Of a stretch of DNA of 64,000 bases, positions 1 through 64,000 are shown one piece after another; within the stretch, counting starts at the first letter, position 1, and each line of letters opens with the position of its first letter. The notes below the pieces were generated by a model. That model saw nothing but the letters and a program-made list of their open reading frames with translations. It was not told the DNA's origin and made no database searches. The translations under genes were made by a program, and so were the position numbers. The stretch is from Ruegeria sp. HKCCSA071. GTDB lineage: Bacteria > Pseudomonadota > Alphaproteobacteria > Rhodobacterales > Rhodobacteraceae. Where the stretch lies: positions 1,364,001 through 1,428,000 of the forward strand of contig NZ_JAEDOX010000001.1 in the NCBI RefSeq assembly GCF_017872555.1, written 5' to 3'.

Positions 1-374
1 TTAAGGTTGCCGCACATCTTGGCCAACTGCTACGCGGCATGGAGAAGGGCGTGATGGTCTTCGGTGGGGAACCGACTGTGGTCTTGCCGGATCACCCTGG
101 GCGCGGTGGACGAAACCAGGCATTGGCACTTGCACTGGCGCGGGAAATCTCCGGGCAATCAAACCTGACAGTTGTTGTCGGCGGCACGGACGGCACAGAC
201 GGACCGACCAATGCGGCAGGGGGAATCATTACCGGTGCAACATGGAACGAAAGCGGTATAGCCGCCCTAAAAAAAGCTGACAGCGGATCGTTTCTTGAAA
301 AAGCCCAAGCCTTGCTAAAAACCGGGCCAACTGGCACCAATGTCATGGACCTGGTTGTCGCAATACGTGGATGA
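1..374 (+). CDS. glycerate kinase (MOFRL family), 3' end only
   Basis: The reading frame is open from base 3, so this is the C-terminal part of a gene that begins left of the window. The visible ~123 residues carry the MOFRL-domain signature: a GGEPTVVL segment, then GRGGRNQALALALA, then a VVGGTDGTDGPTNAAGG loop. These are typical of glycerate 2-kinase/hydroxypyruvate reductase (GckA/TtuD). Family members phosphorylate D-glycerate to 2-phosphoglycerate in the cytosol. The family assignment is secure. Substrate cannot be judged from the fragment. A 234-base non-coding gap separates it from the ABC importer operon downstream, so co-transcription is uncertain. Confidence 0.85.
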   Translation, partial: KVAAHLGQLLRGMEKGVMVFGGEPTVVLPDHPGRGGRNQALALALAREISGQSNLTVVVGGTDGTDGPTNAAGGIITGATWNESGIAALKKADSGSFLEKAQALLKTGPTGTNVMDLVVAIRG

Positions 375-545
375 TTTGGCGTATTTCATGCCGCCCCGGA
401 CCGTAAAGGCTCGGAAACTGGTCTGAAAGACGATTGTATCATAGTATTCTTGTGGAAAGGGCCTCGCACCGAACAAGGTTACTTGCGCTTCGGCCTTCGG
501 CATTGAGGAGAAATACCCTTGCCCGGCCCGCTGAAATAAGCCAAC

Positions 546-563
546 GTTGACTCATGCGTCAAC
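546..563. promoter_or_regulatory. near-perfect palindrome upstream of the ABC importer operon
   Basis: GTTGAC and GTCAAC flank TCATGC. With the central CATG, the 16-18 base site is symmetric except for one mismatch. It lies 45 bases before the binding-protein start codon, in the only non-coding gap ahead of the operon, so it is a candidate operator. The cognate regulator is not identifiable here. A small CCC/GGG hairpin follows at about 569-580. Confidence 0.4.
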
Positions 564-608
564 AAAAACCCGAAAAGGGTTAAAACCACTCGATAGGGAG
601 AATACTCG

Positions 609-2195
609 ATGAACGAACAAATCACGCATATGGCCGGTCAGGTCACAGCCGGAAAAATGACCCGCCGCGAATTCATGGGGAAAGCCGCGGCTTTGGGTGT
701 TTCGGCTGCGATGGCCAGCACAATGTTCGCAGACGCCGCTCGGGCTGCTGGCCCGAAAAAGGGCGGTGATTTGAAATTTGGTCTTCAGGGTGGTGAATCC
801 ACTAACTCTCTGGACCCGGCGACCTACGCAAGCTCTGTTCCCTTCCAGAACGGCAAACAATTTGGTGACCAGCTTGTCGAAGTTGCACCGGACGGCTCGA
901 TCGAGCCTCGTCTGGCGGAAAGTGTTGAAGGCAGTGCTGATGCCAAAGTATGGACTTTCAAGCTGCGTCAGGGTGTCGAATTCCACAACGGTAAGACCAT
1001 GACCAGCGAAGACGTGCTGAAAACCATGCAGCGCCACTCGAACGAAGACTCCAAGTCCGGTGCCCTGGGCATCATGAAGGGCATCGAGTCAATGAAAGCT
1101 GACGGTGACAACTTCCAGGTCACCCTGACCGAGGCAAACGCCGACCTGCCTTATCTTATGGCCGACTACCACCTGATCATTCAGCCTGATGGCGGTATGG
1201 ATAATCCTGGAGCGGGTATCGGAACTGGACCGTACAAACTGGAAGTTGACGAACCCGGCGTGCGTCACTTGTTTACAAAGAACGAGAACCACTGGAATTC
1301 TGATTTCGGCAACTTCGACAGTGTCGAAGTCGTCGTCATCAATGACGCAACCGCGCGAACCGCGGCGCTGCAATCCGGACAAGTTCACGCGATCAACCGG
1401 GTCGAGCCGAAAGTCGCCGATCTGCTTGGTCGTGCGCCAAATCTAACGGTTCATTCAACCGCTGGCCGCGGTCACTATGTCTTTATCATGCATTGTGATA
1501 CCGCGCCGTTTGACAACAACGAACTACGCACTGCGTTGAAATACGCCATCAACCGCACAGAACTCGTAGACAAGGTTCTGCGCGGCTATGGCTCGATCGG
1601 GAACGATATGCCAATCAACGCGGCCTATCCACTGTTCGACTCAACCATTGAACAGCGTGAGTTCAGCATCGAAAAAGCAGCCGAGCACTACAAAAAGTCC
1701 GGCCATGATGGTTCGCCGATCATCCTTCGTGTCGCAGATGGCGCGTTTCCAGGAGCCGTTGATGCCGCTGCCCTGTTCCAGCAGACGGCCGCGCAGGCCG
1801 GTATCCCGCTGGAAATCAAGCGCGAACCCAATGATGGCTACTGGTCCGAAGTCTGGAACGTGCAACCCTTCTGCGCTTCTTATTGGGGTGGCCGCCCGGT
1901 GCAGGATCAAATGTACTCGACCGCATACCTGTCGACTGCGGACTGGAACGATACACGGTTCAAAGTTCAGGCCTTTGACGACTTGCTGTTCGCGGCACGT
2001 GCAGAACTGGATGTCGAGAAACGCAAAGGCATCTATAGCCAGATGGGCCGTATGGTCCGCGACGAAGGCGGCTTGATTTGCCCGATGTTCAACGACTTCG
2101 TCGAAGGTATCAGCAACCAGCTGGAAGGTTGGGAAAGCGATCCGACACAAGAGATGATGAACGGCAACGTGTCGCGTAAGATGTGGTTCGCGTAA
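609..2195 (+). CDS. ABC transporter periplasmic substrate-binding protein, family 5 (peptide/opine type)
   Basis: A 528-residue extracytoplasmic solute receptor for an ABC importer. The N-terminus has a Tat-like signal (TRREFMGKAAALG, then a hydrophobic alanine-rich stretch ending near residue 47). The mature part starts with GGDLKFG and contains family-5 landmarks (SLDPATY, LRQGVEFHNGKTMTSEDV, ALKYAINRTELVDKVL). Family 5 binds di/oligopeptides, nickel, opines, glutathione and other small molecules; the ligand cannot be read from sequence. A GGGAG Shine-Dalgarno at 596-600 supports the start. It is first in an operon with two permeases and a fused double ATPase, and is followed by a phosphodiesterase-like enzyme that may process the cargo. 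Confidence 0.9.
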   Translation: MNEQITHMAGQVTAGKMTRREFMGKAAALGVSAAMASTMFADAARAAGPKKGGDLKFGLQGGESTNSLDPATYASSVPFQNGKQFGDQLVEVAPDGSIEPRLAESVEGSADAKVWTFKLRQGVEFHNGKTMTSEDVLKTMQRHSNEDSKSGALGIMKGIESMKADGDNFQVTLTEANADLPYLMADYHLIIQPDGGMDNPGAGIGTGPYKLEVDEPGVRHLFTKNENHWNSDFGNFDSVEVVVINDATARTAALQSGQVHAINRVEPKVADLLGRAPNLTVHSTAGRGHYVFIMHCDTAPFDNNELRTALKYAINRTELVDKVLRGYGSIGNDMPINAAYPLFDSTIEQREFSIEKAAEHYKKSGHDGSPIILRVADGAFPGAVDAAALFQQTAAQAGIPLEIKREPNDGYWSEVWNVQPFCASYWGGRPVQDQMYSTAYLSTADWNDTRFKVQAFDDLLFAARAELDVEKRKGIYSQMGRMVRDEGGLICPMFNDFVEGISNQLEGWESDPTQEMMNGNVSRKMWFA

Positions 2196-2210
2196 AACAG
2201 GCCACGGATC

Positions 2211-3167
2211 ATGCATCCTATCATCAAACTGGTTTCCCAGCGCCTCGCGCTGGGACTCCTATTGCTGTTTGGCGCTTCGGCTCTGATTTTTGGCCTGACC
2301 GAAGCCCTTCCCGGAGACGCAGCGCAAGCCGTCCTGGGGCAGTCCGCAACCCCAGAGGCCCTTGCAAACCTTCGCGAAGAAATGGGCCTGAACCGGCCTG
2401 CCCTGACTCGCTATTTCGAATGGCTGGGCGGTATCGTTCAGGGTGATCTGGGTCAGTCCCTGACCAACAAGCTCGACATTGCTGAAAGCATTGGCAAACG
2501 GTTGGGCAACACATTGTTTCTGGCATGTGCCGCAGCCGTGGTTTCGGTTCCGCTTGCCATCTTTCTGGGCCTGCTGGCGGTCCGCTACCGCAACCGCTGG
2601 CCAGACAAGCTGATCTCTGCCATCACATTGACGACGGTTTCGATCCCCGAATTTCTGATCGGTTACGTGGTGATCTACTATGTCTCGGTAAAGCTGGGCT
2701 GGTTTTCCTCGCTTGCGATGATCAATGACTCGATGTCATTCGGGCAAAAACTCAATGCGATCGCGTTGCCCGCATTCGTGCTAACACTGGTGGTTCTGGC
2801 GCAGATGATGCGCATGACCCGCGCAGCGATCCTCAACCTGATGCAGTCGGCCTATATCGAAACGGCGGAACTGAAGGGGTTGTCGAACTTTCAGGTCATT
2901 GCGCGACATGCCTTTCCGAACGCGATCTCACCCATTGTAAACGTGGTGATGCTGAACCTGGCCTATCTGGTTGTGGGTGTTGTCGTAGTCGAAGTGGTGT
3001 TCGTTTATCCCGGCATGGGACAATACCTGGTGGACTCGGTGACCAAGCGTGACGTGCCGGTCGTGCTGGCGTGCGGTGTGGTTTTTGCCGCCGTCTATAT
3101 CGGGCTGAACATGGTGGCCGATATCGTATCGATCCTGGCCAACCCAAGACTGAGGCATCCGAAATGA
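2211..3167 (+). CDS. ABC transporter permease, DppB type
   Basis: A 318-residue inner-membrane permease with about six hydrophobic segments. The N-terminal TM1 is followed by a long periplasmic loop (ALPGDAAQAVLGQSATPEAL). The cytoplasmic coupling EAA-like loop lies near residues 215-240 (IETAELKGLSNFQVIARHAFPNAISPIV), which docks on the ATPase. Length and layout match DppB/OppB. The gene starts 15 bases after the binding protein. Its stop codon overlaps the next permease start by four bases (ATGA), indicating translational coupling. Confidence 0.9.
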   Translation: MHPIIKLVSQRLALGLLLLFGASALIFGLTEALPGDAAQAVLGQSATPEALANLREEMGLNRPALTRYFEWLGGIVQGDLGQSLTNKLDIAESIGKRLGNTLFLACAAAVVSVPLAIFLGLLAVRYRNRWPDKLISAITLTTVSIPEFLIGYVVIYYVSVKLGWFSSLAMINDSMSFGQKLNAIALPAFVLTLVVLAQMMRMTRAAILNLMQSAYIETAELKGLSNFQVIARHAFPNAISPIVNVVMLNLAYLVVGVVVVEVVFVYPGMGQYLVDSVTKRDVPVVLACGVVFAAVYIGLNMVADIVSILANPRLRHPK

Positions 3168-3982
3168 TGAAGAATATTCCAATTTCGGCGATGATCGGTC
3201 TGTTTTTCACAGGTCTCTATTTCTTTGTCGCCTTAGCCGCACCTTTGATTGCACCATACGGTATGGCCGAAGTGGTTGGCGATGTGTGGGAGCCATCAAG
3301 CGCCGAACACCTGTTGGGCACCGACAATATCGGTCGGGATCTACTGACACGCATGATCTATGGCGGGCGCACCACCATCTTCATTGCTGCTGCGGCTACG
3401 ATCCTTAGCTTTGTAACCGGCACATCGCTGGGTTTGCTGGCTGCGGTTCTGGGCGGTTGGGCCGATCAGGTGCTCAGCCGGGCAGTTGATCTGGTCATGT
3501 CGATCCCGACGCTGATCCTGGCGCTGGTCATTCTGGCCATCGTCCCGGTGACGGTCCCGATCCTGATCCTGGTGATGGGGCTTCTGGACGCGACACGCCC
3601 GTATCGCCTGTCACGATCGGTTGCTGTCGACATCAACGTGATGGATTATGTCGAGGCGGCCAAATTGCGCGGCGAAGGCCGTGCCTGGATCATCTTCCGC
3701 GAAATCCTGCCAAACGCCCTGTCACCGCTGGTGGCCGAGTTTGGGCTGCGGTTCATCTTTATGGTTCTCTTCATCTCGACCCTTTCGTTTCTGGGGCTGG
3801 GCGTTCAGCCACCGCTGGCCGACTGGGGCGGCATCGTGAAGGAAAACAAAGACGGCATCGTGTATGGCATTGGCGCGGCCCTGTACCCCGCGGTGGCCAT
3901 CGCGACGCTCGCGATTTCGGTCAACCTTGTGGCTGACTGGATCCTGAACCGAACCACATCGCTGAAAGGAGGTCGGGGATGA
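3164..3982 (+). CDS. ABC transporter permease, DppC type
   Basis: A 272-residue second permease of the importer. The ATG at 3164 is chosen because it overlaps the upstream stop as ATGA and gives a normal DppC N-terminus (MMKNIPISAMIG) running into TM1. An upstream in-frame start inside dppB would add 31 hydrophilic residues. Visible features are the LLGTDNIGRDLLTRMIYGGRTTI motif typical of DppC/OppC after TM1 and the EAA coupling loop (VEAAKLRGEGRAWIIFREILPNA). The 3' end overlaps the ATPase gene by four bases. Confidence 0.9.
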   Translation: MMKNIPISAMIGLFFTGLYFFVALAAPLIAPYGMAEVVGDVWEPSSAEHLLGTDNIGRDLLTRMIYGGRTTIFIAAAATILSFVTGTSLGLLAAVLGGWADQVLSRAVDLVMSIPTLILALVILAIVPVTVPILILVMGLLDATRPYRLSRSVAVDINVMDYVEAAKLRGEGRAWIIFREILPNALSPLVAEFGLRFIFMVLFISTLSFLGLGVQPPLADWGGIVKENKDGIVYGIGAALYPAVAIATLAISVNLVADWILNRTTSLKGGRG

Positions 3983-5616
3983 GTGATACCCTTCTCAAGG
4001 TCCGTGACCTCAAGATCGGTGCGACCGTTTACCCACCGGGTGAGAAACCCCATGACATCGAAATCGTGCACGGGGTCAGTTTTGACCTTGAACGCGGCAA
4101 AGTGCTAGGGCTGATCGGAGAATCCGGTGCCGGGAAATCCACCATCGGCCTCGCTTCCATGGCCTATGGCCGGGGTGGTGTTGAAATCACCGGCGGCGAG
4201 GTTTGGGTAAATGGGCGCGATATCCTGAAATCATCCCATGGCGATATCCGCAATCTGCGCGGGGGTGAGGTAGCGTATGTGTCGCAATCCGCTGCCGCGT
4301 CGTTCAACCCGGCCAAGAAGATCATGGATCAGGTTGTCGAAGCTGCGGTCGAGCACAAGAAGTTTTCGCGAAAAGAGGCCGAAGTCCGCGCGCGAGAACT
4401 GTTCGCCAAACTAGGCCTACCCGACCCGGATAATATCGGTGACCGCTACCCGCACCAGGTTTCAGGCGGACAGTTGCAGCGATGCATGACGGCGCTGGCG
4501 CTGTGCCCTGAACCCGATCTGGTGGTGTTCGATGAACCCACCACGGCGCTGGATGTGACCACGCAAATCGACGTGCTGATGGCGATCAAAGAAGCCATTC
4601 GCGATACCGGTGTTGCTGCTCTCTACATCACGCACGACCTTGCGGTCGTGGCGCAGGTCAGCGACGAAATCATGGTTCTGAGGATGGGAAATACGGTTGA
4701 ATACGGGTCGACCGATCAGATCATCAACAACCCGCGGGAAGAGTACACGCAGGCTCTGGTCTCGGTTCGTTCGATCGAGCACGAGGAAAAACAGCCCACA
4801 GCGGAACCGCTGCTAAGCGTTGACGGTATCACCGCGCGCTACAAGGGGCTGAATTTCGACGTGCTGCACAACGTCAATGTCGAGCTTCATCCAGGTCAGA
4901 CGCTGGCGGTTGTGGGTGAATCCGGGTCAGGTAAGTCGACACTTGCCCGGGTGATCACTGGCCTGTTGCCGCCCCGCGATGGCGTGATTACGTTTGCCGG
5001 GCGCAAACTTTCGCCTGATCTTGCCGGACGATCCCGCGAGGACCTGCGCGAGTTGCAGATGATCTATCAGATGGCTGACGTGGCAATGAACCCGCGACAG
5101 ACCGTGGGCACGATCATCGGGCGCCCGCTGGAGTTCTACTTCAACATGCGCGGTGCCGAAAAGCGCAAACGGATCGTCGAGCTGCTGGACGAGATCGAGT
5201 TGGGAGAGAAGTTCATTGACCGTTATCCGGCCGAGTTGTCCGGTGGCCAGAAGCAACGCGTGTGTATCGCGCGGTCTTTGGCGGCCAAGCCCAAGATGAT
5301 CATTTGTGACGAGGTGACATCTGCACTCGACCCGCTGGTGGCGGACGGTATCCTCAAGCTGCTGCTGGATTTGCAGAAGATCGAGGATGTGGCCTATCTG
5401 TTTATCACCCACGATCTGGCGACGGTTCGGGCCATCAGCGACAGCATTGCGGTGATGTATCAGGGACGCGTGGCCCGTTATGGCCCAAAGAGTCAGGTGC
5501 TCAGCCCGCCATTCGACGACTATACAGACCTTCTGCTGAGTTCAGTGCCAGAAATGCATCTGGGTTGGCTGGAGGAGGTCGTTGCCCATCGCAAAATGGA
5601 AAGCGCGGGGAACTGA
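3979..5616 (+). CDS. ABC transporter ATP-binding protein, DppD-DppF fusion
   Basis: A 545-residue protein with two complete nucleotide-binding domains in tandem, powering the importer. NBD1 has Walker A GESGAGKST near residues 47-55, signature VSGGQLQR and Walker B VVFDEPTTALD. NBD2 has Walker A GESGSGKST near residues 314-322, signature LSGGQKQR and Walker B IICDEVTSALD. Both have the switch His (YITHDLA, FITHDLA). Such fused DppD/F ATPases are common in alphaproteobacterial family-5 importers. In NBD2 the usual DEP is DEV, a tolerated change. Four-base overlap with the permease gene upstream. Confidence 0.92.
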   Translation: MSDTLLKVRDLKIGATVYPPGEKPHDIEIVHGVSFDLERGKVLGLIGESGAGKSTIGLASMAYGRGGVEITGGEVWVNGRDILKSSHGDIRNLRGGEVAYVSQSAAASFNPAKKIMDQVVEAAVEHKKFSRKEAEVRARELFAKLGLPDPDNIGDRYPHQVSGGQLQRCMTALALCPEPDLVVFDEPTTALDVTTQIDVLMAIKEAIRDTGVAALYITHDLAVVAQVSDEIMVLRMGNTVEYGSTDQIINNPREEYTQALVSVRSIEHEEKQPTAEPLLSVDGITARYKGLNFDVLHNVNVELHPGQTLAVVGESGSGKSTLARVITGLLPPRDGVITFAGRKLSPDLAGRSREDLRELQMIYQMADVAMNPRQTVGTIIGRPLEFYFNMRGAEKRKRIVELLDEIELGEKFIDRYPAELSGGQKQRVCIARSLAAKPKMIICDEVTSALDPLVADGILKLLLDLQKIEDVAYLFITHDLATVRAISDSIAVMYQGRVARYGPKSQVLSPPFDDYTDLLLSSVPEMHLGWLEEVVAHRKMESAGN

Positions 5617-5650
5617 TCTCTGCGCCTGTAACATCACTTTGAAGAAATGG

Positions 5651-5687
5651 ATTCCCGGCGTTTTGCATCTTGGCTGACGTCGGGAAT
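5651..5687 (+). terminator. candidate terminator/attenuator after the ABC importer genes
   Basis: ATTCCCGGCGT (5651-5661) can pair with ACGTCGGGAAT (5677-5687), giving an 11-bp stem with one G-T pair and a 15-base loop. A T/A-rich run (TTAATATTT) follows. It sits 34 bases after the ATPase stop and before the phosphodiesterase-like gene, so it could reduce read-through into that gene. Confidence 0.5.
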
Positions 5688-5772
5688 TTAATATTTGGGA
5701 CGCGATTTGGCAGGCGCATGGTTTCAACTCGCGTATCGTCCTTATGAAATACCCAGATCAAGGGGCCGAACC

Positions 5773-6609
5773 ATGGACCGTAAACTACTTTTGATCATCC
5801 TGGACGGAGTACCATACCGGAATTTCCGCCGCCTGTTTGGCAACCTGGAAGGCTGGGTCGACAGCGGCGAAGCTCGGGTGTGGAAGCACCGCGCAGTGCT
5901 GCCTTCAACTTCGGCCAGTTGCTATGCATCGATCCATACGGGCGTAACACCGCAAGAACACGGCTGCACCGGAAACGGCAACGTTTTTCGCCTGAGCCAT
6001 AAGGATATTTTTAGCCAGGTACGTGAGGCCGGCGGTGTGACCGGGGCTGTCACACACAGTTTCTGGTCGCAGTTCTTCAACCGTCACCCGTTCGACTATG
6101 TCCGCGACGTCGAATATGACGAGCCTGAGAGCCAGACCATCAATCACGGTCGCTTTCACAGCATGACTGGCTACGGCAAAGACAATCAGATGACCCCGTC
6201 CGACATCGATCTATTTGCGACCCTGACCAATCTGTGTCTGCGCTTTGGGTTGGACTATGGCATCCTGCACACCTGCACATTAGACAGCATGGGTCACCGT
6301 TTCTATCACGACTGCGAGGAAATGGATCATGCCTGTTTTGTTGCAGACGAGATGCTGGCCCCGTTCATCCCACGCTGGCGCCAATTGGGGTATGAGGTGA
6401 TCGTCACCGCCGATCACGGCCAAGACGAGCGCGGACACCACGGAGGGCGCAGCCCCCTGCAACAGGAAACTGCGCTGTATTACTTCGGCGATGCCGAAGG
6501 GCCTGACACGGAAACCGTAATCGACCAGATCCAATTGGCCCCGACTATTCTAAGTCGCATGGGTGCACCTCTTGCCGACTCGATGAAGGCTAAGCCGTTT
6601 CTGAAGTAA
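5773..6609 (+). CDS. alkaline-phosphatase-superfamily phosphodiesterase/pyrophosphatase-like protein
   Basis: A 278-residue enzyme of the nucleotide pyrophosphatase/phosphodiesterase (NPP) branch of the alkaline phosphatase superfamily. The fold's metal and nucleophile motifs are visible: LDG near residue 9, LPSTSASCYASIHTG with the expected Thr/Ser nucleophile, LDSMGHR, and ADHGQDERGHHGG with Asp/His zinc ligands. There is no signal peptide, so a cytosolic location is predicted, unlike many secreted NPPs. The ATG at 5773 is preferred over an upstream start because the conserved LLLIILDG strand then lies at the N-terminus, as in the family. It follows the ABC importer on the same strand and may hydrolyse an imported phosphodiester or related ester; this is inference. 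Its 3' end converges with the esterase gene, 10 bases apart. Confidence 0.8.
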   Translation: MDRKLLLIILDGVPYRNFRRLFGNLEGWVDSGEARVWKHRAVLPSTSASCYASIHTGVTPQEHGCTGNGNVFRLSHKDIFSQVREAGGVTGAVTHSFWSQFFNRHPFDYVRDVEYDEPESQTINHGRFHSMTGYGKDNQMTPSDIDLFATLTNLCLRFGLDYGILHTCTLDSMGHRFYHDCEEMDHACFVADEMLAPFIPRWRQLGYEVIVTADHGQDERGHHGGRSPLQQETALYYFGDAEGPDTETVIDQIQLAPTILSRMGAPLADSMKAKPFLK

Positions 6610-6619
6610 CTGGCTGGCT

Positions 6620-7543
6620 TCAGTCGTAGGGCCAGATCTCTTGCCCTAGTGCTTCGATTGCGACCGAGATCCGTTCGAAACTGTCTGCCGCACGCCTTAC
6701 CGAGGTTCGCGCACGCAGGTACCCATGAACAAGGCCGGGTTCGTTGATCCAATGGGCCTGACCACCAGCCGCGCTGATCCGCTCGCAATAGACCTTCCCG
6801 TCATCGCGGAGCGGGTCACAGTCAGCGGTAATCACAACAGTAGGCGGCAGTTTCGAAAAATCATCGCCCTGTAGCGGCGCATAAGTCGGATCGCCTTGCG
6901 GCTGGGCGTCTGTGTATCGGACTGTTTCATAGAACTTGATATCGTCCAGTGTCAGTAAAGGAGCATGGGCGTGCTCAAGATATGAGCCGCGCGATTGATC
7001 TCCGCCAAGGCCGGGGTAGATCAGGACTTGCCCCAGAATATTGTCCAGCCGCCCGCGCGCATGGTGGGCAATAGCTGCTGACAAATTTCCTCCCGCGCTG
7101 TCCCCGGCCAGAACAAGCGGGTCGCCATACTCGACCGCCGCCCATTTCACAGCTGTCCAGCAATCCTGGAACTGCGCTGGATGCACATGTTCAGGACACA
7201 GCCTGTAGTCGACTGAAACGACGCGGTATCCCGTCTGCGCACAAAACTCGGCACAGACATCATCGTGGCTGTCCAACCCGCCAACGACAAAGCCACCACC
7301 ATGAAAATAGACAACCGTTCGGGTCGGATGCCCGGCGGTATAATGGCGGACCGGCACGCCATCGGCGTACAGGTCCTGGGTTTCGACACCGGCAGGGCGC
7401 GGTTGGCGAAACTGCTTGCACATCGTGTCATAGACCCGACGCTGGTCCTCGATGGACAAATCGACCGCATCATCCGGATAGCTTTCGGCCGTGCGGCGTA
7501 TGAACGCCCAGGTTTCTTCGTCGATCAGGCGTTCATAGTCCAT
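6620..7543 (-). CDS. alpha/beta-hydrolase, HSL-type esterase/lipase
   Basis: A 307-residue carboxylesterase-like enzyme. The oxyanion-hole motif HGGGF is followed by the nucleophile elbow GDSAGG, then a late Asp (DCDPLRDDG) and His (GLVHGY), the complete catalytic set of the hormone-sensitive-lipase family. No signal peptide, so cytosolic. A strong Shine-Dalgarno (GGAGGAACA) precedes the ATG at 7543. It starts 12 bases after the acyl-CoA synthetase stop, so the two form an operon: ester hydrolysis could supply a carboxylic acid for CoA activation. Substrate unknown. Confidence 0.88.
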   Translation of the reverse strand: MDYERLIDEETWAFIRRTAESYPDDAVDLSIEDQRRVYDTMCKQFRQPRPAGVETQDLYADGVPVRHYTAGHPTRTVVYFHGGGFVVGGLDSHDDVCAEFCAQTGYRVVSVDYRLCPEHVHPAQFQDCWTAVKWAAVEYGDPLVLAGDSAGGNLSAAIAHHARGRLDNILGQVLIYPGLGGDQSRGSYLEHAHAPLLTLDDIKFYETVRYTDAQPQGDPTYAPLQGDDFSKLPPTVVITADCDPLRDDGKVYCERISAAGGQAHWINEPGLVHGYLRARTSVRRAADSFERISVAIEALGQEIWPYD

Positions 7544-7555
7544 TGTTCCTCCGGC

Positions 7556-9445
7556 TTATTTGGACCACTCCCAGGGCCGGGTATATGCGCCCAGCACTTT
7601 CGAGACATCGTCTTCCGAAGATCCGTTCGCGTCAAGCTGCGCGACAAGGCCACGCTTTTTATCGTCGATCACAAGAACAACCCGCGCAGCAAGCCCCGCA
7701 GCGTCAAGAGCACCGTTGTAAATGCGGGTGATGGCCTGTTTGCGCAGGTCCGGCTTGAACACCTTACCGACGGCAGTTTTCGGCAACTCGTCAAGAATGG
7801 TTATATGCTTGGGTTGTGCAGCACGCTCATGCACGTGAACCTTGCAATACTCCAGCAGCTCGTTTTCAGTGACCGACGCTCCATCGACCAATTCTACAAA
7901 GGCGCAGGGCACTTCGCCCGAATGCGCGTCCGGCTGACCGATCGCCCCCGCGAAGGCAACTGCATTGTGACCCAGCAGCGCCTCTTCGATTTCAGCAGGA
8001 TCGATATTGTGACCACCGCGAATGATCAGGTCCTTGGCGCGACCCGTGATCCAAAGGTAGCCGTCTTCGTCAAACCGCCCCAGATCGCCCGTACGCAGGT
8101 ATTTGTCAAAGTGGTAAAGACCAATGTTCTTGTCAGCCTCAGTATACGTGTTGCCTGCATACACACCGGGGTTCGAGATGCAGATCTCACCAATCTGATC
8201 AGTGCCGCACTCTGTCGGTCCATCCGGCCCATCCAGCAGGATTTTGACATCCGTATAGGGGAACGGAATACCGATCGAACCGATCTTTTTCTCGCCATCC
8301 ACGGGGTTGCACGAGACCAGACAGGTGGCCTCGGTCAGGCCGTAGCCTTCGACGATGGTGACGCCCGTCGCCTCTTCGAAGCGGCGGAACAACTCCACCG
8401 GCAGCGGCGCTGAACCCGAAAAGGCGGTTTTCACGCTTGAGATATCGGCATCCACCGGGCGTTGCATCTTGGCTGAAATCGCGGTTGGAACAGTGATGAT
8501 AAAGCTCACTCTCCAGCGCTCGATCAGCTTCCAGAAATTGTCGAACACACCGTCACCGCGATAACCTGCAGGTGTCGGGAAAATTACATGCGCACCTGAC
8601 GACACGGCGGCCATCACGATCACATGCACGGCAAAGACGTGGAACATCGGCAGCGGGCACATGATGACGTCATTTTCATCAAACAACAGCGTTTTGCCCA
8701 GCCAGCCGTTGTAGATCAGGCCCGAGTATTTATGCTGCGCTACCTTCGGCATCCCGGTGGTCCCACCGGTGTGGAAATAACAAGCAACGCGATCTTCCTT
8801 GCTGTCCTCGAATGTCAGCGTCGTCGGTTGCTTGGCAAGTTCCTTGTTGAAGTTTTTGTAATCCGCATGCGCCAGCTTTTCCTTTTCGCCCATCTTGGGG
8901 CGCAGGAAGGGAACCAGCCACGACTTGGGCGGCGTCAGGTACCGGTTCAGGTCGATTTCCAGAATGGTGTTGACCTTGGGCGCGTGGCGCACCGCCTCTT
9001 CCACCTTCTGGGCAACATCCGTTTTCGGGAAGGACTTTAACGTAACAACCACCTTGGCGCCTGTCTCACGCAGGATCGCCGCAATCTGCTCGGGCTCCAG
9101 CAGCGGGTTGATGGGGTTCACGATTCCCGCAACTGCACCGCCCATCATGGTAATCAGCGTTTCGTTACAGTTTGGCAGCACATAAGCCACCACGTCTTTT
9201 TCACCAACACCCAGCGAGCGGAACAGGTTTGCTGCCTGATTGACCTTACCCAGAAGTTCCGACCAGGTCAGGGTTTCAGCCTTGTCCGTGGGCCCGGAAA
9301 GCAGCTGAAAACTGATGGCGTTGTGGTTGGGAAATTTCTCTGCCGTGCGCGACAAGAGCTGATGGAAGGTGACAGGCAAATCCCGATCCTCCCACGACAT
9401 TTCCTGTTCTATGCGCGTCTTGTCTTCCAATCCCACAAAGGCCAT
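7556..9445 (-). CDS. acyl-CoA synthetase (AMP-binding family)
   Basis: A 629-residue ANL-superfamily enzyme that activates a carboxylic acid to acyl-AMP and then acyl-CoA. Motifs: P-loop-like HTGGTTGMPK, YGLTEAT, RTGDLGRFDEDGYLWITGR (A8 hinge), KDLIIRGGHNIDPAEIE, and the catalytic C-terminal lysine in PKTAVGKVFKPDLR. The start at 9445 gives MAFVGLEDKTRIEQ and has a GGGAGGAAC Shine-Dalgarno. Extending 34 codons upstream gives an unconserved Cys/Arg-rich leader. It is first in a two-gene operon with the HSL esterase. Chain-length preference cannot be deduced; an uncharacterised medium/long or branched acid is likely. Confidence 0.88.
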   Translation of the reverse strand: MAFVGLEDKTRIEQEMSWEDRDLPVTFHQLLSRTAEKFPNHNAISFQLLSGPTDKAETLTWSELLGKVNQAANLFRSLGVGEKDVVAYVLPNCNETLITMMGGAVAGIVNPINPLLEPEQIAAILRETGAKVVVTLKSFPKTDVAQKVEEAVRHAPKVNTILEIDLNRYLTPPKSWLVPFLRPKMGEKEKLAHADYKNFNKELAKQPTTLTFEDSKEDRVACYFHTGGTTGMPKVAQHKYSGLIYNGWLGKTLLFDENDVIMCPLPMFHVFAVHVIVMAAVSSGAHVIFPTPAGYRGDGVFDNFWKLIERWRVSFIITVPTAISAKMQRPVDADISSVKTAFSGSAPLPVELFRRFEEATGVTIVEGYGLTEATCLVSCNPVDGEKKIGSIGIPFPYTDVKILLDGPDGPTECGTDQIGEICISNPGVYAGNTYTEADKNIGLYHFDKYLRTGDLGRFDEDGYLWITGRAKDLIIRGGHNIDPAEIEEALLGHNAVAFAGAIGQPDAHSGEVPCAFVELVDGASVTENELLEYCKVHVHERAAQPKHITILDELPKTAVGKVFKPDLRKQAITRIYNGALDAAGLAARVVLVIDDKKRGLVAQLDANGSSEDDVSKVLGAYTRPWEWSK

Positions 9446-9562
9446 GTGGTTCCTCCCGTTTTTCTCCCGTGTTTTTGCACGAGCTTGTTGTTCGCAACCA
9501 AGATGGAAGCAAAACAACCCTCGCGCAAGCGAGGCCTTAGCCTTCAAAGGGGGTAAAATGTA

Positions 9563-9604
9563 GAGTGACGCTACGGCGAATTCACTAATGCCCGAGCGTC
9601 ACTC
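9563..9604 (-). terminator. terminator hairpin downstream of the MsbA-type exporter
   Basis: GAGTGACGCT (9563-9572) and AGCGTCACTC (9595-9604) form a perfect 10-bp inverted repeat with a 22-base loop. It begins right after the exporter stop codon on the minus strand and is followed by a short T-containing tract (CATTTTACC). Confidence 0.65.
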
Positions 9605-11425
9605 CTATTCTGCGGCTACGCCATCGGTGAACTGCAGTCGTGCGAGGCGCGCATATAGCCCATCTTGGGACACCAGATCATCATGGCTGCCCTGCGCCAC
9701 GATACGGCCTTCTTCCAGCACAACAATGCGGTCGGCTTTCTTTACGGTGGCCAATCTGTGCGCAACAATCAGGGTCGTGCGACCGGCACGCATCTGATCC
9801 ACAGCGCCCTGTACTGCGCGTTCACTTTCCGCATCAAGGGCCGAGGTTGCCTCGTCAAGCAGCAGCACGGGTGCGTCGCGCAATATGGCGCGGGCGATTG
9901 CGATACGCTGCTTCTGCCCACCCGACAGCATGACCCCCCGCTCGCCGACAAAACTGTCATACCCGTCGGGCAAGGACGCGATAAAGTCATGCGCAATAGC
10001 GGCACGGGCTGCGGCTTCTACTTCGGCATCTGTTGCGTCCAGGCGACCGAAGCGAATGTTTTCGCGGGCTGAGGCGGCAAAGATCACCGGATCCTGCGGC
10101 ACCAAAGACATGTACTTCCGGAAATCTGTGCGATCCAGTTCCCGCAGATCATGGCCATCCAACATAACCCGGCCCGAATTTGGGTCATAGAACCGTTGAA
10201 TCAATTGAATGATCGTCGTCTTGCCCGCCCCTGACGGCCCGACAAAGGCAACGGTCTCGCCCGGGTTTACCTGAAGCGACAAGTGATCCAGCGCGACTGC
10301 ATCGGGGCGCGAGGGATAGCGAAAACTGACATCTTCGAACCGGATTTCGCCCCGGACGTCCTTTGGCAAAGGAGCCGAGTTAACGGGGTCCGAAACCGTA
10401 TCTTCGGCATTCAGCAACTCGACAAGACGCTCGGTGGCTCCGGCGGCGCGCTGAAGCTCGCTCCATATTTCGGACAGGGCCGCGACAGAACCCGCCATGA
10501 TGATCGAGTAGATCACGAATTGAATTAGAACGCCTTCGGTCATCACACCGTTGCGTACGTCATTTGCACCCATCCACAGAACGCCAACGATGCCTGAAAA
10601 AACCAGAAAGATCACAATCACCGTCAGCACCGCGCGCGTCTGAATCCGGCGCAGCGAAACGGTATAGGACATCTCGGTCATCTCATCGAATTGCTGGCGG
10701 CTGGCCTGTTCGTGGGTAAAGGCCTGCACCGTCTGTACCGCCCCCAATGCCTCGCCCGCGTTTCCGGAAGACGCCGCAATCCAATCCTGGTTTTCGCGGC
10801 TGATCACGCGCAAACGCCGCCCCAGAATCAATATCGGCACCACCACCACGGGGATAAGCAGCAAGACAAGCCCGGTCAGCTTGGCCGAGGTCAACAGCAT
10901 CAGAACCAGCCCGCCGACAAACATCAGCATGTTGCGCAGCGCGATGGAAACCGATGAGCCAAGAACCGATTGGATGAGTGTGGTGTCAGTGGTGATCCTG
11001 CTCAGCACTTCACCGGTCATGATGCGTTCGTAGAATTCGGGGCTCATGCCGATCACACGATCAAATACAGCCTTGCGGATATCCGCAACCACACGTTCCC
11101 CCAACCGTGTGACCAACGCATATCGGACACCGGTTCCCGCAGCCAGAACAGCGGCAATGCCCAACGCTGCCAAAAAGTACCAGTCCAACAATTCACCGTC
11201 CTGAATGCGGAAATTGTCAACGACCCGCCGCACGGCCAATGGCAGGGTCAACGTCATACTGGCCGTCAGGATCAGCGCCAGTGTCGCCCCGATCATCAAT
11301 AGCCTGTAGGGTTTCATGAAAGGCCAGAGCGACCCCAGCACCCCGATTTTCCTTGAGCGGGCCCGCTCTTCGCTAGCGCCAGGAGCCGCTGATTGTGCTG
11401 GTTTATTGGCGGTCTGTCTTGCCAT
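9605..11425 (-). CDS. ABC exporter with fused membrane and ATPase domains (MsbA/lipid-drug type)
   Basis: A 606-residue half-transporter: an N-terminal exporter transmembrane domain (about six helices, residues ~35-330) followed by a nucleotide-binding domain with Walker A GPSGAGKTT, signature LSGGQKQR, Walker B VLLLDEATSALD and switch IVAHRLAT. It should act as a homodimer at the inner membrane exporting a lipid or hydrophobic compound. The start at 11425 gives MARQTANKPAQ; a 24-codon upstream extension looks non-coding. The gene stands alone, downstream of tRNA-Gly and ending in its own terminator, so there is no cargo clue. Confidence 0.88.
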   Translation of the reverse strand: MARQTANKPAQSAAPGASEERARSRKIGVLGSLWPFMKPYRLLMIGATLALILTASMTLTLPLAVRRVVDNFRIQDGELLDWYFLAALGIAAVLAAGTGVRYALVTRLGERVVADIRKAVFDRVIGMSPEFYERIMTGEVLSRITTDTTLIQSVLGSSVSIALRNMLMFVGGLVLMLLTSAKLTGLVLLLIPVVVVPILILGRRLRVISRENQDWIAASSGNAGEALGAVQTVQAFTHEQASRQQFDEMTEMSYTVSLRRIQTRAVLTVIVIFLVFSGIVGVLWMGANDVRNGVMTEGVLIQFVIYSIIMAGSVAALSEIWSELQRAAGATERLVELLNAEDTVSDPVNSAPLPKDVRGEIRFEDVSFRYPSRPDAVALDHLSLQVNPGETVAFVGPSGAGKTTIIQLIQRFYDPNSGRVMLDGHDLRELDRTDFRKYMSLVPQDPVIFAASARENIRFGRLDATDAEVEAAARAAIAHDFIASLPDGYDSFVGERGVMLSGGQKQRIAIARAILRDAPVLLLDEATSALDAESERAVQGAVDQMRAGRTTLIVAHRLATVKKADRIVVLEEGRIVAQGSHDDLVSQDGLYARLARLQFTDGVAAE

Positions 11426-11552
11426 GTCCGGCCCTTGTGAATTGAACGCTACAAAGTGAACGCTTTCTTGGCGCCAGTCGCCGTTCCGGTCAAGCATTCC
11501 TGCCAGAAACAGCCAACCATAAGGGCCATTTGACGCAGAAATCAGTGGGGAT

Positions 11553-11626
11553 TGGAGCGGGTAGACGGAATCGAACCGACATAGCCTGCTTGGAAGGCAG
11601 GGGCTTTACCATTAAGCTATACCCGC
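11553..11626 (-). tRNA. tRNA-Gly (anticodon TCC)
   Basis: The complement folds as a complete cloverleaf: acceptor GCGGGTA pairs with TACCCGC, the anticodon loop is CTTCCAA with anticodon TCC, the T loop is GTTCGATTC, the discriminator is T and CCA is encoded (11553-11555). Confidence 0.95.
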
Positions 11627-11639
11627 ACATGGTTTGCGC

Positions 11640-11668
11640 TGGTTAAGTCATGCGCCCGGGCGCGTCAA
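11640..11668 (-). promoter_or_regulatory. promoter of tRNA-Gly
   Basis: On the minus strand TTGACG (11668-11663) is followed after exactly 17 bases by TAACCA (11645-11640), 13 bases before the tRNA 5' end. It resembles a sigma-70 promoter and matches the style of the other two tRNA promoters in the window. Confidence 0.6.
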
Positions 11669-11729
11669 GCGGGAAGTGTGAAAATTAGCGCGGCCAAAAA
11701 CGTGATATTTCCCGGTGGATGTACGGCCT

Positions 11730-12602
11730 TCAATCGTGACTGCGAAATATCCGCGTCGAGGAGAAAAACCGCTCGAGTTCCTCGATGCGTTCCTTGCTTT
11801 CTTCCCACCGGGCCTCTTGCACTTCAGCGATCAGTGTTTCCGAAATCAGCTGTAGCGCTATTGTTGAGTCCCAGCTGGAGGGCGCCTCGACCAGTGCATG
11901 AAACGTGTAATTGGCGGTCTTGCCAATCGGTGATCCCCACTGGTCGGTGAACAGGATAACCGTCACGCCGCGGCTGGATGCGACCTGCGCCAGTTTCTCG
12001 AGATAGGCCTCGTATCGGCGTATATCAAATATCACCAGAACCGAGGTTTCATCCATATCAAGCAGGTACTGCGGCCAAACGTTTGCCGAATTGCCCAGCA
12101 TCGTCACATTGGGTCGAATAATCTGCATGTGATTGAACAGATAGTCCGCATTTGAACGCGTGATACGCCCGCCCACGACGTAAAGATGGCGATCCGTGTT
12201 GGCCAGAAGCTGGGCAACGGTGTCGAACATCTCTTTGTCCAGACGTTCCAGCGTGTGGCGCATATTTGTCCAAACGGCCTGTGCAAACCGCGTTGTGGGA
12301 TGTTCCACCTCGTCATCCACAACCCAGGCATCCCGTTTCGAGATCGGCTTTTTGATTTGTGCAGCCACCTCCTCTCGCAGGGCGTCCTGCAGAGCGGGAA
12401 AACCGTCAAAACCCAGCTTGCGTGCCATACGTATGACCGTCGGGGTCGAGACCTGCGCCGCAGCGGCCAGCTTGGTGATCGATTGCAAGCCGGTCATCGG
12501 ATAATCTTGCAAGAGTACCGAGGCCAGCTGCCGTTCTGACCGTGTCAGATCGTCAAGCTCTTCCTGGATCCGCTGTTTGACAAGTTTCGCAACGGTGGCC
12601 AT
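11730..12602 (-). CDS. RpiR-family transcriptional regulator (HTH + SIS domain)
   Basis: A 290-residue regulator. The N-terminal RpiR helix-turn-helix spans residues ~1-80 (LTRSERQLASVLLQDYP, then TKLAAAAQVSTPTVIRMARKLGFDGFPALQDALREEV). The C-terminal SIS-like domain (YVVGGRITRSNADYLF; VIFDIRRYEAYLEKLAQ) usually binds sugar phosphates. The ATG at 12602 has AAGG spaced five bases upstream; a GTG two codons earlier is the alternative. The gene is divergent from the amidohydrolase/TRAP/glutamine-synthetase-like cluster across 94 bases and is probably its regulator. The effector is unknown and need not be a sugar, since SIS domains in such regulators have diversified. Confidence 0.88.
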   Translation of the reverse strand: MATVAKLVKQRIQEELDDLTRSERQLASVLLQDYPMTGLQSITKLAAAAQVSTPTVIRMARKLGFDGFPALQDALREEVAAQIKKPISKRDAWVVDDEVEHPTTRFAQAVWTNMRHTLERLDKEMFDTVAQLLANTDRHLYVVGGRITRSNADYLFNHMQIIRPNVTMLGNSANVWPQYLLDMDETSVLVIFDIRRYEAYLEKLAQVASSRGVTVILFTDQWGSPIGKTANYTFHALVEAPSSWDSTIALQLISETLIAEVQEARWEESKERIEELERFFSSTRIFRSHD

Positions 12603-12626
12603 CGGCACCTTCGTATCTCAAATTTT

Positions 12627-12675
12627 TTACAGAATATGTTCGTTTGTAATTTTGTCTACAGTAATTTTCTTGACA
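12627..12675. promoter_or_regulatory. candidate operator/promoter region between the RpiR gene and the glutamylation cluster
   Basis: The 94-base divergent gap is AT-rich. It holds an inverted repeat TTACA (12627-12631) / TGTAA (12645-12649), a direct repeat GTAATTTT (12646-12653 and 12661-12668, 15-base period), and a TTGACA -35-like box at 12670-12675 pointing toward the plus-strand cluster. No good -10 was found at the right distance. Binding by the adjacent RpiR protein is inference. Confidence 0.4.
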
Positions 12676-12696
12676 GGCGTGAGGTTGCTGTAACAA

Positions 12697-13491
12697 ATGC
12701 TACTTATGTGCCACGATTCCGAGACACCAATGCTTCTACCAACCGAAGCTCCGGCAGCCCGCGTGCAGAATGCCAGCAGTCGGGCACAGTGCGTTTTGGT
12801 ATGCGAACATGCTAGCCGATTCATCCCAGCGTCACTGAACGGATTGGGCCTGACTGAGGACGCTGCATTGTCTCATGCAGCATGGGATATTGGCGCATTG
12901 GCGCTTTCCGTCGAACTGATGAAGGCTTTGGACGCGCCGCTGGTTCATTCCTGCATCAGCCGACTTGTTTACGACTGCAACCGCTCGCCTGAACGTGCAG
13001 ATGCAATGCCGCAGGTAAGCGAAGTGTTTTCCATCCCCGGCAACGAAAACCTGACGGACGCTCAACGCGCTCAAAGGGTCCGCGAGGTTTATGAGCCGTT
13101 CAAACAATTGTTGTCGTCTACTCTGGACGCGCGGGACCGGCCGCCTGTCGTTGTCACGATGCACAGTTTCACTCCCGTCTACAACGGTAGGACCCGATCA
13201 GTCGAATTGGGCATTCTTCATGACGAAGACGACCGGGCAGCCCAACTTATGCTGCGCTGCGCCAAGGACTCGGGTCTGAAAGCCGCGTTGAACGAACCTT
13301 ACTCTGCCACGGATGGCGTCACGCATACGTTGCAGGAACATGCGATCAGTCGGGGGCTTCCGAATGTCATGGTCGAAGTTCGAAACGATCTTATCGACAC
13401 ACCAACGGGAGTAGACCGTATTGCCGGGATTCTGACGCCGATCCTGCAAACAGTCATTAATGCGTATTCGCACACAGAGGCGAAACAATGA
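12697..13491 (+). CDS. N-formylglutamate amidohydrolase family protein
   Basis: A 264-residue protein of the FGase family (PF05013-like). Conserved landmarks: CEHASRFIP near residue 36, SRLVYDCNRSPERADAMP, an HSFTPVYNG metal/substrate segment, RSVELGILHDED, THTLQEHA and the C-terminal NVMVEVRNDLI. Characterised members (HutG) release formate from N-formylglutamate, that is, they cut an amide on glutamate. Here there are no histidine-degradation genes. Instead it heads a cluster with a glutamine-synthetase-like ligase and two dehydrogenases, so it may hydrolyse a different glutamyl amide; this is inference. The ATG at 12697 could be replaced by ATG at 12706 or 12730. A 16-base gap precedes the TRAP genes. 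Confidence 0.85.
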   Translation: MLLMCHDSETPMLLPTEAPAARVQNASSRAQCVLVCEHASRFIPASLNGLGLTEDAALSHAAWDIGALALSVELMKALDAPLVHSCISRLVYDCNRSPERADAMPQVSEVFSIPGNENLTDAQRAQRVREVYEPFKQLLSSTLDARDRPPVVVTMHSFTPVYNGRTRSVELGILHDEDDRAAQLMLRCAKDSGLKAALNEPYSATDGVTHTLQEHAISRGLPNVMVEVRNDLIDTPTGVDRIAGILTPILQTVINAYSHTEAKQ

Positions 13492-13507
13492 GAGTTGAGG
13501 TATCGAG

Positions 13508-14029
13508 ATGAAGTTCTTGCGGGGCTACGTGGCGGTCATTGATCGAACGAACCGCTGGATCGGGCGCGTCGTCATGTACGGCATATTCGTCATGATGGGT
13601 ATTCTGTTCTGGTCTTCGGTCTCGAAAACCTTTTTCGTGCCGTCGCTCTGGACGCTCGAGATGGCTCAGTTCGCCATGGTGGCCTACTACATGCTTGGTG
13701 GCCCTTATTCGATCCAGATGGGGTCAAACGTGCGAATGGACCTGCTTTATGGCGAATGGTCTCATCGCCGCAAGGCCTGGACGGATGCCTTCACAGTCGT
13801 ATTCCTGATCATCTATCTGGTCATCTTGCTGTGGGGGGGATGGGACAGCCTGATGTATTCCTTCCAATATGGTGGTGAGCGCAGCGCGACGATCTGGCGA
13901 CCCTACCTTTGGCCGGTCAAGCTGATCATGGTTATCGGTATCTTCTTGATGCTGCTGCAAGCCATATCAGAATTGTTCAAAGATATTCTGCGCCTGTGCG
14001 GCGACGATATCCCGCGCGAGGTAATCTGA
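13508..14029 (+). CDS. TRAP transporter small permease (DctQ)
   Basis: A 173-residue membrane protein with four predicted helices, the DctQ layout. The segments are MYGIFVMMGILFWSSVSKTF, a MAQFAMVAYYMLGGPYSIQ helix, AFTVVFLIIYLVILLWGGWDS and LIMVIGIFLMLLQAISELF. Conserved DctQ features (GGPYSIQMGSNVRMDLLY, RRKAWTDAF) are present. It pairs with the DctM permease, whose ATG overlaps this stop by one base (TGATG), so translation is coupled. Part of a TRAP system that drives uptake with a sodium or proton gradient. Confidence 0.9.
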   Translation: MKFLRGYVAVIDRTNRWIGRVVMYGIFVMMGILFWSSVSKTFFVPSLWTLEMAQFAMVAYYMLGGPYSIQMGSNVRMDLLYGEWSHRRKAWTDAFTVVFLIIYLVILLWGGWDSLMYSFQYGGERSATIWRPYLWPVKLIMVIGIFLMLLQAISELFKDILRLCGDDIPREVI

Positions 14030-15354
14030 TGTCATACGAGATGATTGCCTTGCTGATGTTCGCATCAATGATGCTTATGATGCTGACCGGCCAGCGCGTC
14101 TTTGGTGCAATCGGCTGTGTCGCTGTGGTTTCGGCCTTGTTCCTATGGGGAGATCGGGGCGGCTACGATCTGGGTTTTGCCGCTGCGATCAAGGTCATGA
14201 AGTGGTACCCGCTGCTGACACTGCCCATGTTCATTTTCATGGGATACATCCTTTCCGAAAGTCGGATCGCAGATGACCTTTACAAGATGTTCCATGTCTG
14301 GATGGGCGGCTTGTCCGGTGGTCTGGCTGTCGGAACCATCGGGCTGATGGTTCTTATCTCGGCAATGAACGGTTTGTCCGTTGCAGGTATGGCAATCGGC
14401 GCTACGATCGCCTTGCCGGAATTGCTGCGCCGGAACTATGACAAGCGCATGGTGACCGGCGTCATTCAGGCCGGATCATCCCTTGGGATTCTGGTGCCAC
14501 CATCCGTTGTTCTGGTTCTTTATGCGATGATCGCGCGGCAACCCGTCGGCCAGTTATGGCTCGCTGGAGTGATACCCGGGCTGATGATGGCGGCCATGTT
14601 CATCATCTACATTGTCATCCGTTGCCGCATCAACCCATCGCTCGGCCCGGTCCTGCCCGCGGAAGACCGCGACATTCCGTTGCGAGAAAAGCTGCTGCTG
14701 TTGCAAGCCGGATTGTTACCTTTGGGCATTTTCATGGTGATGATGGTCCCTTTTGTTAACGGCTGGACTTCGTTGGTGGAATCCTCCGCCATCGGAGCCA
14801 CAACGGCCATGCTGGCGGCCTTTCTGAAAGGACGGCTGACACGCACGGTGTTCGAGAATTCTATTCGGCACACCCTGGGCATCTCGTGCATGTTCATGTG
14901 GATCATTCTAGCGGCTCTGGCTTTTGGCGCTGTCTTCGACGGGTTGGGCGCGGTCAAGGCAATCGAAAGCCTGTTCACCGAAAAGCTGGGTCTTTCCCCG
15001 TGGATGATTCTGATTCTTATGCAGCTCAGCTTTATCCTGATGGGTACGTTTCTGGACGATACTGCCATGCTGGTTATCGTCGCGCCGCTTTACGTTCCGC
15101 TGGTGGGTGCGCTTGGATTTGATCTTATCTGGTACGGCGTGCTTTATACGATCACCACGCAGATCGCGTATATGACGCCGCCATTCGGCTATAACCTGTT
15201 CCTGATGCGCGCGATGGCCCCCCCGGAAATTTCGCTGCGCGATATCTACAGTTCGATCGTTCCTTTTGTTCTGGTGATGGTCTGCGCCTTGGCCATAATC
15301 ATCATCTTTCCTGAAATCGCGCTATGGCTGCCGAATTATGTCTATGGAAATTAA
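14029..15354 (+). CDS. TRAP transporter large permease (DctM)
   Basis: A 441-residue polytopic protein (about 12 helices) of the ion-transporter superfamily. DctM-type features include RVFGAIGCVAVVSALFLWGD, FIFMGYILSESRIADDLY, SAMNGLSVAGMAIGATIALPELLRR and GVIQAGSSLGILVPPSVVLVLYAM. The ATG at 14029 is chosen for the TGATG overlap with dctQ and because it yields the normal short N-terminus (MSYEMIALLMFASMM). It is the translocation channel receiving cargo from the DctP protein encoded 57 bases downstream. Confidence 0.92.
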   Translation: MSYEMIALLMFASMMLMMLTGQRVFGAIGCVAVVSALFLWGDRGGYDLGFAAAIKVMKWYPLLTLPMFIFMGYILSESRIADDLYKMFHVWMGGLSGGLAVGTIGLMVLISAMNGLSVAGMAIGATIALPELLRRNYDKRMVTGVIQAGSSLGILVPPSVVLVLYAMIARQPVGQLWLAGVIPGLMMAAMFIIYIVIRCRINPSLGPVLPAEDRDIPLREKLLLLQAGLLPLGIFMVMMVPFVNGWTSLVESSAIGATTAMLAAFLKGRLTRTVFENSIRHTLGISCMFMWIILAALAFGAVFDGLGAVKAIESLFTEKLGLSPWMILILMQLSFILMGTFLDDTAMLVIVAPLYVPLVGALGFDLIWYGVLYTITTQIAYMTPPFGYNLFLMRAMAPPEISLRDIYSSIVPFVLVMVCALAIIIIFPEIALWLPNYVYGN

Positions 15355-15411
15355 GTCACAAGACCCCGGAAAGGGGCGAAGTTCAGCAAGACTAAACAGA
15401 GGAGAAAGACA

Positions 15412-16449
15412 ATGACTACAAGACGCAGATTTCTAAGCTCCGCCGGTCTGGCGGGGGCCGCCACACTGGCCTCTCCTGCGATCGTCAAAGCGCAATCCGC
15501 CATCAAGTGGCGGTTCCAGACCTATGCCGGTGGCGCATTGGGCGAGCATGTGACCAAGCCAGCCATCGATTACATCAACGCCAATGCCAATGGCGAACTT
15601 GAGATCGAACTGTTCTATGCGGACCAGATCGTTCCGACGGGTGAACTGTTCCAGGCCCTGCAACGCGGCACGATTGACGGTGTACATTCGGACGACGATT
15701 CCATGGCTTCGCCTACTCCGCTGCGTCAATTCGGTGGTTATTTCCCCTTCGCGACCAAGCATATTCTAGACGTTCCGGTGCTGTTCAACCAATACGGTCT
15801 GGCTGATATCTGGCGCTCGGAATATGAGAAGGTTGGTGTGACGTGGCTATCGGCAGCGGGTCAGGACCCCTGCAACTTCAACACCAAAAAGGAAATCAAA
15901 AGCCTTGGCGACCTGGATGGGCTGAAGCTCTATACCTTCCCGACGGCCGGGCGTTTTCTGGCCAAGTTTGGTGTTGTACCAGTCAATATCCCATACGAAG
16001 ACGCGGAAGTGGCCGTGCAAACCGGTGAGTTGGACGGAATGGCCTGGTCGGGCATCACTGAAGATTACACTGTTGGCTGGGCCAATGTGACCGACTATTT
16101 CCTGACCAACAACATCTCAGGCGCGTGGATCGGGTCCTGGTTTGCAAACCAGGAACGCTGGGCCGAGTTGCCTGACCACCTGAAATCGGTTGTGATGGCA
16201 GGTGTCGAAGCAGGCCACACCTATCGTAACCAGTGGTATTGGGGCGGCGAAGCGGCCTTGCGCGCGAATGGCGACAAACTGCAGTTGCGACAGGTTCCGG
16301 CGGCAGAATGGAAAGAAGTGGAAAATGCCGCTATCGAATTCTGGGACGAGGTCGCACAGGAAGGCGAAATTCACCAGAAGATCGTTGGCATCTTCCGTGA
16401 GTATAACTCGGTCATTAACCAGGCCGGCGCACCTTACACATTCGATTGA
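15412..16449 (+). CDS. TRAP transporter solute-binding protein (DctP)
   Basis: A 345-residue periplasmic receptor. It has a Tat-like signal (TTRRRFLSSAGLAGAATLAS, cleavage after AKAQ-like VKAQ near residue 28). The ligand-binding region is recognisable: LGDLDGLKLYTFPTAG followed by FGVVPVNIPYEDAEVAVQTGELDGMAW. In most characterised TRAP receptors the position after GLK(L/V/I) is an arginine that clamps the ligand carboxylate; here it is tyrosine. The ligand may therefore lack a carboxylate or be bound differently. GAGGAG Shine-Dalgarno ahead of the ATG. Gene order Q-M-P, then a hairpin, then the glutamine-synthetase-like gene. Confidence 0.9.
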   Translation: MTTRRRFLSSAGLAGAATLASPAIVKAQSAIKWRFQTYAGGALGEHVTKPAIDYINANANGELEIELFYADQIVPTGELFQALQRGTIDGVHSDDDSMASPTPLRQFGGYFPFATKHILDVPVLFNQYGLADIWRSEYEKVGVTWLSAAGQDPCNFNTKKEIKSLGDLDGLKLYTFPTAGRFLAKFGVVPVNIPYEDAEVAVQTGELDGMAWSGITEDYTVGWANVTDYFLTNNISGAWIGSWFANQERWAELPDHLKSVVMAGVEAGHTYRNQWYWGGEAALRANGDKLQLRQVPAAEWKEVENAAIEFWDEVAQEGEIHQKIVGIFREYNSVINQAGAPYTFD

Positions 16450-16458
16450 TATCAAAAC

Positions 16459-16483
16459 AGGGGCGCTGTCATGCGGCGCCCCT
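16459..16483 (+). terminator. intercistronic hairpin after the solute-binding protein gene
   Basis: AGGGGCGC (16459-16466) and GCGCCCCT (16476-16483) form a perfect 8-bp stem with a 9-base loop, ten bases after the dctP stop. No T-run follows, so it may stabilise the receptor mRNA or partly attenuate transcription before the ligase gene rather than end the operon. Confidence 0.55.
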
Positions 16484-16506
16484 ACTCAACGCATGAGGTT
16501 TGTTTC

Positions 16507-17868
16507 ATGACCGCAACTCTGACTTTCGAAACCCTGAAATCGCTTGTCGCAGACGGCGCGATCGACACAGTATTGGTTTGCATGGTTGACATGCAGGGTC
16601 GGTTGATGGGCAAGCGTTTTCATGCAGGTCATTTTGTGGCTGGCGCGTGGGAAGAGACGCATTGCTGTAACTACCTGCTGGCCACGGATCTCGAGATGGC
16701 GACGCCGGATGGGTATGCCTCGACCAGTTGGGAGCGTGGTTATGGCGACTATGTGATGAAGCCAGACCTTAGCACATTGCGCCCGGTGCCCTGGCTGGAA
16801 GGTACCGCGATGGTCATGTGCGATGTGCTGGATCACCACACCCATGAGGAAGTGCCACATGCGCCGCGCTCGATCCTGAAAAAGCAGGTGAACCGCCTGA
16901 AGGCGATGGGGTATGAGGCGATGTGCGCCACCGAGCTGGAATTCTTCCTGTTCGCGAAAAGTTTTGATGCAATCCGCAAGGAAGGGTTCCGCGATCTGGA
17001 ACCGATCTCGGGTTATAACGAAGATTATCACATTCTGCAGACCACCAAGGAAGAGCATGTGATGCGCCCGATCCGGAACCACCTGTGGGATGCGGGCATT
17101 CCGGTCGAGAACACCAAAGGTGAGGCCGAGGCCGGGCAGGAAGAACTGAACATCAAATATGCGCCTGCGATGGACACGGCAGAGTATCACTCGATCGCCA
17201 AGAACGCGGTGAAAGAGATCGCCTGGCAGCACGGTCATGCGGCGACCTTCCTGCCAAAATGGCATCATGAAAGGGTGGGCAGCTCGTCTCATGTGCATCA
17301 GTCGCTTTGGAAGGATGGGCAACCGGCGTTCTATGACGCGGCGGATGAGCTGGGCATGTCGGCGTTGATGAAAAGCTATATGGCCGGCCTGCTGAAATAC
17401 GCCGCTGATTACACGTATTTCATGGCACCGTACATCAACAGCTACAAGCGGTTCATGAAGGGCACCTTTGCACCGACGCGGATCATCTGGTCGGTAGACA
17501 ACCGCACGGCCGGGTACCGCCTGTGCGGGGATGGAACCAAGGCGATACGGGTCGAGTGCCGTATTCCGGGATCGGATATGAACCCCTATCTGGCGATTGC
17601 AGGGATGTTGGCGGCCGGGATCGCAGGGATCGAAGAAGGGCTGGAGTTGCAGCCGCCGACAAAGGGCGATGTCTATCAGGGCGAGACGGGAATGATCCCC
17701 GGCACGCTGCGTGCAGCACGAAACGCCCTGCAAGGTTCGGCCATGTTACGCGCGGCCATGGGCGATGACGTTGTCGATCACTATACCCGCGCGGCTGAGG
17801 TTGAAATCGAGGAGTTCGAACGCGTGGTAACCGATTGGGAAATTGCCCGCGGCTTTGAGCGGGCTTGA
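16507..17868 (+). CDS. glutamine-synthetase-like gamma-glutamyl amide ligase
   Basis: A 453-residue GS-superfamily enzyme. All catalytic signatures are present: VDMQGRLMGKR (N-terminal beta-grasp loop), TELEFFLF near residue 142, GEAEAGQEELNIKYA near 205, PKWHHERVGSSSHVHQSLW, NSYKRF, the NRTAGYR arginine segment near 332 and ECRIPGSDMNPYLA near 350. It should catalyse ATP-dependent coupling of an amine to the gamma-carboxyl of glutamate. The sequence style is that of GS relatives that use amines (IpuC, PuuA, GMAS, GlnA4 type) rather than housekeeping GlnA, and the neighbours are an aldehyde dehydrogenase, an alcohol dehydrogenase and an amidohydrolase. The ATG at 16507 has GAGG at -12; an in-frame upstream ATG overlaps the hairpin. 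The amine substrate is inferred to be an amino alcohol. Confidence 0.85.
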   Translation: MTATLTFETLKSLVADGAIDTVLVCMVDMQGRLMGKRFHAGHFVAGAWEETHCCNYLLATDLEMATPDGYASTSWERGYGDYVMKPDLSTLRPVPWLEGTAMVMCDVLDHHTHEEVPHAPRSILKKQVNRLKAMGYEAMCATELEFFLFAKSFDAIRKEGFRDLEPISGYNEDYHILQTTKEEHVMRPIRNHLWDAGIPVENTKGEAEAGQEELNIKYAPAMDTAEYHSIAKNAVKEIAWQHGHAATFLPKWHHERVGSSSHVHQSLWKDGQPAFYDAADELGMSALMKSYMAGLLKYAADYTYFMAPYINSYKRFMKGTFAPTRIIWSVDNRTAGYRLCGDGTKAIRVECRIPGSDMNPYLAIAGMLAAGIAGIEEGLELQPPTKGDVYQGETGMIPGTLRAARNALQGSAMLRAAMGDDVVDHYTRAAEVEIEEFERVVTDWEIARGFERA

Positions 17869-17880
17869 GATGGAGGAAGC

Positions 17881-17929
17881 GAGGGGCCAGCCCCTTCGCG
17901 CACCCCGGGATATTTATGGCCAGATGAAG
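17881..17929. repeat. REP-like intergenic repeat, copy 1
   Basis: A small GGGGC/GCCCC hairpin is followed by CACCCCGGGATATTTATGG and CCAGATGAAG. The second half recurs in inverted orientation at 60241-60265, where it also adjoins a GC-rich hairpin. The shared block (CCCGGGATATTTA, GGCCAGATGAAG) is over 25 bases with one or two differences. It lies in the gap between the ligase and aldehyde dehydrogenase genes. Confidence 0.7.
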
Positions 17930-17963
17930 CAGGGATCCTGCTCTCTTTAGAGATGGAGTGGAT

Positions 17964-19346
17964 ATGGCGCAGATGTTGCAATGTGTCTCGCCGATTGATG
18001 GATCGGTTTATGCGGAACGCGAGGTGCTGTCGCGGGAGGCTGCGTTTGAGGGCGCGGCGCGGGCACGGGCGGCACAGGCCGGATGGGCAGCGCGGCCGTT
18101 GCAGGAGCGGATTGATCTGGTGATGGCGGGTGTCGCGGCTGTTGGCGCGATGAATGATGAGATTGTTCCGGAACTGGCCCATATGATGGGCCGCCCAGTG
18201 CGCTATGGCGGCGAGTTTGGGGGATTCAACGAACGCGCCAGCCATATGGCAGAGATCGCCGAGACGTCATTGGCCGATATTGCCGTGGGCGAAGACGAGA
18301 CTTTCAAACGCTATATCAAGCGCATTCCGCATGGGGTGGTCTTTGTGGTTGCACCCTGGAACTATCCTTACATGACGGCAATCAACACGGTGGCGCCCGC
18401 GCTGATCGCGGGCAACACGGTTGTTCTGAAACACGCGACCCAGACCCTGTTGGTCGGTGAACGCATGGCGCAGGCGTTCCATTCGGCAGGGGTGCCCGAA
18501 GACGTGTTCCAGAATGTGTTCCTCAGCCACGACGTGACCAATGACCTCATCGCGGGCAACGCGTTCGACTTTGTGAACTTCACCGGTTCGGTCGGCGGCG
18601 GTCAGGCGATGGAGCGTGCGGCGGCGGGTACCTTTACTGGCGTGGGCACCGAACTGGGCGGCAAGGATCCGGGTTACGTTATGGACGACGCCGATCTGGA
18701 CGCGGCGGTTGATACGCTGATCGACGGCGCGATGTTCAATTCGGGCCAGTGTTGCTGCGGGATCGAGCGGATTTACGTTCACGAAAGCCTTTACGATGAC
18801 TTTGTCGCCAAGGCGGTAGAGATCGTGAAGGGTTATAAGCTGGGCAATCCGCTGGATGCCGAAACAACCATAGGTCCTATGGCCAATGTGCGTTTCGCTG
18901 ACGAGGTGCGCGCGCAGATTGCCGAAGCGGTTGAGGCCGGCGCGGTCGCGGATATCGACCCCTTCCCCGAGGACGACGGTGGCGCATATCTCACGCCACA
19001 GATCCTGACCAACGTCACCCATGACATGCGGGTGATGCGGGACGAAAGCTTTGGCCCGGTTGTGGGCATCATGAAAGTGTCCTCGGATGCCGAGGCCATC
19101 GCGCTGATGAATGACAGCGAGTTTGGTCTGACAGCCAGCCTTTGGACCCGCGATGTGGACCGCGCGGCGCGTGTGGGCGACCAGATCGAGACCGGCACCG
19201 TCTTCATGAACCGGGCCGACTATCTGGACCCTGGCCTGTGCTGGACCGGTTGCAAGAATACCGGGCGCGGCGGTGGTCTTTCGGTCATCGGCTATCACAA
19301 TCTCACCCGTCCAAAATCCTACCACCTGAAGAAGGTCACGGGCTAA
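17964..19346 (+). CDS. NAD(P)-dependent aldehyde dehydrogenase
   Basis: A 460-residue ALDH-superfamily enzyme oxidising an aldehyde to a carboxylate. Visible: VAPWNYPY, the cofactor-binding FTGSVGGG, the ELGGKDPG glutamate motif, the catalytic cysteine in SGQCCCGIERI (three consecutive Cys), DESFGPVVG and TGTVFMNR. The ATG at 17964 is supported by GGAG five bases upstream; a GTG two codons earlier is less likely. It lies between the gamma-glutamyl ligase and the iron alcohol dehydrogenase, so in the proposed pathway it oxidises a gamma-glutamylamino aldehyde. Compact for the family (about 475-500 usual). Confidence 0.9.
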   Translation: MAQMLQCVSPIDGSVYAEREVLSREAAFEGAARARAAQAGWAARPLQERIDLVMAGVAAVGAMNDEIVPELAHMMGRPVRYGGEFGGFNERASHMAEIAETSLADIAVGEDETFKRYIKRIPHGVVFVVAPWNYPYMTAINTVAPALIAGNTVVLKHATQTLLVGERMAQAFHSAGVPEDVFQNVFLSHDVTNDLIAGNAFDFVNFTGSVGGGQAMERAAAGTFTGVGTELGGKDPGYVMDDADLDAAVDTLIDGAMFNSGQCCCGIERIYVHESLYDDFVAKAVEIVKGYKLGNPLDAETTIGPMANVRFADEVRAQIAEAVEAGAVADIDPFPEDDGGAYLTPQILTNVTHDMRVMRDESFGPVVGIMKVSSDAEAIALMNDSEFGLTASLWTRDVDRAARVGDQIETGTVFMNRADYLDPGLCWTGCKNTGRGGGLSVIGYHNLTRPKSYHLKKVTG

Positions 19347-19413
19347 GGACGACGGCCTGCTCGGGGCTGACCCCCTCACCCGCGCAGGTCTCAAATCACA
19401 AAGGAAACCTGAC

Positions 19414-20559
19414 ATGACACTTGTTGGAAACTGGTCCTATCCGACCGCAATCAAATTTGGTGCCGGGCGCATCAAGGAACTGACCGCAGCCTGTGCCACA
19501 GCCGGGATAAAGAAACCCCTGCTGGTCACGGACAAGGGGTTGGCCGATCTGCCGATCACCGCGGCGACGCTGGATATTATGGAGGCGGCTGGTCTGGGCC
19601 GCGGTGTATTCAGTGACGTGGACCCAAACCCGAATGAGAAGAACCTCGACGCAGGCGTTGCGGCATACAAGGCCGGTGGACATGATGGTGTGATTGCCTT
19701 TGGCGGCGGCTCGGGCCTGGATCTGGGCAAGATGGTCGCCTTCATGTGCAGCCAGACGCGCCCGGTATGGGACTTTGAGGATATCGGCGACTGGTGGACC
19801 CGCGCCGATGCGGATGCAATCGCGCCGATCATTGCGGTTCCAACGACTGCGGGGACCGGATCCGAAGTTGGCCGCGCCAGCGTCATCACAAATTCCGAGA
19901 CCCACGCCAAGAAGATCATCTTCCACCCCAAAGTCCTGCCGACGGTGGTGATCTGCGATCCTGAACTGACGGTTGGAATGCCCAAATTCATCACCGCAGG
20001 CACCGGTCTGGACGCCTTCGCGCATTGCGTCGAAGCCTATTCGAGCCCGCATTATCACCCGATGAGCCAGGGTATTGCACTGGAAGGTATGCGTTTGGTG
20101 AAAGAATATCTGCCGCGCGCCTACGCAGATGGCAGCGACATTGAGGCCCGCGCCCAGATGATGAGCGCGGCGGCCATGGGCGCAACCGCCTTCCAGAAAG
20201 GTCTGGGTGCGATCCATGCCATGAGTCACCCGGTCGGCGCGCACTTCAACACCCATCACGGCACCACCAATGCGGTCTGCATGCCTGCTGTGCTGGATTT
20301 CAATGCTCCCGCCATAGCAGATCGTTTCCAGCAGGCTGCCGCCTATCTGGGCATCAACGGTGGCTTTGACGGCTTCCGCGCTTTTGTACAGGAATTCAAC
20401 GACAGCCTTGGCATCCCGCGAAAGCTGGCAGAATTCGGCGTAACCGAGACCTCAATCCCAACCCTCGTCGAAGGCGCAATCATTGACCCTTCATGCGGCG
20501 GGAACCCGATTGAGCTGACCAAAGAAAACCTCACTCAGCTGTTCAAAGCAGCGCTATAA
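19414..20559 (+). CDS. iron-containing alcohol dehydrogenase (group III)
   Basis: A 381-residue NAD(P)-dependent alcohol dehydrogenase. The nucleotide-binding GGGSGLDLGK is near residue 95. The metal site residues lie in GLDAFAHCVEAYSS and in AIHAMSHPVGAHFNTHHGTTNAV, giving the usual Asp and three His. AAGGAA Shine-Dalgarno. It is last in the cluster and followed by a strong hairpin. Group III enzymes oxidise or reduce many alcohols (ethanol, propanediol, glycerol, lactaldehyde). With the ligase and ALDH it is inferred to oxidise the hydroxyl of a gamma-glutamylated amino alcohol. Confidence 0.92.
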   Translation: MTLVGNWSYPTAIKFGAGRIKELTAACATAGIKKPLLVTDKGLADLPITAATLDIMEAAGLGRGVFSDVDPNPNEKNLDAGVAAYKAGGHDGVIAFGGGSGLDLGKMVAFMCSQTRPVWDFEDIGDWWTRADADAIAPIIAVPTTAGTGSEVGRASVITNSETHAKKIIFHPKVLPTVVICDPELTVGMPKFITAGTGLDAFAHCVEAYSSPHYHPMSQGIALEGMRLVKEYLPRAYADGSDIEARAQMMSAAAMGATAFQKGLGAIHAMSHPVGAHFNTHHGTTNAVCMPAVLDFNAPAIADRFQQAAAYLGINGGFDGFRAFVQEFNDSLGIPRKLAEFGVTETSIPTLVEGAIIDPSCGGNPIELTKENLTQLFKAAL

Positions 20560-20567
20560 AAATGCAA

Positions 20568-20594
20568 GCGCCCGGCAGGGAACCTGCCGGGCGC
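20568..20594. terminator. strong hairpin ending the glutamylation cluster
   Basis: GCGCCCGGCAGG and CCTGCCGGGCGC form a perfect 12-bp stem with a GAA loop, nine bases after the alcohol dehydrogenase stop. It lies between two convergent genes and could serve both. There is no long T-run on either side. Confidence 0.7.
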
Positions 20595-20621
20595 GTTAAG
20601 AACTGTTCTGAAGAAACCGGA

Positions 20622-21854
20622 TCAATGCCCGGTCAGCACCAGAGTGTTAACGGGCATCAGGATCAGGCGCAAACGCAAACCTGCCGCATGGACCACGCCA
20701 ATTGTGTCGACCACGTGCAGGAAAGCAGCTTTCCAAAAGCCCAAATCCTCGTGTTCCAGACGGTCATGGTTGTCAGTGTAGACGTTGGCCAGGCAGTTGC
20801 TGCCCGGAGGAAGGTCATCGGCCATACCTTCATACAACGGCTCCATATAGACCAGAATCGAGCCGGGATTGGTGTTATTCTGCACATCCCGCAATTCATC
20901 TGATGGACGGATCTGACCGGACGGTATGACATCCTGAACCTCGACCACCACAGTTGGAATTACGGTGAATGGCTTGGTCATGCAGCCCAACTCACCGATC
21001 ATACCTGGTTTGATCACCTGAGCAGACAGCTGGTTGAAAGCAGCCTGAAAACGGTCATGTCCGGTATGCGATGGAACGAGGATGCCAGCAGGACGCAACA
21101 ACGGGCTCACGTAATCGCCAACCTGCAGGCTAAACTGCTCGACCCGTCCGGTAACACCGGCGACAATCAGCGTTTTGTCCAACTCGGTCTGAGCGGCGTC
21201 CAGCTGAGCAATGGCGCTGGCTAGTTGCGCAGGGATCAGCTCTTCGATCTGCTGTTCGACTGCCGCACGTCTGGATTCGGCCGCAACCACCTGCGCCTCA
21301 CGCTCGGCAACAAGGTTTTCCAGCCGCTCGATCTCGGTCAGCCGGACAGCGCTTGAACCTTGGTCGCGCAGGGTCGTATTTCGTTCAAGATCGTCCAGGG
21401 ACTGCGCCAAAGCCGCCTTGGCACCGGCAATACCGGCATCAGCCTCGGCCAGATCGGTTTCAGCCACTATCAGCGAGGCCTGAACCTGTGCGATCTGTGC
21501 ATTCGCCGCCTGAACCTGCGCTGTCTGGCTGAAATCTTCGATCCTGAAAATAGGCTGGCCAGCAGTTACCAGTTCATTGTTCTTAACGAAAATTTCCGAA
21601 ACACGGCCACCTAGCTGCGGCAGGATCGTCACGGTTCGAAAATAGGACGCTGCGGTTTTACTGGCTGGGTGAAAATAGAACAGCGTGGTGATTACCGTCA
21701 GCGCCAGAATGGCACAGGTCGTAAGACCCCAGCGCAACTCGTACCACATGGTGAAAAGGGTGATCTCGTGACCGATACGTTTGCCCTGAACAAACCGGCG
21801 GAACAGATAATCGGGCAGCACCGTGATCAGGGCGCAAAGCAGGGTTTCAATCAT
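20622..21854 (-). CDS. HlyD-family membrane fusion protein
   Basis: A 410-residue periplasmic adaptor. It has an N-terminal helix pair (MIETLLCALITVLPDYL; LRWGLTTCAILALTVITTLFYF), then a biotinyl-lipoyl half motif (VTILPQLGGRVSEIFVKNNELVTAGQPIFRI), a long alanine/glutamate-rich coiled coil (residues ~120-225), the second lipoyl half (VAGVTGRVEQFSLQVGDYV) and a beta-barrel domain. It overlaps by four bases with the small membrane protein upstream. The pair resembles E. coli YiaV/YiaW and YibH/YibI. No ABC, MFS or RND pump is adjacent, so the cargo is unknown. Confidence 0.87.
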   Translation of the reverse strand: MIETLLCALITVLPDYLFRRFVQGKRIGHEITLFTMWYELRWGLTTCAILALTVITTLFYFHPASKTAASYFRTVTILPQLGGRVSEIFVKNNELVTAGQPIFRIEDFSQTAQVQAANAQIAQVQASLIVAETDLAEADAGIAGAKAALAQSLDDLERNTTLRDQGSSAVRLTEIERLENLVAEREAQVVAAESRRAAVEQQIEELIPAQLASAIAQLDAAQTELDKTLIVAGVTGRVEQFSLQVGDYVSPLLRPAGILVPSHTGHDRFQAAFNQLSAQVIKPGMIGELGCMTKPFTVIPTVVVEVQDVIPSGQIRPSDELRDVQNNTNPGSILVYMEPLYEGMADDLPPGSNCLANVYTDNHDRLEHEDLGFWKAAFLHVVDTIGVVHAAGLRLRLILMPVNTLVLTGH

Positions 21855-22279
21855 GTGTTTTGCTCCTGCACGTCGGTGGAGTCTGAAACGCCAGGGGTTG
21901 GCACAGGTGCCTCGGGGCCCGGTTCCGAAGCAATTGCACGTCCAAGAGAACGAATGGCATCGGCGATGCTTTTAAGCGGGGTTGCAAAATCCGGAAACTG
22001 AAACCCTGCGACCAGTACGGCGGCAACCCAGAATAACCCGTTGTGAGTAAACAGGGCCAGCAGCGCCAGAATACCCACCAACTGAAATTGCGGATGGTTG
22101 TTCTCGTGCGCCATTTTCTCCGGAACCGAATGGAGCGTCAGATACCCAACACCGATCAGCACCACGAGAACGACAAAGAAGACGACCATAGCCGAAAAAA
22201 GGTAATCGCTTCCGTCAGCTGCGACGATATACCGGGGAATGTGTCCAGTGGCCATTGGATGAAGATCTGCTGCAGTCAC
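21851..22279 (-). CDS. small inner-membrane protein, DUF3302-like
   Basis: A 142-residue protein with two strongly hydrophobic segments (residues ~28-50 and ~70-92). Between them is a HSVPEKMAHENNHPQFQ loop, and LALFTHNGLFWVAAVL forms the second segment. The pattern of leucine-His-x-x-Pro, Asn-His-Pro and LFT before a Trp helix is like the E. coli YibI/YiaW family, whose genes also sit beside an HlyD protein. The C-terminal tail is acidic and proline-rich. The start is GTG at 22279, supported by AGGAGG five bases upstream. Probable membrane partner of the fusion protein; biochemical role unknown. Confidence 0.7.
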   Translation of the reverse strand: MTAADLHPMATGHIPRYIVAADGSDYLFSAMVVFFVVLVVLIGVGYLTLHSVPEKMAHENNHPQFQLVGILALLALFTHNGLFWVAAVLVAGFQFPDFATPLKSIADAIRSLGRAIASEPGPEAPVPTPGVSDSTDVQEQNT

Positions 22280-22317
22280 CTTGCCCTCCTGTTCGTTTTG
22301 ATACTTCTTTGACCGGG

Positions 22318-22347
22318 TTGAAGCCCAAATTCAAGGCTGCTTATAGT
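22318..22347 (+). promoter_or_regulatory. candidate promoter for the DadA-like oxidase gene
   Basis: TTGAAG (22318-22323) and TATAGT (22342-22347) are separated by 18 bases and lie 94 bases before the plus-strand start codon at 22441, in the gap divergent from the HlyD pair. Confidence 0.4.
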
Positions 22348-22440
22348 TTGGAGATTCTTCGAAAAGCCAAATGCTTGACCCAAAGAACAACATGAAACCA
22401 GAAAACTTGTGGCGAACCTGCTGCGGAAGGAACACAAATA

Positions 22441-23514
22441 ATGATCGATTTCCTCGTCATCGGGGGCGGAGTTGCCGGGTTAAGTGCAGGCGCGCGCTTG
22501 TCACAATATGGAACCGTGATGGTTTTAGAGGCCGAAGACGCCTTGGGGTATCACGCGTCGGGTCGCTCGGCGGCCCTGTTTGAAGAAAGCTATGGCCCGC
22601 AATCCGTGGTGGCGCTGAACAGGGCTGGGGCCACGTTCCTGCACACACAAAACGGTGGGTACCTAACCCAGCGCGGACTGATGTTGATCGGTTCGTTTGA
22701 CCAAAGCGAAGTTTTCGAAGCCGACCGCAAAGACCTGAACATGGAAAGAATTCCCATCGATCAGGCGGTTTCGAGCGTTCCTATCCTGAACCCGGCCAAG
22801 GTGGGTTTTGCGGCTATCAGCCAAGCTGCTTTTGACATCGATACTGATCGCCTGTTGCAGGATTTCGCGCGGACCATTCGCCAGAACGGAGGAACCGTTG
22901 CAACAAAAAGCAAAGTAACCGGTATTCGAAAAGAGCGGCATTGGCTGGTCGAGGCCGGGCAGATCTTCGAAGCCCGCAATTTGGTGAATGCGGCCGGTGC
23001 ATGGGTGGACGAGATCGCCAAGCTTGCAGGGGTACCGCCCATCGGCATCTCTCCTCGCCGCCGTTCAATGGCGCGGCTGCCCGCCCCCGGGGGCCATGAT
23101 GTATCCGGATGGCCCATGATGTTGGGCACGGGTGAAACATGGTACGCCAAACCGGACGCGGGCAAATTGCTTGTTTCGCCTTGCGAAGCCGATCCCGCAC
23201 CACCTCAGGACGCCTATGCCGACGACATGGTGTTGGCCGAAGGTCTGGCGCGCTATGAAGAATTGATGACCGAACCAGTAACACGGGTCGAAACGAACTG
23301 GGCAGGATTGCGCAGTTTCGCACCGGACGGAACCTTGGTGCTTGGGCCTGACCCGATCGATCCGTCGTTTATCTGGTCTGCGGGTCAAGGCGGGTATGGT
23401 TTCCAAACAGCACCGGCAGCTTCGCAGTTGCTGTGTGATTTGGTGGTCGGAAACACGCCGGTGCTGGATCCAGACAGTGTTAAGTCGCTGACCCCAAACA
23501 GGTTGAACAGATGA
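22441..23514 (+). CDS. FAD-dependent D-amino-acid-dehydrogenase/glycine-oxidase-like protein
   Basis: A 357-residue DAO-superfamily flavoprotein. The FAD-binding GGGVAGLSAGARL is at residues 8-20, followed by HASGRSAALFEESYG. The C-terminal FAD-contact region is WAGLRSFAPDGTLVLGPDP, then SAGQGGYGFQTAPAAS. No signal peptide. Family members oxidatively deaminate or demethylate amino acids, or oxidise 2-hydroxyacids. The substrate is not evident. AAGGA Shine-Dalgarno. The 3' end overlaps the next gene by four bases (ATGA). Confidence 0.85.
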   Translation: MIDFLVIGGGVAGLSAGARLSQYGTVMVLEAEDALGYHASGRSAALFEESYGPQSVVALNRAGATFLHTQNGGYLTQRGLMLIGSFDQSEVFEADRKDLNMERIPIDQAVSSVPILNPAKVGFAAISQAAFDIDTDRLLQDFARTIRQNGGTVATKSKVTGIRKERHWLVEAGQIFEARNLVNAAGAWVDEIAKLAGVPPIGISPRRRSMARLPAPGGHDVSGWPMMLGTGETWYAKPDAGKLLVSPCEADPAPPQDAYADDMVLAEGLARYEELMTEPVTRVETNWAGLRSFAPDGTLVLGPDPIDPSFIWSAGQGGYGFQTAPAASQLLCDLVVGNTPVLDPDSVKSLTPNRLNR

Positions 23515-24164
23515 TCAAACGCAATCTACCGCCCTCTGCGAATGTCGCCAACGCAAGTGAGGATGGGAAACTGGTGGCCCCGGCAGCGACGCGAAACTCC
23601 GATGCGCTTTGCGCGTTGCTACAAGACTGGGCACCGCGCCGTGGGCACGCGCTGGAGATTGCAAGCGGAACCGGTCAGCATGTCTGTGCGTTTGCTGATT
23701 TGCTGCCCGATCTGACGTGGCATCCCACCGAACCTGACCCTGAACGCCGCATTAGCATCGACGCCTATACCAGCGCCTTACCCAACGTGGCAAATGCCGA
23801 ACATCTGGACGCAACGAATTCGGGCTGGCATGCGCGCTTTCCTTCGCAGGACCTGATCGTCTTGATTAACTTAATACATTTGATCAGTTGGCAGGACACC
23901 AGAGCCATTTTCGCCGAAGTCGCGCAGTCCCTAACTGAAAACGGGAGGTTCGTTTTGTACGGCCCATTCAAACGCTCGGGCCAATTGACAAGTGGCGGGG
24001 ACAAAAAGTTTCACGAGGCTCTGATCGGACAAGATCCCGACATTGGCTACAAGAACGACGAAGATGTCCTTGGCCTGTTCCAGGACGTAGGGTTGCGCGT
24101 GCTGAAAACCATCGACATGCCCGCAAACAACCTTGCATTTGTTTCCCAACGCCCGGCCAACTGA
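23511..24164 (+). CDS. DUF938 family protein (SAM-methyltransferase-like)
   Basis: A 217-residue protein with a Rossmann-like methyltransferase core. The motif-I-like ALEIASGTGQHVCAFADLLPDL is near residue 45, followed by WHPTEPD as the acidic SAM-ribose position and later LINLIHLISW and GRFVLYGPFKRSG. These match the DUF938 family, whose substrate is unknown. It is translationally coupled (ATGA) to the DadA-like oxidase, suggesting a shared role. Confidence 0.82.
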   Translation: MIKRNLPPSANVANASEDGKLVAPAATRNSDALCALLQDWAPRRGHALEIASGTGQHVCAFADLLPDLTWHPTEPDPERRISIDAYTSALPNVANAEHLDATNSGWHARFPSQDLIVLINLIHLISWQDTRAIFAEVAQSLTENGRFVLYGPFKRSGQLTSGGDKKFHEALIGQDPDIGYKNDEDVLGLFQDVGLRVLKTIDMPANNLAFVSQRPAN

Positions 24165-24233
24165 TCGAGATCAAGGTCAACTTACCACTGCCCGCACATA
24201 TTCCCGTTATCTTATATGAAAAAGGCACTCAAA

Positions 24234-24569
24234 ATGGCTTGGCAAGAAAAGCTCTCGGCAACACGAACCAGCTTGCGCAACCTCAACGGGGCCATTCCCG
24301 ACACGTCGCGCGCATTCGGCGCACTTGGGAAGGCTGTGAAGGAAGGCGGAACGCTCGACTATAAAACAAAGGAATTTATTGCGCTGGGTATGTCGGTATC
24401 GCTCCGCTGCGAGCCCTGCATTACTCTGCACACCGATGCGTTGGTCAAAGCGGGTGCAACACGCGAAGAGGTGTCCGACGTTTTGGGTATGGCCATTCAG
24501 ATGGGTGGTGGGCCAGCCATGATGTATGCCGCCAAGGCGTTGGAATGTTTCGACGAACTATCCGCGTAA
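24234..24569 (+). CDS. carboxymuconolactone decarboxylase-family / AhpD-like protein
   Basis: A 111-residue all-helical protein. The AhpD core is evident: LDYKTKEFIALGMSVSLRC, then the redox motif CEPC followed by ITLHTDALVKAGATREEV, with the proton-relay His three residues after the second Cys. Members with an intact CxxC-x3-H act as peroxidase partners or disulfide reductases. The ATG at 24234 is chosen because AAAAGG lies at the right distance; an ATG six codons earlier has weaker support. It ends just before a shared bidirectional terminator. Confidence 0.85.
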   Translation: MAWQEKLSATRTSLRNLNGAIPDTSRAFGALGKAVKEGGTLDYKTKEFIALGMSVSLRCEPCITLHTDALVKAGATREEVSDVLGMAIQMGGGPAMMYAAKALECFDELSA

Positions 24570-24576
24570 CCAACAG

Positions 24577-24604
24577 AAAAGGCCCCGGAATTTCCGGGGC
24601 CTTT
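24577..24604. terminator. bidirectional terminator between convergent genes
   Basis: AAAGGCCCCGGAA and TTCCGGGGCCTTT form a 12-bp stem with a 3-4 base loop. The A-run on one side and T-run on the other give a Rho-independent terminator in both directions, serving the AhpD-like gene and the dehydrogenase on the minus strand. Confidence 0.8.
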
Positions 24605-24610
24605 GATTGA

Positions 24611-27118
24611 TCAACCGTCCTTGCGGATGGTTTCGTTTTTCGGATCGTATGGGCTGTCGCAGGTGACAACCGCATCCCACAACTTGTCCTGCATCTTGAC
24701 CTTCAGCTTGGTGCCTTCGACCGCCAGTTCAGGCTTCACATAGCCCATGCCGATCGACTTCTCGAACGCGACCGAATAGCCGCCCGAGGTCAGGCGACCT
24801 ACACGCTCGCCTTCCGGCGTATACAGCGCCTCGCGGCCCCACGGGTCAGCATCGGCCGGACCGTCGATCAGCAAGGTGCAGCACTTGACGCGCACACCGG
24901 TCTCTTCCAGCTTGGCTTTGCCGTGGAAGTCCTTGGACAGGTCGACAAAGCGCGGCAGGTCGGCTTCCAGCGGGGTCGCGTCGCGGCCCAGTTCGGTGCC
25001 AAAGGCGCGATAGGATTTCTCCTGACGCAGCCAGTTCTGGGCACGGGCACCGACCAGCTTCATGCCGTGCTTTTCACCGGCTTTTTCCAACAGATCGAAC
25101 AGGTAGTTCTGCATCTCGATCGGATGGTGCAGTTCCCAACCTAGCTCACCGGTATAGGCCACGCGGATCGCGTTGACCGGGCACATGCCCAACTCGATCT
25201 GACGCGCCGACAGCCAAGGGAAGCGTTTGTTGGACAGTGCAGTTTCCGGGTCGGCGTCCTTGATAACTTCTTTCAGAACGTCACGCGACTTGGGTCCGGC
25301 GATGGCGAAGACGCCCCATTGCGTGGTCACGTCCTGGATCTCGATGTAACCGAACTCCTCCATCTTGTCCTCGGCCGCTTTAAGCAGGTAATCGGCGTCG
25401 TACTCGGTCCATGCACCGGCAGAGACGATGTAGTAGTTGTTCTCGCCATTGCGGACGATGGTGTATTCGGTACGAGTGGTGCCGTGCGCAGTCAGCGCGT
25501 AGGTCAGGTTGATGCGACCGACCTTGGGCAGTTTGTTGCAGGTGAACCAATCCAGGAACTGGGTGGCACCGGGGCCTTTGACGACATGCTTGGTGAAGGC
25601 CGATGCGTCGATCAGGCCAACGCCTTCGCGGATCGCCTTGGCCTCTTCGACGGCATATTGCCACCAGCCGCCACGACGGAACGAGCGTGCTTCCTTGTCG
25701 AAATTCTCGGGCGCGTCCAGCGGACCGAAATAGTTCGGACGTTCCCAGCCATTGACCCAGCCGAACTGAGCGCCACGCGCTTTCTGGCGGTCGTACGCCG
25801 GAACGGTACGCAGCGGACGGCAGGCTTCACGCTCTTCATCCGGGTGGTGCAGGATATAGACATGCTCGTAGCATTCTTCATTCTTGCGCGCCGCGAACTC
25901 GGTGGTCATCCAGTTGCTGGAATAGCGTTTGGGGTCCAGCGAGGCCATGTCGATCTCGGCTTCGCCATCGACCATCATCTGTGCCAGATAATAACCGGTG
26001 CCGCCCGCAGCGGTGATGCCAAAGCTGAAACCCTCGGCCAGCCACATGTTACGCAAACCCGGGGCCGGACCAACCAGCGGGTTACCATCCGGCGTATAAC
26101 AGATCGGGCCGTTGAAATCATCCTTCAGGCCGGAATCGGCACAGGACGGCACGCGCTCGGCCATTGCCATGTACTGCTCGGCGATCCGGTCCAGATCCAG
26201 CGGAAACAGGTCGGCGCGGAAGCTGTCCGGAACGCCGAATTCGAACTGCGCAGGGGCGCCGTGTTCATAGATGCCCAGAATCCATCCACCGCGTTCTTCA
26301 CGCGCATAAGATTCGTTGTCGGCGTCGCGGACAACGGGGTGCTCGGGGTTGCCTGCTTCGCGCCATTTGACCAACTCGGGGTCTTTATCCATGACGATAA
26401 AGGTATGTTCCACCGGGATGGCAGGCATTTTGATGTCCAGCATCTTGGCGGTGCGCTGCGCGTGGTTGCCCGACGCGGTCACAACATGTTCGGCGGTGAT
26501 CACGACCTGTTCGTCGGAAGGCACCAGGTTGCCTCCCTTTTCGACCATCTTGGTGCAAGTCACTTCCCAGTGCGTGCCGTTCCAGTGGAACGCGTCAGCC
26601 TGCATCTTGCGCACGATTTCGACGCCACGTTGACGGGCCCCCTTGGCCATTGCCTGAGTCACATCGGCAGGGTTAATATAACCGTCCTCGGTGTGATAGA
26701 TCGCGCCCTTCAGATCCGATGTCTCGATCAGCGGCCAGCGTTCCTTGATCTGGTCCGGGGTCAGCCACTCGTATTTCACATCACAGGTTTCGGCGGTCGA
26801 GGCATAGAGCATGTATTCGTCCATACGCTCTTGCGTCTGTGCCATGCGCAGGTTGCCCACAACCGCGAAGCCCGCATTCAGGCCGGTTTCTTCCTCAAGC
26901 GTCTTGTAGAAATCCACGGAATACTTGTGGATATGGGTCGTCGCATAAGACATGTTGAACAGCGGCAACAGGCCCGCGGCGTGCCAGGTGGACCCGGACG
27001 TAAGTTCGTCCCGTTCGATCAACATCACATCGTCCCAGCCTGCTTTGGCCAGGTGATAGGCAATCGAGGTCCCAACGGCGCCGCCGCCTACGACCAATGC
27101 TTTGACTTGGGTTTTCAT
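24611..27118 (-). CDS. dimethylglycine/sarcosine dehydrogenase-like flavoprotein with GcvT domain
   Basis: An 835-residue two-part enzyme. Residues 1-~400 are a DAO-type FAD domain with VVGGGAVGTSIAYHLAKAG and the SGSTWHAAGL motif, whose His is the covalent FAD attachment site in mammalian dimethylglycine dehydrogenase. The central linker has FGWVNGWERPNYFGP. The C-terminal ~430 residues are a GcvT/aminomethyltransferase domain (IREGVGLIDASAFTKHVVKG; VAYTGELGWELHHP) that would pass the methyl-derived one-carbon unit to tetrahydrofolate. It probably demethylates dimethylglycine, sarcosine or a related N-methyl amino acid. The ATG at 27118 puts the FAD motif at residue 8 with GGGGAG upstream. 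Single gene between terminators. Confidence 0.87.
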   Translation of the reverse strand: MKTQVKALVVGGGAVGTSIAYHLAKAGWDDVMLIERDELTSGSTWHAAGLLPLFNMSYATTHIHKYSVDFYKTLEEETGLNAGFAVVGNLRMAQTQERMDEYMLYASTAETCDVKYEWLTPDQIKERWPLIETSDLKGAIYHTEDGYINPADVTQAMAKGARQRGVEIVRKMQADAFHWNGTHWEVTCTKMVEKGGNLVPSDEQVVITAEHVVTASGNHAQRTAKMLDIKMPAIPVEHTFIVMDKDPELVKWREAGNPEHPVVRDADNESYAREERGGWILGIYEHGAPAQFEFGVPDSFRADLFPLDLDRIAEQYMAMAERVPSCADSGLKDDFNGPICYTPDGNPLVGPAPGLRNMWLAEGFSFGITAAGGTGYYLAQMMVDGEAEIDMASLDPKRYSSNWMTTEFAARKNEECYEHVYILHHPDEEREACRPLRTVPAYDRQKARGAQFGWVNGWERPNYFGPLDAPENFDKEARSFRRGGWWQYAVEEAKAIREGVGLIDASAFTKHVVKGPGATQFLDWFTCNKLPKVGRINLTYALTAHGTTRTEYTIVRNGENNYYIVSAGAWTEYDADYLLKAAEDKMEEFGYIEIQDVTTQWGVFAIAGPKSRDVLKEVIKDADPETALSNKRFPWLSARQIELGMCPVNAIRVAYTGELGWELHHPIEMQNYLFDLLEKAGEKHGMKLVGARAQNWLRQEKSYRAFGTELGRDATPLEADLPRFVDLSKDFHGKAKLEETGVRVKCCTLLIDGPADADPWGREALYTPEGERVGRLTSGGYSVAFEKSIGMGYVKPELAVEGTKLKVKMQDKLWDAVVTCDSPYDPKNETIRKDG

Positions 27119-27203
27119 AACCGGGCGTCTCCCCTTGAAATCAGTTGACACCATATGGCGTACTTAAGGGGGATAGCGCGACATTCATCCGACCAGTGAT
27201 ATG

Positions 27204-27235
27204 AAAAAAACGACCCGAATATCGAAAGCGGGTCG
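27204..27235 (-). terminator. Rho-independent terminator of the small exported protein gene
   Basis: On the minus strand CGACCCG pairs with CGGGTCG around an 11-base loop and is followed directly by seven T residues (A-run at 27204-27210 on the plus strand). It begins about 25 bases after the stop of the 27261-27539 gene. Confidence 0.85.
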
Positions 27236-27260
27236 CAATTCATTCGTCCGGCCGCTGCCC

Positions 27261-27539
27261 TCAACCACTGGAACGGCAGCGTTTGCTTGTTCCGACCGAG
27301 ACGCAGACCAATTCGCCGCTTTCGTCCGAGGGACTTTTCACCGCCGGTTCCTGTGATGGCGAAGGCTGCGCCTCTGCCGTGAACCAGCCGTCAGAAAGAC
27401 CGACACGCGAGGATACCGAGGCAAGATATTCTTTCATGCCAAAGCCATTTTCCGATGCTTTGGCTTGCTGAACATAGTCCAGCCCTGCAACGGCCAACCC
27501 GCAGATGGCTACAAACCCCGCCAGATATTTTGCGCTCAT
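27261..27539 (-). CDS. small membrane-anchored or exported protein of unknown function
   Basis: A 92-residue protein I do not recognise. It begins with a signal-like segment (MSAKYLAGFVAICGLAVAGLDYVQQAKA). A short helical part (FGMKEYLASVSSRVGLSDGW) and a Pro/Ser/Glu-rich low-complexity stretch follow. It ends in ELVCVSVGTSKRCRSSG with two cysteines that could form a disulfide in the periplasm. Evidence that it is real: coherent signal peptide and a dedicated strong terminator. It lies between the dehydrogenase and GlcD-like genes on the same strand. Confidence 0.6.
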   Translation of the reverse strand: MSAKYLAGFVAICGLAVAGLDYVQQAKASENGFGMKEYLASVSSRVGLSDGWFTAEAQPSPSQEPAVKSPSDESGELVCVSVGTSKRCRSSG

Positions 27540-27624
27540 GTCGACAATCCTCTGTCATCGACCCTGTGAAACCAAAACATATGGACGTTTTGAGGGCGCA
27601 AAAAGGACCAGAGGGTGAATATGG

Positions 27625-29034
27625 CTATGTGTCATCCGACAAGATCTTGCCGGGATTCATGATGTTGTCTGGGTCCAGCGCGGCCTTGATCGCAGCCATG
27701 TATCGCGTGGCGGCGCCCAGTTCCCTGGTCAGATACGGTCTCTTTCCCTGCCCGATGCCATGTTCACCGGTACATGTGCCTTCCATGGATATCGCCATGT
27801 CGTTCAGCCAGCCGACAAACGCCTCGGCCTTGGTAACTTCTTCCACGTTTTCCATGTCGATCAGCAGCAGCGTATGAAAATTGCCGTCCCCCACATGGCC
27901 CACGATGGGGGCCAACAAGCCGAGGCCGGCAGCCTTCTTCTGCGTCTCGGTCACACACTCGGCCAGGCGCGAGATCGGTACGCAGACATCGGTTGAAATA
28001 CCCCGCGCACCGGGGCGCAATTGCAGACACGCCCAATACATATCGTGCCGCGCCTGCCACAGTTTGTTTCGTTCTTCAGTAGTCGACGTTGCCGCAAAGT
28101 CTGTGCCACCAAATTCTTCGGCGATCTGACCAAAGGTTTCAGCCTGCTCTACGGCACCACTTTCCGAGCCGTGAAATTCCAGCAACAACAATGGTGTATC
28201 CGGCAGACTCAGCCCGGAATAGGCGTTGGCGGCCTGAACCGACAACTCGTCCAGCAACTCGATCCGGGCAACCGGAATGCCGTACTGAATGGTCATCATC
28301 ACCGCACGGCACGCCGCATCGACTGTCGGAAAGGAACACCGCGCCGAACTGATGGCTTCGGGGATACCCTGCAACCGCAATGTCAGCTCGGTGATGATTC
28401 CCAACGTGCCTTCCGCCCCGATCAGAAGACGGGCCAGATCATAGCCGGCCGAAGATTTCTTGGCCCGGTGCCCGGTACGGATGATCTGACCGTCTGGCAT
28501 CACGGCTTCAAGGCTGAGAACGTTGTCCTTCATCGTCCCATAGCGCACCGCATTGGTGCCCGACGCGCGAGTGGCAGCCATCCCACCCAGCGACGCATTC
28601 GCCCCGGGATCAATCGGAAAAAACAGGCCCAGATCGCGCAGATGGGTATTCAACGCTTCGCGCGTGACACCGGGCTGCACGACGCAATCCAGATCCTCGG
28701 CATGAACTGCAAGCACACGATCCATCTGCGTCAGATCGACCGAGATGCCCCCCGCCGGGGCATTTACATGCCCTTCCAGCGATGTTCCTGTACCGAACGG
28801 GATCACTGGCACCCGGTGCGCCGCACAGGTTTTGACGATGTCCGAAACATCCTGCGTCGAATGCGGGAAAACCACGGCATCGGGGACTTGGTTTTCGATC
28901 CAGGTCGTGGTGTGCCCATGTTGTTCACGGACAGCGGCACCCGTTTGCAACCTGTCGCCAAAGCGCTGCTTGAGAATGCTAATTACGGTTTCAATACCAG
29001 CTTCATTCCTTGGCAATGCGGTTGCCTGCACCAT
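27625..29034 (-). CDS. FAD-linked oxidase of the GlcD / D-lactate dehydrogenase family
   Basis: A 469-residue flavoenzyme of the vanillyl-alcohol-oxidase fold. The PCMH FAD domain includes VPVIPFGTGTSLEGHVNAPAGGISVDLTQM, CVVQPGVTREAL and the GANASLGGMAATRASGTNAVRYG loop. The C-terminal domain ends with TCTGEHGIGQGKR, the catalytic His region of GlcD and D-lactate dehydrogenases. It oxidises a D-2-hydroxyacid (lactate, glycolate or hydroxyglutarate) with electrons probably going to quinone or cytochrome. The ATG at 29034 lies six bases after GGGGAGG; ATGs at 29040 and 29055 are alternatives. Confidence 0.87.
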   Translation of the reverse strand: MVQATALPRNEAGIETVISILKQRFGDRLQTGAAVREQHGHTTTWIENQVPDAVVFPHSTQDVSDIVKTCAAHRVPVIPFGTGTSLEGHVNAPAGGISVDLTQMDRVLAVHAEDLDCVVQPGVTREALNTHLRDLGLFFPIDPGANASLGGMAATRASGTNAVRYGTMKDNVLSLEAVMPDGQIIRTGHRAKKSSAGYDLARLLIGAEGTLGIITELTLRLQGIPEAISSARCSFPTVDAACRAVMMTIQYGIPVARIELLDELSVQAANAYSGLSLPDTPLLLLEFHGSESGAVEQAETFGQIAEEFGGTDFAATSTTEERNKLWQARHDMYWACLQLRPGARGISTDVCVPISRLAECVTETQKKAAGLGLLAPIVGHVGDGNFHTLLLIDMENVEEVTKAEAFVGWLNDMAISMEGTCTGEHGIGQGKRPYLTRELGAATRYMAAIKAALDPDNIMNPGKILSDDT

Positions 29035-29128
29035 TGTCATCCTCCCCTGCCCCAAAAACGTTTCGGGCCTTTCAGCCTATGACTAAAAGGCCCGTTGAAA
29101 GCAGGCAATCCCCACTAATACCGAGGGT

Positions 29129-30919
29129 CTATTCGCCCAGCGCAATTCCTTCGCGGCGCGGGTCGGCACCACCGCTCAGCCCGTCACCGATTTCGATTGC
29201 GTGCAGCCCAGAAGTCAGGTCGCGCGCGTTGACTTCGAAACCCAGCTGAGCAAGCGCGTCCGTAAATCCTTCTGCCGAAGTCGCAGCCTCGACATCATAT
29301 GTTCCGAACCGGTTGACCAAATGAGGCAGGGAAACCGCCTGCTGCACGTCCATTCCCCAATCGGCCCAGGCGATGATGGACTTGGCGACATAGCCGATAA
29401 TCCGGCTGCCGCCCGGAGACCCGATAGCCAGAACCGGCTCGCCATCCTTTAACACGATAGTCGGGCTCATGGATGAGCGCGGACGCTTGCCCGGCTCCAG
29501 CCGGTTGGCAATCGGCACGCCGTCGCTGTGTGTCTTGAACGAGAAATCAGTAAGCTCGTTGTTCAGCAGGAACCCGTTTGTCATCAGGCGTGACCCAAAA
29601 CCATTCTCGATTGTCGTCGTCATCGACAACACATTGCCATAGCTGTCCACGATCGAGATATGCGAGGTTGACGGCAGCTCCAGCGACACGTCGTCCGCCC
29701 AAATCAAAGCATGGTCAAATTCCGGTTTACCCGGTGCGACCTCGGACAAGGCCACTTCGCTTTCCAGCAACGCCGCCCGCTGGGACAAGTAACCCGGATC
29801 AACCAGCCCCTTGGTGGGCATGGGTATGAAATCGCTATCTGCCATGTACCGCCCACGGTCCGCAAAGGCGAGGCGCGAAGCATCGCCGATCAGGCGCCAT
29901 GCCTCGGCACTTTCGGCGCCCATTGCTGCAAGATCATAGCTGTTCAACATCCCCAGAATCTGCCCGACGGTCAGGGCACCCGACGACGGCGGACCCATGC
30001 CGCAAACCTCGTAGGCGCGGTAATCGGCACAAACCGGTTCTCGTTCGATCACCTGGTAGAGCGCCAGATCCACCCCCGCAAGAACGCCGGGATTTCCGGG
30101 GGCGTTTCGGACTGTTCGCACGATATCCGCAGCGATCTCACCTCCGTAAAAACCGGCAGCGCCATCGCTGGCTAGCATGCGCAATGTTTCGGCATAATCC
30201 GGGTTCATCAAACGCTGTCCCTGCTGCAACGGCTGACCATCAGGCAGGAAATATGCAGCTGTTTCGGGAAAGCGGGACAGGCGGTCCGCATCGTTTTCGA
30301 CAAGGCTGGCCAGACGCGGGGAAACAAGAAACCCTTCATCCGCCAATCGGATACCGTCGGCAAACAGTCCAGGCCAAGACGCGCGCCCCCATCTTCGATG
30401 CGCCTCTTCCAGCAGTGCAGGCGTACCCGGTGTACCTACCGACAATCCGCCCACCACCGCATCAAAGAATTTCAGCGGCTCACCGTTTTCGTCCTGAAAG
30501 AGCGTCGGGGTTGCGGCGAGGGGCGCTGTTTCGCGACCGTCCAGCGTTGTCATTTGCCCGCTGGCCGCGTCGTACCAAACCAGAAACGCTCCCCCGCCCA
30601 GACCAGAGGATTGCGGCTCAACCAGCCCCAGCACGACCTGCACGGCCACCATCGCATCCGCAGCAGACCCGCCCGCGCGTAGCACTTTGGCTCCGGCTTC
30701 CACCGCCAGCGGATTGGCCGCAGCTATCATCCAGTTTTCGGATGTGACCGGAACTCCTTCAAGCTTGGCTTCGAGGGCCGCAATAACCTCGTCGGTCATC
30801 GCCTGAACCTGCCCCTCTGTCGCGCCCTCAGGGGCGACGGCGTCGGCTGTTTCCTGCGCGAACCCCGGTGTCGAAATAGTAAGTGCGGTCGAAAGCAGCA
30901 GTGCTGAAACATGTCTCAT
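29129..30919 (-). CDS. ggt: gamma-glutamyltranspeptidase
   Basis: A 596-residue periplasmic proenzyme with a signal peptide (MRHVSALLLSTALTISTPGFA). The large-subunit region has GGSAADAMVAVQVVLGLVEPQSSGLGGGAFLVWYD. The autocatalytic nucleophile Thr lies in PSTSHISIVD, aligning with TTHYSVVD of E. coli Ggt. The small subunit holds FLLNNELTDFS, the MSPTIV segment and the GSPGGSRIIGYV oxyanion region. It cleaves glutathione and other gamma-glutamyl amides. GGAGGG Shine-Dalgarno before the ATG at 30919. It may salvage gamma-glutamyl compounds; a link to the glutamylation cluster at 12.7-20.6 kb is not shown. Confidence 0.92.
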   Translation of the reverse strand: MRHVSALLLSTALTISTPGFAQETADAVAPEGATEGQVQAMTDEVIAALEAKLEGVPVTSENWMIAAANPLAVEAGAKVLRAGGSAADAMVAVQVVLGLVEPQSSGLGGGAFLVWYDAASGQMTTLDGRETAPLAATPTLFQDENGEPLKFFDAVVGGLSVGTPGTPALLEEAHRRWGRASWPGLFADGIRLADEGFLVSPRLASLVENDADRLSRFPETAAYFLPDGQPLQQGQRLMNPDYAETLRMLASDGAAGFYGGEIAADIVRTVRNAPGNPGVLAGVDLALYQVIEREPVCADYRAYEVCGMGPPSSGALTVGQILGMLNSYDLAAMGAESAEAWRLIGDASRLAFADRGRYMADSDFIPMPTKGLVDPGYLSQRAALLESEVALSEVAPGKPEFDHALIWADDVSLELPSTSHISIVDSYGNVLSMTTTIENGFGSRLMTNGFLLNNELTDFSFKTHSDGVPIANRLEPGKRPRSSMSPTIVLKDGEPVLAIGSPGGSRIIGYVAKSIIAWADWGMDVQQAVSLPHLVNRFGTYDVEAATSAEGFTDALAQLGFEVNARDLTSGLHAIEIGDGLSGGADPRREGIALGE

Positions 30920-31030
30920 CTGATCTAACCCTCCAATACAATCTTTATTTTCAATCCTGTAAGGATTTTGCCCCCTCTGCAACGATCAGGCATGGCAGCT
31001 TGTTATCACAGCGAAGTTTCGCCATTTCCC

Positions 31031-31420
31031 CTATGGTTCGGTTTCTTCGGCGCGACGATCCTGATCATAGCGGGTTGTCTCGGCAAATTCGGGTAGCCAC
31101 GCCTCGCGCCGTTTGGTCCAGCATTCATATGTCGGTGTGAATTGGTCTGGCGCGTCAAGACAGCCCAGATGCACTTCAACTTCGGTGCCGCTTCGGGCAA
31201 ATACCGGAGATCCGCATTCGGGGCAAAAGTACCGGTCGGAATAACCTTTCACATTGCCGGTGATTTTAACCGCATCCGCCGGAAAAATCGCCGCCGCATA
31301 AAACAACGCGCCATGGTGTTTGCGGCAGTCCAGACAATGGCAAATCCCGACGCGTAGAGGACGACCCGAAGCTGAGACACGCAGATTCCCACAGCGGCAT
31401 CCCCCTTCAAACACGTCCAT
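31031..31420 (-). CDS. GFA-domain zinc protein
   Basis: A 129-residue protein of the glutathione-dependent-formaldehyde-activating fold. The cysteine pattern is typical: GGCRCG near residue 10, CHCLDC near 32 and CPECGSPVFA near 68, which bind two zinc ions. Many GFA-fold proteins are not formaldehyde enzymes, so only the fold is called. It starts 20 bases after the D-2-hydroxyacid dehydrogenase stop, in the same operon. Confidence 0.85.
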   Translation of the reverse strand: MDVFEGGCRCGNLRVSASGRPLRVGICHCLDCRKHHGALFYAAAIFPADAVKITGNVKGYSDRYFCPECGSPVFARSGTEVEVHLGCLDAPDQFTPTYECWTKRREAWLPEFAETTRYDQDRRAEETEP

Positions 31421-31440
31421 CCATGATCCTTTCCGACGCG

Positions 31441-32427
31441 TCAGAGCATCGCAGGCACAACCTGATCCGGTGGGCGATGGCCATCTTCGAAGGTTTTGAT
31501 GTTGATGATGACCTTTTCGCCCATCTCAACCCGGCCCTCCAACGTGGCCGACCCCATATGCGGCAGTAGAACCACATTGGGCAACTGCCGCAAGCGCGGG
31601 TTTACACCGGTTCCCTGTTCGTACACATCCAGCCCCGCGCCCGCAATTTCACCCGCGCGGATCATCCGGGTCAAAGCGTTCTCGTCGAGAACCTCACCCC
31701 GCGAAGTATTCACGATCACTGCCGTGGGTTTCATCAGCTTCAGGCGGCGCGCGTTCATCAGGTGGAAGGTCGACGGCGTCGAAGGGCAGTTGATAGATAT
31801 CACATCCATACGTGCCACCATCTGATCCAGGCTTTCCCAATAGGTCGCCTCCAGCTCTTGCTCAATCTCTGGACGCAATCTGCGGCGGTTGTGATAGTGG
31901 ATCTGCATACCAAACGCCTTGGCGCGGCGGGCCACGGCTTGCCCGATCCGGCCCATGCCCAGAATACCCAGTCGCCGCCCGCCAATGCGACCGCCCAGAA
32001 ACGCGGTGGGTGCCCACCCGGTCCAGTCGCCTTGCTGCATGACGCTCAACCCTTCGGGAATGCGCCGTGTGACAGCAAGAATCAGGGCCATGGTCATATC
32101 TGCCGTGTCATCGGTCAGCACACCGGGCGTGTTGGACACCAATATTCCGCGCTGCCGCGCCGTCGCCACATCGATATTGTCGACACCGGCCCCGTAATTG
32201 GCGATCAGCCGCAGCTTTTCACCCGCCTGACCCAATAGCCCGCCATCAATGGTATCGGTCACCGTGGGCACCAGCACATCGGCATCCTGTACCGCTGCTA
32301 CAAGTTCCTCACGCGTCATTGGCGTGTCGTCGTCGCGCAGGCGCACGTCGAACAATTCGCTTAACCGGGTTTCTACTGCCTCAGGCAACCGTCGCGTAAC
32401 GACAACACTTAAACGTTCTCTTGGCAC
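31441..32427 (-). CDS. D-2-hydroxyacid dehydrogenase (glyoxylate/hydroxypyruvate reductase type)
   Basis: A 328-residue NAD(P)-dependent enzyme. The nucleotide-binding motif is GILGMGRIGQAVARRAKAFG; the catalytic triad is Arg in NTSRGEVLDE, Glu in AGLDVYEQ and His in LLPHMGSAT. Cytosolic. The GTG at 32427 is preferred as start (GGGAG upstream and a normal N-terminus PRERLSVVVTRRLP); a longer frame back to 32550 has a low-quality leader and would overlap the divergent gene. It probably reduces glyoxylate or hydroxypyruvate, consistent with the glycerate kinase elsewhere in the window, but linkage is not shown. Confidence 0.85.
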   Translation of the reverse strand: MPRERLSVVVTRRLPEAVETRLSELFDVRLRDDDTPMTREELVAAVQDADVLVPTVTDTIDGGLLGQAGEKLRLIANYGAGVDNIDVATARQRGILVSNTPGVLTDDTADMTMALILAVTRRIPEGLSVMQQGDWTGWAPTAFLGGRIGGRRLGILGMGRIGQAVARRAKAFGMQIHYHNRRRLRPEIEQELEATYWESLDQMVARMDVISINCPSTPSTFHLMNARRLKLMKPTAVIVNTSRGEVLDENALTRMIRAGEIAGAGLDVYEQGTGVNPRLRQLPNVVLLPHMGSATLEGRVEMGEKVIINIKTFEDGHRPPDQVVPAML

Positions 32428-32565
32428 CTCGGCTCTCCCACTGCTTTGCAAACGGACGCGCGCCATGGCATCGTGGCGCAGGATAAGGCGGGGCACAAGA
32501 ACCCCAATGGCATTGTGTCGACCTTTTTTCAAAACCGGATCAACAGGCATAAGAGCGGGCAGTCA

Positions 32566-33087
32566 GTGAGTGGTATTCGACCGGTAAAACGCCGATCTCT
32601 GGCGGTAGTTTCCGTATTTCTGGTCATGTTCGGTGTCTGTGCCGCTCAGGCCGAGGTCAAACGCGGATCGGTCACCAACCTGCCCCTGCCCCGCTATGTG
32701 TCGATGAAGGCAGCCGAAGGCAACGTGCGACGCGGACCGTCCCTGACCCATCGAATCGACTGGGTGTTCAAACGGCGCGGCATGCCGCTGCAGGTCACTG
32801 CCGAATATGGCAACTGGCGCAAGGTCCAGGACCGCGACGGCGCGGGTGGCTGGGTTCACTATGCCTTGTTGTCTGGCGTCCGGACGGTGCTGATCGAATC
32901 CGAGATGCTGCCTGTTTATGCCCGCCCCGATCCAGCCTCGCCCGTGAATGCCCATTTCGAGACCGGGGTGGTGGCGCGCCTTGGAACCTGTTCGCTGGAC
33001 TGGTGCCGGATCACCGCCGGCGGATACCGTGGCTGGACATTGAAATCAAACCTTTGGGGCGTCGATCCTTCCGAAATTCGGGAATAG
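32566..33087 (+). CDS. exported SH3b-domain protein
   Basis: About 173 residues. A basic N-terminus and hydrophobic signal (RRSLAVVSVFLVMFGVCAAQA) precede two bacterial SH3 modules: KAAEGNVRRGPSLTHRIDWVF with GNWRKVQDRDGAGGWVHYALL, and VYARPDPASPVNAHFETG with GWTLKSNLWGV. SH3b modules often bind cell-wall peptides. The GTG start at 32566 is a best guess (weak ribosome site); the frame is open upstream to 32446, overlapping the promoter of the divergent dehydrogenase gene. Confidence 0.75.
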   Translation: MSGIRPVKRRSLAVVSVFLVMFGVCAAQAEVKRGSVTNLPLPRYVSMKAAEGNVRRGPSLTHRIDWVFKRRGMPLQVTAEYGNWRKVQDRDGAGGWVHYALLSGVRTVLIESEMLPVYARPDPASPVNAHFETGVVARLGTCSLDWCRITAGGYRGWTLKSNLWGVDPSEIRE

Positions 33088-33198
33088 GCGGAAGACAAAT
33101 TCCGGTATCCGCGGTTGCGCATCGCCCTGAAAAAGCGCCACAAGGTGTTTGAGTTACCAGCGCAATCGCCGCTTAACTCGACCTAAACGGAGGACCCT

Positions 33199-34188
33199 AT
33201 GCGCGCAGTCACCTATTCAGCTTTCGGAGACGCTGTCGATGTCTTGCGTATACAGGATATACCCCCGAGTTCGCCTGGACCGGGTGAAGTCACGGTCGAG
33301 CTGTCCTTTTCCGGCGTAAACCCCTCGGACATCAAGGCCCGCGCGGGGGCCCGACCGGGTGTCACAGAACCTCCGTTTCCACTGATCGTTCCGCACAGTG
33401 ACGGGGCTGGAGTCATCACAGCAGTGGGCGATGGTGTACCCGCGACGCGGATTGGCCAGCGCGTGTGGATCTGGAACGGGCAATGGCAGCGCGCATTCGG
33501 TACAGCTGCCAGCCACATCACCCTGCCCGAATCCCAGGCTGTGGAACTGCCCGAGACGGTGTCACTTGAAACCGGGGCAATTCTTGGAATTCCGGGCCTA
33601 ACCGCATGCCATGCGGTGTTTTCGGGCGGCACGCCGCGCGGGCAAACCGTTTTGATCCATGGCGGGGCGGGAACTGTCGGTTACCTGGCTGTGCAACTTG
33701 CCAAATGGGCCGGAGCCAAAGTGATCGCAACGGCCAGCGCCGGCAGCTTTGAACGGGTCAAGGCAGCTGGTGCAGATGTCGTTCTCGACTACACCGGTGA
33801 ACACCTTTCAGATCAGATCCTCGACGCAAATGATGGACGTGCAATTGGTCGAATCTTCGATGTCGAATTTGGACAGAACCTTGACACCAACGTTGCCGTC
33901 ATCGCCGAGAACGGCCGTATCAACGCATATGGATCTGCCCGGAATATGACGCCCGTCTTTCCCTTTGGGCCCATGATGTTCAAGGCTGTGACACTCGAGG
34001 CGGTCCTGATCTACCTGCTGCCTGCGAACTTGCGCGCCGTCGCAATAAAGACACTACACAAGGCACTGGCTGATGGCGCCTTGACCTGCCCAGTTCATAA
34101 GGTCTTTACGTTGGAAGAATGCGCTGCGGCCCATGTGATGGTACAGGAAGGCAACCGTACCGGAGCGGTGTTGATCGATACCAAATGA
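33199..34188 (+). CDS. NADPH:quinone reductase-like medium-chain dehydrogenase
   Basis: A 329-residue MDR-superfamily oxidoreductase of the zinc-free quinone-reductase branch. The N-terminal GroES-like domain (VELSFSGVNPSDIKARAGARPG; VPHSDGAGVITAVG) is followed by the Rossmann motif LIHGGAGTVGYLAVQLAKWAG and IATASAGSFERVKAAGADVVLDY. No structural zinc cysteines. GGAGG Shine-Dalgarno. Monocistronic, ending 90 bases before tRNA-Gln. The electron acceptor is unknown. Confidence 0.88.
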   Translation: MRAVTYSAFGDAVDVLRIQDIPPSSPGPGEVTVELSFSGVNPSDIKARAGARPGVTEPPFPLIVPHSDGAGVITAVGDGVPATRIGQRVWIWNGQWQRAFGTAASHITLPESQAVELPETVSLETGAILGIPGLTACHAVFSGGTPRGQTVLIHGGAGTVGYLAVQLAKWAGAKVIATASAGSFERVKAAGADVVLDYTGEHLSDQILDANDGRAIGRIFDVEFGQNLDTNVAVIAENGRINAYGSARNMTPVFPFGPMMFKAVTLEAVLIYLLPANLRAVAIKTLHKALADGALTCPVHKVFTLEECAAAHVMVQEGNRTGAVLIDTK

Positions 34189-34237
34189 GGGGCCTTCAAA
34201 AAAATTTTACGGCGCTCGCTTTTTTTGCAAAACGCTC

Positions 34238-34266
34238 TTGAACCCTGCCATCAACAATCGTAGATA
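34238..34266 (+). promoter_or_regulatory. promoter of tRNA-Gln
   Basis: TTGAAC (34238-34243), exactly 17 bases, then TAGATA (34261-34266), 12 bases before the tRNA 5' end. Confidence 0.65.
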
Positions 34267-34278
34267 GCCGCTCACCGT

Positions 34279-34353
34279 TGGGGTGTAGCCAAGTGGTAAG
34301 GCAGCGGTTTTTGGTACCGTGTATCGTAGGTTCGAATCCTACCACCCCAGCCA
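34279..34353 (+). tRNA. tRNA-Gln (anticodon TTG)
   Basis: Full cloverleaf: acceptor TGGGGTG pairs with CACCCCA, the anticodon stem GCGGT/ACCGT encloses TTTTGGT with anticodon TTG, the T loop is GTTCGAATC, the discriminator is G and CCA is encoded. Confidence 0.95.
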
Positions 34354-34679
34354 TGATTTTCCCTAAAACTGCGCACTCAACAGGAAGCCGCCAGTTCTGT
34401 CGAGTTTTCAATGATTTGGCTTTCAGCGGTTTAAGCCGAGACCCGAGCGTGAGCGCAACAATGGTCGATTTCCAGCCGCGGTCTCAGTTCGTGATTCCGA
34501 CGCTAGGACTTTGACATCATCAGGAACAGAAAGAAAAGTGCGGGTTGCTTGGTATCGACTGAGAGCTGCCATGGGCTAGGATTGCGGGATTGAAAATATC
34601 CGTACAGCGTCGTTCTCTAGGCAAGACCATGAGGTGTCAGCAACACTCCCGAACCAAAGCTTTGATGTTGCAGTCTTAC
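34354..34679. other. 326-base gap with no recognised gene
   Basis: No open frame with a ribosome site or conserved motif was found between tRNA-Gln and the flavoprotein stop. I see no strong hairpin followed by T residues and no copy of the tRNA 3' end. It may be decayed sequence. Confidence 0.5.
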
Positions 34680-36101
34680 TTACCCCCGTGAAGGCAAGAT
34701 ATTGTGATTGATCCGGAACAGATTGCCCGGATCATAAATACCTTTGATCTTGGACAGCTTTTCGCCGTTCACACCATAGGCGCCGGTCATGTGATCTGCC
34801 TGATCTTCAGGCATGAAGTTCACATAAGCACTGCCTGTTGAGTACGGCTTCATCTGTTCGTACAGCCGGCGTGCCCACCCGATGCAGGTGTCATCCTTGT
34901 CAGGGTCCTCCCATCGTGTGTGAACATTCATAATGAAATGCGCAGATCTTTGCGGGTAGGCGGTAGAAGCGGGTTCAACGCGGGCCATCGCGCCACCGAC
35001 ATGAGCAATGAAAACCTCGCAAGCGGGATCAGGAAGGGTGGAAATCGCGTCCAGCAGGTCCGTGATGGCGGCCGGGGGCAACGTGTTGAAGTCATGACTT
35101 TTCCAATAGTTGCGGACGCCCGGCGACAACAGGGGATCAAAAGCCGCCTGCCAGTCCACGAACCTGTGCGGTGAAATGACATCCACAATCGGCTCACCCA
35201 GCGCACGTAAGGCCGACATTGCTTTTTCACCCTCATCCATCGGGCCGCTATAGCACGCTGCGAAAATCAGCACCTCGCGCCCGTGCCACTCTTCCGGCAG
35301 GAACGGGAGCGGCGGCGCTTTTCGCATCACGCTCCAGACGGTGAGCTCATCGGGGGACGTGTCCGCAATGGCCACAAATTCGGAAAGCAGTTCTGGTGCC
35401 TTTTCGATCGGGTGCACGATCAGGCCGGACAGGACATCCGGCCCAAGATCATGCAACTGGAATTCGAATGAGGTGACGACACCAAAGTTTCCGCCACCAC
35501 CACGAATGGCCCAGAAAAGTTCCGGGTGGCTCGTGGATGATGCGGTGACAATCGCGCCATCCGCGGTGACGACTTCTGCTGACAGAAGGTTGTCGATCGT
35601 CATGCCGAATTTCCGCGTCGTCCAGCCGAAACCTCCGCCTAGGGTCAACCCGGCGATGCCGGTGGTCGAATTGATGCCTGTGGGGACGACAAGACCATGG
35701 GCCTGTGTTTCGCGATCAACGTCGCCAAGCAACGCACCCGGTGCAACCCGGGCAGTTTTGCGGGCAGGATTCACATGAACTGAACGCATCTGGGACAGGT
35801 CCAGCATGACGGCCTTGTCCGCGACGGCGTGCCCTGCGATCTGGTGTCCACCTGATCGAACGGTCATCATGAGGCCTGCTTGTCGGACGAAATTTATTGC
35901 CTTCTGGACATCGCTCGCCCCCATCGCACGGATCACGAAGGCGGGGCAACGCTCGAACATGCTGTTCCAGGTAATCCTGGCTTCTTCATATTCCGGGGTC
36001 CCCGGCAGGTAGACCCCGCCGCGCAGTGAGGCATCAAGCGCGTCCAAATCGCCTTGATCCACGGTCGCGATACGTCCGTCGAGTGCTTTCAGGTCAAACA
36101 T
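34680..36101 (-). CDS. FAD-binding oxidase, berberine-bridge-enzyme type
   Basis: A 473-residue flavoprotein of the PCMH/BBE family. The N-terminal FAD domain has the MTVRSGGHQIAGHAV motif, whose His is the usual 8-alpha FAD attachment site. GINSTTGIAGLTLGGGFGW follows; it has no Cys at the position used for a second covalent link in bicovalent enzymes, so mono-covalent FAD is predicted. The C-terminal BBE motif is AYVNFMPEDQ, with GIYDPGNLFRINHNI. No signal peptide. Such oxidases act on sugars, alcohols or aromatic compounds. It is last in a minus-strand operon with the DUF4242 protein and the cyclase. Confidence 0.85.
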   Translation of the reverse strand: MFDLKALDGRIATVDQGDLDALDASLRGGVYLPGTPEYEEARITWNSMFERCPAFVIRAMGASDVQKAINFVRQAGLMMTVRSGGHQIAGHAVADKAVMLDLSQMRSVHVNPARKTARVAPGALLGDVDRETQAHGLVVPTGINSTTGIAGLTLGGGFGWTTRKFGMTIDNLLSAEVVTADGAIVTASSTSHPELFWAIRGGGGNFGVVTSFEFQLHDLGPDVLSGLIVHPIEKAPELLSEFVAIADTSPDELTVWSVMRKAPPLPFLPEEWHGREVLIFAACYSGPMDEGEKAMSALRALGEPIVDVISPHRFVDWQAAFDPLLSPGVRNYWKSHDFNTLPPAAITDLLDAISTLPDPACEVFIAHVGGAMARVEPASTAYPQRSAHFIMNVHTRWEDPDKDDTCIGWARRLYEQMKPYSTGSAYVNFMPEDQADHMTGAYGVNGEKLSKIKGIYDPGNLFRINHNILPSRG

Positions 36102-36204
36102 GCGTAGGCCTCCCTTGGTTCAGGAAAGGTTTCGCGCACGGCTGCCTCGTGAGTTTGTTATTGCCCTGGGAAGGGGATATTTGGTTGTGGGAGAAAGCTG
36201 GTCG

Positions 36205-36462
36205 TCAGGCAAATATTCCCGGATCGATCCGATCTACCGGCGTGATGACATCGGCTGGAATGTTCAGACGTTCGGCCGCTTTTCGCAGGCTTTCTTCATC
36301 CGGGGCTTCGTAAAGGCAGTATGTCTTGCGCTTATCTGCGCTGAGGAAGGAAAATATCCATTCAATGCCGACTTCGTCGTTGATTTCTTTGATGTGAATT
36401 TTGTCGTTGTCGCTGATATTCAGCTGTTCCGCAAAATTTCGTTCAATGATGTATCGTGGCAT
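36205..36462 (-). CDS. DUF4242 family small protein
   Basis: An 85-residue ferredoxin-like alpha/beta protein. It begins MPRYIIERNF and contains GIEWIFSFLSADKRKTYCLYEAPDEESLRKAAERLNIPADVITPVDRI, the pattern of DUF4242 (SCO4226-like, a family with a nickel-binding member). The ATG at 36462 has GGGGGG four bases upstream. It starts 26 bases after the cyclase stop, so it is co-transcribed with it. Role unknown. Confidence 0.82.
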   Translation of the reverse strand: MPRYIIERNFAEQLNISDNDKIHIKEINDEVGIEWIFSFLSADKRKTYCLYEAPDEESLRKAAERLNIPADVITPVDRIDPGIFA

Positions 36463-36488
36463 TATGCCCCCCAAGCATTTTCCGGGCC

Positions 36489-39400
36489 TTAACTGGCTAC
36501 CCCTTCGAGCTTTGACTTAAGGGAAACCATACTCAATTTCTGTGATATTGCCAACGCTTCCCCTTCCAGTTGAAACGCCAGTTCCAAATCACTGGGGCGG
36601 CCCTGTTGTCTGAGTGCGGATGCATACGCTGCCTTGGAATGCGCAATCCAGGGCGGGCAACTCATCCGCGTGTCAATCTCGATGGCTTTTTGGAACATCT
36701 TCCCGGCAATTTCCCAGTCCTTCAGCACTGTTGCCAGGTTCCCCAGGCGTCGGGCTGCGGCACCTGTGCAGACTGTGGTTGCCCCTGCGGTGATCGTCAG
36801 GTCTTCGTAAGGTTGCAGCATGCCGTAAAGCGTCTGGGCATGATCCGGATGCCCGACTGCCACGCAGATGTCGGCAAGATAGGACAGAGTTGTTGAATAC
36901 ATGGCATCTGGCGGTAGGTCGAAGCCGTTTTCCGCCATTTCATTCAGTATTTTTTCGGCCGGTTCCGTGTACCCCAGCTCGGCCGCGATAAGGCCGAAAC
37001 CCGGCTTCCACGAGATGTCTTCGGGGCTGTCGGTCATCAGTTTCTTGATCACAGGCGCGACCTCGTGCAGGCGGTTCTGCTCGCGCCGGATGGTAAACAT
37101 CTGAACGCCGAAAACACCCTCGACATGTTCCCCGTGCGTTTTTCGACCGATCTTGACTGCTTCGGTGGCGTGCTTTTCAGCCTGAACAAAGTCGCCTTCC
37201 ATGATTGCAACCATGGCGCGTGCGTGTTTCTGAACCCAATAGAGTTGCAGATGATTGTCCTTTTCTGAAATCGCTGTCAGCAACTCGAGCGAGTTGTCCA
37301 TCAGGTCACGGTCGGCCATTTCAGCGCCGACAAACAGGCTGAGCGTCCGGTCGCGGCCTTGGTCTATGGTGCCAAGCTTTTCTGCCACCCGATGCATGGC
37401 GTCCAGATTTTCACGCCAATGGCGCGCCTCTCGCCCGTTGCGCGCAACGAAGGGCGCCCCAAAATGCATCATCATTACCGAAAACTGGGATTTATGATCC
37501 CCAAGTTTCGCCGCCAGTTCCATGGATTGCTGACCAAAGCGGGTACCCTCGGAAAACTGGCCGACAAACATATACGCCCGTGCAAGTTGGCTCATCAACC
37601 GGCACCGCCTAACTTCGTCATTGTCTGACAGGTCTTTCAGTGCCTTGTCACAAAGGTCTATGGCCTCGTGATGTCGCGTGCTTGTCATCATGCACGAGTC
37701 AGCAAAATGATTGGCTGCATCGGCTGCCAGCTCCACGTCATGGAGTTTCCGGGCAGCTTTAGATGCACTTTTCAGAACTTCCATCGCCTCAGGCAACTGG
37801 CCCTGGCTGTCATGGCTGCGTCCGACAAGAATTTTGCCCCTGACCATCTCCGCACTGATTTCAGAGCTAAGTTTTTCCGCAGCCCTGAGTGTTTCCAGTG
37901 CATTGGCCATCGCTTCCTGGCTGGCTGACCGGGCCAACGCCATTTCCGCCGCAGCTTCCCATTTGTCGAATGCGGCGCGCCATTCTTCTGCTTCTGACAG
38001 ATGGCGGGCCACCAGCTCGGGTCGGCGTTCGATTTCAGCTGATCGCATCGCGATCAGTGCTCGGGCAACATCTGAATGTTGCTGCCTGCGGGTGGAACTT
38101 AACATGGATTGATACGCCGTATCGCGGATAAGGGCATGGCGAAACACGAAATGCCCGCGGTTGTTTCCGCTTTCAAAGATCAGTCCCGTTCGCGACAGTT
38201 CTTCAAGGCGAAATTTGATATCCGCGCGTTCCAGCCCCATTGCGGCCTTTACCAAGTCTGGTTCAAATTCCCGCCCAATGACGGACCCCGTCAACGCAAC
38301 CTGTTTGGCCTCGGGCGAAACTGCATCAAGCCGCGCCATCAAGGCGCCCTTCAGCGACGATGGTATGTGGACTTGTCCCTGCTCATCAGCAATTACGATT
38401 GCTTGGGTCAATTCTTCGACAAACAGGGGCACGCCGTCCGTTTTTTCGATGATCGTCGCGATCAAGGCATCGTCAGGGTCCTTGCCGGTGATATTGCGGA
38501 CCAGATCCGAGACATCAGCAGAACCGAACCGGCGCAACAGGAGTGTTTGAACATGCGTGTCCCCGTCATCGCGGGCCAGGTCCCACCCAGGTCTGTGGGT
38601 CATCAGGATCATCAGGGGAAGATCGGTGCAAATCGCCTTGAACCGCTCCAGCAGGGCTTGCGTCGAGGGATCGATCCAATGTGCATCCTCAACACACAGA
38701 ATAACCGGGCGCACGCCTGCCCGGACCTGCACCGTATGGATAAGGGTTTGGATCGTTATGTCGCGTTGCTCCTGCGGCGACATCTCGAGAACTTCACGAG
38801 CCGGCGCACTGCGCGGCGCAACCAGCGCTGCAAAGACAGGCAGAACCTGTTCCCAGTCCAGACCTTCCCGGCCTTCCAGCAGCTTCCTGACATGTTCCAG
38901 AATTTGATTGTCATCAAAATCCGGTTCAACGCCCGCATCCTGTGAAATTCGCTGGGTGACGGGATGAAAGGGGCTGCTGGTCAGATAAGGAGAGCAGTTC
39001 AGCCTTATCACGTCGGCCTGCCCGGTTGCCGTGACATCTGCAAGAAACCCCTCAGTCAGGCGCGATTTTCCTATTCCCGCCTCACCCGACAGCAGAACGA
39101 CCTCACCATGACCGCTTTGGGCGCGCTGCCACGATTGCAACAGGATCCCCTTTTCGTAATCCCGGCCGATCATGGTGCTGCTGGCGTCATCCTTATACGA
39201 CGCGCGAAACCGGCTTTCCGCGCTGCGTTCCGATACGACCTTCAACAAGGTCCGAGGGTCTTTGAACCCTTTCAGCTGAGTTGGTCCAAGGGTCTCGAAC
39301 TCGAATATCCGGTGCAAGGCGGCTTCGGTTTCTTCCGCAGACAAAACCACCGAGTTCGGCTGAGCGTGTTCCTGTATCCGCGCCGCAAGATTGACGGTCG

Positions 39401-40085
39401 GCCCGGTCATGGCACCTTCTTCATAAGAGTTTTCGCCGATAGTGTCGCCGACCACGACATCACCGCTGGCAATACCCAGCCTGGCCGACAAACGCTCGCC
39501 GTCAGGGGTGTTAAGCTCTTCAACGCGGCGGACGCACTCAAGCCCCGCCTTAATGGCGCGAATGGCGTGATCTTCATAGGCTGTTGGCCAACCGAAAAAC
39601 ACAAGAAGACCGTCGCCAAGGTATTTCGCGACATAGCCACCGTATCTGCTCACTGCCCCCGCGACGGTATCTTGATAGTTCTGTAGCAGATCCCGCATGT
39701 CTTCGGGATCAAAACGGTTGGTCAGCTCTGTCGAGCCGACCAGATCAGCGAACAACACTGTCAGATGACGCCGCTCAGCCGCAGGTGCGATGTGCTTTTT
39801 CGTTGGTGCAGCTTCACCATGCACATCATCAGCGGCGGATGGCTGAGTGTTCTCGCCGGTGGGCTCCCCTGCGGCAGGTGCTGATGAAGACAGGTGCCCA
39901 GAGCCAACCAAATCTTGAACCGCCGCAAGGATGATCTTCCGGTGACCAAAACTCACTCCTAGCTCTTTCAAGTCGTCACCCGTCAGCAGCGGCAGAACGC
40001 GCGCATCAATGTCGTTTTCCGCAAAAACATCTGCGTACTGACCCAGTCCGAGGTCGTTCAGCCACGTGTCCATTTCAACCGACAT
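36489..40085 (-). CDS. SAM-domain class III adenylate cyclase fused to AAA-type ATPase and TPR region
   Basis: A 1198-residue cytosolic signalling protein. Residues ~1-62 are a SAM domain (WLNDLGLGQYADVFAENDID; LKELGVSFGHRKII). Residues ~105-290 are a class III cyclase domain: the first metal Asp lies in FADLVGST, the second in KYLGDGLLVFF. The Lys before LGDG fits ATP specificity, and the transition-state Asn/Arg are in VNLAARI. Residues ~320-~620 are a STAND/AAA-like ATPase with Walker A SGEAGIGKSRL and Walker B VILCVEDAHWID. The rest is helical TPR-like repeats ending in a coupled sensor region. It probably makes cAMP in response to an unknown signal. First gene of an operon with DUF4242 and a flavoprotein. 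Confidence 0.88.
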   Translation of the reverse strand: MSVEMDTWLNDLGLGQYADVFAENDIDARVLPLLTGDDLKELGVSFGHRKIILAAVQDLVGSGHLSSSAPAAGEPTGENTQPSAADDVHGEAAPTKKHIAPAAERRHLTVLFADLVGSTELTNRFDPEDMRDLLQNYQDTVAGAVSRYGGYVAKYLGDGLLVFFGWPTAYEDHAIRAIKAGLECVRRVEELNTPDGERLSARLGIASGDVVVGDTIGENSYEEGAMTGPTVNLAARIQEHAQPNSVVLSAEETEAALHRIFEFETLGPTQLKGFKDPRTLLKVVSERSAESRFRASYKDDASSTMIGRDYEKGILLQSWQRAQSGHGEVVLLSGEAGIGKSRLTEGFLADVTATGQADVIRLNCSPYLTSSPFHPVTQRISQDAGVEPDFDDNQILEHVRKLLEGREGLDWEQVLPVFAALVAPRSAPAREVLEMSPQEQRDITIQTLIHTVQVRAGVRPVILCVEDAHWIDPSTQALLERFKAICTDLPLMILMTHRPGWDLARDDGDTHVQTLLLRRFGSADVSDLVRNITGKDPDDALIATIIEKTDGVPLFVEELTQAIVIADEQGQVHIPSSLKGALMARLDAVSPEAKQVALTGSVIGREFEPDLVKAAMGLERADIKFRLEELSRTGLIFESGNNRGHFVFRHALIRDTAYQSMLSSTRRQQHSDVARALIAMRSAEIERRPELVARHLSEAEEWRAAFDKWEAAAEMALARSASQEAMANALETLRAAEKLSSEISAEMVRGKILVGRSHDSQGQLPEAMEVLKSASKAARKLHDVELAADAANHFADSCMMTSTRHHEAIDLCDKALKDLSDNDEVRRCRLMSQLARAYMFVGQFSEGTRFGQQSMELAAKLGDHKSQFSVMMMHFGAPFVARNGREARHWRENLDAMHRVAEKLGTIDQGRDRTLSLFVGAEMADRDLMDNSLELLTAISEKDNHLQLYWVQKHARAMVAIMEGDFVQAEKHATEAVKIGRKTHGEHVEGVFGVQMFTIRREQNRLHEVAPVIKKLMTDSPEDISWKPGFGLIAAELGYTEPAEKILNEMAENGFDLPPDAMYSTTLSYLADICVAVGHPDHAQTLYGMLQPYEDLTITAGATTVCTGAAARRLGNLATVLKDWEIAGKMFQKAIEIDTRMSCPPWIAHSKAAYASALRQQGRPSDLELAFQLEGEALAISQKLSMVSLKSKLEGVAS

Positions 40086-40440
40086 ATCCGGATCATGCTG
40101 AGATACATCTCACTAATCAAGGAAGCGCTATCAGCACGAACCGATTATCGTGACCGGATGTCGGCGTTTTGGCTGACGGAACATCCAGAGGCTTCAACCT
40201 GAGCTTTAAGTTAACAATAGATTAACGAAACAGGGCACAACAAACCTGTCGATGACAAGTTCTTGATATACTTATGCCAATATCGAGATTTATTGGTGGG
40301 TAATCCTGCCGATCTGTTGACTAGTCCAGTTTTAACGAGGGGGTATCTCGGCGGGATCAGGGGGTGCCAGGTCGGACCTGTTCAAGGTCAGCGGATCGCG
40401 GCACCCCCGTCGGCAGGTAGAAGCAGCAATCTATCCGATT
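40086..40440. other. 355-base gap between the cyclase operon and the GlxA-type regulator
   Basis: It holds the minus-strand promoter region of the cyclase gene (AT-rich around 40205-40300, with GTTAACAATAGATTAACG) and a large inverted repeat near the regulator end, listed separately. No convincing gene. Confidence 0.5.
40360..40408. repeat. long stem-loop downstream of the GlxA-type regulator
   Basis: GGGGGTGCC (40360-40368) pairs with GGCACCCCC (40400-40408) in a perfect 9-bp outer stem. Inside, AGGTC/GACCT (40369-40379) forms a second small hairpin. It starts 32 bases after the regulator stop on the minus strand. A terminator is the simplest explanation, but no T-run follows; a structured RNA is possible. 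Confidence 0.5.
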
Positions 40441-41403
40441 TCAGTTGATCTTGTTGCGCTGCGCGTGCGGTGTGATGCCAAAACTGGACCGGTATACCCG
40501 AGAGAAATGTCCCGGATTTTCAAAACCACAGGCCACGGCGACCTCGGTGACCGACGCTTCGGTTTGCAAAAGCAGCTTCCGGGCCCGTTCCAGCCGCATT
40601 TCCATAAAGTACCGTTTGGGCGAAGTGTTGAGGTACTTGCCAAACAACCGTTCAAGTTGACGGGTGGAGATACCCAAATTGTCTGCAATGAAGGATGGTG
40701 AAACTGGAGTTTCCAGACTGTCCTGCATAATATCTATCGCCTTTGCCAGGTGAGCATTGCGCATTCCATTGCGCGATTGCAGCGAAACGCGCTGCTTGGC
40801 AGTCGCATTACGTACAGTGTTATAGACCATTTGATCCGCAACATCGGTGGCCAGCTCTTCGCCATGGTCTCGTTCGATCAGATGCAGCATCAGGTCTGCG
40901 GTCGCGGTTCCACCTGATGCAGTAGTGTGTTTTTCGTCGGCGACAAAGACGCTGCGCACCAGATTGACATCCGGAAACGCCTCCATGAACGCGTCGTGGT
41001 ATTCCCAATGGATCGCTGCCTGCATACCATTGAGGAACCCGGCCTCGGCCAGCAGCCACGCCCCGGAACACAAGGCCCCGATCCGCGTTCCACGCGCGCG
41101 TTCGCGCCGCAGCGCGGCCAGAAGGGAACGGGTCACATGGTCACGCATGTGAATGCCCGACAAAACAAAGAGCTGATCGCACTTGGACAGTTCCTCAAGT
41201 CCGGAATGCACAAGGGTGACGGATCCATTGGAAGACACGGCCTGCTCGCCCTGTTCGGATACAAATGACCAACGATACAGCTCTTCGCCACTCACAAGGT
41301 TGGCGATTCTCAGCGGCTCGACCGCACAGGAAAAGGCGAGGTGCGAAAACTCCTCGACCAGGATGAAGGCGAAGTGCTGCGTCTGAGGCATGAGCAGAAC
41401 CAT
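40441..41403 (-). CDS. GlxA-family AraC-type transcriptional regulator (GbdR/CdhR-like)
   Basis: About 320 residues. The N-terminal DJ-1/PfpI-like sensor domain (FAFILVEEFSHLAFSCAVEPLRIAN; GALCSGAWLLAEAGFL, with the nucleophile-elbow Cys) is followed by a C-terminal AraC double HTH (SPSFIADNLGISTRQLERLFGKYL; VTEVAVACGFENPGHFSRVYRSSFG). Regulators of this form control glycine betaine, carnitine and arginine catabolism in pseudomonads (GbdR, CdhR, ArgR). Start uncertain: ATG at 41403 or 41391. Divergent from the GntR gene across 154 bases with clear palindromes, so a shared control region is likely for the amine-catabolism cluster. Confidence 0.87.
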   Translation of the reverse strand: MVLLMPQTQHFAFILVEEFSHLAFSCAVEPLRIANLVSGEELYRWSFVSEQGEQAVSSNGSVTLVHSGLEELSKCDQLFVLSGIHMRDHVTRSLLAALRRERARGTRIGALCSGAWLLAEAGFLNGMQAAIHWEYHDAFMEAFPDVNLVRSVFVADEKHTTASGGTATADLMLHLIERDHGEELATDVADQMVYNTVRNATAKQRVSLQSRNGMRNAHLAKAIDIMQDSLETPVSPSFIADNLGISTRQLERLFGKYLNTSPKRYFMEMRLERARKLLLQTEASVTEVAVACGFENPGHFSRVYRSSFGITPHAQRNKIN

Positions 41404-41469
41404 TTCCAAACTGGGCCGACGCCCGAACGTGAGTCTATTTAGCAGACACTCATGCTGCACGAGATTTTT

Positions 41470-41501
41470 TTGTATACAAGTTGTATTTTTTAGAAATACA
41501 A
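41470..41501. promoter_or_regulatory. double operator-like palindromes between the GlxA-type and GntR genes
   Basis: TTGTATACAA at 41470-41479 is a perfect 10-base palindrome. Two bases later TTGTATTT (41481-41488) and AAATACAA (41494-41501) form a perfect 8-bp inverted repeat with a 5-base spacer. Both share the TTGTAT half-site. GntR/FCD-type regulators often bind sites containing TTGTATACAA-like cores, and the adjacent GntR gene starts 56 bases downstream, so autoregulation is likely. Confidence 0.65.
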
Positions 41502-41557
41502 AACTGTGACCTCCGCGATTCGAACGCGGCGGCCACAGGATATAGTGAGGCCAGAGG

Positions 41558-42268
41558 ATGAAAGACGAAGCCAAGTCGCGCAAAACCGAGCTCAGAGAAC
41601 ACCTGAAGATGTCCATCCTGACTCTGCGCCTTCGTCCGGGCGACGATCTGGATGAGGCGCATCTGTCCGATGAATTCGGCTTGTCGCGCACGCCGCTGCG
41701 CGAGGTATTTCGACAGTTGGCTGGCGAAGGTTATCTGGATCTTCGGAAGAACCGCAGCGCTCGTGTTTCGGAAATGTCCTACACTACGCTGCGCGATTTC
41801 TTCCTTGCCGCACCGATGGTCTACGGGGCCATCCTGCGTCTGGCGGCAGTGAACGCGACTAACGTGCAAATCAGTGACCTGAAAGCGGCTCAGCACGCGT
41901 TCAAAGCTGCCCTTCATTCAGGGTCGGCCGAGGATCGCGCACTTGCCAACAACCGCTTTCATGACGTTACCGGAGAGATGTCCGGCAATGTCTACCTGCT
42001 TCCGTCATTCAACCGGCTGCTGATCGATCATGCACGGATTGGCATGACGTTTTATCGGCCGCAGACAGTTGAAATGTCCGAAAACCTGTCGCTGGCCAGC
42101 CAACAGCATGACGCGATCATCGCAGCCATCGAGGCACGCGATGAAGTTGAGGCGGCGAAACTGGCCGAGGATCACTGGAACCTGTCCCGGGATCAGATCG
42201 GGATGTTTGTGATGCCTGACGCACTGGATGTCCCAATGGGTATCCCGCCACTTTCGAAACCCGCATGA
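41558..42268 (+). CDS. GntR-family transcriptional regulator (FCD type)
   Basis: A 236-residue regulator. The winged HTH occupies residues ~8-75 (LRPGDDLDEAHLSDEFGLSRTPLREVFRQLAGEGYLDLR, with the GntR hallmark SRTPLREV). An all-helical FCD effector domain follows (residues ~85-215: ANNRFHDVTGEMSGN; QQHDAIIAAIEARDEVEAAKLAEDHW), with His residues that usually hold a metal near the ligand. It leads an operon with a DapA-like lyase, an aldehyde dehydrogenase and a flavin oxidase, which it probably represses until a pathway intermediate is present. The downstream start lies seven bases after its stop. Confidence 0.9.
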   Translation: MKDEAKSRKTELREHLKMSILTLRLRPGDDLDEAHLSDEFGLSRTPLREVFRQLAGEGYLDLRKNRSARVSEMSYTTLRDFFLAAPMVYGAILRLAAVNATNVQISDLKAAQHAFKAALHSGSAEDRALANNRFHDVTGEMSGNVYLLPSFNRLLIDHARIGMTFYRPQTVEMSENLSLASQQHDAIIAAIEARDEVEAAKLAEDHWNLSRDQIGMFVMPDALDVPMGIPPLSKPA

Positions 42269-42275
42269 GGACGGA

Positions 42276-43193
42276 ATGAACCCGATTTTCAAGTTCGAAG
42301 GGATATATACCCCTGTGATCACCCCCTATCACGACGATGGAAGCGTGAACTGGGACGCCCTGTCCGACGTGATCGAATACCTGATCGAGAATGGTGTGCA
42401 CGGCCTGATTTCCGGCGGATCCACAGGTGAGAATTATGCTCAGACCGTGCCGGAGCGGCTGGAACTGGCCAAATTCACGCATAAACACCTGAAAGGGCGG
42501 TTGCCCTTGGTGGTTGGCACGGGCGCGATGCTGACTTCGGACTCGATAGCGCTGGCCGCGGGCGCGCGCGACATCGGCGCGGACGCCATCCTGTTGGCCA
42601 GCCCGCCCTACTCGGTACCGACGGATCGCGAAAACGCGCTGAATGCGCTGGCCATCGACAAAGCCGCCGACCTGCCGGTGATGCTCTACAACTATCCGCA
42701 CCGTACCGGCACAATGATGGGGGAAGAGTTCCTTGACCGCGTGGGTCGCAGCCGAAATTTCTGCGGCATCAAGGAAAGCTCGGGCGATACCAACCGGGTG
42801 CATCTGTTGGCGCGGGATTATCCGCATATCCAGCTGGGCTGTGGAATGGACGACCAAGCACTCGAGTTCTTTGCCTGGGGTGCGCCGTTCTGGGTGTGTG
42901 GCGGGTCGAACTTCCTACCTGCCGAACATGTGGCTCTTTATCAGGCCTGCGTGGTCGAAGGGAATTTCACCAAGGGCCGCCGGATCATGTCTGCGATGAT
43001 GCCGCTGATGCGGGTACTGGAACAGGGTGGCAAGTTCATCCAGACCATCAAGCATGGCGTCACGATGAACGGGATCGACGCAGGCATCATGCGGCCTCCG
43101 CTGAAGGGTCTGAACAAGGATGACAAGCGCGCGCTGGAACAGGTCACGTGCGTGCTGAAAAAGACAATCGCCGACATCGTGGCAGAGGGGTAA
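42276..43193 (+). CDS. DapA-family Schiff-base lyase/dehydratase
   Basis: A 305-residue class I aldolase-fold enzyme of the dihydrodipicolinate synthase/N-acetylneuraminate lyase family. Motifs: GIYTPVITPYHDDGSVNWDAL, GGSTGENYA, SPPYSVP, the catalytic Tyr in MLYNYPHRTG and the Schiff-base Lys in GIKESSGD. The ATG at 42276 follows GAGGACGGA. Biosynthetic DapA is unlikely given the neighbours (GntR regulator, PuuC-like ALDH, amine oxidase). Catabolic members split or dehydrate 2-oxoacids, for example 2-keto-3-deoxy acids or pyrroline-4-hydroxy-2-carboxylate in hydroxyproline breakdown. The exact substrate is unknown. Confidence 0.88.
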   Translation: MNPIFKFEGIYTPVITPYHDDGSVNWDALSDVIEYLIENGVHGLISGGSTGENYAQTVPERLELAKFTHKHLKGRLPLVVGTGAMLTSDSIALAAGARDIGADAILLASPPYSVPTDRENALNALAIDKAADLPVMLYNYPHRTGTMMGEEFLDRVGRSRNFCGIKESSGDTNRVHLLARDYPHIQLGCGMDDQALEFFAWGAPFWVCGGSNFLPAEHVALYQACVVEGNFTKGRRIMSAMMPLMRVLEQGGKFIQTIKHGVTMNGIDAGIMRPPLKGLNKDDKRALEQVTCVLKKTIADIVAEG

Positions 43194-43198
43194 GAGAC

Positions 43199-44695
43199 AT
43201 GGATCTGCTGACACAGGACGAATACAAATCCATCGCCGCAGGCCTGACCCTGCCGACAGGTGCCTTTATCGACGGCGCATTCCGTCCGGCGATCTCAGGC
43301 CGGACCGTTGCGACAGTGAACCCTGCAACCGGTGAAAATCTGGCCGATATTGCATCTTGCGATGGGGCAGATGTGGATTTTGCGGTCGCGAAAGCTCGTG
43401 AGGCGTTTGACGATGGCCGATGGAGCAAACTGCATCCGTCTGATCGCAAGGATGTATTGATCAGGTTGTGCAAACTGGTAACCCGCAACGCCCGTGAACT
43501 GGCCGTGATGGAAAGCATCGACAGCGGCAAGACGATCTTTGACTGCGAAACTGTTGACGTGCCCGAGACGATCCACTGCCTGAAGTGGCACGCCGAGGCG
43601 ATTGACAAGATTTACGATCAGGTTTCGCCCGCCAGCGACGATCACATCGCCATGGTGGTGCGCGAGCCAATAGGCGTTGTGGGTTTGGTGCTGCCGTGGA
43701 ACTTTCCGCTGCTGATGCTGGCATGGAAGATCGGGCCAGCGCTGGCGGCAGGCTGTTCTGTTGTTGTGAAACCGGCGATGGAAACCACTTTGACGGCCCT
43801 GCGCCTTGCCGAATTGGCGATGGAGGCCGGTTTGCCACGCGGTGTACTGAACATCGTACCTGGTGGCGGGACCGAGGTGGGCGAACCCATTGGGCGGCAC
43901 ATGGATATCGACATGGTGTCCTTCACAGGCTCGACCGTGACCGGCAAACGCTTTCTGACCTATTCGGCGGAAAGCAACGCCAAAGAGGTGGTGCTTGAGA
44001 TGGGCGGCAAGAACCCTGCCATCGTGATGGAGGATGCCGAAAACCTCGACCGGGTGGCGGCGCATATCGTCAATGGCGCATTCTGGAACATGGGGGAGAA
44101 CTGCTCGGCCTCGTCACGCCTGATCGTGCATAAGAAAGTGAAGGCCGAGCTGCTGGAGCGCATCGCGCATCACGTCAAACAATGGAACACCGGCGACCCG
44201 CTCGACCCCGAAACCCGCATGGGCGCACTGGTGAGCGAAGACCACTACACCAAGGTTTGTGGCTATCTGGATCAGGCCGAGAACGTGGTGATCGGTGGCA
44301 AAGCGGACAACGGGTTTGTCGAGGCCACCGTGGTCGAAGTGCCCGGCAACGACGCTGCATTGGCGCGCGAGGAGATCTTTGGCCCTGTCTTGTCGGTAAT
44401 TGAAGTCTCGGGCTTCGATGAAGCGATCCAGATCGCGAACGACACCGACTATGGCTTATGCGCCTCAATCTTCACGGCCAATGTCAAACGCGCCATACGT
44501 GGTGCGCGGATGATCCGCGCAGGCACCGTGACGGTGAACAGCTTCGGCGAAGGTGACATCACGACACCTTTCGGTGGTTACAAGCAGTCGGGTTTTGGGG
44601 GTCGCGATAACTCGATCCACGCGCATGACCAGTACACCCAGTTGAAAACCATCTGGATCGATCTGGCCGATGACGCGGATGAGGCCGTCGATTGA
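43199..44695 (+). CDS. aldehyde dehydrogenase, PuuC/AldH-like
   Basis: A 498-residue NAD(P)-dependent ALDH. Visible: VLPWNFPLLMLAWKIGPALAAG, FTGSTVTGKRFL, the EMGGKNPAIV glutamate motif, catalytic Cys in GENCSASSRL, EEIFGPVLSV and a C-terminal PFGGYKQSGFGGRDNSIHAHDQYTQLKTIWI. Overall length and the last segment resemble E. coli PuuC, which oxidises gamma-glutamyl-gamma-aminobutyraldehyde; semialdehydes of amine or hydroxyproline breakdown are possible. The ATG at 43199 lies five bases after the DapA-like stop. Its stop overlaps the TTG start of the next gene by four bases. Confidence 0.9.
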   Translation: MDLLTQDEYKSIAAGLTLPTGAFIDGAFRPAISGRTVATVNPATGENLADIASCDGADVDFAVAKAREAFDDGRWSKLHPSDRKDVLIRLCKLVTRNARELAVMESIDSGKTIFDCETVDVPETIHCLKWHAEAIDKIYDQVSPASDDHIAMVVREPIGVVGLVLPWNFPLLMLAWKIGPALAAGCSVVVKPAMETTLTALRLAELAMEAGLPRGVLNIVPGGGTEVGEPIGRHMDIDMVSFTGSTVTGKRFLTYSAESNAKEVVLEMGGKNPAIVMEDAENLDRVAAHIVNGAFWNMGENCSASSRLIVHKKVKAELLERIAHHVKQWNTGDPLDPETRMGALVSEDHYTKVCGYLDQAENVVIGGKADNGFVEATVVEVPGNDAALAREEIFGPVLSVIEVSGFDEAIQIANDTDYGLCASIFTANVKRAIRGARMIRAGTVTVNSFGEGDITTPFGGYKQSGFGGRDNSIHAHDQYTQLKTIWIDLADDADEAVD

Positions 44696-46032
44696 GTCGA
44701 CATGACGCAAAAAGGCTACCCCGGCAGACAGGCCCGTCGGGTTGGAATGCGATTCTGCCGCCCCAAACACCTCTGGCGGTGCTGGAACGGAACCTGACCG
44801 CAGATATCACAATAGTTGGCGGCGGGTTTGCCGGGCTCAGCGCGGCGCGGCGGCTGCATCAATTGGATCCTTCCCTGAAAATCGTTCTGCTGGAAGCCGG
44901 CCGCTTCGCGGACAGCTCGGCAGGCCGAAATTCCGGGTTTATGATCGACCTGCCCCATGACTTGGCCTCGGACAACTACGCAGGCAAGGGATCGGACGCA
45001 GATCGCGCCACCATTGCGCTGAACCGCAAGGCCATTGCCTTTGCGACCGAAGTGGCCTTCGATTGCGGGCTGTCAAAGGAAATGTTCGACCCTTGCGGCA
45101 AATACAATGCCGCCGCCACCAAAGCGGGCGACGCGCATAACCGCGCCTTTGCCGCGCACCTGACCAAACTCGGCGAGCCGCATACGCTTTATGATCAGCA
45201 GCAGATGCAAGAGATCACGGGCAGTCCACACTATACCTCGGGGCTTTATGCGCCGGGGACAGTGATGATCCAGCCTGCGGCATATGTGCGTGCGATGTCT
45301 GCCTACCTGGCCGGGCAGATTGATGTGTTCGAGCATTCACCCGTCACCGGTTTTGAGCATCAGGGCGCAGGCTGGGTGGTCTGCACCAACAAGGCCAAAG
45401 TCAGCACCGGGCGGATCATTCTGGCCAATAACGGTCATCTGGAAAGCTTTGGGTTCTACCAGCGGCAGTTGATGCACATATGCCTCTATGCCTCGCTCAC
45501 AGCGCCGCTGACCGACGCACAGATCAAGACACTGGGCGGGCAGTCGCGCTGGTCGGTGACGCCAGCGAACCCGATGGGGACGTCAGTACGGCGCACTTCC
45601 GGCAGCTACGGGGATCGCATCCTGATCCGCACCTGCTCCAGCTTTCATCCAAAAATCGAGACCAGTCCAATGCGACTGCGCAATGCAGGCTGGGTGCATG
45701 ACAGAAAGTTCAGGGAACGCTTTCCGCATCTGCCGGATGTGCAGATGGAACATCGCTGGGCCGGGATGCTCTGCCTCAGTCGCAATGGATCGGTCGCGTT
45801 CGGCGAGCTTGAGGACGGTGTCTACTCAGCCTGTTGCCAGAACGGTCTGGGCATTGCACGGGGAACACTGCAAGGCATGGGCATCGCGGAACTTTTGCTG
45901 GACCAGCAGTCTGACATCGCCGATCATTTTCTGGCGCAACCGGACTTGCCGGGTTTGCCGCCCGAGCCATTCGCCTCGCTTGCCGCCAACAGCTATCTGA
46001 TCTGGAAAGAGTGGCGGTCCGGTAAGGAATGA
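44692..46032 (+). CDS. FAD-dependent amine oxidase, PuuB/DAO-like
   Basis: A 446-residue flavoprotein. The FAD motif ITIVGGGFAGLSAARRL starts near residue 40, followed by AGRFADSSAGRNSGFMIDLPHD as in gamma-glutamylputrescine oxidase (PuuB) relatives. The C-terminal part has the MEHRWAGMLCLSRN region. The start is TTG at 44692, chosen because GAGG lies seven bases upstream and TTGA overlaps the ALDH stop; no ATG is available near. It probably oxidises a secondary or glutamylated amine to the aldehyde used by the ALDH next door. Its 3' end converges on the MttB-like gene, nine bases apart. Confidence 0.85.
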   Translation: MSRHDAKRLPRQTGPSGWNAILPPQTPLAVLERNLTADITIVGGGFAGLSAARRLHQLDPSLKIVLLEAGRFADSSAGRNSGFMIDLPHDLASDNYAGKGSDADRATIALNRKAIAFATEVAFDCGLSKEMFDPCGKYNAAATKAGDAHNRAFAAHLTKLGEPHTLYDQQQMQEITGSPHYTSGLYAPGTVMIQPAAYVRAMSAYLAGQIDVFEHSPVTGFEHQGAGWVVCTNKAKVSTGRIILANNGHLESFGFYQRQLMHICLYASLTAPLTDAQIKTLGGQSRWSVTPANPMGTSVRRTSGSYGDRILIRTCSSFHPKIETSPMRLRNAGWVHDRKFRERFPHLPDVQMEHRWAGMLCLSRNGSVAFGELEDGVYSACCQNGLGIARGTLQGMGIAELLLDQQSDIADHFLAQPDLPGLPPEPFASLAANSYLIWKEWRSGKE

Positions 46033-46041
46033 ACTTGACCG

Positions 46042-47589
46042 TCAGTAAGTCTGGTTCAACTCATCCGCGGCCGGGATTTCCCTCTCGCGACGGGCGATAT
46101 AGTCCAGAAGGGCGTCGTTCTTTGCCTCATTCAGCTTGGGTTCCTGATACTCGGCCAAAAGCTTCCTCGCGTAGTTAAGGGCCCGTTCGGTGATTTCAAC
46201 TTCGCCTTCCGCCACCCATTGTTCGATCGAGTTGTTGTCAAACAGTTCGGGCATGAAGAAAGCCGTCTGAAAATTCTCCTGGGTGTGCGGATGCCCCAAA
46301 TAGTGCCCGCCGGGACCCACATCCGGAATTGCGGCCAAGGCTTCGTCAAAATCATTCCATTTTGGCCCTTCTGCCATCCGATAGGCCATTGCGCATTGCT
46401 CTGCGTCCACAACAAACTTGGCGACCGAACAATGCATCCCCGCCTCGTTCCAGCCTGCCGAATGCCAGATGTAATGGGCCCCTGCATGCAGAACAGCGCC
46501 CAGAGTTGTGGCGGATTCGTACCCGGCCTGCGCGTCAAACGTCTTGGCCCCGCCCAGCGTGTTCGAAGTGCGCCATGGCACATCGTAATAGCGCGCCATC
46601 TGACCGATCATGAAATTCATCAGACTGATTTCAGGCGTCCCTGCCATCGGTGCACCGGATTTCATCGAAACGGTTGACAGGTAGTGCCCCCAGATCGCCG
46701 GACAGCCATTGCGGATCACCTGCGTATAGGCCAGTGCCGAAAGCGCCTCGGCGGTCAGCTGTGCCACGGTTGCGGGAACCGATGCGGGCGTATTGGCACC
46801 GCCCAGAACGAAGGGCGAGCACAAAACCGGCTGGTTCCTGCGGCAGAAGGCACGCATTGCACCCAGCATGGTTTCATCCCAGACCAATGGGCTGTTGCCG
46901 TTGCAGTTGCCCGTTGTAACCGGGTGGTCATCAATGAACCCTTCGCCGAACAGGATATCGCACATGTCCATCACGTCTTCGGCATTCCTGGGCGAGGTGG
47001 TCATGCCCATGAATGTTTTGTCCGAGTACTTCATCGACGAATAAGTGATGCGCAAGTGCCGCTGGCTGATCGGGTGGTCGTAAGGTTCGACGATATGATG
47101 GGCCGAGCTGTGCAGTGCGGGCATCATGTGCGACAGTTTGTGAAACATCGCCAGATCGTCCAGCGTCGGGTTACGGCGCACATCGTCCAGATCACGCAGA
47201 AACGGCGCGCCGGTCATCGGTACGAAGATCGAATGCTTGCCGCCGAGAGCGAGGTTCTTTTGTGGATCGCGCGCGTGATAGGTGAATTGCGCCGGAATGG
47301 TCGCGATCAACTCGCGCACCATGTGGCGATCCAGAAAGACCAGCTCTCCGTCAACCTTCGCGCCCGCTTCCTTCCAGTCTTCCACTGCGGTCGGGTCGCG
47401 GAACTGGACACCGACATTCTCCAGAATATCCATGGCGGCCTTGTCGATAAGCTCAACCTGGCTTCCGTCCATAACTTCGCAATGCGGGATGCCGCGGGTC
47501 AGACCCGGCAGCATGTCAAAGTTCGGCGCAGTGCGAAGAGCGCGGCGCGCAGAACGCCCACCGGCGCGTGCAAGAGTGCGGGTCGACAA
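46042..47589 (-). CDS. MttB-family (trimethylamine/quaternary-amine) methyltransferase without pyrrolysine
   Basis: A 515-residue TIM-barrel methyltransferase of the MttB superfamily. Recognisable stretches: NVGVQFRDPTAVEDWKEAGAKVDG, FTYHARDPQKNLALGG, GCPAIWGHY, TFDAQAGYESATTLGAVLHAGAHYIWHSAGWNEAGMHCS and VDAEQCAMAYRM. The reading frame has no internal TAG, so it is of the non-pyrrolysine type exemplified by glycine betaine methyltransferase MtgB rather than MttB of methanogens. Such enzymes pass a methyl group from a quaternary amine to a corrinoid protein; no corrinoid-protein gene is visible here. GGAGG Shine-Dalgarno. Monocistronic, convergent with the GntR operon and divergent from the monooxygenase. 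Confidence 0.88.
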   Translation of the reverse strand: MSTRTLARAGGRSARRALRTAPNFDMLPGLTRGIPHCEVMDGSQVELIDKAAMDILENVGVQFRDPTAVEDWKEAGAKVDGELVFLDRHMVRELIATIPAQFTYHARDPQKNLALGGKHSIFVPMTGAPFLRDLDDVRRNPTLDDLAMFHKLSHMMPALHSSAHHIVEPYDHPISQRHLRITYSSMKYSDKTFMGMTTSPRNAEDVMDMCDILFGEGFIDDHPVTTGNCNGNSPLVWDETMLGAMRAFCRRNQPVLCSPFVLGGANTPASVPATVAQLTAEALSALAYTQVIRNGCPAIWGHYLSTVSMKSGAPMAGTPEISLMNFMIGQMARYYDVPWRTSNTLGGAKTFDAQAGYESATTLGAVLHAGAHYIWHSAGWNEAGMHCSVAKFVVDAEQCAMAYRMAEGPKWNDFDEALAAIPDVGPGGHYLGHPHTQENFQTAFFMPELFDNNSIEQWVAEGEVEITERALNYARKLLAEYQEPKLNEAKNDALLDYIARREREIPAADELNQTY

Positions 47590-47817
47590 GTGGCAATCCT
47601 CCTGTTTGGAAACAGACTGAGGGAATTACGCCGCGTTTACCTCTCTGATTGCGATATGTGCTTGCAGGAAGCGACACCGCCCTGATGACGGAATTTCGCC
47701 ACGCCTGTTCACGTAAGGTCGTTCGGTCATTTTATCTTGTGTGACCTACTTCACTGCCAATCACGTGCAGACATCTGCAACAAATATCCATAAAGTTGTT
47801 TCAGGAGGGCCGCTTCA

Positions 47818-49284
47818 ATGCACCACACGACAGAGATGCTGATCATCGGTGCCGGGTTCTCAGGGCTGACGATGGCGCTTGAAGCGCGCAAACGCGGCAT
47901 CAAAGATATCGCCATTTTGGAAAAGGCCGAAGATATCGGTGGCACGTGGCGCGAGAACACCTATCCCGGCGTCGCATGTGATGTGCCGTCGCATCTGTAT
48001 TCCATGGCGACCCACCCTAATCCGCACTGGAGCCGCGCCTATGCCGGTGGCGCAGAGATACAGGCATACCTGCAAAATGTCGCGCATAAGGAGGGGTTAT
48101 ACGATCTTTGCCACTTTGGGCAGGCGCTGAAAACGGCGAAATGGGATGGCACGCTTTGGCAGGTTGAAACCATGGATGGCCAATTCTGGTCAGCCCGGTT
48201 TCTGGTCTCGGCCATCGGCGCGCTGCATCATCCCAGCATTCCGGATATTTCCGGCGCCGACAGCTTTCCCGGCCCCTGTTTTCATTCGGCCGAATGGGAT
48301 CACACCGTCGATCTGACCGGAAAGCATGTGGCTGTTGTCGGCACCGGGGCGTCAGCCGTTCAGTTCGTGCCCGAGATTGCCAAGGTTGCGCGCCACGTCA
48401 CCGTTTTTCAGCGCAGCGCGCCTTACGTCATGCCGCGCCCTGACGGCCCGATCGCGCCTTGGGTGCGCAAACTATATGCCTACCTTCCCCTGCTTCCGCG
48501 CATCCGGCGCAAACTGATTTTCATGTTCTTCGAGTTCCGCCACCGCGTGTTCAGGGGCGAGGAACGCGCGATGAACTTTGCTCTGAAGATGTGGCGAAAA
48601 TCGCTGGAAGGCGCGATTTCCGACTCCGAAGAACGGCGCATTCTGACACCGGACTATCGAATTGGGTGCAAGCGCATTCTCAGCTCAAATGACTGGTACC
48701 CGGCGCTGGCCCGCGACAATGTCAGCGTCATTCCACACGGCGTGGCCAGTATCGATGGCAACTGCATCGTCGCGTCAGATGGCTCCAGAACAGAGGCAGA
48801 CGCGCTGATCTGGGGCACCGGGTTTCAGGTCACCAATGTCGTGGAAAGGTTGGATATCACCGGCACAGATGGGCTAACGCTGCGATCGGCTTGGGCAAAC
48901 GGGATGTCTGCTCATCTGGGCACGGCGATAGCCGGTTTTCCCAACTTTTTCATCCTTCTGGGGCCTCATACCGGGCTTGGGCATAATTCGGTCGTATTGA
49001 TGATCGAAGCCCAGGTCAGGCATATCGGCCGGGTTCTGAGCGAGATGCAGCACAAGGAACTGTCGGTAATCACCCCCGATGCGGTGAAACAGGCAGCCTT
49101 TACGCAGGAAATGCAGAACCGCCACGCGGACAGTGTCTGGCAGACCGGAGGCTGCACATCCTGGTACATTGATGCGGACGGGCAAAACACGACACTTTGG
49201 CCCGGAACAGTTGCCGAGTTTCAGAAACGCATGTCACAATCGGGATTGGAGCAATACAACCCCGTTAGGACCGGAGACAGCTAG
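47818..49284 (+). CDS. flavin-containing monooxygenase, Baeyer-Villiger type
   Basis: A 488-residue FAD- and NADPH-dependent oxygenase. FAD motif IIGAGFSGLTMAL at residues ~9-21, the EDIGGTWRENTYPGVACDVPSHLYS segment typical of BVMOs, the fingerprint FPGPCFHSAEWD (FxGxxxHxxxW), and the NADPH motif VAVVGTGASAVQFVPEIA. It would insert oxygen next to a ketone to give an ester or lactone. AGGAGGG Shine-Dalgarno eight bases before the ATG. The alpha/beta-hydrolase gene begins at the very next base after the stop codon, a pairing that suits ester formation then cleavage. Confidence 0.9.
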   Translation: MHHTTEMLIIGAGFSGLTMALEARKRGIKDIAILEKAEDIGGTWRENTYPGVACDVPSHLYSMATHPNPHWSRAYAGGAEIQAYLQNVAHKEGLYDLCHFGQALKTAKWDGTLWQVETMDGQFWSARFLVSAIGALHHPSIPDISGADSFPGPCFHSAEWDHTVDLTGKHVAVVGTGASAVQFVPEIAKVARHVTVFQRSAPYVMPRPDGPIAPWVRKLYAYLPLLPRIRRKLIFMFFEFRHRVFRGEERAMNFALKMWRKSLEGAISDSEERRILTPDYRIGCKRILSSNDWYPALARDNVSVIPHGVASIDGNCIVASDGSRTEADALIWGTGFQVTNVVERLDITGTDGLTLRSAWANGMSAHLGTAIAGFPNFFILLGPHTGLGHNSVVLMIEAQVRHIGRVLSEMQHKELSVITPDAVKQAAFTQEMQNRHADSVWQTGGCTSWYIDADGQNTTLWPGTVAEFQKRMSQSGLEQYNPVRTGDS

Positions 49285-50286
49285 ATGACATTTTTTCTTA
49301 GCCTGATTGCGGCCTTTGCCGTCTTTCTTCTGGCCATGGCCCTGTGGACCCGGCGGATAACCCGTCAGGGGCTAAAAACCGTGCCGCAGATGGGCCAGAT
49401 CGTGTCCGTGCAGAGCGGCAGCATCCACTATGTGGAAAAGGGCAATCCGGACGCGCAGACGGTTATCCTGATTCATGGTCTGGCTGGGCAGTTACAGCAT
49501 TTTACCTACGCGTTGGCAGATCAACTGGCCGAGGATTTCCACGTGATCGCGCTGGATCGCCCCGGTTGCGGATATTCAACCCGGGATACTGCAGAACTCG
49601 CACAATTGCCGCAGCAGGCCGCGATGATAGCTGAGTTTCTTGAAACCAAAGGCGTGAATCAGGCCGTGCTGGTGGGGCATTCTCTGGGCGGTGCGGTGTC
49701 GCTGGCACTGGCTTTGGATTACCCCGAGCGGGTATCCAGCCTCGCTCTGTTGGCTCCACTAACGCACAGGCTGCCTGAAACACCGGTGATCTTCAAACCG
49801 CTCGAGATTCGGACCAAATGGCTGCGCAGTCTGATTGCCAACACGATTGCAGTGCCCATGGCCTCAAAAACAGCGCCGCACAGTCTGGGCGTGGCATTTG
49901 ATCCTGAAACCCCTCCAAATGACTTTCTGGACCGGGCGGGTGGTGCGCTCGGGCTGCGCCCTTCGGCCTTTGTCACGGCCTCGCAGGACGTTATCGGTTT
50001 GGATGCCAGCTGCGATGCGCTGGTGGCCAGATATCCCGAGCTATCGGTCCCCGGTGGGATATTGTATGGTCGTCAGGACGCACTTCTGTCCCCTGCCCTT
50101 CACGGACCGCCGATGGTCAAATATGGTCTGAGCTATGAAGAGCTTGACGGTCTGGGTCATATGATCCTGATCACAGAACCGGAGATATGCGCCGCGTTTA
50201 TCCGCAGAACGGTGGACACCACGATATTCCGTCAGACGCCCTTGCAGGACACGGCGACAGAGCCCGTGAAAGAATTCCCCGGTTAG
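49285..50286 (+). CDS. alpha/beta-hydrolase with N-terminal membrane anchor
   Basis: A 333-residue hydrolase. An N-terminal hydrophobic helix (MTFFLSLIAAFAVFLLAMALW) suggests a membrane anchor. Catalytic features: oxyanion segment LIHGLAGQLQHF, nucleophile elbow GHSLGGAV, Asp in YGRQDALLSP and His in GLGHMILI. The ATG directly follows the monooxygenase stop, with GGAG eight bases before the stop codon as ribosome site. It is inferred to hydrolyse the ester or lactone made by the monooxygenase. Confidence 0.87.
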   Translation: MTFFLSLIAAFAVFLLAMALWTRRITRQGLKTVPQMGQIVSVQSGSIHYVEKGNPDAQTVILIHGLAGQLQHFTYALADQLAEDFHVIALDRPGCGYSTRDTAELAQLPQQAAMIAEFLETKGVNQAVLVGHSLGGAVSLALALDYPERVSSLALLAPLTHRLPETPVIFKPLEIRTKWLRSLIANTIAVPMASKTAPHSLGVAFDPETPPNDFLDRAGGALGLRPSAFVTASQDVIGLDASCDALVARYPELSVPGGILYGRQDALLSPALHGPPMVKYGLSYEELDGLGHMILITEPEICAAFIRRTVDTTIFRQTPLQDTATEPVKEFPG

Positions 50287-50299
50287 GGCGATTTCCCTC

Positions 50300-50327
50300 T
50301 TGACCCTTCCCGGCCCCTCGCTTACAT
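50300..50327 (+). promoter_or_regulatory. promoter of tRNA-Met
   Basis: TTGACC (50300-50305), 16-base spacer, TTACAT (50322-50327), 14 bases before the tRNA 5' end. Confidence 0.6.
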
Positions 50328-50341
50328 CGCCTCTCACTCAC

Positions 50342-50418
50342 GGCGGAGTAGCTCAGTTGGTTAGAGCAGCGGAATCATAATCCGCGTGTCGGGGGTTCAA
50401 GTCCCTCCTCCGCTACCA
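50342..50418 (+). tRNA. tRNA-Met (anticodon CAT), elongator type
   Basis: Cloverleaf complete: acceptor GGCGGAG/CTCCGCT (first pair G-T), anticodon stem GCGGA/TCCGC with loop ATCATAA and anticodon CAT, T loop GTTCAAGTC, encoded CCA. There is no C1-A72 mismatch, so it is not initiator tRNA. The body is the alphaproteobacterial elongator-Met form rather than Ile2. Confidence 0.93.
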
Positions 50419-50486
50419 AAATCCCCAAAGCATCAAACCGGAACACCACTTTTGGTTTTCCTTTTGATTTCAGCTGATTTCAGCGC

Positions 50487-51044
50487 TCATCGATCCGGTG
50501 GAAGATCGAGATATGGTGCCGCGCCTGTGATGTCGACCGCGTCCTGTGCCCCGCCCGTTTTTAACTGGATGTTCAGCTGGTCTGTCCCACTGAACTGCGC
50601 GAAATAGGCGAACTCGATCATGTTCAGCGCACTCATATCGTGACACTGAATGACATAGTCCGCCTGAAACTCCGAGTGACTCTCCGCCGTTGTGGAGCCT
50701 GTGACTGCGTTCGCCTCACCACTCTGCAGTGTGATGCCATATGTCAGAACCACATGGGCGGCCACCGTAGAGCACCCAGCTTCGGACGGGGTTACGAACA
50801 GGTTTAGCGGGTCGGAAAGTTTTGACATTGCTATGGCCACACGTGTGCGGCTGTCATCGTTTTCAACCGGGGTTTCAAACCCGACGATGTCCATGCTTGG
50901 CACCCTCAGCGCCAAGGCGAACCCGGTGTCAGAAAACACGATGTCGATCTGGGCCGAACCATGGTGATGAGGCGTGGAAACCTGCGTTGCTTGCGCCGCA
51001 AGTGCCGCAGGAAACAGGAACAAGGCCAGAACCACGCGCTTCAT
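50487..51044 (-). CDS. DUF2796 / ZrgA-like periplasmic protein
   Basis: A 185-residue exported protein. Signal peptide MKRVVLALFLFPAALAAQA, then HHHGSAQIDIVF, the N-terminal His motif of the DUF2796 (zinc-regulated ZrgA) family, and DIVGFETPVENDDSR. Later segments ESHSEFQADYVIQC and IEFAYFAQFSGTDQLNIQL fit the family. In Vibrio ZrgA a long His/Asp-rich middle binds zinc; that insert is absent here, so the protein is the short form. The gene is divergent from imelysin across 248 bases, suggesting metal-linked regulation. Confidence 0.82.
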   Translation of the reverse strand: MKRVVLALFLFPAALAAQATQVSTPHHHGSAQIDIVFSDTGFALALRVPSMDIVGFETPVENDDSRTRVAIAMSKLSDPLNLFVTPSEAGCSTVAAHVVLTYGITLQSGEANAVTGSTTAESHSEFQADYVIQCHDMSALNMIEFAYFAQFSGTDQLNIQLKTGGAQDAVDITGAAPYLDLPPDR

Positions 51045-51203
51045 GAACAACAAACCACCTACAAAGAATCACTTGGCTGATTTTAGCCCGAAACATGTAC
51101 CGCACAATGTGATCCGCCGGACCGAACCCCCGCCAGATATGGGGATAGTGGCAACCGAGTCAGCGGTTTCATTATCCGACAAAAAAACTCAGGTTGACAA
51201 TGT

Positions 51204-51218
51204 TGACTTTTTAACTCA
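51204..51218. promoter_or_regulatory. TGA-N9-TCA iron-operator-like site upstream of the imelysin operon
   Basis: TGA, nine bases (CTTTTTAAC), TCA. This is the spacing of the iron-responsive operator recognised by RirA in rhizobia. It lies 74 bases before the imelysin start, overlapped by TTGACA/TTGACT -35-like boxes at 51194-51208. Symmetry is partial outside the core. Iron control of the operon is therefore plausible. Confidence 0.55.
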
Positions 51219-51292
51219 GTTATTTCAACGAAAACCGCCGCGGGAACAAACCCGCCTGATTTGACAGTTCTGAAAAGAGAGTATCGACCTCC

Positions 51293-52564
51293 ATGACCAA
51301 GTTGTTTGCAACAGCCAGCGCTTTGACATTTGCGACAGCCACTTTTGCTTTTGCCGGTGATGTGCCGACAAAAGCGGATATTCTGGAAACCTATGCCGAT
51401 ATTGCCGAAGCCAAGTATGACGACAGCCTGACTGCGGCAAAGGTTTTGCGGGACGCAGTCGGTGTGCTGATTGCCGAACCCTCGGACGCGACCCTGACTG
51501 CGGCACGGGCAGCATGGGTTGCAGCGCGTGTGCCTTATCAACAGACCGAAGTTTATCGTTTTGGCAACGCAATCGTTGATGACTGGGAAGGCAAAGTAAA
51601 CGGTTGGCCACTGGATGAAGGTCTGATTGATTATGTCGACGCGGCCTATGGTGGCGCGACGGATGAGAACGAGTTTGCGGTTCTGAATGTCATCGCCAAC
51701 CCCAGCTTCGAACTGTCGGGCGAAACCATTGACGCCAGCGAGATTACTCCGGAACTGCTGAGCGAAACCCTGCACGAGGCTGATGGTATCGAAGCCAATG
51801 TCGCGACCGGCTACCACGCTATCGAGTTCCTGCTGTGGGGTCAGGACATGAACGGCCACGGGGCCGGTGCAGGCAACCGTCCAGCCACTGATTATGCGAA
51901 CGGCGATACCTGCACTGGTGGCAATTGCGACCGTCGTGCCCAGTATCTGAGCGCCGCAACCGACCTGCTGGTCAGCGATCTGACCTGGATGGCCGATCAG
52001 TGGAAACAAGGCGGCGCGGCGCGCACGGCGCTGATGGAAAATGAAACGGCGGGTGTCAGTGCGATCCTGACCGGTATGGGTTCACTGTCTTACGGTGAAC
52101 AAGCGGGTGAGCGGATGCGTCTGGGCCTGATGCTGAACGACCCGGAAGAAGAACACGATTGCTTTTCGGACAACACCCACAACAGCCATTACTACGATGG
52201 ACTGGGCGTTCTGAACGTCTATCTGGGCAGCTATACCCGCATCGATGGCACACCTGTATCAGGCGCATCGCTGGCCGATCTGGTAATCGCAACTGATCCG
52301 GCACTGGACGCCGAGATGAAGGCGAAACTGGCCGTCACGATGCAAGCCCTTGGCAGGATCAAATCGACCGCGGAAGCAGGGTTTGCCTATGACCAAATGC
52401 TGGAGCGCGGCAACGAAGGCGGTGAAACCCTAATCATGGCCGGCGTCAACGGCCTGATCGACCAGACCAAAACAATCGAGCGCATCGTGACCGCACTGGA
52501 ACTGGACCAGATTGAATTTGAAGGATCAGACAGTCTGGATAACCCCGACGCGGTATTCCACTAA
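51293..52564 (+). CDS. imelysin-family iron-regulated periplasmic protein
   Basis: A 423-residue protein with signal peptide (MTKLFATASALTFATATFAFA) and the imelysin (M75-like, IrpA/EfeO-M75) fold. The diagnostic GxHxxE motif is intact in TGYHAIEFLLWGQD. Other family features: ARVPYQQTEVYRFGN, VNGWPLDEGLIDYV, and YDGLGVLNVYLGSY with SLADLV. It probably binds iron or a related metal in the periplasm during uptake. It leads an operon with Bfd, bacterioferritin, a di-heme protein, a second imelysin and DUF1513. Confidence 0.9.
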   Translation: MTKLFATASALTFATATFAFAGDVPTKADILETYADIAEAKYDDSLTAAKVLRDAVGVLIAEPSDATLTAARAAWVAARVPYQQTEVYRFGNAIVDDWEGKVNGWPLDEGLIDYVDAAYGGATDENEFAVLNVIANPSFELSGETIDASEITPELLSETLHEADGIEANVATGYHAIEFLLWGQDMNGHGAGAGNRPATDYANGDTCTGGNCDRRAQYLSAATDLLVSDLTWMADQWKQGGAARTALMENETAGVSAILTGMGSLSYGEQAGERMRLGLMLNDPEEEHDCFSDNTHNSHYYDGLGVLNVYLGSYTRIDGTPVSGASLADLVIATDPALDAEMKAKLAVTMQALGRIKSTAEAGFAYDQMLERGNEGGETLIMAGVNGLIDQTKTIERIVTALELDQIEFEGSDSLDNPDAVFH

Positions 52565-52657
52565 ACAAGAACGCGTACCGGGGGCTTGCCTGCGTCCGGT
52601 ACACTCAGCACGCTGACCCGCCAGCCCTCTGAACCGCACAAACCCAAGTCAACAACC

Positions 52658-52951
52658 ATGATTGTCTGCCACTGCACCAATATCTCGGACCACGACATCC
52701 GCGCAGCCATCGACTGGATGCGAAAAGCCGACCCCCGAACCATCATCACTCCCGGCAAGGTTTACCGTGCTCTTGGAAAATCAGCGGATTGCGGCGGATG
52801 CATGCCTCTGTTTCTGGACATGATGCGGTCAAGCGATAATCTCGAAGTACCCATGCAACTCCGCGCTCTGCGCGCGGCAGTATCACAGGAGAGTGCAGAT
52901 GAAGGGCGATCCAAAAGTCATCGAATATCTCAACAAATCTCTGCGGCATGA
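52658..52951 (+). CDS. bfd: bacterioferritin-associated ferredoxin, extended C-terminus
   Basis: A 97-residue [2Fe-2S] protein. Cluster ligands are Cys4 and Cys6 (VCHC) and Cys45 and Cys48 (DCGGC), the BFD spacing. It reduces ferric iron in bacterioferritin to release it. The usual length is about 65-75 residues; the extra C-terminal ~20 residues are encoded in the 53-base overlap with the bacterioferritin gene and are Ser/Arg-rich. No good Shine-Dalgarno, so translation may depend on the upstream gene. Confidence 0.9.
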
Positions 52952-53384
52952 ACTGACTGCTGTCAGCCAATACTGGCTGCATTACCGGTTGCAGGAAGAC
53001 TGGGGGCTTGGCCACATGGCCAAGAAAAGCCGCGAGGAAAGCATCGAAGAGATGGGCCACGCGGACAAGCTGATCGAACGGATCATCTTTCTGGAAGGCC
53101 ACCCCAACCTTCAGAAGCTTGACCCGCTTCGGATCGGTCAAACACCAAAGGAAACGCTGGAATGCGACCTTGCGGCCGAGATGGATGCACGGGCCCTGTA
53201 CAAGGAAGCGCGCGAATACTGTCGGGATGCCGGCGACTATGTCTCGATGTCGCTGTTCGAAACGTTGATGTCCGATGAAGAGGGCCATATCGACTTTCTC
53301 GAAACGCAGCTCGACCTCTATGAAAGGATCGGCGAAGCCAATTATGCGCAACTCAACGCATCGAAAATGGACGAAGGCGAGTAG
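52899..53384 (+). CDS. bfr: bacterioferritin
   Basis: A 161-residue heme-containing iron-storage protein forming a 24-subunit shell. Ferroxidase ligands are all present at canonical numbers: Glu18, Glu51, His54, Glu94, Glu127, His130, with Tyr25; the heme-binding Met52 is present. The ATG at 52899 has AGGAG seven bases upstream, inside bfd. It overlaps bfd by 53 bases and the next gene by 41 bases, unusually long overlaps for this genome style. Confidence 0.95.
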
Positions 53385-54891
53385 CCTTGTCGCCCTGTCG
53401 GCGGTGGCCTTCGCGGCCACCCCTTCCCTGTCAGCCGAACTGCAGGATCTGCATCTGAACGTCACCCCCCGCACTGACGATGAACGCGCCCGGATTGCCG
53501 TTGTCACAGCACCCCCTCAGGATTTCAGCGCACCGCAGCAGTTTGAAGAACTGCCCGCCGGGGCCGCGACTGTTCGGGTCCGTACGGACGCGGATGCGTT
53601 CTCGCAACCGTCAGACAACCTGAGCTTTGAACAGGAGCTGAATTTCAAAGTCGGAAACGGACTGTTCAAGAAGGTCTGGGTTTCGTCGCCCTCATCGACA
53701 CTCGCCTCTGACGGGTTGGGGCCGCTCTATAACGCGCGGTCGTGCCAGCGCTGCCACATCAAGGATGGACGCGGACACACTCCAAACGGGCCCGATGACA
53801 ATGCAGTTTCGATGTTTCTGCGGGTCTCGATCCCAGGCACGTCGGAAGATGTTTATGCAGCGATCGAAGATTACATCGCCACTCTGCCCGAGCCCACCTA
53901 TGGTGGACAGATGCAGGATTTCGCACTGGCAGGTCATCCAGCGGAATACCGGCTGGACATCTCGTACGAAGAAATCCCGGTAGAGCTTTCTGACGGTGAA
54001 ACCGCCTCACTACGCCGCCCGACTTATCAGGCAGCCGATCTGGGTTATGGCCCGCTGCACCCGGACGCGATGCTAAGCCCACGGGTCGCGCCGCAGATGA
54101 TCGGGCTTGGCCTGTTGGAAGCGATCCCGGTCGAAGACCTGCTTGCCAAGGCCGACCCGGACGATTTGGATGGGGACGGCATATCGGGCCGCCCGAATAT
54201 CGTCTGGTCGGTCGAGTTTGACGCCCCGATGATGGGCCGGTTCGGTCACAAGGCGGGGATGCCGACAGTTATGGAACAATCGGCTGCTGCTTTTGCCGGG
54301 GATATCGGCATATCGAACCCGCTCTACCCTGCTCCGCACGGGGATTGCACCAATGTGCAGGTGAACTGCATCAAAGCCCCGCACGGCGACAATGATGAGC
54401 GCGGCTTTGAGATCGATCATCAGGGTATGGACCTGGTCGCATTCTACAGCCGCAATCTGGGGGTGCCGGGTCGCCGCGACGTGGATAACCCCAAGGTGTT
54501 GCGCGGGAAAGAGGTATTTCATGCGACCGGCTGCGCGTCATGCCACACACCGTCACATGTCACTCATCGGATGGAAGATCGGCCCGAGCACAGTTTTCAG
54601 CTGATTTGGCCCTACACCGACCTGTTGCTGCATGACCTGGGCGAAGGTCTGGCCGACAACCGCCCCGAGGCCCGAGCGACAGGTCGGGAATGGCGAACAC
54701 CGCCTTTGTGGGGCATTGGCCTGACGAAACGCGTCTCGGGCCACACAGAATTTCTGCATGACGGGCGGGCGCGCACCTTGCTTGAAGCAATCCTGTGGCA
54801 TGGCGGTGAAGCGCAGGCTACCCGCGACACCGTTGTCTCGATGCCCAAGGCAGACCGTGACGCCCTGATCCAATTTCTGGAGAGCCTCTGA
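53344..54891 (+). CDS. di-heme cytochrome c-type oxidoreductase (DUF1111)
   Basis: About 515 residues. A signal peptide ([25 protein letters not shown]) leads to a periplasmic protein with two heme-c motifs, CQRCH near residue 140 and CASCH near residue 400. It also has the DUF1111 features [44 protein letters not shown] and [19 protein letters not shown]. Members are called di-heme peroxidase-like or thiol oxidoreductases and accompany imelysin genes in iron loci. The ATG at 53344 lies inside bfr; no later ATG keeps the signal peptide intact. Confidence 0.85.
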
Positions 54892-54894
54892 CCC

Positions 54895-55905
54895 ATGCGA
54901 GTTTTTACCCTTGTTGCAGCGTTGATCATGCCACTTGCCGCGCAGGCACAGGATCGCGCGCCGATCCTGATGGATGTGACTGAAACCCATATCCTGCCCC
55001 GGTTCGACACGCTCCCGGAAACGACGGGCGCGCTGGTCAGTGCATCCCTGGTTGAGTGCGATCCGACCTCACCGGCGCTGCGCGCGGCCTACGATGCGGC
55101 TTTCGATAGCTGGATATCCGCCAGCCACCTGCGGTTTGGTCCGACCGAGATCGATGACCGCGCTTTCGCCATGGCTTTTTGGCCCGACACGAAAGGGTTC
55201 ACATCCAAAGCGCTATCCCAGCATATCGAGGCTCAGGATGATGCCGTGCAAAGCCCGGAGGCCTATGCCGAAACGTCCATAGCAGGGCGCGGGTTCTTTG
55301 CTCTCGAACGGATGTTGTTCGATCCTAATTACGCGGAACAGGGCAATGCCGAATATCGCTGCGCGCTGATCAGGGCGATCACGGCGGATATCGATGCCAA
55401 TGCCCGCGCGATGGCGCAGGACTGGCACAGCTATGCCCCAAGCCTTACCCTACCCGGAGAGAACAGCCGCTACCGGACGCAGGACGAAGCGATGCAGGAG
55501 TTGTTCAAGGCCCTGTCAACCGGTCTTGAGTTCACGGCGGACACTCGGCTGGGTCGCCCCATGGGGACATTCGACCGCCCCCGTCCGAACCGGGCCGAAG
55601 CGTGGCGGTCCGGGCGGTCTTTGCGCCATGTGGAACTTTCGCTGATATCCTCGCGGGATTTAGCCGCACGGCTGTCTTTTGATCACGCCGAAATCGCGTC
55701 GGAACTGGATGCAGCGTTTGCACGTGCCATCCAAAACGCTCAATCCATTGACGATCCCTCGCTGGCCGGGGTTTCAGATCCCCAGGCCCGGTTCCGGATC
55801 GAGGCCCTTCAACAGTCGATCCACGATATCCGCACCATCGCCGTGACCAAGCTGGGTCCGACATTGGGGATCAGCGCAGGATTCAACGCGCTGGACGGAG
55901 ATTAA
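54895..55905 (+). CDS. second imelysin-family protein, degenerate GxHxxE
   Basis: A 336-residue exported protein (signal MRVFTLVAALIMPLAAQA). The fold resembles imelysin: FDSWISASHLRFGP, AMAFWPDTKGF, and AGRGFFALERMLFD in the place of GxHxxE. The conserved His is replaced by Phe (GFFALE), so metal binding at that site is doubtful. It starts three bases after the di-heme gene stop and ends three bases before the DUF1513 gene, so the operon is tight. This second, shorter imelysin is a known companion of DUF1111 and DUF1513. Confidence 0.82.
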   Translation: MRVFTLVAALIMPLAAQAQDRAPILMDVTETHILPRFDTLPETTGALVSASLVECDPTSPALRAAYDAAFDSWISASHLRFGPTEIDDRAFAMAFWPDTKGFTSKALSQHIEAQDDAVQSPEAYAETSIAGRGFFALERMLFDPNYAEQGNAEYRCALIRAITADIDANARAMAQDWHSYAPSLTLPGENSRYRTQDEAMQELFKALSTGLEFTADTRLGRPMGTFDRPRPNRAEAWRSGRSLRHVELSLISSRDLAARLSFDHAEIASELDAAFARAIQNAQSIDDPSLAGVSDPQARFRIEALQQSIHDIRTIAVTKLGPTLGISAGFNALDGD

Positions 55906-55908
55906 CCC

Positions 55909-56994
55909 ATGACGTCACGCCGCCATTTTCTTGCCGGTCTTGCCGCAGCCGCGATTTCCCCGGTCCGCGGGTGGGCCTCGGTAGGAGCGCCCGATTTTCT
56001 GGCCGCGGGGCTGTTCCCCGACGGGTCCTTTCGACTTGCCGGTTTAAGCACGTCGGGCAAGCTCGTGTTCTCCGTGCCTCTACCCGGACGCGGACATGCG
56101 GCCGCTGCCCACCCGCACAAGGCCTTAGCGGTCGCGTTTGCCAGGCGTCCGGGCACTTTTGCCATCGTCGTCGATTGCGCAACCGGCGCGCAGATTGCGC
56201 AGCTAAAGGCCCCTGAAAGCCGCCACTTCTATGGCCACGGCACATTCTCGGCGGATGGCGCGTACTTTCTTGCCACCGAAAACGACTACGAAGCCGGGAC
56301 AGGTATTATAAGTGTCTGGGACGCTGAAAGCTTTGCGCGTCTGGGTGAGTTTTCATCTGGCGGAATAGGCCCACATGACATGCGCCTGATGCCCGATGAG
56401 GAAACGCTGGTGATTGCCAATGGCGGGATCGAAACCCACCCCGAAACTGGGCGCACAAAGCTGAACCTGCCGACGATGGCACCCAACCTGAGCTATCTCA
56501 CCCTGTCGGGCAGTATCCAAGAGCAGGTGTCGTTACCTCACGAGCTTCACAAGAACTCGATCCGCCATCTGGCCGTGCGGCGTGACGGTCTGGTTGGTTT
56601 TGCCATGCAATGGCAGGGCAGCAAGTCCGAACATCCGCCCCTGCTGGGCCTGCATCGTCATGGTGAAGCCCCGCGCCTGCTTGCGGCACCGGATCACGAA
56701 CAAAGCATGTTGCAGGGATACGCTGGCAGCATCGCGTTTTCAGCCGACGCCGAGAAGATCGCAATAACCTGTCCGCGCGGCAATGCGCTGCACCAGTTTG
56801 ACACAACCAGCGGCACATTCACCGGCGCCTTCACGGTTGAAGATGTCTGCGGGCTTGGAGCCGGAGCGGCCGGGTTGGTCTTTACCACAGGAACAGGCGC
56901 TTTCGGGACATTGACGGGCGCGCGCCCAGTTGTTCGAACCCGCGAAGAATGCCAATGGGACAATCATCTGATCCCGATCTACGCGTCCGCGTAA
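55909..56994 (+). CDS. DUF1513 beta-propeller protein
   Basis: A 361-residue exported protein with a Tat-type signal (TSRRHFLAGLAAAAISP). The body reads as a WD40/YVTN-like propeller: GHAAAAHPHKALAVAFARRPGTFAIVVD, HFYGHGTFSADGAYFLATENDYEAGTG, GPHDMRLMPDEETLVIANGGIETHPETGR. This is the DUF1513 family, almost always beside imelysin and DUF1111 genes. Role in metal uptake presumed but unproven. Last gene of the iron operon. Confidence 0.87.
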   Translation: MTSRRHFLAGLAAAAISPVRGWASVGAPDFLAAGLFPDGSFRLAGLSTSGKLVFSVPLPGRGHAAAAHPHKALAVAFARRPGTFAIVVDCATGAQIAQLKAPESRHFYGHGTFSADGAYFLATENDYEAGTGIISVWDAESFARLGEFSSGGIGPHDMRLMPDEETLVIANGGIETHPETGRTKLNLPTMAPNLSYLTLSGSIQEQVSLPHELHKNSIRHLAVRRDGLVGFAMQWQGSKSEHPPLLGLHRHGEAPRLLAAPDHEQSMLQGYAGSIAFSADAEKIAITCPRGNALHQFDTTSGTFTGAFTVEDVCGLGAGAAGLVFTTGTGAFGTLTGARPVVRTREECQWDNHLIPIYASA

Positions 56995-57094
56995 AATTCG
57001 GAATCCCCAATCAGATAGTTTACACTTGGAAGAATCAAACTGCTGCCGTATTGGCGGGCGCGAAACTGGCACCCTATGTTAAGGACTGACTTGA

Positions 57095-58984
<1,890 letters not shown>

Positions 58985-59006
58985 CCCCTGAGAGGAGATC
59001 ACCCCC

Positions 59007-60230
59007 ATGGGAACTTTGAGTGGCAAAACACTGGTTGTCGGCGCGGGCGGCGTATCCCACGCTGCCGTGCACAAGATGGCGATGAATTCGGATATCTTCA
59101 CCGAAATCACGCTGGCCAGCCGCACGAAATCTAAATGCGACGCCATCGCCAGATCGGTGAAAGACCGTGTGGGCGTTGATATCGCGACCGCCGAGCTGGA
59201 CGCCTACAAGGTCGAAGACACAGTAAAGCTGATCAAGGAAACCGGTGCTGAAATCCTCGTAAACCTCGCCCTGCCCTATCAGGATCTGGTGCTGATGGAC
59301 GCATGCCTTGAGGCGGGCATTCATTACCTTGACACCGCGAACTATGAGCCCGAGGACGAGGCGAAGTTCGAATACCACTGGCAGTGGGCCTACAAGGAGC
59401 GGTTCAAGGCGGCCGGCCTGACCGCCATCCTTGGTTCGGGCTTCGATCCCGGTGCTACATCGGTCTTTGCCAAATGGTTGAAAAAGCACAAGCTGGACAC
59501 CATCCGCCAGATCGACGTGCTTGATGCCAATGGTGGTTCGAACGATCAGGAATTTGCCACCAACTTCAACCCCGAAATCAACCTGCGCGAAGTGCTGGCC
59601 GAAGTGCGCCACTGGGAAGGTGGCGAATGGAAGCACTCTCCCGCCATGACCCACAAGGTCGAATTCGACTTCCCCGCCATCGGCCCCAAGAACATGTACC
59701 TGATGTATCACGAGGAACTGGAGTCTCTCAGCACTCACTTCCCCGAGATCGAGCGCGCCCGCTTCTGGATGACCTTCGGTGACGCCTACATCACCCACGC
59801 CAAGGTTCTGGAAAATGTCGGCATGACCCGCATCGACCCGGTGATGCATGACGGCAAGGAAATCATCCCGATCCAGTTCCTGAAAACCCTCCTGCCCGAT
59901 CCCGGTGATCTGGGCGCGGAAACCAAGGGTAAGGCCTGCATCGGCGATATCGCCACAGGTCAGGCCAAGGATGGCTCGGGCGAAAAGACCTATTACATCT
60001 ACAATATCTGCGATCATCAGGAGTGCTACGCGGAAGTCGGCAGCCAGGCTGTCAGCTACACCACCGGTGTCCCCGCCATGATCGGCGCGGCGCAGGTGCT
60101 GAAAGGCAACTGGACCGAGCCCGGCGTTTGGAACATGGAACAACTCGACCCGGACGACTTCATGGCCATGCTGAACGAACATGGCCTGCCGTGGCAGGTC
60201 CATGAACTCGACGGCCCGGTCACCTTCTGA
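59007..60230 (+). CDS. carboxyspermidine (carboxynorspermidine) dehydrogenase
   Basis: A 407-residue saccharopine-dehydrogenase-family enzyme. N-terminal Rossmann motif TLVVGAGGVSHAAVHKMA, ASRTKSKCDAIARSV, LDTANYEP and GLTAILGSGFDPGATSVFAKWL. In the alternative polyamine route it condenses putrescine with aspartate semialdehyde to carboxyspermidine using NADPH. GAGAGGAG Shine-Dalgarno. It sits between arginine decarboxylase and the PLP decarboxylase, which strongly supports the assignment over lysine metabolism. Confidence 0.9.
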   Translation: MGTLSGKTLVVGAGGVSHAAVHKMAMNSDIFTEITLASRTKSKCDAIARSVKDRVGVDIATAELDAYKVEDTVKLIKETGAEILVNLALPYQDLVLMDACLEAGIHYLDTANYEPEDEAKFEYHWQWAYKERFKAAGLTAILGSGFDPGATSVFAKWLKKHKLDTIRQIDVLDANGGSNDQEFATNFNPEINLREVLAEVRHWEGGEWKHSPAMTHKVEFDFPAIGPKNMYLMYHEELESLSTHFPEIERARFWMTFGDAYITHAKVLENVGMTRIDPVMHDGKEIIPIQFLKTLLPDPGDLGAETKGKACIGDIATGQAKDGSGEKTYYIYNICDHQECYAEVGSQAVSYTTGVPAMIGAAQVLKGNWTEPGVWNMEQLDPDDFMAMLNEHGLPWQVHELDGPVTF

Positions 60231-60240
60231 TCCGCTTCAG

Positions 60241-60292
60241 CTTCATCTGGCCCTAAATATCCCGGGGGTCCGGGGGCAGCGCCCCCGGCCTC
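60241..60292. repeat. REP-like intergenic repeat, copy 2
   Basis: CTTCATCTGGCC and TAAATATCCCGGG, then a perfect 8-bp GC hairpin (CCGGGGGC 60270-60277, AGC loop, GCCCCCGG 60281-60288). It is the inverted copy of the element at 17881-17929. It separates the dehydrogenase and decarboxylase genes of the spermidine operon. Confidence 0.7.
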
Positions 60293-60315
60293 TCCACCAA
60301 ACGGAGACGCCGGTT

Positions 60316-61485
60316 ATGTCCGACATGATGACCACACAGGCCGGAGACGCCGGTGCCTTCCGCAATTTCAACCTCTCCCGTGTACCCAGCCCTTGCTTTG
60401 TGGTCGACGAAAAGGCGGTTGAACGGAACCTGAAAATCCTCGCTGATGTCGGGACCCGTTCCGGCGCGCATGTTCTCAGCGCGCTCAAGGCGTTTTCAAT
60501 GTTCTCACTGGCCCCACTGGTGCGCCAACACCTCGGCGGCACCTGCGCCTCAGGTATCTATGAAGCGCGGCTGGGACGCGAGGAATATGGCGGTGAGGTC
60601 GCAACCTTCTGCGCCGGGTACAAAGACGCGGATATCGACGAAATCCTGTCGCTGTCCGATCACGTCATCTTCAACTCCCCTGCCCAAAAGGACCGGTTTC
60701 TCGCCAAAGCCCAAGCCGCCGAAGTACAAGTTGGCCTGCGCATCAATCCGGAACATTCCGAAGGCGAGGTTCCGAAATACGATCCCTGCGCCCCGTGCTC
60801 GCGCCTTGGCACGCCGGTCAACCAACTGACCGCCGACACCTTGCGTGGCGTTGACGGGCTGCACATGCATACGCTTTGTGAACAAGGGTTCGAACCGCTG
60901 CAACGCACGTGGACCGCCATCGAACCGAAGATCAAACCCTACCTTGATCAACTCAAGTGGGTGAACTTTGGCGGTGGCCACCACATCACCCGCGACGATT
61001 ATGAACGCGACGGGCTGGTGGCCTTCCTCAAGGACATTCGCGAAACCTATGGCATTGAAGTTTACCTCGAACCCGGCGAAGCAGTGGCACTAGACGCAGG
61101 TATTCTGATCGGTGAAATCCTCGACCTGCCGACCAACGGCATGAACCTCGCGATCACTGATATCTCGGCCACATGTCACATGCCCGATGTGATTGAGGCC
61201 CCTTATCGCCCCGCCCTGATGGATGAGGCCGAAACAGGCCATACCTATCGCCTTGGCGGCCCGTCCTGTCTGGCGGGTGACATTATTGGCGACTACACCT
61301 GGGACAAGCCGCTGGAGATCGGACAGCGTTTTGCCTTCCTCGATCAGGCACATTACTCGATGGTCAAGACAAACACCTTCAATGGCGTCCCCCTGCCCAC
61401 AATCGCCCTGTGGAACAGCGAAACGGACGAGCTGAAGATCATCCGGCAGTTCGGATATGACGACTTCAAGGACAGACTCTCATGA
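60316..61485 (+). CDS. nspC: carboxyspermidine (carboxynorspermidine) decarboxylase
   Basis: A 389-residue fold-III PLP enzyme converting carboxyspermidine to spermidine. The PLP Lys is in SALKAFSMFSL near residue 48; LHMHTLCEQG, the VNFGGGHHITRDDY phosphate loop, and the catalytic Cys segment SATCHMPDVIEAPYRP are NspC hallmarks. The ATG at 60316 has GGAG nine bases upstream, after the repeat. Its stop overlaps the agmatinase start by four bases (ATGA). Confidence 0.92.
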   Translation: MSDMMTTQAGDAGAFRNFNLSRVPSPCFVVDEKAVERNLKILADVGTRSGAHVLSALKAFSMFSLAPLVRQHLGGTCASGIYEARLGREEYGGEVATFCAGYKDADIDEILSLSDHVIFNSPAQKDRFLAKAQAAEVQVGLRINPEHSEGEVPKYDPCAPCSRLGTPVNQLTADTLRGVDGLHMHTLCEQGFEPLQRTWTAIEPKIKPYLDQLKWVNFGGGHHITRDDYERDGLVAFLKDIRETYGIEVYLEPGEAVALDAGILIGEILDLPTNGMNLAITDISATCHMPDVIEAPYRPALMDEAETGHTYRLGGPSCLAGDIIGDYTWDKPLEIGQRFAFLDQAHYSMVKTNTFNGVPLPTIALWNSETDELKIIRQFGYDDFKDRLS

Positions 61486-62324
61486 GCATTTTTCTCGACA
61501 GCGAATTGACCGCATCCGAACGCACCGAAGATGCCCGCTTTCGCGTGATCCCGGTGCCTTTGGAGCGCACGGTCTCTTACGGGTCCGGCACGGCCAAAGG
61601 CCCCGAAGCAATTATCGAGGCCAGTAATGAACTGGAACGCATCACCGGTCACGCGGAGCCCTGTGTCGAAGGGATTTTCACCGAAGAACCGCTGAATTGT
61701 GACGGCCCGTTGCCCGAGGTAATGGAACGCCTCGCGCAACGCACCGAGGCTGCAATTCGGGCCGGAAAGGTGCCGGTCACTTTGGGCGGTGAGCATTCCC
61801 TCAGCTATGGCGCAGTGATAGGTGTAGCCCGTGCGCTAAACCAACCCATCGGCATCGTCCAGATCGACGCCCATGCCGACCTGCGCAACGCTTATCAGGG
61901 CGAAAAACACTCTCACGCTTCCGTGATGCACCTGCTTGCCGAAGAAGGCGTGCGGCTCGCACAGTTCGGTGTCCGCGCTTTTTCAACTGAAGAGGCCCAA
62001 AGCCGTCTGAGAAACCACGTCTTTCACGTGGATGCCGAGGAACTGGTGACAGGTAACATCCATTCGGTTGACCTGCCTGCTGACTTCCCAAAGCTGGTCT
62101 ATGTCAGTTTCGACGTTGATGGGCTGGATCCATCACTGATGCCCGCCACCGGAACACCGGTGCCCGGAGGGTTGGGCTATTATCAGGCACTGCGGCTGGT
62201 CGAACACGCGCTCAAGGGGCGCAGATGCGTGGGCTTCGACGTGGTCGAACTGGCCCCGGTCGGTAATGCCGCCTGGGATTTCACCACAGCTCAGATTGTC
62301 TATCGCCTGATGGCCGCCTGTTAA
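61482..62324 (+). CDS. speB: agmatinase
   Basis: A 280-residue ureohydrolase converting agmatine to putrescine and urea. Binuclear Mn ligands: GGEHSLSYG, QIDAHADLRNAY (DxHxD) and SFDVDGLDPSLMPATGTPVPGG (DxDxxDP). With the upstream arginine decarboxylase it supplies putrescine for the carboxyspermidine pair, completing spermidine synthesis from arginine. The stop codon overlaps the stop of the convergent HD-domain gene (TTAA). Confidence 0.93.
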   Translation: MSIFLDSELTASERTEDARFRVIPVPLERTVSYGSGTAKGPEAIIEASNELERITGHAEPCVEGIFTEEPLNCDGPLPEVMERLAQRTEAAIRAGKVPVTLGGEHSLSYGAVIGVARALNQPIGIVQIDAHADLRNAYQGEKHSHASVMHLLAEEGVRLAQFGVRAFSTEEAQSRLRNHVFHVDAEELVTGNIHSVDLPADFPKLVYVSFDVDGLDPSLMPATGTPVPGGLGYYQALRLVEHALKGRRCVGFDVVELAPVGNAAWDFTTAQIVYRLMAAC

Positions 62325-62911
62325 TCCTCGGCAGTTTCGTTCAGCTCCATATGGCCTTCGCCCTTGCTCAGGATGCGGCGCAGCATGGGTTCAAAAAACT
62401 CCAGCGGTTTCGTCGGGTAGTCTGGGTCAAACGCCTTCTGATCGTATTCATGGCAGAAATAGCGGCAGTCTTCCCAATGGGGGCTATCGCGATACTTGTC
62501 GCGCGCGTTGCGGTCGCCGCCAAGGTGGTGGTTGTAGTAGTAGCCCTGAAACACGCAATGGTGTTTGAGTATCCAATAGGTTTTCTCACTGACATAGGGC
62601 TTCATCATCGCCGCTGACAGCTCTCCATGGTTGTAGGGTGACAGAATATCGCCGGTATCGTGGATCAGAGCGGCGACCACCAATTCTTCATCCGCGCCAT
62701 CCTCATAAGCCCGGGTCGCGGCCTGAAGGCTATGCTGATACCGGTTGATGGGATAGGGTGTCCATTCCTCGTTCAGCGACCGAATAGCGTCGAGGATGCG
62801 ATCCGGCAAGGCAGCATTGTACGCCTCTTCATAATCCATAACGGCGTCCCAGTCGGCCTTGGTGGCATTCTCAAAACTGGTCCAGGTCGGTTTGTGGCGT
62901 TTGTCCAGCAT
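62321..62911 (-). CDS. HD-domain protein resembling PhnZ/TmpB-type diiron oxygenases
   Basis: A 196-residue protein. HD-type ligands: His60 (RYQHSLQAA), His84-Asp85 (ALIHDTGD), His95 (NHGELSAAM), His117 (ILKHHCVFQG) and a late Asp157 (CHEYDQKAFDPDYPTKPLEFF). The His60-to-HD spacing of 24 and the late EYDQKA(F)-PLE(F)FEP segment resemble mixed-valent diiron oxygenases of the PhnZ/TmpB/MIOX group rather than phosphohydrolases. PhnZ cleaves 2-amino-1-hydroxyethylphosphonate; no PhnY partner is present here. The ATG at 62911 is chosen as the longer frame has an AT-rich leader. Divergent from a LysR gene. Confidence 0.75.
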   Translation of the reverse strand: MLDKRHKPTWTSFENATKADWDAVMDYEEAYNAALPDRILDAIRSLNEEWTPYPINRYQHSLQAATRAYEDGADEELVVAALIHDTGDILSPYNHGELSAAMMKPYVSEKTYWILKHHCVFQGYYYNHHLGGDRNARDKYRDSPHWEDCRYFCHEYDQKAFDPDYPTKPLEFFEPMLRRILSKGEGHMELNETAED

Positions 62912-62976
62912 TGTTGATCCTTTGGTGTGCTTCCTGAAGTCGACAGTACTACGGGTTCTTCCTTCAAAAAAATAAA

Positions 62977-62998
62977 TTGATTTTATCAGAATGATCAA
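62977..62998. promoter_or_regulatory. LysR operator candidate between the HD-domain and LysR genes
   Basis: TTGAT (62977-62981) and ATCAA (62994-62998) are inverted with a 12-base spacer, and inside lies ATCA-GAA-TGAT (62985-62995), a perfect short palindrome. The 101-base gap is AT-rich and would hold both promoters. Confidence 0.45.
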
Positions 62999-63012
62999 AA
63001 AATACTCTCAAC

Positions 63013-63846
63013 ATGCGGACCAAAGCCTTGGAAACTTTTCTATGTGTGGCTGAAACAGGTGGTTTTCATGCCGCTGCCCGTAAACTGAATGTGACTCAAA
63101 CGGCCGTCAGCGCGCGCATTCATCTGATCGAAGAAGAAACCGGCAGACCACTATTCACCCGCGGAGCCGGTGGCACTTCGCTGACCGAGTTTGGCCAACA
63201 ATTCAAACCGTATGCAGAACAAATACTGTCTCTTTGGGCCTTCGCGTCGCGCGATTTACCATTGCAGACACAAAACCGCCCAGCACTTCGGTTGGGTGGT
63301 CAGCTTAGTATCTGGGACCCTCTGCTTGTGGATCTGGCTGTTCGGTTCGAACAGCGCTTTGACAAACTGCTGCTGACACTGAATTACGACCACGATCTGA
63401 ACATGGTTGAAGCTGTGGCGACCCATGTGCTGGACGTGGCGATTACGCATGAAACGCCATCGGACCGACGTGTCACCTATCACGAGCTGGAACCGGAGCT
63501 TCTAACCCTCGTCAGAACCCCACAAACAGCAACAGCAGAAAAAGATCTGGTCTTCGTCAACCTTGAACTTGGTGAGATCTACCAGGATCACGTCAGATCG
63601 GCTGTACGACGCGCCTCAGGGCAGACCTTGTTTCTTGGCAATTGCATGATGGCGCTACGGTATGTCCTGCAAAGAGGCGGATGTGGCTACTTCCCCGATT
63701 ACGTCATTTCCCAACATCTGGCTTCGGGGGCTCTCGAACCGGTCGAAGACAGTGTTAGCCTGCCGCTGCCGATGTATCTGGTCGCCCGCGGTGATCACAA
63801 GGAATTTGACGACATTCGGTGTTGTCTGGAAGAACTTCGAGCCTGA
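63013..63846 (+). CDS. LysR-family transcriptional regulator
   Basis: A 277-residue regulator. The N-terminal HTH is at residues ~1-60 (ALETFLCVAETGGFHAAARKLNVTQTAVSARIHLIEEETGRPLFTR), followed by a short effector-binding domain. Divergent from the HD-domain gene and likely its regulator. Slightly shorter than the usual 290-310 residues at the C-terminus. The stop is three bases from the stop of the convergent partial gene. Confidence 0.9.
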   Translation: MRTKALETFLCVAETGGFHAAARKLNVTQTAVSARIHLIEEETGRPLFTRGAGGTSLTEFGQQFKPYAEQILSLWAFASRDLPLQTQNRPALRLGGQLSIWDPLLVDLAVRFEQRFDKLLLTLNYDHDLNMVEAVATHVLDVAITHETPSDRRVTYHELEPELLTLVRTPQTATAEKDLVFVNLELGEIYQDHVRSAVRRASGQTLFLGNCMMALRYVLQRGGCGYFPDYVISQHLASGALEPVEDSVSLPLPMYLVARGDHKEFDDIRCCLEELRA

Positions 63847-63848
63847 AA

Positions 63849-64000
63849 TCAAGCGGGTGTTGGGATGACCTCGGACCCGCGCGCACGTTTCCGTAAAAGC
63901 GGGCGACCTGCGACAAGCAGAAAGCAACACGAAATCAGCACACCCATTATGGCGGGAAGGTAAAGCAGCGCCCAAAGCCTCGGGTCATCAATCACAACCG
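63849..64000 (-). CDS. 3' end of a membrane protein gene (runs off the right edge)
   Basis: On the minus strand a frame open from the window edge encodes about 49 residues and ends with TGA at 63851-63849. It contains one hydrophobic helix (WALLYLPAIMGVLISCC, FLLVAG) and a basic tail (RPLLRKRARGSE). It is a plausible C-terminus of an inner-membrane protein with a positive cytoplasmic end. Too short to name. Confidence 0.6.
   Translation of the reverse strand, partial: VVIDDPRLWALLYLPAIMGVLISCCFLLVAGRPLLRKRARGSEVIPTPA

Follow-up and report, generated by a model that had tools for sequence, protein, structure and literature searches.

The same operon as the one considered here, with the same gene order, has been described in Phaeobacter sp. 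MED193 (MED193_10021-10056) by Westermann et al. 2023 (PMC10132767). Its genes run RpiR, GGAH, EtoV, EtoW, EtoX, ETAGA, GAADDH, GETADH, where GGAH is gamma-glutamylglycine amidohydrolase and ETAGA is ethanolamine gamma-glutamylase (PMC10132767). Five of the eight operon proteins were raised on phosphorylethanolamine, and recombinant EtoX bound ethanolamine with a Kd of 7.9 µM and did not bind phosphorylethanolamine, phosphocholine or glycerol phosphates (PMC10132767). For Chromohalobacter salexigens and Agrobacterium, the same paper refers to Vetting et al. 2015. A table in a 2022 review (PMC9397018) sets the families PF00120, PF00465, PF00171 and PF05013 of C. salexigens beside SCO1613, SCO1611, SCO1612 and SCO1615. 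The C. salexigens route is called demonstrated in one account (PMC10132767) and predicted in silico in another (PMC6529630). The latter, by Krysenko et al. 2019, concerns Streptomyces coelicolor, where GlnA4 is a gamma-glutamylethanolamide synthetase and a protein of the FGase family was proposed to carry out the last step; TRAP transporters go unmentioned in its account of the route. A 2018 review (PMC5812351) regards ethanolamine as a surprising TRAP ligand.

How does the locus in Ruegeria sp. HKCCSA071 compare? The window, a stretch of 64,000 nucleotides from this 4.1 Mb genome, holds seven forward genes and a divergent RpiR gene, all with intact open frames in an ORF check (Table 1). For all eight genes, the Pfam calls agree by wide margins with the family calls of an earlier sequence-only reading, and the gene set and its place as given there (divergent RpiR, FGase, TRAP Q-M-P, ligase, ALDH, Fe-ADH) are confirmed by open reading frames and Pfam. 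The forward genes follow each other at intervals of 16, −1, 57, 57, 89 and 67 bp, as in one operon. Set against the published MED193 gene list (a comparison of gene-for-gene layout, not of sequences), HKCCSA071 agrees in all eight genes and in their order, with the same assigned route. The C. salexigens route uses the same enzyme families, and its Csal_0678 is a homologue of the receptor, with ethanolamine bound in structure 4UAB. The S. coelicolor GlnA4 pathway (SCO1611-1615; PMC6529630), likened by description, has the same proposed steps, including the FGase-family last step.

Table 1. Features of the HKCCSA071 operon and its borders (positions in the window).
Feature	Position	Strand	Evidence or remark
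RpiR/MurR-family regulator	11730..12608	-	divergent from operon; HTH_6 2.4e-17, SIS 5.2e-17
Tandem 15-mer with TTGACA end, candidate RpiR operator	12646..12676	+	repeat search
FGase-family hydrolase, assigned gamma-glutamylglycine amidohydrolase via orthologous operons	12697..13491	+	PF05013 1.9e-40
TRAP small permease DctQ (EtoV)	13508..14029	+	PF04290 5.4e-22
TRAP large permease DctM (EtoW)	14029..15354	+	PF06808 5.5e-65; start 14029 overlaps DctQ stop
TRAP receptor DctP (EtoX), rarer clade B	15412..16449	+	DctP 2.1e-23; nearest solved 4uab/4xf5
GS-like ligase, assigned ethanolamine gamma-glutamylase	16507..17868	+	PF00120 (Gln-synt_C) 2.2e-96; 5dm3 1.3e-239
Aldehyde dehydrogenase, assigned aldehyde to gamma-glutamylglycine	17958..19346	+	PF00171 (Aldedh) 8.6e-114
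Iron-type alcohol dehydrogenase, assigned gamma-glutamylethanolamide dehydrogenase	19414..20559	+	PF00465 (Fe-ADH) 5.1e-48, PF25137 3.2e-45
Strong hairpin and T tail between operon and convergent gene, operon boundary mark	20568..20594	-	12-pair stem

The arrangement is widely kept. A survey of the neighbourhood of this ligase clade, which the sequence-only reading had suggested, found all eight genes in the HKCCSA071 order and orientation, divergent RpiR included, in 51 of 80 loci (the best 80 of 587 relatives, fetched with the ligase alone as bait and hence biased to close relatives). This argues that the arrangement is not due to chance. Five further loci (L021, L022, L024, L029, L032) have the eight genes and, between DctP and the ligase, a Na/Pi-cotransporter gene. 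Among the papers listed, there was nothing specific on a phosphate-linked second module. Six loci have DctM and DctP with an incomplete set: five of these are short or end-cut (L027, L039, L055, L083, L088), and in the sixth (L072) the ALDH is truly missing. DctM and DctP are not both there in the remaining 18 loci, 12 of which have other genes; three of the other six (L014, L019 and L077) lie on contigs 4-5 kb long, and DctP is present in L077. Plasmids of Paracoccus denitrificans PD1222 and Rhodobacteraceae bacterium SC52 also have annotated copies of the eight-gene set. Within Ruegeria, the ligase is present at an identity of at least 83% in 53 of 54 genomes, HKCCSA071 included. In searches at E <= 1e-90, the receptor turned up in 27 of 398 genomes sampled across the phylum and in at least 160 of 295 sampled within the family.

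We consider it likely, with a probability of about 0.85, that HKCCSA071 has the TRAP-type ethanolamine gamma-glutamylation operon described in Phaeobacter and Chromohalobacter. We do so because of the MED193 layout match, the enzyme families of C. salexigens and the 51 of 80 loci, and because the receptor matches 4uab/4xf5 with the selectivity Arg replaced and Glu217 kept, the ligase matches 5dm3, and EutB is absent. The counterweights are that the HKCCSA071 receptor is of a clade with 61-68% identity to the commoner one and four fixed differences from it, that accounts of the C. salexigens route disagree, and that a consensus scan gave no forward promoter. We infer the substrate, the enzyme steps and the regulation of the HKCCSA071 copy from orthology. 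On this basis, the periplasmic receptor EtoX would bind ethanolamine, and DctQM would import it. The GS-like ligase would then join ethanolamine to glutamate at the expense of ATP, giving gamma-glutamylethanolamide, whose alcohol the Fe-ADH would oxidise to an aldehyde and the ALDH further to gamma-glutamylglycine. Finally, the FGase-type hydrolase would release glutamate and glycine. In this scheme, glutamate would be a recyclable tag, masking the amine and holding on to the aldehyde. The RpiR protein probably represses the operon until the substrate arrives.

This route (glutamylation, Fe-ADH, ALDH and FGase-type hydrolysis, with a dedicated TRAP importer) had been proposed in the sequence-only reading, and it coincides with the published assignment for the MED193 and C. 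salexigens operons; its enzymes coincide also with that for S. coelicolor. Two elements thought to be new in that reading had already appeared in print: the FGase-family last step in 2019 (PMC6529630), 2022 (PMC9397018) and 2023 (PMC10132767), and TRAP uptake of ethanolamine in 2015, according to PMC5812351 and PMC4646407. The canonical Eut pathway is ruled out for HKCCSA071 by the missing EutB (PF06751), for which a profile search of the genome, with E. coli as positive control, gave no match.

The nearest match of the ligase is 5dm3, to which it aligns over its full length. This alignment begins at 16507, a more likely start than the 16471 adopted earlier. The metal-site motifs are kept and the catalytic core is intact, as had been claimed from the sequence, and the enzyme lacks the features that mark the ammonia site in a true glutamine synthetase: a Phe stands in place of the flap Glu of GlnA, and a counterpart of the FDGSS loop is missing. 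The other GS paralogues of the genome likewise lack the flap Glu and the FDGSS loop. Could the ligase act on ammonia or methylamine, so that the pathway makes glutamine or gamma-glutamylmethylamide? It has the GS fold, and it matches the models for glutamine synthetase type I (TIGR00653, 9.5e-74) and type III glutamate-ammonia ligase (TIGR03105, 3.3e-69), but its scores are far under their cut-offs (248.8 against 429.15 bits and 233.5 against 469.6 bits, respectively). The glutamate-methylamine ligase 9qur is a distant match (4.9e-38, against 1.3e-239 for 5dm3), and such a ligase would leave the alcohol and aldehyde dehydrogenases unexplained. We rejected this alternative on the model cut-offs, the distance to 9qur and the absent ammonia-site features, and regard it as highly improbable.

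The PuuA and IpuC pathways have the glutamate-tag principle in common with the HKCCSA071 operon, and they act on other amines with other downstream enzymes. A Puu-type putrescine pathway would share this principle, and the ALDH does match aminobutyraldehyde and PuuC models, under their cut-offs. However, the ligase reaches 195.5 of the 650 bits set for gamma-glutamylputrescine synthetase (NF045547), an amine oxidase is missing from the families of the operon, and the receptor is closest to an ethanolamine receptor. Putrescine was rejected on the model score and the family content, and we give it next to no credence.

The FGase-like protein has 2odf (Atu2144) as its nearest solved relative (1.2e-65) and matched no NCBIfam model; three further PF05013 proteins are encoded elsewhere in the genome. 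The ALDH has the motifs ELGGK and GQCC, which we take to be its catalytic motifs, and among the matches listed (25 of 44) no equivalog model reached its cut-off. The best NCBIfam match of the Fe-ADH is 4-hydroxybutyrate dehydrogenase, with 359 bits of the 500 needed.

The gap between the RpiR and FGase genes, 88 bp long, contains the tandem 15-mer, which recurs with no more than one mismatch in HKCCSA071 and five loci from its RpiR clade and is a candidate operator for RpiR. A consensus scan of this gap found no forward sigma-70 promoter. The hairpin beyond the last gene is taken as a boundary mark, in a region whose overall number of terminator-like sites does not exceed the chance level (8 found, 8.8 expected).

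What does the receptor say about the substrate? Its closest solved relatives are 4uab and 4xf5 (7.7e-143), which have the same sequence and stand 125 orders of magnitude from the next solved receptor match (2.5e-17). The ligand of 4xf5 is 2-aminopropanol. In 4UAB, Glu220 of Csal_0678 holds the ethanolamine, whose carbons are surrounded by aromatic side chains (PMC12410723). Csal_0678 is without the carboxylate-selecting Arg of TRAP receptors, the commonest replacement for which is Phe (PMC4646407). When the sequences are aligned, the column equivalent to this Arg has Tyr174 in the HKCCSA071 receptor, Phe in its clade-A relatives and Arg in 11 of 11 further DctP proteins encoded by the genome. 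Glu217, which is kept in 64 of 64 receptor sequences, should match Glu220 of Csal_0678, given a numbering offset of 3 that we infer. The DDDSM motif (Asp94-96) is invariant in the same 64 receptors.

These 64 receptors are HKCCSA071 and 63 others, extracted at an identity of at least 50% and a coverage of at least 80% (17 of the 80 loci gave none), and they fall into two clades that occupy one slot. Clade A comprises 56 receptors, at least 79.7% identical to each other. The other eight, at least 80.6% identical, form clade B: HKCCSA071, Ruegeria sp. HKCCD7303, Roseovarius mucosus, R. gaetbuli, Pseudohalocynthiibacter, Antarcticimicrobium, Sulfitobacter and Primorskyibacter. Identity between the clades is 60.6-67.6%. 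The gammaproteobacterial Csal_0678 belongs with the commoner clade A, to which its identity is 81-92%, against 63-65% to clade B (63.5% to the HKCCSA071 receptor); the HKCCSA071 receptor is thus of the same family as this ethanolamine receptor and of a sister clade. In this, HKCCSA071 may differ from MED193: the Leisingera and Phaeobacter loci fetched are all of clade A. Four differences from A to B, at aromatic or polar positions, are fixed (W151Q, H155N, F174Y and W195Y; 56 of 56 against 8 of 8), and position 174 is, by alignment, the known TRAP selectivity position, the Arg-equivalent column. The chemistry could be the same with another small amino alcohol (L-alaninol, serinol or 3-aminopropanol) as the main substrate, chosen by the clade-B receptor; the fixed positions 151, 155, 174 and 195 and the second entry 4xf5 would fit this. 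On the other hand, the ligase, ALDH and Fe-ADH beside clade-A and clade-B receptors in Ruegeria are about 90-96% identical, which suggests one intracellular substrate, and neither Glu217 nor the DDDSM motif varies. We consider another main substrate unlikely. Of the four amino alcohols among which the substrate had been left, ethanolamine is the best supported; the others are less likely, with the diverged receptor speaking somewhat in their favour.

Has the receptor gene moved on its own? Quick trees, with SH-aLRT as the only support measure, were built for the 62 rows with receptor, DctM and ligase, and clade B had been defined by receptor clustering ahead of the other trees. In the receptor tree, clade B is one side of a branch with SH-aLRT 100. 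The trees of both neighbouring genes reject it as a group (p-AU 0.001 for DctM and 7e-67 for the ligase). From this rejection, we conclude that the receptor gene was swapped in place. When HKCCSA071 is compared with two loci of clade A (L016 and L013), DNA identity is 54-74% in six 200-base bins covering 15401-16600 and 80-90% in the next five, covering 16601-17600. Within DctM, identity to the same loci varies too, from 66 to 88%, so the border is sharp only on the 3′ side of the receptor gene and not on its 5′ side. Among the 54 Ruegeria genomes, 48 have a receptor at E <= 1e-60, one apiece: four at 91-100% identity (clade B) and 44 at 62-64%. In two of these four clade-B genomes (G009 and G042), the receptor is accompanied by DctQ and DctM alone, and the ligase is on a different contig. 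Among the matches listed for the family sample, 12 of 160 receptors reach at least 81% identity and three lie at 69-73%; in addition, a full operon on a Shinella plasmid includes a receptor of 73%. These intermediates make the split less sharp outside the genera named above. We found no description of a two-clade receptor slot in the open-licence literature. Clade B may have replaced the usual receptor more than once, and its receptors may accept other or more amino alcohols or work in another range of affinity, a reading of the trees and fixed residues that we hold to be less likely than not.

What does the operon mean for HKCCSA071? The system, like both of its supposed novelties, is already known. 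Its receptor occurs in about 5-10% of ocean bacteria (PMC10132767), and ethanolamine from membrane lipids is a marine nitrogen source. For HKCCSA071, the gain is one of annotation: four enzymes with generic names and a transporter of the “C4-dicarboxylate type” get a concrete role. If clade B has repeatedly replaced the usual receptor and brought another ligand choice or affinity, exchange of the receptor gene alone would retune the whole pathway, and the operon would be modular at its front door.

The transporter and the enzymes of the ethanolamine gamma-glutamylation operon also occur apart. At L112 and L114, the clade-B DctQ, DctM and DctP genes stand on their own, and the remaining operon genes are absent from the 17 kb around them. 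The receptors of L123 (Tistrella mobilis) and L137 are farther off (52–54%), and no ligase gene was found in the fetched stretches of these two loci. This group may transport a different neutral or amino-alcohol substrate, because genes for an FGGY kinase and FAD oxidoreductases lie near the Tistrella genes.

The FGase-family hydrolase, in the window and in its relatives, is much more variable than the surrounding enzymes: it shares ~50% identity between Ruegeria species, whereas the ligases of the same species share >90%. A few kb away from the window operon lies a large frame that looks, by eye, like a fusion of an FAD oxidoreductase with a domain of GcvT type, as in dimethylglycine/sarcosine dehydrogenases.

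Coordinates of the features discussed
Feature	Location	Strand	Remark
FGase-family hydrolase	window 12697-13491		
Large frame	window 24611-27154	-	by-eye reading
Clade-B DctQ-DctM-DctP alone	L112:7807-10809		
Clade-B DctQ-DctM-DctP alone	L114:7843-10825		
Distant receptor, DctQM, DeoR-type regulator	L123:5144-8963		plasmid pTM4
Distant receptor, DctQM, DeoR-type regulator	L137:8233-12546		
TRAP-less FGase-GS-ALDH-Fe-ADH	L116:2134-16001		neighbours named below

The enzyme set without TRAP genes is found at L116 and at L010, L020, L025, L028, L033, L040, L045, L046, L049, L062, L071 and L079; among the best 80 of 587 ligase relatives, this version accounts for 12 loci. One Ruegeria genome (G043) has both versions. 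Within the fetched stretches, the TRAP-less set is accompanied by genes for an inositol-monophosphatase-family protein (11 of the 12 loci), a DeoR regulator (7/12), a sulfatase/phosphodiesterase-family protein whose closest model is PehA (5/12; 435/900 bits), a Na/Pi cotransporter (5/12) and the SBP_bac_5 component of an ABC importer (2/12). This company suggests intracellular release of ethanolamine from a phosphoester, possibly as a “Pho-independent” route. A second tie of the pathway to phosphate comes from five TRAP operons (L021, L022, L024, L029 and L032), where a Na/Pi-cotransporter gene (53–55% to its L116 counterpart) lies between receptor and ligase.
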